Source of the DNA: Cavenderia fasciculata
Lineage: Eukaryota > Evosea > Eumycetozoa > Acytosteliales > Cavenderiaceae
DNA: 64,000 nucleotides
Direction: 5' to 3'
NCBI RefSeq assembly: GCF_000203815.1
Contig: NW_004457715.1
Coordinates: forward strand, 310,001-374,000
Shown: in pieces, positions 1-64,000 of the stretch
Position numbering within the stretch: position 1 is the first letter of the stretch
How the letters are laid out: each line of letters begins with the position of its first letter
Translations under genes and position numbers: made by a program
The notes under the pieces: generated by a model
Seen by the model: the letters and a program-made list of their open reading frames with translations, nothing else
Database searches by the model: none
What the model was told of the DNA's origin: nothing

Positions 1-167
1 TGGAACTCTACCTTGGTTAATTTGGCCACTGATGTTGATGTTGTATTGTTGTTTAAAATTTCATCCTTTTTTTTAATTATTTCTTTTAATTCTTTAATTT
101 CATTTGAATATCGTACTTGTTGCTCTTGTAAAAGAGAATTAATTTGTTGAATTATTGGATCTGACAT
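1..167 (-). CDS. N-terminus of coiled-coil protein, probably BTB/TLDc family (partial)
   Basis: This is the first exon of a minus-strand gene that runs off the left edge. Translation from the ATG at 167 gives MSDPIIQQINSLLQEQQVRY and then about 35 more residues, rich in Lys, Glu and Leu with heptad spacing, so a short coiled coil. The layout (short leader, Glu/Lys coil, then Thr-Lys-Val-Glu-Phe at the edge) resembles the start of the complete BTB-TLDc gene at 575-1734, on the same strand 400 bp away. A tandem relative is therefore likely, but no BTB or TLDc residues are visible here. The start is chosen because the frame is open to the edge and the upstream DNA is AT-rich spacer. Confidence 0.55.
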   Translation of the reverse strand, partial: MSDPIIQQINSLLQEQQVRYSNEIKELKEIIKKKDEILNNNTTSTSVAKLTKVEF

Positions 168-574
168 TTTAAATATTTAGTTTTGATTATTATTATTGAA
201 TCAAATGGTACCATTATTCCCTATTTATACTTGTACGTTTCTCCTTTAGGAGGAGAAAAACGAAGTGATACATGCATGAATTATAAATGGAATGTCAGAG
301 AAAACCAAATCAAAAAGATCTTTTTTGTTACTTCATACTTTCCCGATATTTTGTCATCTTGGATATCTAGAATCCATCGTTCGATACCACCCATCAATTT
401 AGGTTTCAAGACCATGTATAAGTAGTTTACCTTTTCTCATTGTAATTCTTTTAACACATCATCATTATCATAAAGATATTTGCAAATATCACTTTAAAAA
501 TCATCGCAAAAAAAAAAGGATTATTGGTTTGTTGGGATTGTGAATAATTTATTTAAATAGAATTAATTAAAAGT
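168..574. other. Spacer between two minus-strand genes
   Basis: About 400 bp between the stop of the BTB-TLDc gene and the start of the edge gene, so it carries the 3' end of the former and the promoter of the latter. I see no gene. A plus-strand open frame at 183-425 has no family resemblance and is judged chance. Confidence 0.5.
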
Positions 575-1734
575 TTAATCAGTTGTAAATACCTCGATTT
601 CTTCCATTGCGATTTCATCAAATGAACAAAAAGTATATCTTCCTTGTGATATCTTTGATGACTCGTGATAGTGATGAGGGAAACCAGAGTAGCTATTTAT
701 GTCGTTGTTGCTATTACTACAAATCTGAATATCAGATCCAAACATTGGACCATGTGTGGAGTACCCATACACATAACCATCGGTAAAGCCTGGTATAGCC
801 ACAAACTTGGTTGGTTCTCTTCCATAATTGTTGATGATTGTGAAAATAAAACAATTTGTGTCACCATAACCATCTTGATTGTTATCTGAATTCCATGATT
901 GGCTGTTATAGCCACCGAATACCTCGCCTTCAATTGATTTAATAAATGTAATAGTTGCACCTTTTCCATCACATTTATCATGGAATGATTTAGCTTCAAA
1001 TCCATCTTTTGTTGCCTAGAAAGAAAGAAAAAGAAAGAAAGAAAAAAAGAAATTGTTAGTTATTATTAATAATGATGTTATTTTGTATATTAATTACTCT
1101 GGTTCAATAAGATTTAAACATACTTTATAAATTAAATTTAATTTTTTATGTGAACCTAGCCATTCATAAACAGGAGCCATTTGAACATGGTCCAACATAG
1201 AGCAAGGTGGCTCAGGAATTGTGATTTTATAGAATTGTAATTCCCTTTCGATTGCACTTTTGATCGATGCTGGGAATATAACTGCATCATGATCACGAAG
1301 ATAATTTAAAATATATGCAAAATTAGTTCCGTCTCTAAATAGGTAGTAAAAATAATAATATTATTAGTTTGTGTTTAAAATATATTAATTAATCGTTGTG
1401 TACATTCATACCTGTCAATAAAGAAAGTGTTTGGTTTGCCAGTAACAGAAGTAATTTTGATATCACCAGACAACATTGCATCAAAGTATGTGCCTTTGAT
1501 GCTGGTGAGTGTTGCCTTTGATGCTTGAAACTTTACTCCACCAACAACGAGTGTAACAGGATCAGCAATCATTGATATATCGACTACTTTTTGAAATTCT
1601 AACAACTCTTTTCTTGTCTTTGTTAGTTTTTCTATTTCTTCATTCAACTCTTTGATATCATTTTTGTAACTTTCTTTAGCTTCTTCTAATAGTTCTGTTA
1701 TTTGGTTAACTGTAATTTGTGTTTTGTCTAACAT
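575..1734 (-). CDS. BTB (K+ channel tetramerisation type) and TLDc domain protein
   Basis: Three exons: 1734-1412, 1334-1124, 1015-575; 324 residues. Residues 1-50 form a Glu/Lys-rich coiled coil. A T1-type BTB domain follows (about 58-150) with the family pattern Val-Gly-Gly-Val-Lys-Phe and, across intron 1, Phe-Phe-Ile-Asp-Arg-Asp-Gly-Thr-Asn-Phe followed by Ile-Leu-Asn-Tyr-Leu-Arg. The last exon is a TLDc domain (about 180-324) starting TKDGFEAKSFHDKCDGKG, with Phe-Gly-Gly-Tyr, a run of Asn-Asp residues before Cys-Phe-Ile-Phe, and Gly-Pro-Met-Phe-Gly-Ser-Asp-Ile near the end, as in TLDc proteins. KCTD-type BTB domains form oligomers and often serve cullin-3 ligases; TLDc domains are linked to V-ATPase regulation and oxidative-stress resistance. 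The particular role here is unknown. Both introns are about 75-110 bp with GTATG donors. Confidence 0.85.
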
Positions 1735-2771
1735 TTTAAAATTATAATTGATTTGATTGATAAATTATGATGATGATGATGATTTGTCTATCTCTTTTTG
1801 TTGGTTTTGATCAATAATAATAATAATATTTGTATTGTATGTTTTGGTTCTAACGTTGACGACAACGAATGCAAATGACCACTGCACCATCATTTTATAG
1901 CTGACGGTTCTCTTTGATTCTGCAGATCACTTTCAAACCATGACCCCAAATATCAAAGTTTTAAAAAAACCTTAAAATTTTATAAGATATTATTCTGTGC
2001 ATACCAAGATTCTATACCAATACTCACAATGGGATTCGTCTTGACTAACACCAGTCTATGTTCCTGCGGCTCGTCATGTTGGGATGTCTTTAATTTCAAT
2101 GGTCAACCCTCCAACCCTGCTGCTCAACTTGTTATCTTTTTTGATCAAAAATATAAGGCAATATTTAATACAAAAAAATAATAAATAATAAATACAAATA
2201 AATAAATAAACAAATAAATAATCTTCATACAACTATAAATGAAACAAAGGTTGTTGAGTAACAGCCAGATAGAGGGATGAATATTGAAACATTTTATTTT
2301 ATTTTTTTTATTTTTTATTATTGAATTTTAATACTACAGTGCAAGCACAAAGTAAAATAATTGTTCATTATAGAAACACTAAAAATAACAAATACTATTA
2401 TTATTAATTATATTGCAGTAGTATATATTATATAATATTTCTTCTTTCAATTCTAAAGTTTGTGACGATAAAAATCCAAGTGAACTCGCTGCTAAAGTGC
2501 AAAGATAGTTGTGTCTTTTAATGAAACAAATCTAATCACGAGTGAAATGAGATATCCAACAAAACCATGTTGATGTTGCTCGCCAACAATATTAATATCT
2601 ACCAACAATGTAAACGAGCGACGATCAAGTTTATCATCAACAAACTAAATTAACACCTAAGTTCAAATAATGGTGTACTCATCACAACTTGAACAAGTTC
2701 GCTATAGATAATAATAATAATCAACATAGTAACTATAACTAGTAAATAGATAAATAATAGTAATAGTAATA
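1735..2771. other. Divergent spacer with gene relic
   Basis: A spacer of about 1 kb between the BTB-TLDc gene (minus) and the giant IPT-DNase II gene (plus), so it should hold both promoters. It contains the decayed 3' gene fragment at about 2040-2230, listed separately. The rest is AT-rich with AAT/AAAT runs and no recognisable gene. Confidence 0.55.
2040..2230 (+). pseudogene. Relic of the 3' end of an IPT-DNase II-type gene
   Basis: Positions 2109-2127 match 15003-15021, the last coding stretch of the neighbouring giant gene, exactly over 19 bases. The similarity goes on through TTGTTATC, TGATCAAAAATAT and the AATAAATAAATA-rich 3' flank to about 2225. Translated, it reads Ser-Asn-Pro-Ala-Ala-Gln-Leu-Val-Ile, then a one-residue insertion, Asp-Gln-Lys-Tyr, against Ser-Asn-Pro-Ala-Ala-Gln-Phe-Val-Ile-Tyr-Asp-Gln-Lys-Tyr in the gene. 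Upstream similarity is weaker (about 2050-2100). The relic is on the same strand as the intact gene and about 540 bp before its start codon. It is best read as the tail of a former tandem copy, most of which has been lost. There is no open frame of useful length. Confidence 0.7.
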
Positions 2772-5700
2772 ATGATAAGGTTTAAACCGAAATCTATATC
2801 TTTGATAGTATTATTGCTAGTATTGCTACAAGTAGTAATCAATGTGGTTGATGGCGCACCACCCACCATCAATATGGCAGCCAATGTGTTTATCGGATAC
2901 AAAGGTGCTGTTAAGGTTTACACTGTTACTGCCGACACTGTATCAGTGTACTCTGTCATTGTTTCTAGCCCTCCCATCTCTCACCCTCCCTTAGATGTAG
3001 TTCCTCCCGTTGCTAGTGGATCACAGCTAACAATCACATTCCCAGCACTGCCTGGTTACTTAAAGTCAGACCCTATAGATGCTACTCTAATCATTTTCAA
3101 TGCCGCTGGCGAGGAAACAACAATTGCATTTAAATATTATGGTATGTTAAATTAAAAATTAATTAATTAATTAATTTATTAATGAACTAAACCAACTCTT
3201 TCTCTCTCTCTTTCTTTCTCTCTCTCTTTAGCACCAAAGGTTACAAGAATATTACCTGATAGTGGATTCAAAAGTGGAGGTACTATCATAACGATCACAG
3301 GATTTAATCTCTACTTTGCAGGACTACTCACAACTATTACTCTTGGTGGTGTTCCATGTACCGTCGTTAATGTTCCTACTGCTGCATCAATTCAATGTAC
3401 TACACCTTCTTTAATTGGTTCTCCTTCAGATTTGGTCAAATTACACTTGGAGGTTGATGGTAATGCTGACACTGCAGCTCCTGAATTTCTAAATTATGAT
3501 TTAATTGGTATGTTATATTTATTTAATTACTAGTTATTATTTAATTAATTTATTTATTTTACATTATTTAATTTTAGAACCTCAAATAGAAGATTTTGAA
3601 CCAAAATTTGGAAAGGCTATAGGAGGTGAATTGTTGATGATTACACTCAATGATAATCCTGATCCCCTTCCACTACTTCCAACATCTATTATGATTGGTA
3701 CTGCTCAATGTACTAGTATAAATAGACCCTCTTCATTGGTACTCACTTGTCTTACACCCACCATTTCAGATGTATCCCAACGATCTCTCAAAATCACAAT
3801 CAATCTAAACTCATTTGTAATTACATCTACATCAACTTTTAATTATCTTTGTATGTATAATAATAATAATAATTAGTTATTTATTTTATGCAACCGTCTA
3901 ATATATAAAATTATCTTTTTTTTTCTTTTTTTTTAAAGATCCAACAATCACATCAATTCAACCTGAAAGTGGATGGGCAGGAGGAGGAAAAGATATTATA
4001 TTTAGTGGTGATAATTTATTTGCAGCAACCTCTATCATTGCCAATATTGGAGATGAACTATGTACTGGATGTACTGTCATCACTGATAATACTGTCGTTC
4101 CAGTATCTTACAAGATTAAGTGTACTACTCCCGTTCGTATTGCTCCATACAATCTTGTATTATCAAAGATTGTAACACTCAAACTCAACAATCTTGAAGT
4201 ATTATACCCTCCAACTCCTTTCAAGTATACTTTTATTCGTAAGTCTTTATCATTTTATTAATATTTCAACTTTGTACATTTTTGAACTAAAATTTTTAAT
4301 CCTCAAACTAGAACACAACATTAAAAAGATCATACCAGAAAGAGGACAACCCGGTAGTACAATAACAATAACAGGAAACAATATTAAAGATGGAGTTGTT
4401 CAAATTAATGATTTAATTTGTCCAACCATTGCTTATGTTGTTTTAGAGCACACTGAGGAGATTACATGTAGGGTTCCAACACTATTTGTAAATGATGTTG
4501 ATGTCAATGTTGTTATCTTTGTTGATAATAACCCTTCAATTCTTTCATTACCTTTTGGTGTAACAACTCTTCCTAAATTCAGATATTATAGTATGTAGAA
4601 ACAAAAAAAGAATCATGATACATTCATTTTTAATCATTTATTAATTCATTATGATTATTATTTAATTGTAGAACCAATCATTTCAAATACAGAACCGATA
4701 CTATCATACACCAAAGGAACATTTGTTGTGACTATTCAAGGACAAGCTTTCTATGATATCACTCAAATCAAATATGGTGACAATGTACTTGACTCAACCA
4801 AATTCAATGTGATCGAATACAACAAAATCTATCTTCATGTGTTTAATGACCTTCCAACAATAGCTCATCTTCCAATAACCCTCACTACAACATTTGGTGA
4901 TTATTCAAAAGATGGTTTTGGTGTTCAATTTGTTGGTATGTTAACATTTACAAATGATATGAATGTGAATCTTTATCATTAATATTAATATTAATTTTTT
5001 ATTTATTTGTAGAACCTTCTATTATGACAATGGATACAATAAGAGGAATAGCATCAGGAGGAACAATAGTCAATATTCAGTTGGATGGAGTTGTTGAAGG
5101 AAGTTCATTTGAAATTAAAATTGGTGATAGATTATGTCAACCAACTATGGTTGTACCTGCACCTGCATTTGGATCGGTTCAATGTATCATTCCACCTTCA
5201 AAGTTTGAAGAACCTGAACTCGGTGGAACAGTCAGTGAAGATATTTCTATTATTGTCGGTTTATTGGGTTCAACATTGCCATTAACCTCATCACCATCTT
5301 CACAAACCTACACCACCACTTTAAAATACACCTATGAAGGACCATCGATTAATAACATCACACCTGCCAAGCTATCAATGAGTGGTGGCCGAGTTACCAT
5401 TGATGGTACCAATCTTGATAATCCCACCAAAGTTACAATCGGCACTGACAATTGTATGATCAGTACCACACCGACTCCACCAACTCCAACACAAATCATT
5501 TGTACTCTACCACCAACTTTACAATCAGGTTTATTAAATACCAATGTTATGCTTTCATCTGGTCTTTTAGCAAATAAGATAAAAATTACAATCGATGCAA
5601 CTTGTAAGTAAAAAATATCAATCATGATTATTTAATTTATATATTTATTAATTTATTTATTTCTATTTATAATCATTAGTACCAACCATATTGAGTATTT

Positions 5701-8700
5701 CACCAAAACAAGGACAAAAATCAGTAAATACAAACTTGGATGGTAGTTTTATGTTTATAACCATTAATGGTATCAATCTTGGCACAACAACGGCAACAAC
5801 ATCAGTTACAGTTGGTTTAGAATCATGTGCAATTGGAGTAGCTGGTACAATTGTTACAGCAAACCAAATTATATGTTTGAAACCAATCAGTACTGTTTCA
5901 GGGCCAGCCGAGGTTGTTGTTAAAGTGAACGGTATCGATTCGATTGATGAGGTGTACTATAGACAGAATGGTTTGTCTTGCTTTGGACAACCAGAGGCAG
6001 ATGGATCAAACTCACCAGTCGACTGGTTCCTCATCAAGAAATTCCCACATACTGGAACTACCGGTTTCGACGTGAACAGAGCATACATGTACACTGATTC
6101 ATCGGTCAAAGACAAAACAATGGAATTCAAAACCGACTTTGAATCTGCTGATAGCCCATTATCAATGACCTATACCCAATGGATGCATGATACACAATAC
6201 GGTTACATGTTTTTTAATGATCAAGTCAAAGGTGCACAAAAAGATGCTGGACATGTTAAAGGAATGCTATTTTGGGAGTTTTCTCCAGATGGTAGTACCT
6301 TGGAATCGGGTGTGCACATAATGCATTCACAACCACACTTTCCTGTTAATATGCACATCCCTCGAGATAAGGGTACAGGTGCTGCAGCACACCATACCTA
6401 TGCTACACCGAACCGACTATACAAATCTAAAAAATATGGTAGTTTGTGGGCAGGTAAAAGCAATAATTTAGGACAACATTTCTTTTGTTACAATCTCGAT
6501 GCTGCAGGTGTTGACAGAGTTGCCGAATACTTTATTAAAACCAATGCATGGGCTCTTCCGAGACCAAGATTATCAAGTGTTCCAAACCCCTCTCCGATCT
6601 ACAATGGAGCATATCTCACAACCACCACATGGCTCCATGAATTAAATACGATGACAATTCCTGGTCCAGGTAGAAAGGCAAATTATGGTCAATATAAAAT
6701 GAATGAATTTGTAGAAGTAAGTATATATTTTCATAACCCAAACAAACAACTAACATACATTTTATTTTATTTTATTTTTAGCTTTGTGAAGATAATATCA
6801 ATCAAATTAATTTAGGTGATATTTGTTATTGGACAATTAATGCTGTAGTTCCTGGGTTTGGTAAAGCCAAATACTTTGAAAAGACAACTATATTCACAGG
6901 ACCCTCGTCTGTTGCCGTGACATTTGGTATTCCAGTCGACCCAGCACTTGTTCCCCCATTTGTTGGTGGACCAGGAGAAGCGAGATTGATTGTTGCTCCT
7001 CGACCAAAACCAAAAGCTGTTGTGGCTAGCACTGTTCCAGAAAAGATTACGCAAGATGGTATCGATATCTGGGAGGTAATGGTCAATTACTACAAAAGAA
7101 GTTTCTTTGTATCAACCTATCTTATTGGACAGAAACCTCTTTTCCCAGTCCCCGGTATTTATAATGTTCATGTAACTCGTATGTAAATCAAAAATATCAT
7201 CCAACCAAGAAACTAATCTTCATTGGTTATCTATTTTTATATATTAATATTGATTAATTGTCACTCCCTTTTAGAAATTCCTTTACCAGATGGTTCATTG
7301 GGAAAGAATGGATATGCATACTTTAACAGCACTGATCATTCCAAGCTTGCATTCAACTTGGAACCAAAGATTGGAGCAGGTGCATATGACGATGGTGAGA
7401 ATATGATGTGTTTTGGTGATACTAATCGTCACTCGAAGCAACCAAAAAGAGGTGGTGGCGTCCTATGTATTCAATCACCTGAACTCGTTTATCAATTCAA
7501 CCGTTTTGTTTCTGGTTATGGATCAGTTGTATGTATTATTCATTATTATTATGACATACATCTATTCAAATGCTTACATTTCCAATACTAACACTTATAT
7601 ATTTTGAAATAGTTAAAATTCAAGGTATTTTCTGAGAGTTCACCAAGAGATATTAATCTTCCTGCACCTGCAGGTATAACGACCATACCATTAACATTTA
7701 ATCCAGCGAATGTGTTTAACCTTGTCAATCGTAACCCAATCAACTCGATTGCACCTACTGTCACAAGATTCGCACCAGGTGATAATGTTTTCGGTACAGG
7801 TGTTATAGTTCCAGTCCCCACCGTTGCACCAGCTACGGCAACAAACGTTCAGTTATCGAATTCCTTAAAGTATTTTGTTTTATATAATGGAAATCTACCA
7901 GTTATGAACCCAACAAATCCTGCTAAATATTTGTTTGTCGATGCCTCTTATGTTGTTCCAGTCGGCCATAAAGCTTTAACTGCTGTGGCTTACACTATCA
8001 CCGTTCATCAGACCATTAGAATGGAAAGAATACCAACTTTGGGATACGCTGGTGAGTTGATATTCGATCTATATGATTATGCAGTAGATTTCACTATCCC
8101 CGCTGCACCTGTCAACGTCTATACTCCCAAGACACCCAATCTACTCGTCTCAACCACCAATGTACCTATTGATAGACTATTACCACCAATCAAAGTTATG
8201 CGTACCGATCTTACTCATGTTGGAACCGAATATGAATTGGTGTATCCAGACGCTCACTTTAAATCAATCAAAGGAATCAAAGCACACGATGCATTTGCAC
8301 CTCTATTTGTTGCATACAGTCAAGGTGTAGCTGGCATTTGTTTGATTGGTGATATCGATCCTATTTACGGTTGTACATTGGAAAAGGCAATTAGATCAAG
8401 GGCACCTACTGTCACTGAACTACTTGTATCACCTGTATCGCCACCACCAGGGCCACTCATTGTACCTTCACTCTATGGGTTCCCTGGGAAAGACCAAGTA
8501 GTGGATTCAACAAGAAGATTCCAATTCAGTGGTACCGACAATACATTCAAGATTCTAAAGTTTGTCAGTCAATTCCAAGAAGAGCTTGGTCAAATACCAC
8601 CTCTAATCGGTGGATTGGCTGCGTCATCACTTGATGGGTTTGACATTGCCATTGACACTACTATTGCTCAATCAACAGTAACAGTCGATGGTACAACTAT

Positions 8701-11700
8701 CATTTTGAAATCTGATCAACTTTGTGCTGATGAATTATCGTATCTCCTTTTACTCACCGTCGTTGCAAGAGAATCAAACATCAAGGGTCATGCCAGTCCA
8801 TTAGCTTATGGAACTAGTCCACTCAACTGGTCAAATGGTATCCTTATTGCCATTTCAAAATTAATTTCAAATGTATGTAAATAATATTATTATTATTTAA
8901 TTAATTATTATTATTTAATTTACAAATCAAGATTATTAATCAATCATTATTTCTTTTGTTTTTTTTTTAGAAAATTGAAGTTCCTTTTGCAACACCTAGT
9001 TTAATTGGTGGATGTTTTACTGCAGTCGGTGCTATTGATTTGGTTACATTTGCTGATAATGTCAATATTGGATCATTCAAAAATACTGCTGCTGCCACTT
9101 GGATACTAAGTTCCTCTCCCGATTGGTTACCAGATTCCATGTTTAAATTATTATTTAAAGTCAAGACAACCGATCATATTCAATCATTGAGTGATCTCTA
9201 TAATATGAGGGGACTGCCACCACCATATCCAACAGTATTTTACGACAAATACATTATTATTCGTCCATTTAGCGCAAAGATGGATGTCGACGATGATGAA
9301 CCTGCTGCTCGTCATATGATGTCATTATTCACAATACCAACAACAACAACATCAGATGTTGAAACCAACCAAAATATAGTATCACCACTCCAACAACTAT
9401 TCAACTTTATTGACCAAGCTGCATTTACACCAGATGAATTATTACAACTTGACAATCAACAAATCAACCTATTAAAAGAATCATTGGACAAATGGGTTGA
9501 TATTTCATCAGAGAATCAAGGTATCAAAGTATTACTCAAAGATCCAATCACCCAAACATCCAACCAAATCATCAAATACCTTGATGAAGTCAACTCTGTT
9601 CAATATGGAGTGTCTTCTGATCACATTGAATTATGTTATTTGGCAATCGGTGGTGGAGGTCAACAAGAATACAAGATTGAAATATGTTCACCAATGTCAA
9701 TCGTTTACCTCACCAACACATTGAAACGTATTCAAATGACAGCATCAACTCTTTCAAAGAACTTTTGTGACTTGACATTGTACCATTTGCCATTATCATC
9801 AGAATATGATGGATATGTTTCTGATGGAGTAGATGGTTTAATGATTGCAACACTCAACTCCAAGTTGTGTGATGCTCAAATGACTACTCTTTCATCGTTC
9901 CAATCGAATTCATTCTCGACTCTTTGTACTCAATCAGGACCGATTATTACAAGTCTATCAACAAACAATGGTGCGTCAATTGGAGGGTACCAACTATTGG
10001 TCAATGGATATAGATTCCAATCAAATTTGAATATTACCATTGGTGGTGTTAGATGTTCTCAAACAATATTCCAGACATCACAACTTGTACAATGTGTAGT
10101 TCCACCAAACACAGGTATCAACCACCTCGTATCATTCACATCGAATCATATTCAATCAACTCTATTTTATTTCTCTTACAATCGTATGTTTCGCTATAAC
10201 TATTAATTAGTTAAATTTTAAATTATTTAATTCTACCTTTTTTCATTTCTAACCTTTTATTTTTTTTATACCTTTATAGAACCAATAATCAACAATGTAT
10301 TAGTATCAGATATAACAAGATCAGTATCAGAGATAACAATCAAAGGTGCAAACTTTGGTAATAGTGGAGGCAACGACAACTCACTTTATATCTCTATTGA
10401 TCAATACCAATGCTTTAATATTATTCAACATGTTGACTCCACCATCAGATGTAGAATTAAAAGTAGAGTTGCTGCCAACAACTTTGTCAATGTTTCAATA
10501 TCCAACGACAATAGCAACGGTATTAGACAGACATCAGTATTCCATTTGAATCAAATCACAAATACTCAATTCAATTATTCCTATGTTCCAAATATCGTTG
10601 CAGTATTACCAAGTCATGGATTTGCTCGTGATTTGGTGACAGTGGTTGGTGATTCATTTGCCAATGGAGATGCATTACCATTGTCATACTTTAAGGATAC
10701 AAGATCAACAGTCCTGCCACCAGGTGATATGGGTGATGATATCTTGACCGTTCGAGTACCACAAATAACTCGAGACTCTCAACTCTTGGTGTCAGTCGAT
10801 AATATTGGTAGTAATCTCAAGTCATTCACTTTGGATCAACCTTTTATTGAATCAATCTCACCAAGTCGTGTTAGTTCATCAGGTGGTGTCATCATCATTA
10901 AAGGAGGTGGATGGGGTATGTCTCGTCAAGCTATCGACTATGTCAAACTTGGTTCTACACCAATCAGCTGTACTCCATTCAACAAATTCCTCGAATGTAT
11001 TGTTCCACCAAGCACTGGTGAAGTTAATACTCTCACTGTCTCTTTTAGTGGTAGAGTCACGACATCATACCTCTCAGACTATGGTATGTCATATTCAACA
11101 CCTCGAATCACATCGTACACTGAATCATCAGGAGTACTCACAATCAGAGGTGTCGACTTTGTCAACATTGGCACCCAAACATCACCTCAAAACAGTTATT
11201 TGAATGTTGTATCGAATATGAATCGACCATTGTCATATCAACAGCTCACATTTGTCAACAAGACAACCATCACAGCCACTCTCACATCTCTCTTGTCAGG
11301 AGAATCAGTAGAATCAGTTCAAGTATTAATATTTGGCATGGAATCTAATACTTACTACCATGCACGATATGGATGTGATGGATGGGTTAGAAACGGTGAC
11401 TACAATTATATTCCATTACATTATGGAGTTTATCCATTAAAAGATTATGGATTCTGTACCACACCTTCATGTATTGCATCTTATCAAAAATCATCTGGTG
11501 AAGCTGGTTGTATCATTGTAGTTGATAGTAATACTGGTGTTCTTACACTATCTTATGGTATGTTATATTAATTATTATATTAGCAAATTATTAATTATTT
11601 ATTAATTTTATTTATTTATTTAGAATACACAATTAATCTAAATACCTATGTAGATGCTCATATTGATGGTGTATTTGATAGTGCTTACGATAATAGAAAC

Positions 11701-14700
11701 TCTGAATTAGCCAATTCAATGATCATTCTTGTGGCGTACCCAACCGCCGGCTCTGTTTATGTCAGTAGACTATTTTATCCATCAATGTCAAGACTTGATT
11801 GTCCATCTATATGTCTCATCAATGTATCTTCGACTAATGCAAGTTATATACCTATTATAAATAATTGGAGAGCAGACTTTACAGTCAACAAACAACCTCG
11901 ATCGTTTGACATTGGTTTCTACGACAAGAGAATATTTGGAGAACCAAGAGTAGCATTCTTTTCAAGTGGATTCGGTAGTGGACTTCGTCTATCACTTCCA
12001 TATGGTCGTTTCCGTATCTCATTTGAATGTCAATCGTACACTATCCCCACCAATATCAATGTTGCTGTATATTTACCTGGTGTTGTAGATCCTATTATAT
12101 ACGTACCACCAGGAGGAAACACTCTCAAACAAGCAACAACATTTGATGTCTATCGAAATGGTATGTTTTTTATTTCGGCCAAAAGAATTCTTTTACTTTA
12201 TAACTAATTGATGAATTATTTTTTAGATATATTGAATGCTTATAGTGGAGGACTTAATCCATTGGGTCAAAACATTAGTTTTGAAAATATCTATCATCCA
12301 AGAGTGCCATCTTATTATATTGGAACTTCTTTATTAGTTTGTTCAAGCATACCACCAAGTAACATTTGGACCTGTATAGTACCACCTAAAACAGGTTCTG
12401 CACCTTTAACTTTTTCAACCTATTCGATGGTCGGCACAACTTTGACCAAGTTTTACAAAGAGTTCCCAATCACCTACACTAGTGTTGTAGTTGCCTCTGG
12501 CTCTGTCTTTATGGACTATGACAGAGACAATACATTCAATAATATAGATGAGAAAATGGCAGGACACACAGTTCAAATCAAATCAGGTAGTACTGTATTG
12601 GCATCACAAAATACAGTGGCCGGTGCTATTGGTTTCTCATTTAGTATGAGTTACATCCCAACCAATGCTCGTATATACATTTATCCATCGCCTGGATGTA
12701 TTTCATACTTCTCATCGTTCCCATTCTCGTCTCCCATTGTCAAAGATTTCCCCCTTTATCAATTAGATATGTTTGGTATCGAATTGAGCAAACAATGTCA
12801 AGGATATTTAACAGCTGGAACCGAGCAATTGAATTTACAAAGTGGTACATACGATCTATCAAAATTTGGATGGTGTAAATCACCCTCTGTATGCGCCAAC
12901 GTCATCACTTCTGAAACCTTCCCAGACTATTGCACACCTGTTTACAGTGGAACCATGGTGACCATTGATTACAATGCACAGGTTACACTCACCTTTTGGC
13001 TTAGTAACTCACCAGGTTTACCATACAGTTCAAACAAATTGCCCCCTTCATCAATGTTCCAATACGGTGTTGCAGCTAGATCCATTATAAATGCATCATA
13101 TTACACATTCTACTTTACTGTTCCAGCCAATGGAATTCTCAAGTTTAATGTACCCTTTGGCACAACAAACCTAATCATCACTCCACCCAGTATCTTTGAT
13201 CATATAGTTGATGGAACCACCATTGACTTTACAACCAGTGAGAGTGTACCATCATTCGCCAAGACACTAGCAGTCTTTTCTCCAGCCACCCACTTTTACA
13301 ACAGTGCATCAGTCAACATTCTCAGTCTCCCATTAGGTTTCTACAACTTTACATGGTACTCTAAACAAGGTCAAATCAAATCATTCAGTGCACATCCATC
13401 AATGAGTATTTATGTTTGGAATAATGCAGGTACTCTTTATAATGTTGCTAGAAATGGAAATAATATTCAACTTCCAGATACACTTGCATTGACTGTTGAA
13501 AATACTCCAACTAGTATGTATAAATACAAAATCAATTTTTAAAATCAATTATAAATTAATATATATTAACAAACTCTTTTTTTAAACTATTACTTTTTTT
13601 TAGATTTATATAGTTTCGCAGTCCCACCAGATGGATTACAATTCACAATGCCAACTCCTTATTCTTATGTCCCATTCCTTTTTATTGAAGGATTAGAGAT
13701 TGAATGTGAAAATAACTATATTAATTGTAAAATTCCATCACACATTGGAGGTACAACTTCAAAAGCAAAATTGAAGCATGCTGGAACGTTCTTTTATCAC
13801 ACTTGGACTATTACCTATCAAAAGAGATTCGAAATTCCATCTGCTGGATCAAGTTATTTGGCAGCAGGACAATCGTTGACACTGGGAGTAAACGATATTG
13901 GAGTAATGATCAAGTACCCTCTCAACCCAGGAGTTGGACAACCATACACCTACTTTTCTCTCTCCCCTACAGGCATCAAGATTGGTTTCCAAGCAGGCCC
14001 AACCAATAGTCACATCTACCAGGTACTTTCTTCTCAGTATGACCAATCATTTACTGCACCTTTCTCATTCAAGGTAGAATCTGACTATAACATTGGATTG
14101 TGGGGTACCAAATCAGGAGCATTATCCCGTGGTGCTTGGTATCTTGACAAATCTCCTCTTCCTCTCCAATCATCATACTTGCAAGTTGTTCGTGATGGAG
14201 TCATTGTTCAAAACAGCGCTGGAAACGTACAATGGTCCAGATTAAAACCACTCAATTATTCTGGACTTGCACGTCCACTTGGTGCTCAAATAGACTATCT
14301 TGACGCACTTGACACCAACAAGAATTTCTTGACAATGGGAAGATTCCTAACCAATGGTGAAAGCTATCTTAGATTTGATAATGATGGAAGTCTTCGTCTA
14401 TACAATGACAACTCCTTCACAGCCTATTCATGGCAAGTCTTTTTTAGTGGTGGCATTATGAATCTCCTTCCACCAATCAAATGGGTTTTCACAGCCAATA
14501 GTCTCTGCGCTCACGGTCAGTCAATACTCACCCCAATTGTGGGGTGCATCCAATTCAATGCTCCAGCTCGTTACCTATTTGTTGCCCCACCAACATACGG
14601 ATCGTCACAATTTTCAATGACAGTGACCAATTATTTTGGAGCACTTGTTTACTCTCAAGGATCTGCTCCAACCTCGCCATACAAGATGATCCCAGGTACC

Positions 14701-15060
14701 TTTATGGAGTTTGGTGATGCACTGATTCATGGACAATTCCTCACCAATGGAGTTGAGAAACTCTTTGTCAAACCAAATGGAGTGTTTAGAAGAGAAGCAT
14801 CTGGAAGTGAAACAACCCTTGCATCTGGAGTCGTCAACGCCATTATCGCTTCTAGTACACTTCAATTTGGTGGCCTCATGACAGTAACTCCACCAGGTAC
14901 TTACAAATACGTATTCTATCCACCACCTGGTCACAATCTTCCCAATGTCGACCCAGTCACAAAACTTGTCTTTGTAACAGCTGCTGGAAGAGGTGCTGGA
15001 ACCTCCAACCCTGCTGCTCAATTTGTTATCTATGATCAAAAATATTGGGCAAATATTTAA
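2772..15060 (+). CDS. Giant secreted IPT/TIG protein with embedded DNase II domain
   Basis: Sixteen exons: 2772-3141, 3232-3507, 3578-3850, 3939-4238, 4312-4590, 4672-4935, 5013-5603, 5680-6716, 6782-7178, 7275-7528, 7613-8872, 8971-10183, 10280-11557, 11624-12160, 12227-13513, 13604-15060. They sum to 3,690 residues. A signal peptide (about 1-28, hydrophobic core ISLIVLLLVLLQVVINVV) is followed by about eight IPT/TIG E-set repeats to residue 880. Residues about 880-1347 are DNase II-like: PVDWFLIKKFP start, GHVKG (His976, Lys978), HSQPHFP, DHSK (His1284, Lys1286), CFGDTNRHSKQPKRGGGVLC. Both HxK active-site motifs of DNase II are thus present. After an unassigned stretch (1348-2085) come about five more IPT repeats (to about 2500), SdrB-like segments near 2600 and 2800, two copies of a Cys-containing module, and a C-terminal part with bulb-lectin-like stretches. 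No membrane segment or GPI signal is evident, so the protein is probably secreted. An acid-nuclease activity is inferred from the motifs only. Confidence 0.85.
5970..7528 (+). other. DNase II-like domain coding segment (exons 8-10)
   Basis: This segment of the giant gene encodes about 465 residues, longer than the roughly 350 of animal DNase II. Family landmarks appear in the right order: Gly-Leu-Ser-Cys then Pro-Val-Asp-Trp-Phe; a Tyr-Met-Tyr block; Gly-Tyr-Met-Phe-Phe-Asn-Asp; the first HxK motif in Gly-His-Val-Lys-Gly (6249-6263); Met-His-Ser-Gln-Pro-His-Phe-Pro; then, after two introns, Asp-His-Ser-Lys (7334-7345), the second HxK motif; Gly-Asp-Thr-Asn-Arg; and Arg-Gly-Gly-Gly-Val-Leu-Cys. 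DNase II is a phospholipase-D-like endonuclease that cuts double-stranded DNA at acid pH without metal ions, using two HxK motifs. The extra length is mostly in the middle (about 6330-7270). Confidence 0.85.
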
Positions 15061-15127
15061 TTCAAACAAATAAATAAATAAATAAATAATATTCATTAAA
15101 TAGTTTTGCTCCAAAAATAATCTTTAT

Positions 15128-18100
15128 TTACTCTTGATGACTTCTTGGTTTTGCACCCATTTCTGTCATTGGAATAAAGTGATGACGAGATCTTCGATAA
15201 TCTCTGATGATCTTTGGTGACTTTTTAAAAACTATAACCGATATAATGATCGCTGTTACAGTGACAACAACCACTATCATAATCGTGAATACCCAATTTC
15301 TTTTTGGATTTACTTTTTGTGGTGGTTGTTGGCTGCAGTCTCCTTGTCCAAATAGTTCCCGGTCAATTTGAAGCGGTGTGAATTGAGGATCAATCAAACA
15401 TAGTTGACATTGTGGAAGATGAATACCAATCAATGCAATCGATTGTTGATCATTGATTCTAGTTGTGTTGATTAATTCTATTTTGGAGTACGTTGGTTTG
15501 TTGTTTGATATCACAAATGGTAGGAATTGTCCAAAGAATTGAATATCATTGGAAATGATCCGAATAAATTCAATTGAATCACTATCTTGGAATGATTGGA
15601 ATGTTTCTATATGATGAATGGATCCGTCACATCCAATAATAGTTTGATTATTATTAATTGTGGTTGAGAATAGTACAACGAGATGTGGTGATTCTGAAAC
15701 CATTGAATAGGGCCATTCTTTAATTGATACTGATAATTTAATACTATTATTACCAATATAAATACTTTCACCTCCAAATTGAATAGTTCTACTATCATTA
15801 TCATTTGATGCTTGAATTGTCGAAATAATTGTAGTATTTTCGTATAGTCCTTTACTGTTTTTGATTTGATACTCCAATGATTTTAATTGATCTGTTGATT
15901 TATCTGTATAATACCAATTACCGGTTGTTTTTAATTCTCTAATTGTTTGATTATTAATATCTACTTCTTGAATTGCAATTAAATCAAATTTGAATAAATA
16001 ATCATCGTATTGATACGATATTGTTGGATTGTTAGAACTAAAAACTTGTTTTGAAACTGTAAAAAGAAAAATACTATGTTAGTATAAAAAATTAAAATTA
16101 TAATATTATTATATAATTAATTACATACTTTGATTATTTGATATGTTAAATTTACAATCATCATACCAATCCAAACTATCACATTTACAATAACCATTTT
16201 CGCATTTACCACGACCACTACAATTATTTGTCCTAGTCATACACTCATTATCAGTCGGTAATGGATAAGGAATGAATAATAATGTATTTGATAAATACTC
16301 CCCGTTTGGTACGTTGATTGTCAATCTTGTTGGACCAGATGGAGGTATATTATCAAATCGACAAAGAAAATCCTTTTCAGACGCTCTCACTCTAACTGAA
16401 TAATATGGTTGGCTTGGCTCACCAACATAAAGTAGTCCATCGTCGGCATTCTTTCCAAAATATCCATATAAATGTAAATATAAATGATCAGTTGGATACG
16501 TAGTTGGTTCTAATGATATTGATGTTATCATTGCTTAACATAAAAATTAATAAATGAAAAATATGTTTTTGATTTACATGTTTTTAATACATACTAGGAT
16601 AAGGTATATTAAATTGTGATGAACAATCTCCATTTGGTACATTTACTTTGATACCCGTTAAACCTGGTATTGCCTGACTACCAAAATGACATTCGATAAC
16701 TGTTTCATTTGCATGTATCATGGTACAATCATTTGCGTTTGTGGAACCATTAAAAAAAATGACAGCACTTGTTGAATTTACTCCAAAAAATCCAACTATA
16801 TAAATTTTAATTGGTGGGTATGAGGGAGGATCTATAATTACAGTTGATATCGTTGCTTGAATTTAAAAAAAAAATTAATAAACATTCCCATGTGTTTTTC
16901 TTCTTGATTTAATCTTACTATTTGAAGGAATATAAAATATTGGATCAACATAGGTTCTATTATCCAAAATTAAATTAATATGGGATGATCCTGGTAAAGG
17001 TTGTTTTTCAAATTGACAATGAATAAAAGATATGTTTGAACTTTTAACCAGGCAAGGATAAGGGTCATCCTGTGTATTTATAAAAATAATTGTTTGATTT
17101 GCATTTTCACCAAAATAACCATTTAAATCTAAAAACAATGGTGGGTACGTTGATGGTTCTAATGAATATGATAAAATATTTGCTGAAATAAAGTTAATAA
17201 TTAATAAAATTCATTATTTAGATTCATTAACAATTTGATTACATACATTTATAGGGGATTGTAAAAGATGTTGATACATTTCCATTGGGGATACTTAATA
17301 AAAGAGTGTCGTCTCCTGGGGATGGTTCTTTCCCAAATTTACATTTAAATTGACTTTCATTGGAATCTTCTACTATACTTGTGCATGGGTATGCAGCAGT
17401 AGATCCATTGAAATAGACTGTACCCAGAGCCGAATTCTTTCCAAAAAATCCTTTTAAAATTAAAAAGATTGGTGGGTAACTTGGTGGTTCCAGTGTCACT
17501 GAGGATATATAGCTCCCTCTAGGAAGATAAATAGAATAATTATCATACTTTCCATTTGGCACAGTGAGAGTCACATTATTTGTACCTGGAGGTAGATCTT
17601 GGCTTGTGTTGAACAAACATCGAATATAGGTTTGGTTACTCTCATTAAAAATGCATTTAAATGAGTCTTCTCCTGTATTTAGGGATAATCTACCACGTCT
17701 TGTATCCATTCCAAAATATCCATATAAACTTAGCGTTACTGGAGGTTCAAATAAATAAGAGTTAATGATTGTCTCTGTAGGAAAATTAAATTCACAGGTT
17801 AGTAAATATATGGAAATTAAGCTATCTTTTTTTTCTTACTATTTGGAAGAATATTTGCAATCAATGAATTATTTTGAAATTGAGTAAATATTTGAACTGG
17901 ATGTAAATTGTTATTTGTTGATGAATCGACAGTACAAAATATCGAATTATTAAGAAAACTACGAATCGTGCATGGGTTCATACCAAAACTTATATTTGGT
18001 AAATAGGTATTTGAGATAATTTTAAAATAGGCTGTAATTGTTATTAAATTGTCGTGAACCTTGTCCAATGGATTCAGTGTCGCATTATCCAAAACAAATG

Positions 18101-20047
18101 ATATTTCTTCAATGGTAAAAGTTTCTGGCCAAAGTGAATATTTTTTTGTTTGTTTTCTTCCTTGACTTGGATCCATTTGTCCACTATGTTTTTTGAAACT
18201 GTTAGTATCGATAGTAATAAACTTTTTGAAATAAAGTTCCTGTATACATACTATAATTGTTTATTTGGGCGAATAACGGATAACCCTTGATCAATGTCTC
18301 CATAGCCCAATAAATCTCCGTTTATGATAAACCGACCTTGATATGAAACCAAATTTAAACTGTCAAATGTAGGAGGTTTGCATAAAACTGTTTCTGGATG
18401 TTCTAGTGTAGTGTTGAAAATACCACTAGACTGAAAACACCATAAACAATCTGGTATGGCTGTAATACTTGTATTTACTATATTTAGAGATTGAATATAA
18501 CAAAAATCATTTGAAAGATTTCCATTTAAACCAATATTATTTGAAAGATCAAGTCTAAGATTAAAAGGATTATTGACAAGCAAATCTATTGGAACTGTTC
18601 CTTCTAGTGAATTAATCTCTGTATTACTAAATAAATAATTAGTAAAATTAAAAATTAATATTGTATGATAATACCTACACATATTTTACAGTCGATGGTA
18701 ATATAGGTATTTCAGATGGATTATTATTATTAAATATTCTATTAAAAAATAATAAATGAATTAATTAAATTATTCTATTTATATAAATACATTCAACTTA
18801 TTCTTACAAATTTGTTAAATTAAAAGCATCAATTGTTGGTACAATCGTATTGGGTGCAATTTCTCTAGAGAAATAATTTTAATAAGTCATCATCGTCATC
18901 ATCATCACTATGGATTAGAAATATACATACATTGAATTAATTGATTGTGGATAAGTAAATATAGATTGAATGGGTGTTGTTCCATTAATTACATATGCTT
19001 TATATTGTGTGATTGATTTTGAATTTACTTTTACTGTTGCATTGTTATCTCCACGCATTCCATAGACCGTTCTTTTATTCGAAGAGAGAGATGTAAATAA
19101 AATTGTTTTGTTCATTCCTTTTTTGTTGGTTTTTAACATACAGCGAAGTGAGTTTAGGAAAATGGCGTTCATCAATGTCAAATTCTTTCTCTTTGTCACC
19201 ATCAACGAAAATCGTAAGCATTAATACGTCATTATCAAGCACCCTTAGAGATTGTGGTGTGATCAAACCAAACGAAAGTGAAAGAACGGTAGACGGTATT
19301 TTACCATTTGCAAATGAAAGATCTATTTGACTATTATAAAGGAACCTAATATATTTATATCGGTGTTAATAAAAAATATATATAAAGTGTATATTATTAA
19401 CTTACAAACTAGTCAGCCTTGGGAAATCATATGAAAGCAAGAGTGGAATGTCTTTGACTCTGGTATCGTTTATTTTCAGAGTAACCAATTTAGTGCAATT
19501 CTTTAAAAAATGCAATATATTATCTTCGGAATAGGTTTCGTCTTGTACAAGAGGTTTCCATAGTATTTCAATGAATCGTGTCTCTGGTAATACCAATGCA
19601 TCGGTTAGTTTTGTTTGATTGTATCTAGTGAATGTATAGTTTTCTTGATACATTGACCTATAGAGTAGTTGTATTATTAATATCTCATTATAAAAGTATG
19701 GTATATATATTTACACTTGAGTGATATGATATTCTTGATTTGTTGTTTGTTCACAAACGAATAAGGTCGAGTTACATATTGACTCTGTTGTATTATAATC
19801 ACCTTCTCTACCATATAATCTAATTAACCAATTGGCAGATTCAACTATTAAAAGTAATCATACAAGTAAGAAAAGAGGAGATGAGTATATCATATGTTAC
19901 ATAGTATGTACTAATCGATCGTTTTTCTATGTACATACTTTCCAAAGGTGGTAGTGATAATGTCTGTGAACTGCATCTTCTTATTGAATCATCATTTAAT
20001 ATGAAAAAGATAATATATAGGATTAATAACTCCTTAAAGTTGATCAT
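15128..20047 (-). CDS. ComC-like LRR-IPT-EGF single-pass membrane protein
   Basis: Fourteen exons: 20047-19939, 19844-19715, 19657-19406, 19345-19142, 19071-18931, 18864-18808, 18738-18679, 18626-18252, 18198-17840, 17774-17247, 17182-16919, 16855-16595, 16533-16129, 16056-15128; 1,357 residues. The protein has a signal peptide (MINFKELLILYIIFFILN), leucine-rich repeat-like units in exons 3-8, then IPT/TIG-like repeats in exons 10-13 marked by Glu-Pro-(Pro/Ser)-(Ser/Thr)-Tyr-Pro and Gly-(Tyr/Phe)-Phe-Gly. One EGF-like domain follows (Cys-Ser-Gly-Arg-Gly-Lys-Cys...Gly-Tyr-Cys-Lys-Cys). A late beta-rich part precedes one membrane segment (VFTIMIVVVVTVTAIIISVI) and a basic tail of about 30 residues. 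This order matches the ComC-type EGF/IPT surface proteins of dictyostelids, which are linked to cell-cell signalling; the exact orthologue is not settled. Its stop lies 67 bp from the stop of the IPT-DNase II gene. Confidence 0.8.
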
Positions 20048-20380
20048 ATCATAATAATACTACTATTATATCTTATATTACTATCTGTATCCTTTTCACC
20101 AACAATCGTTTTCATCATAATATAATAACAAAACCGTCAAAAGAATGTCAAACCTCAAAATGGACCGCACCCAAAAACTAAGAAACCTAAAGTGAATTTG
20201 TTGCATTATAAATATATATAAATATGATTATTTGTATGTACTATATTATTTAACTCATACCAATGGACACCCCCCCCTTACTAAAAAAAATAAAATAAAA
20301 CATAATATTTAAATTATTTTCCAGTCTAATTTACAAAATATTATATTAAACCAAGTTCTTTGACTTTTTTCATTCATTTT
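20048..20380. other. Spacer, promoter of ComC-like gene
   Basis: About 330 bp between two minus-strand genes: the 3' end of psf3 and the promoter of the ComC-like gene. AT-rich, with a run of eight C at about 20270. No gene seen. Confidence 0.5.
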
Positions 20381-21204
20381 TTAATCATCATTTTGGTTTG
20401 TATTATCACCTAATCTCTTTCTCTTTTTGAGTACCATTGAATCATTATCTTTTTGAGTGGTAGCTATCATTGATTGATTGTTGGAGGCTGTACTATATTT
20501 TAGATTGGTCGATATAATCTTATCACCTCGACGATTCTTCCACGACTCGTATTCCATCGATGCTACATAACCCAATGTGAATATGATATTCTCTGTAGAC
20601 GTTAGATCATTCTTGATTCTAGAGATATCTGCATTCCTCTGATGTAGTGATTGTTTGAATATTTGGAAAAAGCGTTCTTTAAATGATTGGAATAATGTTG
20701 AACATAATACATTATCTTTGAATCTTAAGATAGTTAAAATAAGGACATTAATACTAAAAATGAAGGAAGGAAGGATCAACACATCATCTCTTTTTTACAT
20801 ACAATAAAGCAATTTTAGTACCATATCTATCATAATAAGGAAACTTCCTCATTGAGATAACCTTTGAATCAGCAGCCAACTTGTTTCTAAACTCTTCTTG
20901 GTATGCTACCGGTTCTACTATATCTACATATCTATTTTCATTTAATGATCTAACTAACCAATATGAAAGTTCTATATTTGTTCCTTTTTTTATCTATATA
21001 CAGAGTTATCCATGTTAATCATCTATATAACATATGAATCTCTTCTTCTTCTTCTTCTTCTTTGATGTTTCACAAACATACATCTACATCATCTGAACCA
21101 GAATCTAAATGACCCAAACGAAATCCATCTGTTTTAAATGTACAAAGTATTCTTTCTTCTTCTGCTAGAATATCATCTATATTATAATAATCGTTATAAC
21201 TCAT
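20381..21204 (-). CDS. gins3: GINS complex subunit Psf3
   Basis: Three exons: 21204-21082, 20993-20803, 20723-20381; 218 residues, close to the usual 190-220 of Psf3. The start carries the family signature IDDILAEEERILCTF followed by Gly-His-Leu-Asp, then a Lys-Gly-Thr-Asn-Ile-Glu-Leu segment that matches the Psf3 pattern Lys-Gly-(Thr/Ser)-Lys-(Leu/Val)-Glu-Leu-Pro. The helical remainder and the length agree. Psf3 is one of four GINS subunits that bind Cdc45 and Mcm2-7 to form the replicative helicase in the nucleus. The C-terminal 40 residues are Asn/Lys-rich and not conserved. The start is the first ATG, immediately before the conserved block. Divergent from the flippase gene. Confidence 0.85.
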
Positions 21205-21850
21205 ATCTCTCCTCTCTTCTTTATCTTATCTATATCTAGCTTTACAATTCCTGATATTACTACTGCGCCCTTTCAACTTCCCTCTCTTTTTTTCAAATTT
21301 TCAAAAGTTTTTAGCAAAGGAACTTCGGTCATTTCTATAGATGTTGCCTGCTGGCAGATCTCAAGGTCAAACCAATGCTATTGTTATTTTTCCTACACCC
21401 TATATACTCACATAATCTCATATGCTGAATAATAATCTTCATCATCTCTTTGATTATCGGGTGATGGAATACTTCATTCCAAATTATTACCTTTGCATTA
21501 TTCAATAATGCGTGTGGTCGTAGTGAAAGGTCGTGACCTCTTATCAAGCATAAAAAATCTGGTGATGACCTCACCAGAAAAACTTGGATGCCCGGGGTGT
21601 GAGTGTTTGGGTGAAAACTAAGAGGGGAGATCTTTTCGCGAATAACTAGTTTAGTTTGTTCTCATTATCATCATCATCATCACCACACTTACCTTTAATA
21701 TTTACTACTACATGATACAAACAAACAAGAGAGACAACTAGTCAGTCAATAAATATACTCTTACTCTTACTCTTACCACCACCAGCAGCAGCAATATAAC
21801 AAACGACTACTATACCATACTATATACTCTATAGTTGTGATTGATCAATC
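21205..21850. other. Divergent promoter region psf3 / flippase
   Basis: About 650 bp between head-to-head genes. It contains a perfect 8-bp inverted repeat, TCTGGTGA at 21558-21565 and TCACCAGA at 21571-21578, separated by TGACC, and a GGTCGTGACC palindrome just upstream, in a locally GC-richer stretch (about 21480-21640). No gene is supported; a minus-strand open frame at 21335-21574 has no family resemblance. Confidence 0.45.
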
Positions 21851-24800
21851 ATGACAGACAACAACAATATGTGGTATCATAGGGTTGTTCAACGATTAGG
21901 TTTAATGGTAGATATCATCATCAGCTATCATCTATTATCATATTTGATGATTGAAACGAGAGAGTCGATCAGTATTTCTGTGAAACTAATCATTCATTCC
22001 CTCCCTTCCTTCCATTGACTTATTTATTCTAGAAACCTGAAGATGGACCAACCATTAGAATAGTATATGCTAATGATGCAGAGCGTAATATAGAGTATCC
22101 AACCAATGTCATTAGTAATACAAAGTATACTCTTGTTACTTTTATACCAAAGAATCTTTATGAACAATTTGGGTAAATGACGATAATTATAGTAGATCAA
22201 CAAGGAATGACTCAATATTGATACAATACCTTTTTATTCGATTATTCGATACATTTAGACGAGCGATGAACATCTACTTTTTATTTATAGGTATACTACA
22301 ACTATTCCCAAGTATTACACCGGTTAATCCAGTGTCAACATGGGGAGCATTGGTTTTCATCTTTACAGTATCTGCCATCAAAGAAGGTTACGATGACTTT
22401 AACAGATACAAAAGAGACAAATTGGCAAACGAACGACAGTTTTGGGTGCTGCGTAATAATGCACGTGTACAAATACAATCACAACATATTAGTGTTGGAG
22501 ATATAATCTGTCTACAAAACAACGATGAAATACCTTGTGATATGGTTGTACTTGCTACAAGTGATCCCGAAGGAACTTGTTATGTTCAAGTATGTTAATA
22601 TTAATATTAATATTAATATATATTTGGATGGTGATACTGATTGACTCTCTCTCTCTATTTCTCTTTTTCGTTTATTTTCTTTTAGACAGCCAATTTAGAT
22701 GGCGAAACTGATTTAAAGACAAGATTAGCACCAAAGGAAACAATGGGAATGAGTGAACAAGAATTACATAAATTTAAAGGTGTGATTGAATGTCCAAGTC
22801 CAAATGCCGAGATTTATAAATTTGATTCACGTCTATCGATGCAAGCCAACACCAAAGTCAACACGTACACACATTCTAATTGGATTACTCTGTCTGCTCA
22901 AAACATATTGTTGCAGGCTACGAATGTTAGAAACGTCGATCATCTCTATGGAATGGCCGTCTACACGGGCAATGAAACAAAGATTGGCAAAAACAAAAAG
23001 ATACCACCCACTAAATGGACCAAACTCGACCACTCAATCAACAGAATCACCGTCTTTATATTTTGTCTCCAATTGTCATTGGTTCTCATCTTTGGTATGA
23101 TTGGTGAATTCATTCGTAGTTCTGAAAAAGAGTCGGTCTGGTATTTGGGTTATACTCCAGATTACAAAGACCCATGGTATGAATTTATCATTATTCCTCT
23201 TCGTTTTCTTTTATTAAATTCTCTTGTATGTAAAATAACAAAACAAATCAAACAAAAATAACAAACAAACAAATCAAATATACTTATTTTCTTTATATTA
23301 TATTTTTTCTAGATGATTCCAATTTCATTAAAAGTAACAATTGATGTTATTAAATATGCCTATGCATTATTTATTAATTGGGATCTTAAAATGTATTATA
23401 AACAATCAAATGCACCTGCAGTTGCCAATAGCACAGCGCTTAGTGAAGATTTGGGACAAATAGAATATGTCTTTACCGACAAGACTGGCACACTAACTGA
23501 AAACATCATGTTGTTTTCAAGATGTTCAATCGATGGACAAGTCTATGGTGTCGAAGGTTCAATATTCGAGGATCAATCACTATTGGAGCAAATCAATTCA
23601 AATGATCATCATTCTGTAAACTTTTTCAGAGCCATTTCACTTTGTCATTCTGTCATTCCTTCAAGATCTCCGTATTTATCAAGAAATAGAAGAAGTAGTA
23701 GAGTATTTGTTGGAATAATATTAATATTTTTTGTTTGATTTTTTATTTATTTTTATTAGGGAGGATAATTCAATATTTTATAAAGCATCATCACCAGATG
23801 AAGAAGCATTGGTAACAGCAGCATCAAAATTGGGTATACAATTTACAAACAAGACACCATCGGCACTAACCATTCAAGTCAATGATACTATAGAACATTA
23901 CCAACTACTTCATACCTTTGATTTCACATCTGATAGAAAGAGAATGAGTGTCATTGTTAAACACAATGCAACCAATCAAATTAAAATCATTACAAAAGGT
24001 GCTGATGATATGGTTTTTAAAAGATTACATAAAAGTATGCAAAACTTTAAAAAGAATAATAATAATCAAAATAACAAATAACTAATCTATCTATCTATCT
24101 CTCTCTTTTAGATAATGATATAAAATTACAAATTAAACATATTGATGAATTTGCAATGATTGGTTTAAGAACACTTTGTATTGCAGAAAGAGTATTGGAT
24201 GAGAATGTATACAATAGTTGGTTAGAGAATCATTTCAAGGAAGCAAGTTGTTCGTTAGAGAATAGACAGGAAAGATTGGCAGAGGCATATGAATTGTTGG
24301 AATGTAATTTGGATTTATTGGGTGTCACTGCTATTGAAGATAAACTACAAGAAGGAGTACCAGAAACAATACATAATCTTAGACAAGCTTCCATCAAGGT
24401 ATGGATGTTGACTGGTGACAAGTACTCTACTGCCATTCAAATTGCACATTCCTGTAATCTTGTTGAACGTGGATGTCGTATCTATACTATTGGTAAAGAG
24501 ATTCCAAGAGACGATCATGAAGACGACTATTCAACAGGTGTAACTAGAGAATTGTCTGCACTAGAGATTGTTTCATCGATTCGTGATATTCAAGATCATA
24601 TTCTCACTAATGGTGGAAACTATGATCTCGACAATCAAAGTAGTAGCAATAATATTGGAAACTCTAATAGCAATAGTATTAGCAACAGAGATGTCTCTAT
24701 AGCTGTCGAAGGACATGTCTTGACAACTGTCCTCAAATTTGCAGAAAGTGAATTCCTTCAACTCTCTGGTCTAGTGTCATCGGTCATTTGCTGTCGTGTT

Positions 24801-26332
24801 ACACCCAATCAAAAGGCTTTGGTTGTTAGAATGGTCAAAAATACAAACAAGATTTGTTTGGCTATTGGTGATGGTGGTAATGATGTATCAATGATTCAAG
24901 AAGCAAATGTTGGTGTTGGTATTGGTGGTAGAGAAGGTTTACAAGCTGCTCGTGCTTCAGATTATAGTATTGCTAGTAAGAATCGCGAGAGAATATGATA
25001 GACATTAAGATCAGACACATTTGACTAATAATCGATCTTTTTATTTTAATTTTTTAAAGGATTTAAATATTTACAAGATTTATTATTTATTCATGGAAGA
25101 TATTCATATCTTAGAACATCATTTGTAGCCAATTATTGTTTCTACAAATCATTATTTATTTGTTTTATTCAAATCCTATATCAAATATTTAGTGGGTTTG
25201 CAGGAACCACCTTTTTCAACTCGTTTTCACTCACCTCTTACAATATTCTATTTACTGGATTGCCAATCATTGGATACATTCTAGATCGTGATCTTCCCCA
25301 ATCCATCCTCAAACGTAATCCATATCTATACACATTTACACAAGAAGGAAAGGCATTTTCACCAAAAATATTCCTCAGATGGTCATTTAGATCATTGTAT
25401 CATGCATTGATTGTATTCTGTGCTACTGCTGCACCATTTATTTATAATACTGGTGGTACTGATATAGATTATGATTCAATTTCAATGATTTCATTTACCG
25501 CTATTATCTTTATTCAATCACTTACATTATTTATTGAATCAAAGTATGTAAAGAAAAGAAAAAAAAACAAAAAAAAAAAAGAAAACAGACAACTAATTTA
25601 TTCTATTTATTTTTTAGTACAATAACATGGATAAATCATGCATTAATTTGGGGAACTATACCAATTTATATTTTATGTGTACTTGTTTTGAATAGTATAT
25701 CAACATTGGATATGTACTCTGTGATGACTCATCTAACTGATAGATCTTCATTTTGGGGATCATTCTTTTTGATGATTTGTGTCTGCTTGGTACCAATCAT
25801 TTCAATTGAATATCTACTCCAACTATACAAACCAACGGTCGATGAAATCATCAATCAAATCAGATCGGATAATCATCGTGGTGGATTTGGAGGATTTTTC
25901 AATTGCACTCAATCAACAACATCTCTCAATGACGGTGATTATTCACCACCATCCTCTTCAACTTCACATCACCTGTTTTCATCCAACATTGCTAACAATA
26001 ACAATAACAATAACAACAATGATATCAGTTATCACAGTGGTAATGGTAACCATCATATGATTAGAAATTCAAGTATGGTGGTTCCAGAGGAACACCATAA
26101 TCAGAGATCCAAAATTATCACATTTCTTTTATACAGAAGTTTGACAACTCCACTTGCAAAGAGATTGTCAAGACGAAAGATTCGTGGTAACAAGGAAGTC
26201 ATTGAATTAATAGTCAATACTTATGAAGACACTTATGATGATGATCACAATCAATCATACTATAATTCCCATCCAGAAACTCAATCATTATTAAGAGATG
26301 AAGAAGCTGTAGAAACTTCTCCATTACTTTAA
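21851..26332 (+). CDS. P4-type ATPase (phospholipid flippase)
   Basis: Nine exons: 21851-21907, 22033-22172, 22259-22589, 22686-23225, 23313-23702, 23764-24034, 24112-24975, 25060-25543, 25618-26332; 1,263 residues. Motifs in order: Asn-Thr-Lys-Tyr-Thr-Leu-Val-Thr-Phe-Ile-Pro-Lys near the start, actuator Leu-Asp-Gly-Glu-Thr-Asp, the P4-specific Pro-Ile-Ser-Leu in membrane helix 4, phosphorylation site DKTGTLTEN (Asp412), KASSPDEEALV in the nucleotide domain, and GDGGNDVSMI. P4-ATPases move aminophospholipids from the outer to the cytosolic leaflet of plasma, Golgi and endosomal membranes, usually with a CDC50 partner. The tail after the last helices is Ser/Asn-rich and ends Glu-Thr-Ser-Pro-Leu-Leu. 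Exon 1 uses a weaker GTAGAT donor, and the exon 6 acceptor reads TTAGGGAG.GAT, chosen to keep frame; both deserve transcript support. Confidence 0.9.
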
Positions 26333-26492
26333 ATCCACCACAAACCAAATCCACCAAACCAAACAAACCCCTCTTTTAGAAAACAACAACAATAATAATA
26401 ACAAAACAATACAATTAAAATAAATAAATAAAATATGAATAATATTATTATTTATAGTTCCCAAATAAATATTGTATTTCTTACTACGTTTA

Positions 26493-28248
26493 TTATTTTC
26501 TATTTCGATTAAATTTGTTATAACTATTTGATGAAATTGATTTTAGATTTTTGATTAATTGTTTTCTTGTTTTTGGTTCTGATGGATCTTGCATCATATC
26601 TTCTTGATCTTGTGATGATTGTTGTTGTTGTTGTTCAGTTGGCTCATTATTAAATACACCACCATATAATTTCTTTAATCTATCAGTTCCAGTTTTTGAG
26701 AGACCTGCAGCAACACGTAGATCATCTTGTGGTGTTGTGATGGCTTGTACCAACTCTTCTACAGCTGTATTAGTGTCATAATCTGAATTTAAATCGACTG
26801 ATCCAAGACGACCAATCTCATCAAACTTGGATCCCCTTTGAGCAGTCATAATCTGGTCTCTAATCTTTTGTTTTACTTGTCTACGTGTCAAATGTCTCTT
26901 TTCATCTACAATCATGTCATCTTGAATATCTCCTTCTATCAATTCTGCTTCTTGTTGTTGTTGTTGTTTACGTGTTGTCATTTGTCTTTCTGGTATTTCT
27001 CTATTATTATCATCATTATCTTCATTTTCAAAATCATCATCATAATCATTCTCCATTTCAGTCATTGTTTTATATTGATATAATGTTGAGGGTTTGGTTG
27101 TGGCCGTCGTCGTTGATGACGATGATTTAATTCTACCACTACCAAATTGATGATCTTCATCAATTAGATCTTGTAATTTTCTTTGATACTCTTCATCTTG
27201 TTCGACTTGTTTCAAGTCCAAGTCTACAGTCTCTTCATACTCTTCGAATATTTCCATTTCCTTTTGACCTGGTTTCATAGTCATCTTGTCATCCAACTCT
27301 GCTTCATCGCGTGCATCTTCTTTTGCCTTTCTTCTGTACAAATTTTTAGTGATGGCTGGTTTGGACACTTGGATTGCCTCCAACAACTCCATCTCCTCTT
27401 TTGATAGGATACGCCATTTTCCAACCTCCAAGTCACCCAATTGAATCGGACCGACTTGTGTGCGGTGAATACCTATAGCCTTGTTGCCAACGGCCGACAT
27501 CATACGACGTACTTGATGGTACTTGCCTTCGTAGAGTGTCAGACGTGCCATCTTATTTTCTTGATCGACCACTTCAAAATGAGCAGGTTTGCATGGTCCA
27601 TCCTCACTTCTCAACTGTACTCTACCCGATGCCATCTCGTCCGCCTCGGTGCCATTAAACTTGCTCTCACAAACCACCTCGTACACCTTGCCCATCTTAT
27701 CGTCTTTAGGAGTAATGATACGTTCCACAATCTTTCCATTCTGACTCATCACAACCAATCCAGTAACCCATTTATCAAGTCTACCTGCTATTGACAGTGT
27801 AGGTGATCTATCTGCAAATTCTTTCTACACAATAATAATAATAAGTTAATAACATAGTAACTCTATCTCTCTTATATCTCTATTTCCGTCTCAGTACAAA
27901 CATACTGGTAATAAATCATATATAATCTTGTGATCACCATCCTCTCTTGAATTTGAACAAACGTAACCAATTGGTTTATGTACTGCTATCGTCAACCTAA
28001 ATGTTTAACAATTTAAACATGTCATTATTAAAATTGATTCAAACAACTATATGACTCACTACTTACAATTCAGGATGATCAACCTTTCTTCCCATTACTC
28101 TAATATCCTCTACATCGACCTTTGCCTTTGGAGACACCTTTTGACCTTGATAGGTTACTTTATTTGCATTGATGAATTGTTGTACTTTACTACGTGTACA
28201 TAGACCCAAGTTTGATAATAACTTATCTAATCTAACTCTTTCAATCAT
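26493..28248 (-). CDS. RsuA/RluB-family pseudouridine synthase with acidic tail
   Basis: Three exons: 28248-28067, 27996-27906, 27824-26493; 534 residues. Residues 1-60 are an S4 RNA-binding domain (RLDKLLSNLGLCTRSKVQQF). The catalytic domain follows: His-Lys-Pro-Ile-Gly-Tyr-Val-Cys, the active-site motif AGRLDKWVTGLVVMS (Asp108 by my count), Lys-Val-Tyr-Glu-Val, and the late EGKYHQVRRMMSAVGN block with Leu-His/His-Arg-Thr-Gln-Val-Gly, as in bacterial RsuA, RluB and RluE/F. These enzymes turn uridine into pseudouridine in ribosomal RNA. After about residue 260 the protein continues for some 270 residues that are acidic, Gln-rich and end in a basic stretch; the bacterial enzymes lack this. The target RNA and compartment are not clear; no strong mitochondrial leader is seen. 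Convergent with the flippase (160 bp apart). Confidence 0.88.
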
Positions 28249-28857
28249 TATATATATTAAATGATCAACCTGACCTCTATTCTATTCTATTCTATTTACA
28301 ATGATAATTTATTGTTGATTAAAAACCAAAGTAATCATTCGTCATTCGTCGTCTCGCTTGTAATAATAAATTAATTTCCATTATCGATCATGCAAAAACG
28401 AACGAATAAACTTTTAAACTATCTTATATTATATTGGTGCCACCAACAGTTATTGTTTGCTTTTCTTTATTAAATAATATAGATATTATATTCTATTATA
28501 TTCTATTATATTTTTTCTACTAGATCAACAAACCTGTACTATTGATATTGACAAAGGAGGTCCTTTATTTTGAATATATACCTCACTCACTGATCACCCA
28601 AGTTAAATCATCTGATTGTTGTTTACATGAGATAGAGTTAATATCTATTTGTACTCTATATAGAACAGGTCCGTCGTGTACATAATCATGTAAATCGGGC
28701 AAACAAATAAAACAAACATTTTTTAGACTATTTTTTTTAATTTTTTTGCTCTTTTTGTTTTCTCAAACCGAACGAATCAAAAGGAAGCATTTTGCTTCTT
28801 CAATTTTCATAAACATAATGTCCTAAAGGTATTTATCTCTTTTACTAAAAAACAAAC

Positions 28858-29108
28858 AAACAGGCCATAATTATTATTATTATCCAATGGCATAGGACAA
28901 TTAATATTGTATTTATAAATTTACGTGATGCTCTAATCTAACGATTAGATGACGAATCTTACGCAGCCTGATGCTTTGGCAAAGGGCTGTTATGTAGTAA
29001 CTTACATTTGGCTTTATTTTCTGACTCTTTTATAAATACAATATTAATTGTTTCAATGTTGGAAGGAATGAAAGAATAATAATAATAATAATATATTTGG
29101 CCTGTTGT
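28858..29108. repeat. Nested inverted-repeat element (hairpin or MITE-like)
   Basis: The inner arms 28897-28919 and 29029-29051 are perfect 23-base inverted copies. They enclose about 109 bases that are GC-richer than the surroundings (ACGTGATGCTCTAATC..., CTTACGCAGCCTGATGC...). The outer arms also pair: ACAGGCCA near 28860 with TGGCCTGT near 29098, each followed inwards by an AAT-type run. The whole stretch could fold as one long hairpin. It could be a small non-autonomous DNA transposon or a structured non-coding RNA; I see no clear target-site duplication and no recognised RNA family. Confidence 0.65.
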
Positions 29109-30248
29109 TAGACCTAAAATATTTTGATTACAATGACACTAATCATTATTCTCTTTTTTTATTCTTAAAGGTTACAACCATGATGACTTGAACAACGATT
29201 GAAACTCAAATATATCCCTTAAAAGTGAGAACTACAACCGGTCACTGCTAGTGTTAAGCTTATCCACCCTCACACAATGTCATGATGGCTTGGCCAAGGA
29301 AAGTGTTATGATGTGATGATGTGTGGTGTGATACCTGTCAACCATAGAGAGAGAGAGAGACAGATGGGTTAATTCCTAATTAGTCAATCTTTTATGATAT
29401 GATGTGGATTACTGTGACGAATGAATGAATAAATAAAATGCAGATTTAATAATTTATACCAACACATCTCTCTTCCTTTGCTCTTGTTATTCTTTCATTT
29501 TCAACCATAATAACATACCTACCTGTATGTGTATTGACTTTAATGAACCATCCCCACACTCACTCTAATCTGTGTTATCACAAACTAACACAACCACCAT
29601 TGCTTTTATATTGATTGGTTGGGTGTAGGGAATCACTCAAGCAAACAAAGAAAAAAGAATACTTAAAAGTATATGAATTCACCTCACCTCAGCTCACCTC
29701 CCTCCCTCCCTCCCTAAATCTAATTATAGAGTTCTCTATAACTCAATCATCATGATCAGCGTCTACCCACCACATACCCATAGTTGACTATTCTTTTGAG
29801 AGCTTGCATGGGGTGGATTTTTTGGAGTTTCACAACAAGAAGGTAAAACTTTATCGTGTTTTTTTTTAATTTTATTTTTCCCTTGTCCTCTCTCTCGTGA
29901 GAACTTTTAGAGCAGAGAGAAAAGAACACAGGAGAAAAGAAAAGAAGCAAATATTGATAGATAGATAGATACTCATTTGTAGTTTTAGTTTATTATTTAT
30001 TATATATATTATATTATACCACCCCACCTTTGTACAACACATCAATAACACATATGTTATATTAAACCCATCATCAAGAAAGACACATCACAAAAAAAAA
30101 TAGATATTTATTAAAAGTAGAAGAAGAATATAACAGACAAACATCAATCAATCATCCCCTTCTTTCAAACCTGTAGTAATTAGATAATACTCCTCTTGAT
30201 GTACAATTAAATAACCTATCATCTCAAACACACCCCAAGTCAATTTAG

Positions 30249-30251
<3 letters not shown>

Positions 30252-30282
<31 letters not shown>
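30252..30282. repeat. GA dinucleotide repeat in kinase leader
   Basis: About 31 bases of AG/GA repeats some 60 bp before the kinase start codon; further GA-rich bases run up to the ATG. Probably transcribed leader. Confidence 0.7.
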
Positions 30283-30285
<3 letters not shown>

Positions 30286-30341
30286 AGTAGAAGAAGGAGG
30301 TCTTGAGGAGAGAGAGAGTGATCAAGAAGGAGAGAGAGAAA

Positions 30342-33300
30342 ATGATTATATCAAATAATCAACAGGTCTCTTCTGAGATTAGTAGTAATAGTAGTAGTAA
30401 TACAACTAATTCACCAACGACTAGTAGTATACTACCTCTCACAACAATCACATCTCCATCATCATTGGAATCAATCGCAACCACCACCACTACCTCTACC
30501 GACCCATCATACAATAGTACAAATAGTATGAATATACATACAAGCATATCTCCACCCATCAATATTATTAGCGATCAATCAACGACGACGATGATGATGA
30601 TGCAGTTGACACCGGACCAATTGCAGCAAGCGACATTGGAGCAGATACTGTCATCGACACCATCATCGTCTAGTTTTAAATTGGGTGTACATAGACATAG
30701 ATACAATGGAAGTAACAATAGTAACGGCAGTCACAGTAGTAGTAGCACCACCGCGACGACCGCACCGGGTGGTGGCAGCAGTCATGGTACACCCACCACG
30801 ACGACGTCGACGACACCGGCGACCACCAACAATGGGTTTCAGCTCTTTCCACAACACAACCATCGTATCAGTGCCATAAGCACCGTCAGCAACACGAGCA
30901 AGCGTATGAGTAGCTACTCGGGTGGCGGAGGTAGCAACATCGAGACAGACGTGGAACAACACGTATATAGTATGGTAGGCTCGGATCTCCATGAGAATCT
31001 TGGCGATGACGAAAATGACAATCGTGACGACGACGACGACGACAACTCGGTTGGAGAGGGTGGTGACACTGCCATTCACGACCAACCATCTTTCAACGAG
31101 CTTACCATCACTTGTGACACACTGACCGAAACAGATGAGGACGATGATCTCGTCCAATTCATCCAAGACGACGATGGCACCGAAACCGAAACAGAATCAG
31201 AGACCGACACTGAAATTGAACTAACCAACAAGAACAAAAACAATAGACTCTTAAAACTATTGATTCAACAACAAGAAAAACAAATACTTGAACAACAACT
31301 TCAAGAACAACAACAACAACAACAACTTCAACAAACTCAACAAATACAACATCTTTCAACTTTGGAGGAGGATGATACTGATGGTGATGAGGCCGATAAA
31401 GAAGATGGTGATGATGACGACGACGACACTACAATCGAAGATACTGATGATGAACTGGTTGATGATGTTCAACAACAGTTATCAGTTATTAATCTTGCAA
31501 GAGAACGAATCATTATGCAAGATGACGATGATGAAAATACTTTAATCACTACAACACCAACTATTTCAACAACTACTTGTACAACATCATCAATGTCAAC
31601 AATGTCAAATTCAATAACAACAATTGTAGAGACTGATGAACCAATTCAATTGCCAACATTAAAACAGAATCATTTATTGAGACCGCCGCTACATGGTCAA
31701 TCATTGAACAATTCGACAGATGATATCAACGAGGAAGAGTTTTTAATCTTTCAGAATCAATTCCTTTATGATATGAGTCATAATACTAGTAGCTCGGTAC
31801 AAGAGGTTACGCAGCAAACGCAGCAATTGATAGAATTTAGACAAAACCAACAACAACGAAGAATAGAACGCGAACGTTTAATTAGAATCGAGGAACAAGA
31901 CAAGAGAATAGAGTTGATGCGTATCGAACACGAATTGCACATGACGCGAAGAAGAGAGCAAGAGGAGCGAAAGCATCAAGTACAACTAGCCCATATCCAC
32001 CAGTTACAAGAGCTCCATCACAGCGGATCATCCTCATCGTCCAAACGACACAGCAAATTGTCATCGTCGACCATTTTCAACTCCAAGGCGGTCAAGTCCA
32101 CCCCGGTGCTCATGCAAACATCGTCGACACACAAAAAGACAAAGTCATCAACACACTCTATCCCAAGCGCACTACTCTCCAAACACGTGTCGTCACCCAC
32201 CAATATGGTTCCATCACCCTCTTCATCCAAGATATTCGACCAACCTCCTCTTCAACAATCACACATGTCATCACCCCGAGGTGGCGTCTATGATCTTAAA
32301 AATGTAGCGGGATCGGTTGATTCAATATCGTCACTGTCATCCTATCATTCGGCATCATCATCTGTACGCAGTTCACCCTTGTTTTTGGCTAGTCCATTGG
32401 TCAGTCCAAGATATGAAAATCAATCATTGGCATCTTCCACATCTTCCATGATTGATCCAACATCCAGCAATCATATGATGATGATGGCTGCCTCCTCATC
32501 AATCGATAGTGGTTATCCAATCTCCCCAACTTCAGCTGCATCAACTACCAAGAATCATTTATCCTTTTCATCAAGTTCTATTTCTCCTCCACCTGATCAT
32601 CATGAATCAAATAATCATAATCATAATCAAAATAATAATAATCATCATAATAATAATCATCATAATAATAATAATAGTCATCCAAATAGTCATCATCGTG
32701 GTCATCACCATAGTCATAGCAAGGATAATAGTAGTGGAGGTGGTAAAAAGTCACAATTTTTTACCAACCTTTTCAATGTAAAGAAATTATCACAAAATCT
32801 TAAAGAGGGTAGGGATAGAGACAGAGACAAGGATTCCTATGGTAGTAATAGTAGTCGTGGTAGCAACAACTCTAAAGACAATGAAGAATGCTATGTACAG
32901 ATATATAGAGGCAATGGTGAAAGTTGGCGTGCAAAGGTCAATCGATCAACCACTGTTCGTGATGTGTTTGGTATGGTTCGTGGCACATCCAATCAGACAG
33001 ACAACGAATACGAATTGTATATTTCAAAACCTCATGATAATACGCCTGCATGTCTCTCTGACAGCGGTCAATTTTTCCAACCACCACAAATACAACAATC
33101 ACCTTCAGCAATCAGTTCATCATTGGGTAGTAATTCTTTGGCCAATAGTGGTGGAATCAAACAAACCAATCGACAATTACATGAAGATGAAAAATTGTTA
33201 AAAGCTCAAAGAAAGTGGACTGGTCCATCAATCTTTATTTTAAAAACTATTTCAAGTAAGAAACAAAACAAAATTAATATATATATTGTTCATTTCTAAC

Positions 33301-34746
33301 TTTTTTTTTTCTTTTTTTTTCTATTTTTTTTTTTTAGAACCAAGAACATCAGTTTGTTCAAATTTTTCAGAATCATCAGATCATAATATATATTATACAC
33401 CAAAATCAACATTTAATGACAATCCTTCACCAATACCTTCACCTTGGTCTTCACCTCTTTCACCACCATCCAACATGTCCTATGTCAATGGTGTCGGTGG
33501 TGTTGAATCTATTCCATCGTTTAATTTGGATAGTCATTTGCCAATGACTACGACGACGGTCAATTCGTCAGAGTTATCAACTAGTCCTCCACCAGTCTCT
33601 GCATCAACGTCATCTGCATTTGCCAATGGTTATGTTCCCACCTCTCAATCGTTTTCTTCAGCGCTCAATGGTGACTGGAAGGTGGGTGAAAGACCAAAAG
33701 GTATTGTACAGTGGATCAACCCAGATGAACTAGAACTCATCAAAAAGGTGGGTGCAGGATCGTTTGCAAAGGTCTACAAAGGCAAATACATGGGCGAGAC
33801 TGTTGCCATCAAGGTGCTCAAAGATAATTCACCAGAGCAATTGGAAAATTTCAAAAAGGAATACGATAGTCTTAGTATGGTGTCGTCTCCTCAACTCATC
33901 CGTTTCTATGGTGCCTGTAAAGAAAAGAAGCTAAAGATGGTCATGGAGTATTGTCGTTTCGGTAGTCTCAACAATATAATGAACAAGAAACGTTTCGAAT
34001 TATCTTGGCCACTTGTATTAAAATGGATGCTTCAAGCATTCCATGGTGTTAATTGTTTACATAATACTGGACTTGTACATAGAGATATTAAAGTAAGATA
34101 AAACAAAAACAAAGAACAAAAATTATAATATATATATTTATATTAACCATTTATTTAATTACTTTTTTTTTTTGTTTAGTCACATAATCTACTTATTAAT
34201 TCAAATTTTGATCTTAAAGTTGCTGATTTGGGATTAACCAAACCAGCAGATATACAAACAAATGGAAATCTAAAGGGAACTATGGCATATTGCGCACCAG
34301 AATTGTACTCTGGTGAACAGTACAAGCCAAGTTGTGACATTTATTCAATGGGTGTTGTTTTGTGGGAGATTGTCAATCGATGCATTATGGGCAAGTACCA
34401 ACGACCCTTTAGTGATAATCCAGAAATCTCTTTTGATTTCCAAATTATCATTCTCACATCGAAGCAACGTATTCGTCCGACAATGCCTCCATCAGTCCCT
34501 CCTAAACTAGAACAACTTATTCGTTCTTGTTGGGATCAGGATGCTTCCAAGAGACCCGATGGAAATCAGGTCATTGAAGTATTGGAAAAACTTTGTTCCG
34601 AATATATGGCAAACAAACAAGAATGGGATGAAATCATTCCTCAACATCAACAAGCGATATCAACTGCCACTACCACCATCACCACCACAGCTCCAACAAC
34701 AACAACTACCAACATTCCTGATCATATTGAAATCATTCCAAACTAA
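30342..34746 (+). CDS. Large TKL-type protein kinase with RA-like domain
   Basis: Three exons: 30342-33255, 33338-34092, 34180-34746; 1,411 residues. The first 840 residues are low complexity (Ser, Thr, Asn, Gln, acidic runs) with one charged coiled coil (RIERERLIRIEEQDKRIELM region). Residues about 850-970 read Cys-Tyr-Val-Gln-Ile-Tyr-Arg-Gly-Asn-Gly-Glu-Ser-Trp, a Val-Arg-Asp-Val-Phe helix and, after an insert, KLLKAQRKWTGPSIFILK, like a Ras-association/ubiquitin-like fold. The kinase domain (about 1105-1375) has the glycine loop VGAGSFAKVYKG, VAIK lysine, HRDIKSHN catalytic loop and an ADLG magnesium motif in place of DFG, then Ala-Pro-Glu and Trp-Glu-Ile of subdomains VIII-IX. DLG is found in active tyrosine-kinase-like kinases such as RIPKs, so it is probably active. 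Substrate unknown. The ATG at 30342 is the first in frame. Confidence 0.85.
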
Positions 34747-35354
34747 AAAAAACAAAACAAAATATAATAATCACAAATCAAAACAAAACAGTAATAATAT
34801 ATCATCATCATCCATCAAAAACCAACCAACCCCCCTTATTTATTTATTTATATATTGTAGACATTTAATAAAAAACAATAACAAAAAGTCTTTGTACCCT
34901 TTTAAGGGATGTACATCCTTTTTTAAAAACAATACATGTCTCTCTTTAAATTGCCCAAAGTTTCTTTTTTTTTTTTGATTCAAAAGGTATTTTAAATTAT
35001 ATTTAAAATTTTATTTGGGACCTGTTGTGTGTTTATAATACTTGATTTGGTTGATTGATAATTATCGATTATTATTAATTATTATTATGTTTTTCATAAT
35101 AATAATAAATGATTTGTTGTTGTTGTTGTTGTTATTATTGTTGTCATGATTTGTTATATAAGGTGAGTGAAGATGGCAAGGGAGGAGGTGGGTGAATAAA
35201 GGAGAAGGAGGAGGAAGATGGAGTTGGGGAGGTTAATAATAATAATAATATGTTACTGTTGGATGGATTTTGGTTTTTGATCAAATATTTGGCTTGGAGG
35301 CAGTTGGATTTATAACCAACTTTAATTAATTATTGTTGTTTGTTGTTATTGCTA
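34747..35354. other. Convergent 3' spacer
   Basis: About 600 bp between the 3' ends of the kinase and the HPt gene. AT-rich with several AATAAA-like signals, a perfect 12-base palindrome GGATGTACATCC near 34907 and GTT/AAT runs. No gene seen. Confidence 0.5.
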
Positions 35355-36191
35355 CTATTTACTACTATTATTATCATTATTAATATTATTAGTTTCGGAT
35401 GTTGCAGTTGTTTGATTTTTGGTATTAAATGTTTCTTTACAGGGAGGAGGTGAGGATAGTGATGCAGTTGTGGTGGCCGAGGTGGTTGAAGCATCACAAC
35501 TACTATCACCATGATTACTATTATTATTATTATTATTATTTTGATTATTATTATTGTTGTTATTGACTACAGTTTCGGTAGCAGTGACAGGTGAAATCTT
35601 TTCAGAGTCTTTTTCTGGTAGACTGGCTGTTTTTGTTGTTGTTGATGTATCCAGTTTTTGTTGTTGGTTGTCATTATTATCATTTTGTTGTTCATTTGTC
35701 TCGACTGGTTGTTCTTTTTTGGTTTCATTGTTTGTATCTGTTGCAGATGACGATGATGATGTACCACCGCCACCAACAGCATCGATTTGATCTTGATCTT
35801 CTTTGGTCAATTCCAATGACTCTCCATTCATATGTTTTCGTAGGATGATGAATACGGCAGTAACTTCTTTTTGTAGTTCCTGCACGTGTTCCGATGCCTT
35901 TTTGAGGTGACCATCTTTGCAGAGGTGCTCTATTTTACCAGAGAGAAACCGCACAGACTCGGCGCCAATATAACTGCTTGAACCCTTAATGTCGTGCGAA
36001 TGCAAGACAGACTCTTTTTCGTCGAGCTCTTTGAGTGACAGATCCAGCTTTGGTAGATGCTCTTCAACCGATGCAATGTAAGAGGTGATCAGTTCATTTT
36101 CAAACTCTTGATCTCCATCTGAATAGTCTGCCAATACTTCTTTTTGGAACCTATCTGTTGGTGTTGGTCCACTGAAATCTTGTGATGCCAT
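35355..36191 (-). CDS. rdeA: Histidine phosphotransfer protein, RdeA-like
   Basis: Single exon, 278 residues. Residues 1-125 form an HPt four-helix bundle: Glu-Asn-Glu-Leu-Ile-Thr-Ser-Tyr-Ile, then the phosphorylation motif SHDIKGSSSYIGA with phospho-acceptor His66, followed by a helix with Leu-Ser-Gly-Lys-Ile-Glu and a last long helix. After residue 130 the protein is Asn/Gln/Thr/Ser low complexity. HPt proteins pass phosphate between response-regulator domains; in Dictyostelium a single HPt protein, RdeA, links hybrid histidine kinases to the phosphodiesterase RegA and so sets cAMP levels during development and sporulation. The identification as rdeA rests on HPt type and size, not on a full comparison. 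Open frames on the opposite strand here are shadows of the low-complexity tail. Confidence 0.82.
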   Translation of the reverse strand: MASQDFSGPTPTDRFQKEVLADYSDGDQEFENELITSYIASVEEHLPKLDLSLKELDEKESVLHSHDIKGSSSYIGAESVRFLSGKIEHLCKDGHLKKASEHVQELQKEVTAVFIILRKHMNGESLELTKEDQDQIDAVGGGGTSSSSSATDTNNETKKEQPVETNEQQNDNNDNQQQKLDTSTTTKTASLPEKDSEKISPVTATETVVNNNNNNNQNNNNNNNSNHGDSSCDASTTSATTTASLSSPPPCKETFNTKNQTTATSETNNINNDNNSSK

Positions 36192-37124
36192 TTCTCTCTC
36201 TCTCTCTCTTTTGTGTCTATACTACGTAGTATGTTTTCTCTTCTTCTTGGGATGATGATATTGTTGCTATTCTTCAACCAACCTTTAAATTCTTCTTCTC
36301 TTTGTTTGATAAGCACTGACTACTACTATAAAACTATAAATATAACTATAAATATATGTGTTTTTAATAAATAAATAAATGATTAGGATTAGTTCATTCA
36401 TTCTTTTTTTCAAGAGAAAAGAGGAAAGAGGTGGGTTTTCAAAAAAATCAAAATTGCAAGGGTAAACCCCAACTTCACTTCTTTCTTTTTGGGTTCGATG
36501 CGTTAAACTACTACAGTTATACAAGTATTATAACCAATGAATAAATAATATTCCTACTTTCTCCTCTCCTTCAAGATAGTCATAGATTGAACGTTAAAGA
36601 AAACTACTACTACTACTACTTCTATACTTACCATTAATAATTAATGACAGTTACAGTTGTCAACTTTTGATAGATAAATGCTTAAAGCTGTGATTCTAAA
36701 AAAAAAAAAATGAGTGTTCACCCTTTTACTTGAATATCTATTCTATCTAGATAGAATCCATTCCCATAAAAAAATTTTAGTTTTAGTTTTAGTTTTTTTA
36801 AAAATAAATAAATAAATACTTTAAAACTTCAACTCTCCTTCCTTTGTTTGCCTTTCCTTTTTTTTAGGCACTTTTCTTTTTCTTTTTTTTTAAGCTTTAA
36901 AACTTTAAAATAAATAAAATATTAATATTAATAAATATAAATTTTACCTTTGTCTGTCTTCTATAGAAACCTTTTTGGACTCTTCCCCCTGGTATTATAC
37001 CAAAAAGTACAGAGAGATAGATATTACTAGTTAAATTAATTAATTAGATTGTTAATATTATTATTATTATAATTTGTAATTTTAAAGCATCAAATATACC
37101 TTTTATTAATATTATTATTGGTTC
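36192..37124. other. Spacer upstream of HPt gene
   Basis: About 930 bp between two minus-strand genes; it holds the HPt promoter and the 3' flank of the SEC-C gene. AT-rich with homopolymer and AAAT runs. No gene or structured element recognised. Confidence 0.5.
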
Positions 37125-38182
37125 TTAATAGGTCAAATAGAACTTTGAGGTCTCACCACAACACTTTTTGAATTTCTTTCCTTGTTGTTTACATGGGCAA
37201 GTTTCGTTGGGTGAAACTTTAATTTGTTTAATTGCACCTTTACCTTGACTCAATCTAATATTATTTATAGCATCTAAAAGAAAAGGAAAAAATGTCAATT
37301 ATGAGTTGAACTCTATATATCATCATATATTGTTTCATCTCCCACCGTTGAGAGAGAGAGAGAGATAGATGATCTAGATCATCTAAAACACATTTGTGGT
37401 GTTATTATTATTATTATCGATTATTGCATACCATAACATTTAGATTTAAAAACGGTGTATTCTCCATTGGACATTTGTTTCTCCAATGCTTTTATAAATG
37501 GGTGACTGGCATTTGGATCCTTTTCAATAAATACTATTGCCTTGTCATTGATTTTACATAGTTGCTCTACTTTTTCTTGTACCCAACCATTATTAAAAAT
37601 AAGTAATCCATTGCTATTATTATTATTGTCTTGTTGTTGTTGTTCTACTTGCTGTTGTCCTTCTTGTTGAGCATTAACTAATTCATTAACTAGTTTAATG
37701 GATTGTAATAATTTGTCAGAGATTGGTGAAGGAGCAAGATCGGTTGCTTTCAATTTAGACAATTTAGGTGACGCGTCAGAATGAGCAATCGAAGTAGTTT
37801 CATGCACATTGAGCTCTTCAAATGTTGCACATTTGTTTGATTGAATGTCTCTCCACATTTCCTCCATTTCATTTAATTCCAATGGTTTACTATTTGGTTG
37901 TTTTTGTGCTATCACATGACACCTCCATACATTAATATTATTATTATTACTATTATTATTGTCTTGATGATATTTCAATTCTGCTTCAAAATCTTGAAAA
38001 GAAAAAGATGAAGAATAGAGATCAGTGTGAATGAATGATATCCAATTATAACTCTTTACGATAAAGACACTTGATTCCAAGTTGATATCATCACAATAGA
38101 ATCTAACATCTCTGTCTGCTACTCTTTGTTGTCTTGCAAGAAATCCAATGGGTATAGAGTAACTAGATGGAGAAGAGTTCAT
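37125..38182 (-). CDS. SEC-C zinc-motif protein of unknown function
   Basis: Two exons: 38182-37432 and 37273-37125; 299 residues. The second exon encodes a SEC-C motif near the C-terminus, Cys-Pro-Cys, eight residues, then Cys-Cys-Gly (CPCKQQGKKFKKCCG), as in the zinc-binding tail of bacterial SecA and many unrelated proteins. The first 250 residues contain a beta-rich start (FLARQQRVADRDVRFYCDD), a Gln/Asn-rich linker and a helical part; I do not recognise a family. The intron is phase 1 with a GTATGC donor. The SEC-C motif suggests protein or ribosome contact but does not give a function. Confidence 0.78.
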
Positions 38183-41100
38183 GTCAAGAGAATTATCTAT
38201 CTATCTAATCTATCTATCTATAGATTGTTGTGTAAAGTAATCGAGTACTCGTTTTAAGAGACTGGTCAGTCGATACAAGCTTGTTTTGTTATATTTTTTA
38301 TTTTTTGCCTTTTTTAAACAAAAGCTTTTCTTGTGAGAAAAGAGTTCTTTAAACCCCAGAAAGTTTGTTAACTCACTTGCTTATGATACTTGTCTAAAGT
38401 TTCCACAGTTAGATGGAGAGTAGAGTCGTTAGAGAGAGACCTAACACTTCTGTTGATATAGGTCACTCTTGCACCTCATCAACCATCGTCATCACCATCA
38501 ACAACGTGAACTTTATCAGCTATACAAAGTTTTCATTACAAACAGATATATCATATATATAATCCCTCGAATAATACAACACGACGATGATTATATCTGT
38601 TCAACGGATAACAGATCAACCACCATCCATCAGAATCTTATCCTAAATTAGTATCATTCACTATAAAAGGAATAGCTAATATTGGGTAGTATCAAGATTT
38701 TCTAGTATTGGGCTCGCTTGACGGACCCGATAACATGATCGCGCGACCCCGTACGCGACCCCTAACCAATATCACAAAAGGAGGATGGAATGAATTGGGA
38801 TCTTATTGATCTACATTTATACATCTCACGATACAATGAATCTAATGTCACATGTGACAGGATAATAATTAATAATAATAATAATAATAATTGATAAAGA
38901 GGTGGATGCACATTTAAATTATCAGCTGACAAGAATAGCGTTAACGATTGGTTTTGGTAAACTACAACGAGCACATTTATCATATGATGGTGATATTTTT
39001 AGAGAGAGCGTGGGAGATGGCTTCTTAAATTACCCAATCACAATCTTAAAGTGTTAAAAATACTTTGTAAAATAATCAAATCTTTACAAATATCAATCAA
39101 CATCAAACCCTCACACATGGGCAATGAATCAAAAGTAAAGGAATTCATATTGATTGATAGATTGATAGGATCAATCAATTCCATTTTAATTGGGCAATTA
39201 CAGATCAGCAGACAAACCAGTCTTGGTTCCAAGATTACTTGATCAAGGATGGCTCGATAGAGAAAGGGCCGTGCTAAAAATTCAAATAGTATTAAAAGAA
39301 ATGTGAGTATAAATCTCATTGAACACACTCGACTAGTACATGGGTTTGTTGTTGTTGTTGGAGAGATTGTTTCAGCGACCATCATCCATTCAGTTGATGA
39401 TGCCCATGGTGTTTCAAAGTTTTGTTCTTGGTTGTTGTTACTTTGGGAATTAAACGTAATTAGGGTATGTTGATTTTGATTGGTGTCGAATATTAGGTAG
39501 AGTGCATCATGAACAACTGATCGTGGTTGGGGAGAGAGTGAGGTCGGGGGGTGCCATGCCTTCCATTGATAAATTTCATTTTAAAAATAATTTGTTTTTG
39601 ATTTGGGTAGTGTTTTTAAAAGAGTGTCGGATGGGATCAGACTCCCCCACATTTTAAATCTCTCGATCCAATGGGGGTAGCGCAACCCCATTTTAGGCTC
39701 AAACCCTTGCCATGACCCCAATATCAAATACACTTTAGGTCACAATGGTTTAGAAAAGGAAAAAAACCGTTCATACTGCAGCAGAAGCATCATCAGCTGA
39801 CACAACGATCCTATATCACAACACACAGAGACAACCAACAGAACACACACACACACAATCAAAAGGTAAAAACAGACCATCTATCTTTTATATCAGGTTT
39901 TACTCGTCGCAGCAGAAGCATCATCCATCAGCAGGGGCAAGCACCATCTATTCATCCATCCCTCAACCAACGCTGTTTCAAACACAGAACAGAATTATTC
40001 CCATTAAAAACAACCCCTCCATTCCTCTCTCACTTGATTGACAACAACACCATCAGCTATATATTCCTTCATTTCTCTATCTAGAGATTCCATACTATAA
40101 AAACAATTTGTTATATTACATATATCTCTCTCTATATCTATCTTCTTATCTATTTCTCTTTGGTTCACACAGACACACATTGCCATCAATCAAGATTGAT
40201 TAGTTTACTTATTGTATTTATTATTATTTCACCTGACCATAGTATTGTTCGAGCTTAATTCTCATCATTATCCTTCTCGTTCAATCAATCAAGTTTTTTG
40301 TTTGTTTAATTTTATATCCACCCACCAAAGACAGTACTAGTGCACTGTTCAATCAAATCAATTTGATTTTTTCAATTTTTTCCTTTTCAGGAGTTTTTAT
40401 TTATATACCCAAAAACCTCAGCCATTCTACTACAACTACAACTACTACAACATTCACCTTTTACTTTACTTTACTTTACTTACTTCCATAGTATTATTAT
40501 TAACATCAAATATATAAATATAAAGTTATAACTCTCTCTCTCTCTACTCTACTCGCTTCAAACCAAACCAAACCCAAGCCAAACCAAGCCAGACTAGACC
40601 ATACCATACCAAGCCAAACCACCCACGCACCATTGTTGCTTGAAACACAACAACAATACCTAACATCCTATAGACAATCAATCTGTGGTAACTATTTTCA
40701 TTTCATTCCCAAACACACATTTTTTTTTTTGTTACATACACACACACAACTCAACTGCTATTCCCCTCACGCCCACCACTACCACCACACCTTTTCCCTT
40801 TTAGATACATAACATTCATCTCATCTTTCATTTTTGAATCCAACTGCCAACACCACTAACCCTAAAGGTTAGATTACAACTTTAACAACAATCACGAAAA
40901 TAGTAATACTAATAAAAATAGTAGTAGACTATACTATACTATACTTACTGTCTGTACCACCACTCTAACACCAACACCAACAACACCAACAACAATAACA
41001 ACAACACGACGGCGGCGACGACGATTGTGTACTGCATAAATCGTTGTGATAAGTAACTTGCTTCCCTTCTTCTTCTTTCCATCCAACAATCCATCTATCC

Positions 41101-41600
41101 ATCTATCCATCCCCTGCTGGCTTTTCCAACCTTCACATCCATCCAAACCCACCACCACCACCACCACCGACTACCACCCACTACATCAACCACCACACAC
41201 TCAATCAAATCAGCAACCTCACACACACAAACACAATTGGTTTTAAAATCAAAATTTTATATTCCAACAACATCACTACCAATTCAATTCAATTATTGAA
41301 AATCAATCGCTTCTACTGCTACTGCTACTATTGTTGTTCTGTTTTGAAACACAACAATCAACGGGTCTATCTTTCAATTATACATATACATACACGCTCA
41401 CTCTTTCAAACAAATACACATAAATCCATCCACTCCTTATTCTCCTTTTTGATTGTGTGTGTTTGATTGATACCTTTCAACAACAACGTTAATTATAACA
41501 ACATAGAGTTGTTGGTTGCGTTTTTTTTTTGCCATCATCCCCTTTCTTTTCTTTTGTTTTAAGAAAGTTCTAATTTATTCATCCATCGCCGACACACCAA

Positions 41601-41631
<31 letters not shown>

Positions 41632-41802
41632 TATATATATATCTATTTATTTTTGTAAATCCAAAACTCAGAAATATATTAACATTGCGGTTTTCGAATC
41701 ACTATTATTAAACAGGAAAAAAAAACAAAAAAAATAGAAAGGAAATCTGGAATATTCATAGTAGATAGATAATAAATTATCAATCAAACATTTAATTTTA
41801 TT
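38183..41802. other. 3.6-kb gene-poor spacer / long leader region
   Basis: No gene is supported between the SEC-C gene (minus) and the two-RRM gene (plus). Notable contents: a GC-rich stretch at about 38708-38765 with GCGACCCC-type direct repeats; a stretch at about 38770-39390 of ordinary base composition but broken frames on both strands; a GC-rich stretch at about 39540-39720; a direct repeat of GCAGCAGAAGCATCATC at about 39779 and 39909; and from about 40430 to the RRM start a C/A-rich, CCAAACC- and CAACAA-rich sequence that looks like a long promoter or leader. Confidence 0.5.
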
Positions 41803-43820
41803 ATGCTTCAAGTTCAACAACAATACCAACAACAACAACAACTACAAGAAATATATAATTTCCAAAACCTATCAATCAACACCACCGGTCATATGACTGC
41901 TGCTGCTACTGCTACTACAATGTTATCCAACAGTAATAGTCAAATCATGATGATTGGTAGTCATCAACTCGATAGTAGTTCAGGTTCCATTGCTTCCACC
42001 GATGATTCATCATTTGATATGGATGAAGAACTTGTCATCACTACATTATATGTTCACAATCTTGATAGAGCTATTCCACAACAAGAAGTTTTAAAAATTT
42101 TCGAGTATGCATAATAATAATAATAGTATAAATAATAATACTTGTTCAATTTAATTAACTTTTTTTTTCTTTTCTTTTTCTTTTAATTTTATTTAGACAA
42201 TATGGTGAACTTGAACCAAATGAATGTATTTTCTTTTATCCACAAAGAATAAGTAGTTCCTATGCCTTTGTAAGATACAAGAATAGAAATGATGCCGAAC
42301 AAGCTTTGGATGCCATGAATGGTGCTAAAATTGGATCACTCCCAATTTCTATTAAATGGTCTGATTCATGTGATCAGAGAACAAGTATTCATTTAACTTT
42401 TAATCCAAAGTTGGTAAGTTGAAAAAGAGAGATTTAAAATTAAATTAAACTATTTGAATATTAATTGTATTTTTTATTTTTGATTTATTTTTAGGCAAAA
42501 CCAGGATTCCATAAACAAGTATTTCACAAGTGTAGAGAATTTGGTAAAGTTAATCATTACAATATTCCAAGAAAGAAAGGAGTAGTTTCACAATCCAACA
42601 TTTATGAAGGTTTTGGATTCGTTCATTTCAAAGATTCACTCAATGGAAGATGTGCAGCTCAAGACGCCATCAATTATTTCAATATGAATGATATTGGTGG
42701 TGTTAAAATCAACTGCTGTTTCTCTAAAAAGAAACTTAATGTTCCATCCATGCCCGCTGCAACCAATGCCATCATCAACGATTTAAATAATAATTTCTTT
42801 TCTTCTCAACAATTATCATCTTCATCTCCATCGATCATTACCTCCTCCTCTTCTAATCATATTAATATTAATAATAATAATAATAGTATTATGCAAGGTG
42901 GCCAACAACAACAACAACATATTCACAGCCACCCACTTTCATCGTCGACACCTGGAATCATACTAAATTCGCCAATTGCTCCGATTCCCCAAAACCCATT
43001 CTCGGCGCATTCACTGTTGCCCGCTGCAGACACCAACACCGCTGTCTTTAATCCATTTAGTAACATGGTTGGTGCATCGTACGGTAACAACCCTAACAAT
43101 ACCGCTATTCCTATCCGAACCAGTCCCCAGTCATCGACACACACCACACCCAACATTTCACCAAACGTGTCTCCAACCTTCCGCCAAGACAAGTTCACCG
43201 GCCCACAAGACATTTACAACAATGAATATTTCCAACCATGTGAAATATCCGAACCATTGGGATCATCACACTCTCCATCGTCGTCGTCATCATCATCATC
43301 TGACATTCAAAGTTTCTTGTCTCATTACACTACTCCATTTATCATGCCTGGCAACAACATGTATTCCCCACCTTCTCCATCAATGCATCATCAACAACAA
43401 CAACAACAACAACAACACCGCAAGTCACCTGTCAATAACAGTCCACCTCTTCCAACAAGAGTCAACCATGTAGTGACAAGCCCACTCTCTTTTTACTTTG
43501 GTGATTCTTCACGAGACAAAATCTTTTCCGAAAATGATGAAGTTATCAATTTTACAGGATGTGCACCACTCAACAACATGCACGATATCCGTCTTTCAAA
43601 CTCACTCAACTCTGTTCCTCGTATGACCAAGTCACCAGTCATGTCCAACAACAACAATAACCCCAACAATATGGGTCAACAACAACAATATGCACCAATG
43701 ACAGCCAACCCCATCTCTAAACCACTTTCATCATCATCTGGCGGTGGTCTTCCACCATCACCATACATGTCTCTCCACCCTTCCCACAATCTCACCATAC
43801 CCTTCAAAGCCACCTTTTAA
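41803..43820 (+). CDS. Protein with two RNA-recognition motifs
   Basis: Three exons: 41803-42104, 42197-42413, 42495-43820; 614 residues. RRM1 (about 77-157) has RNP2 Leu-Tyr-Val-His-Asn-Leu and RNP1 Ser-Tyr-Ala-Phe-Val-Arg-Tyr; RRM2 (about 161-247) has Ile-His-Leu-Thr-Phe-Asn and RNP1 GFGFVHFKD. The last 360 residues are low complexity, rich in Asn, Ser, Pro and Gln. RRMs bind single-stranded RNA; a role in mRNA processing, localisation or translation is likely but not specified by the sequence. The gene has a very long upstream region without other genes and a Gln-rich start after the ATG at 41803. Confidence 0.85.
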
Positions 43821-44372
43821 CCAAACACACCTCTAAGCTCAAAATGTTATAAACTCTAAAAATCAACTTTAACATTATTTTTCATCCCATCCAATCCCTT
43901 CGTAAATAGTAATTGTATATTTTCACCAACAACAACAAAAACAAAAACAATAATATTAAATGTTTATATGTACAAATAATAATAATAATAATAATAATAA
44001 TTCTCAAACCCCAAAAAAGAAAACTTTAAAAAAAAACAAACAAAAACAAACATAATCAAAATCAATTCAATGGAACTAATATTTCACAATTTGGGGAACA
44101 AACCAAACAAACAACCAACCAACCCAACAGTACAGATTAATCTAGACTGATATAATTAAACAATAAACTAAACTCTAAACTCTAAACTCTACACTTACCT
44201 TTGTCAAACAAATTAAATTAAATCTATGAGCTGACTTGTCTGGAGGAGGAGTGAGCTTACAAAAAATATTTTCCCTCCAAAAATTAATTTTTGAACATTT
44301 CAGACAAACTATTGAAAAAACTACATGTATTAAATTTGTAGTTGATATATATATATATGTAAAAGTAGAATT
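43821..44372. other. Spacer between RRM gene and GCP2 gene
   Basis: About 550 bp, both neighbours on the plus strand: 3' flank of the RRM gene with an AAT run, then the promoter of the GCP2 gene. No gene seen. Confidence 0.5.
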
Positions 44373-47300
44373 ATGTCATATAGTTATAATAATACTAGCG
44401 GAGGAGGAGGAGGAGGTGGTGGTGGTAGTCATGTTTCGAGTGAATCAATTGCATCACATCATACCTATCAGTTGAATCTGTCACCTAGAACATTAAAGAA
44501 ACTTGGAGAGATATCATCATCACAACAACAGCAACAGACAGCAGAGAATACAATCTTCCCACCAAGACATTATCACAGAAAACAATTAAGAGGTGCTGCT
44601 GCAAAGAAACGATCATTGACAGTAACCACTCAAGCTGGTACAACCATCGAAATACCACCTCCACCAATTGCAAAGTTACCTGAATGGACTAGAAAGAGAT
44701 CATTCCTAAATAATGGTTTCTTAAATGATTCTTTATCTCTTACTTATGAACCAAATCATCAACCTGTAAATAGACAATACAATACACATTCATGTGCATA
44801 TGATACATTTGTATTTTGCATGCAAAATATGTATATTAATCTTTTTTTGATTTCTTTTTCTATTTAGGGAAAATATCAAACATCAATACAATCAAATAAT
44901 GTACCTGCATTTGATAGTTTATCACCAAGTCATCAAGAGTATTGTTTGATGGAAGATTTATTGTTTGTGATGCTTGGTATCGAGGGCAAGATGATTCATT
45001 TGGAAAAGACGTATTCATTGACAGAGGATATTGATCAAGACCAGGAATCATATCATCACCAACAAGATGGAGGTCTATCAAAGGTGGTATCTACCATGTC
45101 GACCACCATTACAATGACTAAAAAGACTATACTCGAATCGAATCCACCCAAATCACCATTGGTTGAATTTATCATTGACGCTAGTGTCGATGAGAGTCTA
45201 ATGCACTTGGTTAGAAGAATACTACCAGTTTGTAGTTACTATATCTATATCGCTGATTTCATAGACACTAGATTAAACTTTGAATGGGGTGTCATTTGTC
45301 ATTCACTTTGTGAATCTATACAATCCCTAATCAAAGATTATCATCAATTGGTTACTAATCTTGAAAATCAATTAAAATCAAATACTTTATCTTTACAAGT
45401 AGGTTGAAAAAAGAAAAAAAAGAAAGAAAAATGGAGAATCGAATCAAAATAATATTAACTATTTACCTTTTTTTTTAATATTGTTTAGAGAATGTGGTAT
45501 TATATTCAACCAACTTTAAGAATATTTGAATCTGTATATAATTTATTATATGAAACTATTAAATCAAATCTTTATGGATCACAAATACTTAATTTATTAT
45601 TTAATAGTATTGCAATTTATGGATGGTAAGAAAAAAAGAGAGAGAGAGAGATTTAATTATAATTCAAAAATGATTATTATTTATTTATTAATTAATTTAA
45701 TTAATTTAATTTTTTTAGTGATCAAACAAGTAAAGAATTATATTTATATTTTATTGAATATTGTTCAAAACCATTTTTAAAAATGTTAGAGGATTGGATT
45801 TATAGAGGAACAGTGAATGATGTACATGGAGAATTTATGATTGAAGAGAATTTGGATTTACAAAAAGAAAATATAAACAAAAACTATAATGACAGTTATT
45901 GGGAAAATAGATATATTGTTCGTCGTGATCAAGCTCCTAAATTCCTTGAAAAGGTTGTACAAAAGATATTACTCACTGGAAAATACTTAAATGTTATAAA
46001 AGAATGTACTCAAGGTAATATTAAATATGAAAATGCTTCACCTTTAATTTATAGTCAAAATGAAAAAGAGTATGTAAAAAGAAAAAGAAACATATTAAAT
46101 TAAATTAATATTTATTAATTAATTAATTATTTTTAGTTATATTGAAAGAATTGATAAAGCATATGATTTTGCAAGTTCAACATTGTTAAAACAAATGAAT
46201 GATATGAATCTATTGAATAGATTAAAATCATTAAAACATTACTTTTTACTTTGTCAAGGTGATTTTATATCACATTTTATGGAGATTACAGACGAGGAGT
46301 TAAAGAAACCATTGACTGAAATCTCTACGGCAAGAATGAACAGTCTTTTACAATTGTCTCTTAGAACATCGGCCACACTCCAAGAAGACATCAACAAGGA
46401 TGATTTGGAAATCGAATTTTTACCTCACCGACTAAGTGATCAATTACTTTCTATCATCAATATTGGTGATCAATCTCATCAACAAAGAAAAATGAATGGT
46501 GGTACTATAGATTCATTGTCATCTACTACCACCACCACAACTACTTCAAACAATACAACAGGTGGTTCAATAGGAGGTAAACCATTACTTGGAATTGAAT
46601 CATTGGCATTTAATTACAAAGTTAAATGGCCATTATCATTGGTCATTAGTAGAAAGTCATTGGTCAAATATCAAATAATCTTTAGACACTTGTTTTTATG
46701 TAAACATGTTGAAAAGTTACTTTGCAACACTTGGAATCTACATCAAGAGTCAAGACGAAAGTTTTCACACAAGCCAGGTTTGACCAGTCTGCTTTCCTTT
46801 TCTCACTTTTTCCGTCATCGTTTGATCCACTTTTTACAAAACCTCGAGTACTATATGATGTTGGAAGTGTTGGAGCCAAACTGGAATAGAATGAAAGAAG
46901 CAATCAAAAACTCGACCACTGTCGACGAAGTTATCAAGGTGCACGATAGTTTTCTCGAAACATGTCTCACAGAGTGTATGCTCACCGACACTCGTTTAGT
47001 GTCACTGTTGATGAAGTTTTTGAACCTTTGCACGCTCGTGTCGGATCTTATCACCAAGTTGGTCAGCGAAGATACAGTGTTGGTGGTTGAAGAGGTTGGT
47101 GTGACTATTCGTCACTTTGAACAGAAATTCCATCATATTCTCAGATTGTTGCTAGATACTCTTAAATCATTCTCTACATCGGAATCCAACAGACACATGA
47201 TTCATTTAATTACAAGATTAGATTATAATAATTATTATAGTAATTATTTTGAACAAAATCCAATTGTTGTTGCAAAACAACAACCTACTCAACCGACTCA

Positions 47301-47865
47301 ACAACCTCAACCATCATCATCATCGTCATCTTCTACTACAAGACCACAAACATCTCAACTAACACAACAACAATTACAACAATATCAACAACAATTACAA
47401 ATTCAACAACAACAACAATTGGCAAGAAGAGCATCTGGAGCTTCTTCTTCTTCTTCTTCTACTTTACCAACATCAACAACAGGTTTGGCTACTATTGGTA
47501 AAAATGTAAATACAACAACAGACAAGAATGGTGGTACTAGTTTAAATCCATCACCAGAATTAACTTCAACTACTACAACTACGACCATTACAACTACAAC
47601 CACTACCAGGTCACCTTCAAAGTCACGTGCCAATACTTCTAGTTTTGTTCCAAAGAAATTAGAATCTTTTTCTTCAACTCCCGCTGCTGCTGCTGCTGCC
47701 GCTGGTTCCTCGACTCCATCCACTTCTTTGGCGACCACCCCATCTACTTTGTCAACAATAACTGCAGCACCGATCAACCCCAATGTAACCGGGTCACCAA
47801 CAACCTATGAATTGGAACAAAAATTACAAAGTATAAAGAATAGAGCAAAACTATCATCTCAATAA
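44373..47865 (+). CDS. spc97: Gamma-tubulin complex component 2 (GCP2/Spc97)
   Basis: Five exons: 44373-44765 (donor uncertain, 44810 also possible), 44868-45398, 45489-45625, 45719-46069, 46137-47865; about 1,046 residues. The conserved order of GCP proteins is visible: an N-terminal leader with Leu-Pro-Glu-Trp, then GRIP1 (MEDLLFVMLGIEGKMI; a helical stretch with Met-Trp-Tyr-Tyr-Ile-Gln-Pro; MLEDWIYRGTVNDVHGEFMI; Tyr-Trp-Glu-Asn-Arg-Tyr; KILLTGKYLNVIKEC), then GRIP2 (LLCQGDFISHFMEI, KWPLSLVISRKSLVKYQIIF, Arg-His-Arg-Leu-Ile-His-Phe, Asn-Leu-Glu-Tyr-Tyr). GCP2 pairs with GCP3 in the gamma-tubulin small complex that nucleates microtubules at the centrosome. The block order and the VHGEF stretch fit GCP2 best. 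The last 200 residues are Gln/Ser/Thr low complexity, an addition usual for dictyostelids. Confidence 0.88.
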
Positions 47866-48015
47866 ATAGTAGGTAATTTTTGGTAAACATGATAAAATAA
47901 TGGATTATTATTTGGATATATTTTAATATGATTTTTAATTTATTAATTTTTTTTGTTGATTTAGATGTAATATATTTATTACGTTTGTTTTCATCAAATA
48001 CTCTCTCCTATATAT

Positions 48016-48337
48016 TTATTGAGGAGCGACAGTATCAAAATCAGTTTTAGTAGTGATAAAAGACCATTCTTCAATTTCTTTTTGAATTTGTTTGGCTTTG
48101 GCAAGAACAGTGTCTGTGCAGTCAGTTCCGATATAGATATGTTGTGGAAGTGCAATACCTTGTCCATTACGCTTGACAATCTCAAATACTACATCTACCA
48201 ACTTGTTTGGATCACCACGTTGATTGTTGTGCAAGGTTTCATTAATTTTAATTTGACTTTCATTCAATGGTTTGTAATCTTGAATAAAGTTGGCTGGTGG
48301 CTGGATGGTTCCAATAAATTCAGTTCTAAATGCTCTA

Positions 48338-48380
<43 letters not shown>

Positions 48381-48993
48381 TACAATAATTTATAAAATGG
48401 TAAGTGATTTTAAAAATATGATAATTTTTTTTTTAATATTTCTCTACATACCCAGGATTAATAGTGATAGCCTTTACATTAAATGGAATGAGTTCTTGTT
48501 GAAGTGATTCAGTTAATAGATCAACAGCAGCTTTAGTGGCAGAGTAGATACCACAACCAGCAAAACCATAGAATGCACAAAGTGAACTAACATTGATAAA
48601 TAGACCTTGTCTCTTTGTACGGAGGATTGGAAGGGCATGACGGATAACATTCACAGTACCATAGAAATTGATGTCAAAGTTTTCCTTGATCATCTCGTTT
48701 GTTGATTCCTCGATACTTCCAATGTAAGCATATCCAGCATTATTAACAATGATATCCAATGTTCCAAAATGTTGTACTGATTGTTCGACCGACTTTTTGA
48801 CACTTTCTTCATTGGCCAAATCAACTTTGAGTGCCAAGAAATTCTCATTGTCTTGACCAAACAATTCATTTAATTGTTTCTTGTCACGTGATGTAGCAAC
48901 AACCTTGTCTCCATTGAGTAATAATCTCTCGACCAAAGTTTTACCAATTCCTTTTGATGCTCCAGTAACATAATAGATTTGTGATGAAATCAT
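48016..48993 (-). CDS. Classical short-chain dehydrogenase/reductase, copy 1
   Basis: Two exons: 48993-48452 and 48334-48016; 286 residues. Rossmann-fold NAD(P) site TGASKGIG near residue 10, Asn-Asn-Ala-Gly around 85, and catalytic Ser with Tyr-Ser-Ala-Thr-Lys (Tyr and Lys of the YxxxK motif). The second exon is substrate-side, ending Thr-Val-Ala-Pro-Gln. The substrate cannot be told from sequence. The gene is the downstream member of a tandem pair on the minus strand with 49651-50601: same exon structure, same phase-2 intron position, and nearly identical DNA over most of exon 1 and the end of exon 2. A GA repeat occupies most of the intron. Confidence 0.9.
48341..48380. repeat. GA repeat in SDR copy 1 intron
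   Basis: About 40 bases of GA/AG repeats (with one TAGA break) near the acceptor side of the minus-strand intron. The paralogue's intron at 49985-50059 lacks it, so the tract grew or was lost after duplication. Confidence 0.75.
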
Positions 48994-49650
48994 TTTTTAA
49001 AAAATAGTTGAGTTGTTGATTAAATTTAATTAATAAGATAATAAATGTAATGTATGAATGTATTTGAATGATAAATAAAATAGAATATATTTGAATGATT
49101 AAAATAGGTGGATGAGTGAAGCCTTTTATAGTTTTCCTTAAACCACCAGCAGCCATTATTCAACAATAGGATCATACAAAGTAAGAATGTTTTGGGGAAT
49201 GCATGGGCTGAGACGAATTCTTCTATGTGTGTATGATAAATGATGAATTAATATCAATCTAGTTAAGCAGTCAACTTTCAAACATCGGGTCAATCAAAAA
49301 AAAAACAAAAAAAAAAGAATGTTTTGGGGAATGGATAGGTCTGGACGAGAGTCTATCTTTGTGTGTATGTTCTTACATTCACTAATTAATAGCATTCTTC
49401 TTTTTTTTCTTACCCATTTTCTTTTAAATCAAGATCATAGTGACTATGGTATGAGTTCCTTTAAACACCTTCTTCCAAAACGAACGTTCGTTTCCTCCAA
49501 TTGAAACTATGGAGTTAAACTTTTCTCAAAACAAATAATGTAATGTAAATAGAATAAAATCGTTGAGTTGTATAAATTAATAGTAATTATCGATTACTAT
49601 TATTGTTTTTATTTATTGGATTTATATATTATTATTATTATTATTATTAT
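48994..49650. other. Spacer between tandem SDR genes
   Basis: About 660 bp: promoter of SDR copy 1 and 3' flank of copy 2. It contains a degenerate direct repeat, 49183-49235 and 49315-49369 (both start AAGAATGTTTTGGGGAATG), and a perfect 16-base palindrome AAACGAACGTTCGTTT at 49478-49493. No gene. Confidence 0.6.
49183..49369. repeat. Two-copy direct repeat upstream of SDR copy 1
   Basis: Copy A 49183-49235 and copy B 49315-49369 both begin AAGAATGTTTTGGGGAATG and share GACGA, then TCTAT/TCTTC and GTGTGTATG at the end, with several changes between. They lie 190-380 bp before the start codon of SDR copy 1, so they could be duplicated promoter elements. No similar copy is seen before SDR copy 2. 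Confidence 0.65.
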
Positions 49651-50601
49651 TTATTGGGGAGTAGTAGTGGCAGCAGCTACAGTATCAAAATCAGTTTTAG
49701 TAGTGATAAAAGACCATTCTTCAATTTCCTTTTGAATTTGTTTGGCTTTGGCAAGAGCAACTTCATTGCTATCAACACCGATATAGATATGTTGTGGAAG
49801 TGCAATACCTTGTCCATTACGCTTGACAATCTCAAATACTACATCTACCAACTTGTTTGGATCACCACGTTGATTGTTGTGCATGGTTTCGTCGTGTTTG
49901 GTTTGGTTGTCATTTAATTGTTTGTAATCTTCAATAGTGTATGATGGCTTTTTAATAGCTCCAATAAACTCGGTTCTAAAGTATCTATAGAATAAAATAA
50001 AAGAAAAGGTAAGTGATTTGAATATTATATATTTTTTTAATTAATATTTCTCTACATACCCAGGATTAATAGTGATAGCCTTTACATTAAATGGAATGAG
50101 TTCTTGTTGAAGTGATTCAGTTAATAGATCAACAGCAGCTTTGGTGGCAGAGTAGATACCACAACCAGCGAAACCATAGAATGCACAAAGTGAACTAACA
50201 TTGATAAATAGACCTTGTCTCTTTGTACGGAGGATTGGAAGGGCATGACGGATAACATTCAAAGTACCATAGAAATTGATATCAAAGTTTTCCTTTACCT
50301 GTTCGTTTGTTGATTCTTCAACACTGCCTACGAAACCATATCCAGCATTATTAACAATGATATCCAATGTTCCAAAATGTTGTACTGATTGCTCGACCGA
50401 CTTTTTGACACTTTCTTCATTGGCCAAATCAACTTGAAGTGCCAAGAAATTCTCATTGTCTTGACCAAACAATTCATTTAATTGTTTCTTGTCACGTGAT
50501 GTAGCAACAACCTTGTCACCATTGAGTAATAATCTCTCTACTAATTTTTTACCAATTCCCTTGGATGCTCCAGTAACATAATAGATTTGTGATGAAATCA
50601 T
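49651..50601 (-). CDS. Classical short-chain dehydrogenase/reductase, copy 2
   Basis: Two exons: 50601-50060 and 49984-49651; 291 residues. It carries the same motifs as its neighbour: TGASKGIG cofactor site, Asn-Asn-Ala-Gly and Tyr-Ser-Ala-Thr-Lys. Differences cluster: the stretch after Asn-Asn-Ala-Gly (Tyr-Gly-Phe-Val-Gly-Ser-Val against Tyr-Ala-Tyr-Ile-Gly-Ser-Ile), the linker after the intron (Lys-Lys-Pro-Ser-Tyr-Thr-Ile-Glu-Asp against Gln-Pro-Pro-Ala-Asn-Phe-Ile-Gln-Asp) and the segment Val-Asp-Ser-Asn-Glu-Val. Elsewhere the DNA is close to identical, including silent sites. Both copies look intact, so substrate specificity may differ through the linker region. Confidence 0.9.
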
Positions 50602-51303
50602 TTTTGATTATATATTTGAATATGTATATAGATATATAAATGTATGTATAAATATGAATATGTATTGTATGTATTTGTATTGTAATGAATGAATGAACGT
50701 GTAAGGAAGAACAATTTATAATCTTCTACCACCAACCCTCTGACAATTCATTAGCTCATCGGATCAACTTGAAAAGAATACTTTTTGCCAAAAAAGATCC
50801 CCGATAGAAGATGTTCTTTTTTTTGTGGTTCTTTTCGCTAATGTATACATCATCTATAGAACTTGGTCATTGTGACAATAGATGACTATTATACGACCTA
50901 TAGTCCAAATATAATATATAATATATACGAGCTCGTCTTTGTTGTCTCTCTCTCTCTCTCTCTCTCTCTATGATGAATTCTAGAATAACTTATCTTTTCA
51001 AGTTCATTCTTCTAGTTGTTGTTGATAGAATTTAATTTCAATGTAATTAAATTTGATTTGACCTATGGTAGCTACAAATCTAGTTGTATTAATACAAACA
51101 AAGAAATAAACACACTAATGTAGCTAAAATGGGATAGCTTATAATAATGTGATTTTTGAGGTTTTTTCTTTTTTGTTTGTTACAAAAAATATCTCTTCTG
51201 ACTTTTCCCTCTCTATATTCGAACTCCAAGTTTATGAACCAAACATTATTTATTTAATATTCAGCAATATACAAACTATTTAATTTATATATATATTATA
51301 AAC
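50602..51303. other. Divergent promoter region SDR copy 2 / twinfilin
   Basis: About 700 bp between head-to-head genes. It contains TATGTAT repeats near the SDR start and a CT run at about 50945-50969. No gene seen. Confidence 0.5.
50945..50969. repeat. CT dinucleotide repeat
   Basis: About 25 bases of CT repeats in the spacer between SDR copy 2 and twinfilin. Confidence 0.7.
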
Positions 51304-52527
51304 ATGAGTCATCAAAGTGGTATCACAGCTTCAGACGAATTAGTTCAAGCATTTGGTAATGCTAATGGGGGTAGTACTAGATTCATCAAGGTTTCAATTC
51401 AAGATGGTATGATAGAAAAGATAGATATGATATGATATCATAGCAATATACTTACGTTTTATTACTTTTTATTCATCTTTCACTCACTTATAATAATAGA
51501 ACATGTAGTTGTATCAAAGCTTGTTGATGCTCAAGGATCATTTGAAGATGGTAAAGTTAGAGTTTTATAGATATTTACGATTATTGTCAGCTACAACAAC
51601 AAGAGATAGAGATATTAATGAATGACTTACTTACCTTTTTGTTTTATGTATTTAGATTTGGAATTAATCCCATCATTATTAGAAAAAGATAAACCATGTT
51701 TCATCTTGGCAAAGACAGATGATAAATCGATTGAATTGAGAGGTAATAACTGGGTATTTATGTTTTACGTACCAGACCCAGCAAAGGTACGTGAAAAGAT
51801 GACATATGCAGCTACTCGTGCCACCTTGAAGAAGGATTTGGGATCGGCACACTTTGTCGACGAAGTACACAGCACTGTGGCCGCAGACTTTTCCAAGAAG
51901 GGTTACAAGGAGCACAAGGTGCACCAAGAGTCATCGGCCCCACTCACCTGGGACGAGCAACAACGTAACGACGAGCGTGAAGGAGGTCTCTTTGTCGGCG
52001 GTGGCGGCAGTGGCATGTACGTGCACGGTGTCGCCTTCCCCGTTGAAGACCGTGCCCTCCAAGCCGTCCAAGACTTTGTCGGTGGCAAGAACAACTTTGT
52101 CGAGTTGGCCATCAACATTGCCGACGAAAAGATTGTCTATGGATCGAGTGGCAACACCTCTATCGACCAACTCCAATCAAAGATCAATTTGACCGAGCCA
52201 CGTTTCCTCTTTTTCCGTTACACTCACGACCACGAAGGCGACACTGTCAACTCTATCATCTTTATCTTTGCATGTCCAGACGGATCCAACGGCACTACCT
52301 CTGCCCCTGTCCGTCAACGTATGCTCTACTCGTCGAGCAAGGCCAACGTCGAGAGTCTTGTCACCAAGAACAACATCAAGGTCGACCTCAAACTCGAAAT
52401 TAATTCACCATCTGAACTCTCTCAATCTTCCATCGACAATGAAATCCATCCACCAAAGGTCGAAGAAAAGAAAGCTTTCTCTAGACCAACTCGTCCAGGT
52501 GCAGGTTCCCGTAAATTAATTAAATAA
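51304..52527 (+). CDS. twfA: Twinfilin (two ADF-homology domains)
   Basis: Three exons: 51304-51406, 51500-51550, 51656-52527; 341 residues, the usual twinfilin size. ADF-H domain 1 (about 5-140) opens Ser-Gly-Ile-Thr-Ala-Ser-Asp-Glu-Leu and has Phe-Met-Phe-Tyr-Val-Pro-Asp-Pro-Ala-Lys-Val-Arg-Glu-Lys-Met and TRATLKKDLG; ADF-H domain 2 (about 175-315) has YTHDHEGDTVNSIIFIF and VRQRMLYSSSKANV. The linker holds Ala-Phe-Pro-Val. The C-terminal tail has Arg-Pro-Thr-Arg-Pro-Gly, where twinfilins bind capping protein. Twinfilin sequesters ADP-actin monomers, helps depolymerise filament ends and regulates capping protein in the actin cortex. Exon 3 is richer in GC and in C-ending codons than its neighbours, which suggests strong expression. 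Start: first ATG, directly before the first domain. Confidence 0.93.
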
Positions 52528-52767
52528 TATGACACAAAATATAATCATAATTTATTAATGTATTAACAAACCAACCACAATCAAGTAGACAAACAACAAC
52601 AATCTATAACTTTCAATCATTCAATTATTATTATTCTTCACCTATTACATAATGTTTGGAGAAAGGAGAAAAAAGAAAGATTATGAAGAGTAATCCATAA
52701 ACAAAAACACTATTGTAATATTCAATCATTATTATTATTATTTATATATATTATTGTTGTCTATCTA

Positions 52768-53219
52768 TTATTTATTTACTATTGGAGCACCAGAATCTCT
52801 TGTAAATAATGTTAAACCATGTAGAGATGGGATGACTTCTTTTAATAGTTGATTAACTCTTTTATGTTGTTGTAAAGTTGATTTACCTTTGAATTCATGT
52901 GATTCAACCTCTATTCTATACATTGATCCACATCCACCTATAATCAAACGATTAATTAATTTAAACACTATGACTTTATATTTCAAGTTTATTCAAAACA
53001 AACAAACCTACCAGACATATCTAGAACCTCTAATACAGTTGGGTTAAGTGCTTCTTGCAATACAGATTTAATCTTTTCACCTTTTGGATCACATTGTGCA
53101 TCTTGGTCTTTTGAAGAAGCACTGAAATATCTTATACTACTGGTGGTAATACTATTTCTATTTGTATTAATGAATCTTGATAAAAGATTGATTGATGATG
53201 TTGATGATAATCTTTGCAT
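52768..53219 (-). CDS. bola3: BolA-like protein 3 (mitochondrial Fe-S factor)
   Basis: Two exons: 53219-53012 and 52937-52768; 125 residues. The first 45 residues are Ser/Arg/Asn-rich without acidic residues, like a mitochondrial leader. The BolA domain follows with [16 protein letters not shown] across the intron, then [19 protein letters not shown] and [11 protein letters not shown]. The Gly-Gly-Cys-Gly start and the His of the Gln-Gln-His helix are the BOLA3 hallmarks. BOLA3 works with the monothiol glutaredoxin GLRX5 and NFU1 in passing 4Fe-4S clusters to lipoate synthase and respiratory proteins. Divergent from the Integrator gene, 344 bp apart. Confidence 0.9.
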
Positions 53220-53563
53220 CTTTTAATATATATATGTATATCTGCAGGTATAGTAATTACATGACTGATGTGAAAATCATTGGTGATCATCGATCGGTGG
53301 TGGACAAAGCGAAAATATACTTTATTTTAGATAAGCTTTTATTAAATTAATAAAGTTAATAACAAGGAATTCCAACAATACAACTGTACTGTCAGACAGT
53401 AGGTGAATGATAAATAAATATATATATATAGCCCTTTATCATTATAATTAGTGTGTTGTGGGTAAGTACTTGTTCATAAACAACATAACAAGCCTGATCA
53501 GTCTCCCTCTAACAACCCTATTCATTCTTCTCTTTATAAATGTGTAGATAGACTAGAAGAAAG
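53220..53563. promoter_or_regulatory. Divergent promoter region bola3 / ints2
   Basis: A spacer of 344 bp between head-to-head genes, so both promoters lie here. It holds a perfect inverted repeat TACTGTC-A-GACAGTA at 53387-53401 near the middle and an (AT)n tract at about 53419-53431. A role as a shared operator is inference from position only. Confidence 0.45.
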
Positions 53564-56500
53564 ATGATCATGGATACTTCTACACCATCATCATCTTCTT
53601 CGCCATCATCATCATCATCATCATCACAAGTTACAACAATAACAATATTAGATCATTTATTATCTTGCAATTATAAAGAATTCATTGAAGCTACTATCAT
53701 ATCTTCATCATCTTCATCTAGTACAACTCAATCATCATCATCAGCATTAGGTATTGGAGATGGTGAATTATGTTTACCATTCATTTTAAATCTAATCAAT
53801 ACTAGTAGAAAGAATAAGAAGAAGAATAATGAAGATGACCAAGAAGAAGATGATGATGAAGATGAAGATGAAGATATTGGTAGAATAATGGAATCAGTAT
53901 TGATATCTTCTGATAGAATGTCACCTCATTTGGCATCATCAATATCAATCATTCAAAAATACTATTCACTCGATCCTCAATCATTCTATTTCTTTATTCA
54001 AGAGGAACAAGTACAAAGAAAGAAATTGGCTCATGTAAGAATAATAATAATAATTGAATGATGTTGATTAGCCTCTCTCTCTTTTGAATCTAATATACTT
54101 ATATTGTTTCTCTCCCTCTCTCTCTTTTGTAGATGGAAAAAAAAGGATCATTTATAGAATCTATAACAATGGATATTGGTAGAGAATTTGAAATGTCTGA
54201 TGTTACTAAACGATTAAAGTTGGTACTTAGTGATTTGATAGGTTTGATGGATTATGCAGAGAAACAAAGAGAAATATTGACAATTAAATTAAATCAACAA
54301 TCATCGTCGTCATCTGCATCTTTATCAGCATCTTTATCAAATGATACAGATTATCTTTCATTGGTAAATGGTTCAAAATATGATTCTGATCTATTCCTAT
54401 TAGATATTTATCAAATTGAATTATGTTTTATATTACCAATCATTTGTTTTAGATTTAATCAATTTATTCCTTTAAATGTAATGTAAACACACACAACAAT
54501 AATAATAATTAATTAATTTCCAAATCAAATTATTTACTTTTTATTTATTTACATAGAGTATGATAGTATCAATATTATTATTACCACAAGCACCATTTTT
54601 AATTAAAGTATTGGTATTGAATAATGCAAGTGAATATAGAGATATAATCGATTTAATCATTGATTGTATTGATTTGGTTGGATATGAAAGAACGAGAAAG
54701 GTGTTGCTAGAGTTGTGTACATTGTCACAATATACAGCTACACTGATTAGAAAGTTGCTGTTGGAAAAACAAATAATGCCAGACCTCATATTCACAATCA
54801 CTGCTACTTTTATTCGAAATGATACAGTTGCATTTTTAAGTAATATTATAGTTAACCGTTCAGAATGTTTATGGATAAAGGATTATTTGGCAAGAACTAC
54901 TACTGATATCAGTACAAATACTCCGCTAACTGCTTTTCAAGAAATTCGTGATCAATTATTAAATATTGTAAGTCAAATTAAATATAAATAATGTACTAAA
55001 TATTAATATATATTTTAAAACAATATAGTTAATTTCATTAACATTTGATGATCAGAAACAACAACAATTAAAAGAAGAAAATCAAATTGAAAAATCATTA
55101 AAGATTAAATCAATAGTTAGATTGTATTGTGGTATGGGTGGATTACTTGGTATTAAATTAAATGTACAAGAAATTTCAACATGTTTATCTTTAATCGATG
55201 GTATTCAACCAGGTTCAGGTTCTGGTTCACAACCTCATCAAACTCCTTGGTTAACAAAAGCATTTTCTAAAATCTATTTATGTTTTCTGTTGGTTTGTGA
55301 AGGAATATTAAGAGTTATTCCAAATGTATGTAGATTTCAAACTAATTGCTGTAAATGTTGAACATTGTTAACCATTATTGATTGTTTTTTTATTTTATTA
55401 TTTTTAGAAAAGAATAGCAGAATGTTTAAATGGATTATTAAAGACTGGACATTGTGACGATTTATTATTATTGATATCAATTTATTTCCATACAAGACAA
55501 TTACATAATATTGTCTATGTCATTAGAAATACACTTGGATTTAGACCATCGATTCATACTGAAAGTCTAAATCAAATGGGTGAATTGATTACAAAGGATA
55601 TCTTTCCAGAGGCTTTGGTAGCGTTAAAGGCTTCACTTCTCCCAACTATCGATCAACTGTCGGCTCACTCATCATCGGTGACTACCAACCACAGTGTCTC
55701 TACAATGTGTATATACCATCTTCTCAGTGAAAGAATCTTTGAAAAATATGAAACCGATATGTCTAGTTGGATTTGGGATCAAACTCTAAAAGCCTCCACT
55801 CCTATCCATTATTTATTACCAAGTTGTTTAGATAAATTAGTTAAAAAGTATGAACAAAATTTAAAAACAAAAAAAAAGTTGAAAATATATATTAATAATC
55901 TATTATTATTTTATCTCTAGTATTATAGAATCAACGATTACAACAAATTCACCTTTATTCTATATGAATAGAATAAAGGAACAATCGATTTTATCTGTAT
56001 TTTCAAAAACATCAAAATATAATGAAGCAGTTCAAGTACTAGTTGTCTATTATGTTTTGAGGTACAATGACAGTGTATTAAAATTAAAATCTGATTATAA
56101 TTTTAAAGGAAAATCAATACCAATTGGAATTGAATCATCTCAATGTATGTATAAATATCTAATCAATCAAACTTTAATTAAATTTACTAAAACCAACTTA
56201 ATCAATTCTAATCTACTATAGTGAGAGAATATAGTATAGAATTTTTATCAAAATTACCAATTCAAAAATGTTTATCAATTGTTCAAAATAATGTAGAAGA
56301 TTATTTCTTTATATTGCCACCATTTATGTATTTGGTCTCTTCACAATTCCCTCAATTCTTTAATGTTCATTTATTATTATCAGATGAAGAGAAATCTTCA
56401 AAGTAAATATATTAGAGTTTAAAATAATAATACTTTTTTAATTCTAATCATCATTTCTTTTACTCTATTTCTAGTAAAATATCAAGATTTGATTATAATT

Positions 56501-58357
56501 TACAATATTATCAAGATAATTTAATGTTTTTAAATGGTAGAAATACAAAGCAGAAAAAATCTTCAAGGGAGATAGAGGAAGAGGAATTAATGTCGGTTGT
56601 AAAATTAAATAATATGTTGTCGCCACGTTCAGTTTTGGCATCACCCACTTCGATTCAACTCATTTTAAATCATTTGTCAAGAATGGATGTGGACAAGGTA
56701 CAAAGATTGTATATGGATGTTTTAATTAACAGACTATTACCAATCCTCGTACACCACCGAAAACAATTGGAATCATTGATTCCAACATTTACCAATCTTT
56801 GGTTGACAATATTCCCAGTATCAGATCAATCGTTGATGGCATTGAAAACTATCAATATATTGACAAACAATAATTTAAATATTCATAATGATGATACTGA
56901 GACCAGTGGTGATGACGGAATGATGATTGATGAAACAACAAATAGAAATGGAATTAATTTAATATCATACAATCAATACTCTCACAGTGATGTAATGTCA
57001 GATCCCCTCATTGTATTTAGATGTCATCCAACAGTATTTAGTAATCCATCGTTATTTGGTATTCTACTTCAAATATTATATTTCTATATGATATCTTCAA
57101 AGAAATATTTATTAAATCAAATTCAAATATCTCAACCTGTAAATATAAATTTTAAAACAATCCAGATCAAACTATTAATATTATTTCTATTTTGATTTGT
57201 AGAAAAAACAAGAAGATATTAAAACATTAATTTTAACACAAGAAAGTTCAATCATTCAATTGTTATTAGAATTATGTATTGTAGATAGAATTGTTGGAAA
57301 GGATATATTGGCAATGGGTGATGGTGATGAACCTGAAGGTAAAAAGATAGTCAACAGGGAATATGATGGTGGAGATGTTGACGAGATTAGATGTATTGTT
57401 TGTAATTTTATTCATCAACTGTTTATCGAAAAACCAATACTTGTGAAATTGGTACATTTCCAAGGTTACTTTGCTCAACTCTTGCCAATCACCGTCACTC
57501 ACATCCCATCGATGCATATATGTTTGGATTTCCTTCCCGAATTATTGTCACAGTCACAAATAGAGAAACAAATATTTTCGATTCAACTGTGTGCTTTTAT
57601 TTCAGAAAAGTATCCCATTCCAAAGAGTTTAAGAATTTGTAAACAAGCACTACACAGAATAGCTACCAACGTATCTTCTTTGCCATCAAATCCACTCGCC
57701 CTCCCCATCAACGAACAAATTCATTTTATCAAACAAATTCTGCCTTCCCTCACTCGATTCTCAAAGGCATTCCCCATTCTATCAGAGGAATGTTTAAATA
57801 TTTTAATTGAATTATTACCAAGTAAATTAAATCTCAATGGCAATCAATCATCACCAACTTCAAATTCACCAACAACCACTTCTATGATAAATCAATCAAT
57901 ATTTTCACCTGAAATCTTTAATCAAAATAATCAAAATAATAACAATGGTAATTTTAATGGTAATAATAATAATATGTTATTGGATGAAGATTTACATGGA
58001 AATAATATAAAAAGATCAACAACTCCACCAGACTCTTTATTATCATTATTCTCTCCATTGCCACCATCCGATACATTAAAAACTTTAAAGAGAGAAAAAC
58101 TAGACCAAATTCAAAATAATAATAATAATAATAGTCAGAATTCATTTGGTGAATCAAATTTAAATTCAAAATCAGTTGACGAGAATGATGATTGGAGACA
58201 ATGTATTGACTATAAAAAGAATTTTGGTAGATCCGCAAATGAAACTTCCAATAGCAATGATAATAGCATAAATGATCCAACCACATTACCAGAATCCATC
58301 ATTGAAATCATTCACCAAACCATCCAAATAATAATACAAAATCTTACGACATCTTAA
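53564..58357 (+). CDS. ints2: Integrator complex subunit 2
   Basis: Nine exons: 53564-54034, 54133-54477, 54557-54967, 55029-55325, 55408-55847, 55921-56144, 56222-56402, 56475-57138, 57203-58357; 1,395 residues (animal INTS2 is about 1,200). The best-conserved part is residues about 520-700: VRLYCGMGGLLGIK, then LLLLISIYFHTRQLHNIVYV, Gly-Phe-Arg-Pro-Ser-Ile, the stretch Leu-Asn-Gln-Met-Gly-Glu-Leu-Ile-Thr-Lys-Asp-Ile-Phe, Leu-Ser-Ala-His, and Ile-Tyr-His-Leu-Leu-Ser-Glu-Arg, which follow human INTS2 in order. INTS2 is a scaffold subunit of the nuclear Integrator complex, which cleaves snRNA 3' ends and attenuates RNA polymerase II. The N-terminus (Ser-rich, acidic) and last 200 residues (Asn/Ser-rich) are additions. 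A second ATG lies two codons after the first. Confidence 0.85.
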
Positions 58358-59547
58358 TTGTACTTTATGGATGGATCCAAATAATGGAATAAAATTCATT
58401 TCCTTTTTTAAAATTGCATCCATAATAATAATAATAAAACATGTTGGTGATTGATCCAATATTATTTGAATGAATGAACATCATAATTTAATTATGATGT
58501 CATCCTAAAGAGGAAACTTATTTTAATATTAGTTTTAAATGACATAATTATTTAATTGAAAAAGAGAAAAGGGATAAAGAAAAAAAAAGTATAGAGGTAG
58601 TGTACAAAAAAATAAACAAAAAAATAGAGATATAACAACCATTTTTTTTGAGTGTAATTTTGTTTAAATGGATCATGATTTTTTAAAGAGATAATAGAGG
58701 AAGAAGAGGAAGAGAAGGAAGGGGATTAAATAGAATTAAAGTTCTGATTGACCCAGGAAGCAAAGTTAAGGAATAATCAATCTCCTCAATACAAGTCTAT
58801 CACATTCATTTATGCAAATGTTAGATCGATTTGATCCACTCATTTATCACCATACCACGACCTGTCAACTTTTTCCACTCATTCACCTCTATCCATGGTT
58901 TGTTATTTTACAAACAAAACCAATCACTATGTGGATGTGGTGTTTGTGGGTGGTAAAAAAGGTGAATCAACACAATGCGCTTGATTAATTAATTAATTTA
59001 TATATTTATTCAATCAGGTGATTGACTACTGACTGGACGGTGGATAGATTCGTAGTAGTGAACCAATATTGTTTAATTAAACAATCTATAGGGTGATGGT
59101 GATGGTGGTGGCTATTGAATAGAAATCAGTCATTCAAATATACACATATTCTTTTATTACAGTCAATTCAAAATTTAATCAATCACTCTCTCTCTCTCTC
59201 TCTGTTGTTGTTGTTGTGAACAATATTCAATGTAAAAGGACAACTAATATTTGAATTTTATCATCTTACAGGAATATCACAATTAAAATTAACAAGGTTG
59301 AACAAACTATATTTATAAAAAAAAAAAAAAAAAATTATAACATATTTACAATATTATCACTTTTATCCATCACCACTACCACCACCACCACCAACACCAC
59401 AACTACAACTACTACTATTTGTTACCACTTCAAAGAAACATTGAAACATCATCATCTTCTTCATTTTCGTCTCTCTCTGTCAACAACAATTTAAAAATCA
59501 GCGCGCTTTGGGTAAAAATTAAATCCTTTTTTGTTTTTATTAACAAG
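58358..59547. other. 1.2-kb spacer before NF-YC gene
   Basis: Both neighbours are on the plus strand. The first part is 3' flank of ints2; the rest includes a CT run at about 59187-59202, a 15-19 base poly(A) at about 59318-59335 and an ACC/ACT-rich stretch at 59370-59420. The frame of the NF-YC gene is open upstream to about 59419 but has no ATG before 59548. No other gene seen. Confidence 0.5.
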
Positions 59548-60943
59548 ATGCAAGAGTATGGATTTATACAATCTCTACCACACCAACAACCTGATAACTC
59601 AATCATTTATCATAATAATCATCAAGTAGGCTTTAACTCTAATAATATTAATAATAATATTACGAATTTTAATAATCAAAGTCAAAATCATTTTAAAAAT
59701 AATAGCCAAATGAATAATCACCAAATCGTGAATAAATTGGACCCAAATTCAATATTTTATTCCAACAACAACAATAATAATAATAATCATATTTCCAGTT
59801 CCAATCCATCATCACCATATTCAAATTTTCTTTCCAATTCAATTCAACCTTTAGCTTCTTCTGATTTAAATCAACCTTTTGAATTTAATCACATTCAACA
59901 AGGACATGAATTAAATAACCAAAAATACGTTCCTCAAATTCAACAAAATCATCATTTACCATTCATTCCTCAAAACATTGGGTTTCAAAAAATCCAAGAC
60001 CATCTGTCATCCTTTGCATCTTTCAACAAAGTAATGGAAACTTCAATGGATGAATTTTGGGATGATCAATTTGAAAAATGCAACTTTTACAATGATAAAA
60101 AGAATATTCTTCCTTTGGCTAGAATAAAGAAAATTATGAAAAGTAGTGATGAAATGTCTCAAAAAAGTGTATGTACAAATCCTAAATATTATTTTTCAAA
60201 TTTGATTATTAAATTATTAATAAATAATTGATTATTTATTAAAGATGATAAGTTCAGAAGCTCCGATTTTATTGGCAAAAGCATGTGAAATATTTATACT
60301 GGAAATAACTAAACGTTCATGGATGGTAAAAAATCAAAGAAGAACTTTACAAACTTGTGATATTGCTCAAGCATTATCTTATCATGAAGTTTTTGATTTT
60401 TTGGTTGATATATTCCCAAGGTCCTTGAATCAAGTTGGCACAACTACCAAAGGAAATATTGTAGTGGCTACCATCTCACCAAATACTAAATCCCCTCAAC
60501 AAACTCCAACAACAAAAAAACAACCATTGGTTTCAAATCAGCACCTACCTTCTGCTGCTGCTGCAATTGTTTATCCCAAAGCAAGAGTTGGAACATCTAT
60601 GGTATCACCCTTTTCTTCACCATTTCCAAATTCAAACGCATCCACTCCAGGAAATCCCTCACCAAATCAAACATTTCAACCTTTATTATCACCTCCCTCC
60701 CCACACCGCCAACATGTTTCAACAACCAATTTAAATCCTCCTTTGGGTATCAATCAATATCATGAGGAATTTAATCATTTCCCTTTGCATTCCTCTGGTA
60801 CCAAAAATGACCCTCACCACCAACTTCAACAACAACAACATGAGGGCGTTTATGGCTCAAATCAAGGTACGGTCATGCAATCACTTTACTTTTCTTCATG
60901 CTCTACACCACCACCGCCACCATCATCCATTCACAATAATTAA
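59548..60943 (+). CDS. CCAAT-binding factor subunit C (NF-YC/HAP5)
   Basis: Two exons: 59548-60168 and 60245-60943; 439 residues. The histone-fold domain (about 188-262) spans the intron: ILPLARIKKIMKSSDEM, then Ile-Ser-Ser-Glu-Ala-Pro-Ile-Leu-Leu-Ala-Lys-Ala-Cys-Glu-Ile-Phe-Ile, RRTLQTCDIAQAL and FDFLVDIFPR. These are the NF-YC signatures that distinguish it from NF-YB and from Dr1/DRAP1. Just before it stands Phe-Trp-Asp-Asp-Gln-Phe-Glu-Lys, the NF-YC N-terminal helix. NF-YC dimerises with NF-YB and with NF-YA binds CCAAT boxes. The N-terminal 160 residues are Asn/Gln-rich and the C-terminus is Pro/Ser/Gln-rich. The start is the first ATG in frame; the preceding TTAACAAG could also be a splice acceptor for an untranslated first exon. 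Confidence 0.9.
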
Positions 60944-61331
60944 TTAACATGATGAGAGTTTTTAAAACCAACTCCTACTTTTGTTTTCATTCTCTATCTC
61001 ACCTTTGAATTAAAATCTATTTTTTAATTCGCTCCCTCCCCCCTTTTTTTTTTTTCCTTACTATTTGTTTTGATATCTCTTTCTATATAAATCTACTATT
61101 GGTCTAGGCATCAATTTAAAATATCTTTAAATCAATAAATTTACCAATCTATCCATTTTTCTACTTCCAATCTATCTTGAACCATTAACTCTGTGTCCAC
61201 AAATGTTTGAAAAATTAAGATTGACCATGTGGTCCTAAAAAATCTGAACCAATGCCTGGGTACTGTTTGAAAGACCTGTCTTTTCAAATCATTTGAACAA
61301 AAAACAGATAAATAGATGTACATATTCAAAG
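60944..61331. other. Spacer NF-YC to secreted-protein pseudogene
   Basis: About 390 bp; AT-rich, with C and T homopolymers at about 61040. No gene seen. Confidence 0.5.
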
Positions 61332-62400
61332 ATGTTTGACACAAAGATATTGATTCTTTTTAGTTTAATGTGGGTTGCAGTTTCAATAGCAACCCCTGGG
61401 TTATATGGAGCTATTCATAGATCCCAGAATAGTTCTGATTTCGGTATCTTTACAGATTATGTATGTATACATACACACATACGTAACAACAAGCAATATA
61501 CTCTTGCATTGTGACTAACATATTTATATGTATATATATTTTTTATAACTCTAGGGTTCCCAATTTCAACCAATAGTTGAACTAAAAGGAGACTTTTTTT
61601 TTAGAAAAGGATCAGACATAACTTGTACAGTTGGTGATATGTATTCTATTTTGGGAGTTGATGCTCTGGGAAATACTGTTTTGCTTGCTCTCAATACTAC
61701 AGATCTAAGCAACTCGTCACCCTGACAACCAACCTACCCAGGCTTCGAACTTTATGGTACCCACCAAGTGAGAAACCTCTACTGTTTCCCAGGCCCTTCA
61801 ATTGGCTCACCCAAAATGATTGTTGTTCAATCACATTCTAGTTCACCTGGAGTGATCATTTCGTATAATGATGGAGCCCTCACCAAAGGAATCCTCTACC
61901 AATCCCAACTCAACCAAAATTACCAAAGTTCAACCTATGATCCTGTAGGTCGAGTCATCTATGTCTTTTCTGTACCAAGTGATTCACACGATGTCACTGT
62001 CACTAGAGTCTCTTTAGATGGCAAGACCGCGCAATCGACCACCTTGAACAAATCTGATCCAATTCTCCTCTGCGGTGCTGTATTTGGAGTTGATGATGGC
62101 AATATCCATGGTCTTGCCTTTTTCAAGGGAGGTGTGTTCAACCTTTTCAAATACGAACCAAAACAAAACCAACTCACCATCCATTCTCGCAAGCACACCA
62201 TCCCAGCAGGCTATAAAATCCTAAACGTCGCGCCCCAATCCTCCATTTCTGGCACTAATAAATTTACCAGCAGATTCCTCATTAAGTAGGAAACCGGTGG
62301 AAGTCTTACCTTTTTGGTGTACCATGACATTCTGTCTGGTGTTCAACTTCCAATTTATGGTACTGCTACTGTAGAATCTATATCCTATGTTTTAGAATAA
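61332..62400 (+). pseudogene. Secreted-protein gene with two in-frame stops
   Basis: Two exons: 61332-61460 and 61555-62400 (GTATGT donor, CTCTAG acceptor, phase 0), 325 codons to the final TAA. The start is a clear signal peptide (ILILFSLMWVAVSIATPGLYG). The body is beta-rich with repeated Gly-Asp/Asn turns (Ile-Tyr-Val-Phe-Ser-Val-Pro, Val-Thr-Val-Thr-Arg-Val-Ser-Leu-Asp-Gly-Lys, Val-Phe-Gly-Val-Asp-Asp-Gly-Asn), like a beta-propeller; I do not recognise a family. Exon 2 is interrupted by TGA at 61723-61725 and TAG at 62287-62289, yet the frame stays the same before, between and after them and codon use remains gene-like. That fits a young pseudogene, or base-call errors. TGA could in principle encode selenocysteine, but the second stop argues against that. 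Confidence 0.65.
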
Positions 62401-62553
62401 AAAATAAAGAATTGAAAGAAAATAATCACCTTATGCCTGGTCTAAATATTTAATTAATTACAAAAGGGTATATAAATAAATAAATTATTATTTTTTAATA
62501 TTAATCTTTATGACATTCAAAATGGATTGGAGGAAGAAGTTTTGGAAACTTAT

Positions 62554-64000
62554 TTATCGTGGCCTATTAAAATGAAGATTGTTATGATCTGCCAGATCCT
62601 GTTGTCTATCCTCTCTTTCTTGTTGTTGGCGCATAGATTGTAATTTCTGTTGAATTTGATTAAATATTTGTTCCTCTTGTTTGAAATGTTGTTGTCTAGT
62701 TTGTTGTCGCGGTGGCGATGGTGGATTGAAATGTTGATCATTGTCATTTTCATGTGTACTAAATGTAATAGGGTCATTATTTGATTGACCACCGATATGG
62801 TGATTAAATTCATCCTGTAATTTCTTCATTCTCGCTAGCATATCCGACTCTTGTGGTACTCCTTGAATCTTTTTGTCAAACCCATGCTCCTCTTGGATGA
62901 CACGCCTTGACTGAGCAGCGTTGAGACTCTTGAGCTCTTCTACGACACGATTTAATGTCTCTGGTGGAGCATCAAATCCAGGTGCCGAAGAGACAAAAGG
63001 GAATTGATTTGCCCAAGCAGAATACTCACTCACAGGTATGATCGAAGTTGTTGCACATACACGAGGATGTGTTACATCAAATTGAATACATTGCATTCCA
63101 CCTTTACACAAACTAGGGTCATCTCTACATCTAGAGAATTCACATCGTTGTGTTGTTTGATTGCAATGCTGTTTAAACAAACATTTACTTCCAAAGCAAT
63201 CATCACCATCCACTGGATTATTAAATGACCATTCTGTACATAATGTACCCCATCCAAATTCATCACAAGTAAATCCAGGTGGACATAATGCACATCCATT
63301 CGGTCCATCTAATAAAATTAAATAATTAATTAAATTGTTGTGTTACAGAGATGAATATAACATACGGAAAACATCATTGTGTAGTGGTACACAATCATAA
63401 TCTGTAAATATACCATGTGAACATTGGAAACCAGGTGGACATGGTGTATCTTTGCATCCAGGCTTTATAGGCAAACTATCTAAATAATTAAACAAATAAA
63501 GGTTAGTCAATTGAAACAAACATGTATCTTTAGAATCTTTTCAAAAACATACTTAATTTTAAATAACAAGCAGCTATATTTAAATCTTCGAGCTCATAGC
63601 ATTCACTGTATATATCACATACTAGATAATCACATGATGTTGGAAGACAAGTATTGACATCGTTGACAATTTTGCAAATGAATCCATCTTTACAATTATT
63701 ATCACATTCTCCTCTTGCCAATTCTATATTTCTATATATATTCTCCTCTGTCAATAGATAAGTGTTAGTATAGGTGGCTATGATGATGATGATGATGCTC
63801 CAAGTAGATATACATACTCTTTTCAAAACAAACAGGAGCAGGGCTACAACACTTTAAAGTAGGGTTCTCACATTGACCAGACATCATTTTACAATCCAAG
63901 TTCTTTTGTTCACATTTCGCAGATTCACAATCCTCTAAATATAATAATAATAATAATAATAATAATGAGACATGTATTTGGTAAGTAAGATGTGTACAAA
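62554..64000 (-). CDS. Follistatin-like, spore-coat-type secreted protein (partial)
   Basis: The 3' part of a minus-strand gene that continues past the right edge. Exons seen: 63934-63818, 63747-63553, 63479-63366, 63308-62554; the sequence from 63935 to the edge is intron. Each of the first three exons encodes one small Cys-rich unit and is bounded by phase-1 introns. Units carry Cys-x3-Cys-Pro/Lys-x-Gly-Phe-x-Cys patterns (Thr-Pro-Cys-Pro-Pro-Gly-Phe-Gln-Cys, CALCPPGFTCDEFGWGTLC), as in the follistatin-like (FOLN) repeats of dictyostelid spore-coat and prespore proteins. After the last Cys (about 63050) the protein has a 170-residue tail, first helical, then Gln/Arg/His-rich, ending Asn-Arg-Pro-Arg. 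A role in spore coat or extracellular matrix is inferred from domain type; the identity of the full protein cannot be told without the upstream exons. Confidence 0.75.

Follow-up and report, generated by a model that had tools for sequence, protein, structure and literature searches.

A giant protein of Cavenderia fasciculata carries a DNase II domain between two runs of IPT/TIG modules, and it belongs to a family whose genes lie in pairs, one type (B) with the nuclease motifs almost always intact and the other (A) with those motifs lost. Its gene lies in the window, a 64,000-nucleotide stretch of contig C9 (C9:310001-374000); the genome searched for relatives comprises 31.0 Mb on 21 contigs. 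Known DNase II enzymes are stand-alone proteins of about 350 residues. What would a nuclease do on such a scaffold, and why would it be accompanied by a relative with a ruined active site? We put it slightly above an even bet, from the sequences, that an adhesive scaffold in B carries an acid-type nuclease, which works with a dead-nuclease partner, A. This reading builds on four observations documented below, namely the in-frame fusion, the register of the HxK motifs, the A/B pairs and the loss of the motifs from A, and it continues with conditional steps: (i) A and B would be produced together, perhaps from a shared promoter; (ii) both would be secreted, as hydropathy suggests; (iii) their TIG or DNase II domains would serve to assemble them in the sheath, in the matrix or at the cell surface; (iv) B would cut DNA at acid pH by the two-HxK DNase II route; and (v) A would bind DNA or B without cutting.

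The window gene was modelled by a script that uses codon use and GT..AG introns. The model runs on the + strand from an ATG at 2772 to a stop ending at 15060 and has 16 exons (2772-3141, 3232-3507, 3578-3850, 3939-4238, 4312-4590, 4672-4935, 5013-5603, 5680-6716, 6782-7178, 7275-7528, 7625-8872, 8971-10183, 10280-11557, 11624-12160, 12227-13513 and 13604-15060), which encode 3,686 residues; an alternative acceptor, placed by hand 12 nt before the start of exon 11, adds four residues. Coordinates and strand agree with the original prediction, and its length of 3,690 residues is the one that the alternative acceptor gives. The protein begins with a hydrophobic N-terminus (2772..2855), a single segment whose hydropathy fits the predicted signal peptide; a simple hydropathy scan picked up no membrane segment beyond it, either here or in a tandem twin of the gene that lies just upstream of the window start (C9:296852-308902). 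IPT/TIG modules follow in exons 2-7 (3232..5603; seven TIG stretches within residues 1-1348), then the DNase II domain (residues 881-1344, exons 8-10; 5967..7519) and a middle region that takes in exon 11 and the greater part of exon 12 (7625..9900, the far end approximate); this region recurs in the twin and at the B loci of C2 and C7, and its exon 11 is matched by neither Pfam nor NCBIfam. The second TIG run takes up the end of exon 12, with one stretch, and exon 13, with four (9940..11557), giving 12 TIG stretches in all (Pfam, E up to 1) where about 13 IPT repeats had been counted. The C-terminal region (exons 14-16; 11624..15060), with similar sequence in the twin and in one C17 reading frame, contains no family match passing its cut-off, and the lectin-like character ascribed to it was not borne out: no meaningful Pfam, NCBIfam or PDB-sequence match was obtained. 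SdrB-like modules, also proposed, have no Pfam match in the window exons and gain indirect support from the B paralog at C14, in which SdrD_B matches at E 2.3e-6 (28.2 bits, below the cut-off of 29.7). Structure prediction run without an alignment returned a pLDDT of 32 for exon 8 and 32 for exon 16.

The assignment of the domain to the DNase II family holds. The DNase_II profile of Pfam (PF03265) matches the window protein in two stretches at 128.6 bits, against a curated cut-off of 23 (E 3.8e-37), which confirms the family membership inferred earlier. The motifs GHVKG, DHSKL, GDTNR and RGGG start at residues 975, 1283, 1310 and 1321; His976-Val-Lys978 (6252..6260) and His1284-Ser-Lys1286 (7337..7345) are exactly where the two HxK motifs had been placed, and the GDTNR and RGGG landmarks span 7415..7459. 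A profile was built from six domains, five of type B and one belonging to a stand-alone DNase II that the genome also encodes. It matches the solved DNase II of Burkholderia thailandensis (5i3e; E 1.6e-23) and brings GDxNR, RGGG and the two HxK motifs into register with it, so that the domain looks as complete as had been claimed; used singly, the window domain reaches E 5.8e-5 against 5i3e, in an alignment that is beyond doubt for the C-terminal part only. The likeness to 5i3e ends with the domain: 5i3e is a stand-alone chain of 358 residues, whereas the window domain sits inside a protein of about 3,690 residues made of other modules and has a paired dead relative. Both HxK motifs are required for DNase II activity, as Schafer et al. 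are said to have found in 2007. The centre of DNase II is described as pseudodimeric in PMC4148230, and the two HxK motifs of the window domain would be expected to meet in one site in space.

Could the union of nuclease and TIG modules be an artefact, an adjoining TIG gene and DNase II gene fused by a wrong splice model? The twin is 85% identical to the window protein over 3,689 aligned positions and keeps the whole module order. Introns 6, 12 and 14 of the window gene (4936-5012, 10184-10279 and 12161-12226) are exactly absent from the twin, which matches the three 60-base exon junctions at 54, 55 and 57 of 60 positions with no gaps; these three are the introns confirmed by absence. The remaining 12 of 15 introns are common to both copies and hence lack this confirmation; among them are introns 7-10, which flank or interrupt the DNase domain and leave the artefact its one foothold. 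Against it stand paralogs in which no splicing is needed: at C2, a TIG match (1355716-1355937) and a DNase_II match (1356025-1356429) share one 376-aa open frame, which holds the DNase_II start; in the B gene at C14, a 651-aa frame runs from the last part of the DNase II domain into about 400 residues beyond it; and the A frame at C14 (1,317 aa), which by alignment starts inside the DNase II-like domain, contains four TIG stretches. Because the C2 frame spans TIG and the DNase_II start and the twin keeps the order, it is unlikely that exons 1-7 and 8-10 belong to separate genes, and we reject a splice-model fusion as very improbable. The proposal of a DNase II domain within one giant, probably secreted TIG protein holds on the evidence of the single C2 frame and the order conserved in the twin. 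Introns 6, 12 and 14 also record a recent intron loss or gain between the two copies.

The window protein turned out not to be the sole one of its kind. Across the genome, PF03265 gives 33 exon-level matches, 25 of which, by our own count, fall at nine loci with TIG matches on the same strands (C9, C14, C7, C17, C2, C5, C13a, C13b and C13c). The other eight are a stand-alone DNase II at C7:1359541, three matches on C12 and one each on C1, C16, C18 and C21, the last two unclassified, and none of these has a TIG neighbour among the 150 TIG matches scored, of 449 candidates. The genes on C12 (1289505-1295825, three in tandem), C1 (235369) and C16 (382855) are DNase II-like genes of a third kind, whose frames carry HEKG and DHSK. 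At the nine loci two layouts recur: type A has an N-terminal DNase II domain followed by a middle region and then TIGs, and type B has TIGs, DNase II and further TIGs. Each locus holds one A and one B type, and 19 genes were read (nine A and ten B), the window gene being an extra tandem B copy behind its twin at C9. On C13, the A/B pair occurs three times between 380 and 441 kb, about 24 kb apart.

A and B are divergent, head to head, at eight of the nine loci (at C13c the order rests on match positions and open frames). The two departures count against a reading in which A and B work as partners: at C17 both genes lie on the + strand in tandem, A first, and at C9 it is the twin that A faces, so that the window gene has no head-to-head A of its own and instead faces a BTB/TLDc gene. 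The predicted gap between start codons is 821 bp at C9, 752 at C14, 877 at C7, 1302 at C2 and 1448 at C5; it is 553 or 610 bp at C13a, which has two possible B starts, and 630 or 687 bp at C13b, worked out by hand from open frames. The first A exons at C14, C7, C13a and C13b are the best-scoring candidates only. These short gaps may act as shared promoters. Across six of them (C9, C14, C7, C2, C13a and C5), eight nine-base words recur in at least four gaps, where a crude shuffle gives 0.1 on average, although some are simple repeats, and no ten-base word recurs; ATCAACAA, present in five of the six, and AACTTCACA, in four, are possible, if weak, candidates for shared control elements. Near 2635, ahead of the window gene, ATCAACAA occurs once more. 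A further difficulty concerns the fate of A: a hydropathy scan of the A protein at C9, whose model overruns into the neighbouring gene at the far end and whose length was therefore left unused, marks two weak hydrophobic stretches at residues 2021-2067, so that A may not be simply soluble and could be membrane-bound.

The surroundings of the C9 cluster have a history of their own. Downstream of the window gene, on the - strand from 15128 to about 19710, lies a gene that encodes a ComC supersandwich domain (E 1e-17 for ComC_SSD), an EGF-like stretch slightly below its cut-off and, by eye, a membrane-like segment; a similar ComC-like stretch (81% DNA identity) lies past the A gene at C9:282261-283229, and together the two mean that the cluster is flanked by ComC-like genes at both ends. 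Upstream, the BTB/TLDc gene occupies 575-1764 on the - strand, and a second TLDc-like frame is found behind the twin (C9:309027-309458), from which we infer that this neighbour was duplicated along with the B gene.

How do the active sites divide between the two types? In the aligned set, both HxK motifs are intact in seven of seven B domains and in none of six A domains; the first His is lost in all six A, and in the A of C2 the second motif keeps its His with Lys replaced by Arg. With C5, C13b and C13c added (C5 read by eye from the model, C13b and C13c from open frames and six-frame translations), the tally becomes nine of ten B and none of nine A. At C5, the one exception, B lacks both catalytic His, which is a point against B being a working nuclease throughout. 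Among the aligned B domains GDxNR is kept in all seven and RGGG in six, the remaining one reading RGSG, and the rest of the domain is widely different.

The near-universal retention of both motifs in B is what would be expected if, along the lines of the original prediction, B alone digested bacterial, trap or dead-cell DNA in the phagosome or slime, with the TIG modules as a stalk and A as a by-product; the second tandem B copy, which lacks an A of its own, also suits this scheme. It leaves unexplained why A is retained beside B at nine loci, and the genome already has a stand-alone DNase II, at C7:1359541, in which both HxK motifs are present. Because the A partner has lost active-site residues in the A/B pairs, a scheme of DNA digestion with B alone is incomplete, and we regard it as unlikely, though a serious contender. 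The opposite scheme, in which the DNase II fold of both types serves only for binding and the proteins are adhesion or recognition molecules, catalysis being irrelevant even in B, draws on the loss of motifs in all nine A and in the B of C5, and it has a precedent: in Trichinella spiralis, 125 DNase II-like genes are predicted, only one of them with the HKD motif (PMC4148230). That expansion resembles the present one in its many DNase II-like genes, most without HKD, and differs in that the accessible part of the source mentions neither TIG modules nor gene pairs. The conserved motifs of B, in nine of ten proteins for HxK and in seven and six of seven aligned domains for GDxNR and RGGG, argue against pure binding, which appears doubtful to us.

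The history of the pairs bears on all of these readings. In a tree of six A, seven B and one stand-alone domain, a set without C5, C13b and C13c, A forms one clade (100/99) and B another (99/97). C13 and C14 group together in both A and B, and so do C9 and C17, for A at 96/94 (full tree) and 88/88 (A tree), for B at 93/94 (separate B tree). The agreement is incomplete: the full tree groups the B of C2 with C13 and C14 at 96/95, which the A tree does not mirror, and leaves the B of C17 unplaced, both of which weigh against A and B as lasting partners. A Mantel test over seven loci, which left out C13b and C13c and took the window copy to represent C9, gave a correlation between A and B distances of r 0.50 (61 of 5040 permutations as high), and of r 0.69 over the six loci without C5 (8 of 720 permutations as high); we read this as the pair having been copied as a unit, not as a demonstration of binding.

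Recent duplicates tell how the two types change. One A exon compared between C13a and C13b is 94% identical, with a dN/dS of 0.32, which places that exon under constraint and speaks against A as a by-product; four B pieces are 63-77% identical (dN/dS 0.51-0.68), a fast divergence of B relative to A that would suit proteins used for binding only. For the comparison of window gene and twin, dN/dS is 0.39 over the whole length. The DNase domain, at 0.46, gives a value that suggests selective constraint, and its identity, 73%, is well below that of the whole protein (86%). The divergence of these two copies is patchy, with exons 4 and 13 at 97-98% amino acid identity and exons 8-10 at 73-82%, and gene conversion together with diversification of the nuclease part is a possible cause.

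The layout of divergent TIG genes, here with a putatively live nuclease paired with a dead partner, recalls TgrB1 and TgrC1 of Dictyostelium discoideum, whose genes are called paired diverging genes (PMC12324515) and have a 523-bp common promoter (PMC5288501). The likeness consists of IPT/TIG proteins (12 stretches in the window protein) and of divergent pairs with a short gap, at eight of nine loci and not at the window copy. The differences are that Tgr proteins are transmembrane, while hydropathy gives the window protein and its twin no membrane segment beyond the N-terminus, and that a nuclease domain, present in the A/B proteins, is not mentioned for TgrB1/TgrC1 in the accessible parts of these sources. 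By analogy, members of the A/B family may be recognition proteins. In its most elaborate form, this idea would make the pair a two-part extracellular recognition system, with dead head A and live head B encoded head to head and copied as a unit, which bind each other or DNA between cells and couple recognition to DNA cutting, in a lineage without listed tgrB1/tgrC1; we consider this decidedly speculative. In one survey, the listing of tgrB1 is confined to group 4 and that of tgrC1 to D. discoideum (PMC4931340), in contrast to a tgrC1 ortholog reported in D. purpureum (PMC3188802); the same survey counts 55 IPT/TIG proteins in D. discoideum, 76 in D. lacteum and 110 in P. pallidum, with C. fasciculata outside the count (PMC4931340).

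Other known systems share single features. Colossin A of Dictyostelium is likewise a giant dictyostelid protein of repeated bacterial-type modules; unlike the window protein, it has Cna_B repeats, and the accessible part of the source mentions no nuclease domain (PMC3188802). The term "deoxyribonuclease II activity" is among the GO terms enriched in dictyostelid lineage-specific expansions, where the excerpt available names no architecture (PMC8535579). A full-text search of one open-access collection, which leaves most subscription papers outside, for DNase II together with TIG, IPT or dictyostelids found no described protein of this kind. Relatives were likewise absent for exon 8 among plasmids, for the profile among viral contigs and for the domain among genome contigs, which says little because these collections are not of amoebae.

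Both domains are known; what was not found described in the open-access literature searched is the union of DNase II and TIG in giant pairs, one member with an intact active site and the other with a ruined one. If B is active, C. fasciculata would hold a nuclease on an adhesive scaffold outside the cell. Should A and B bind each other, they would be candidates for recognition or for defence of the sheath in dictyostelids beyond the group for which tgrB1 is listed.
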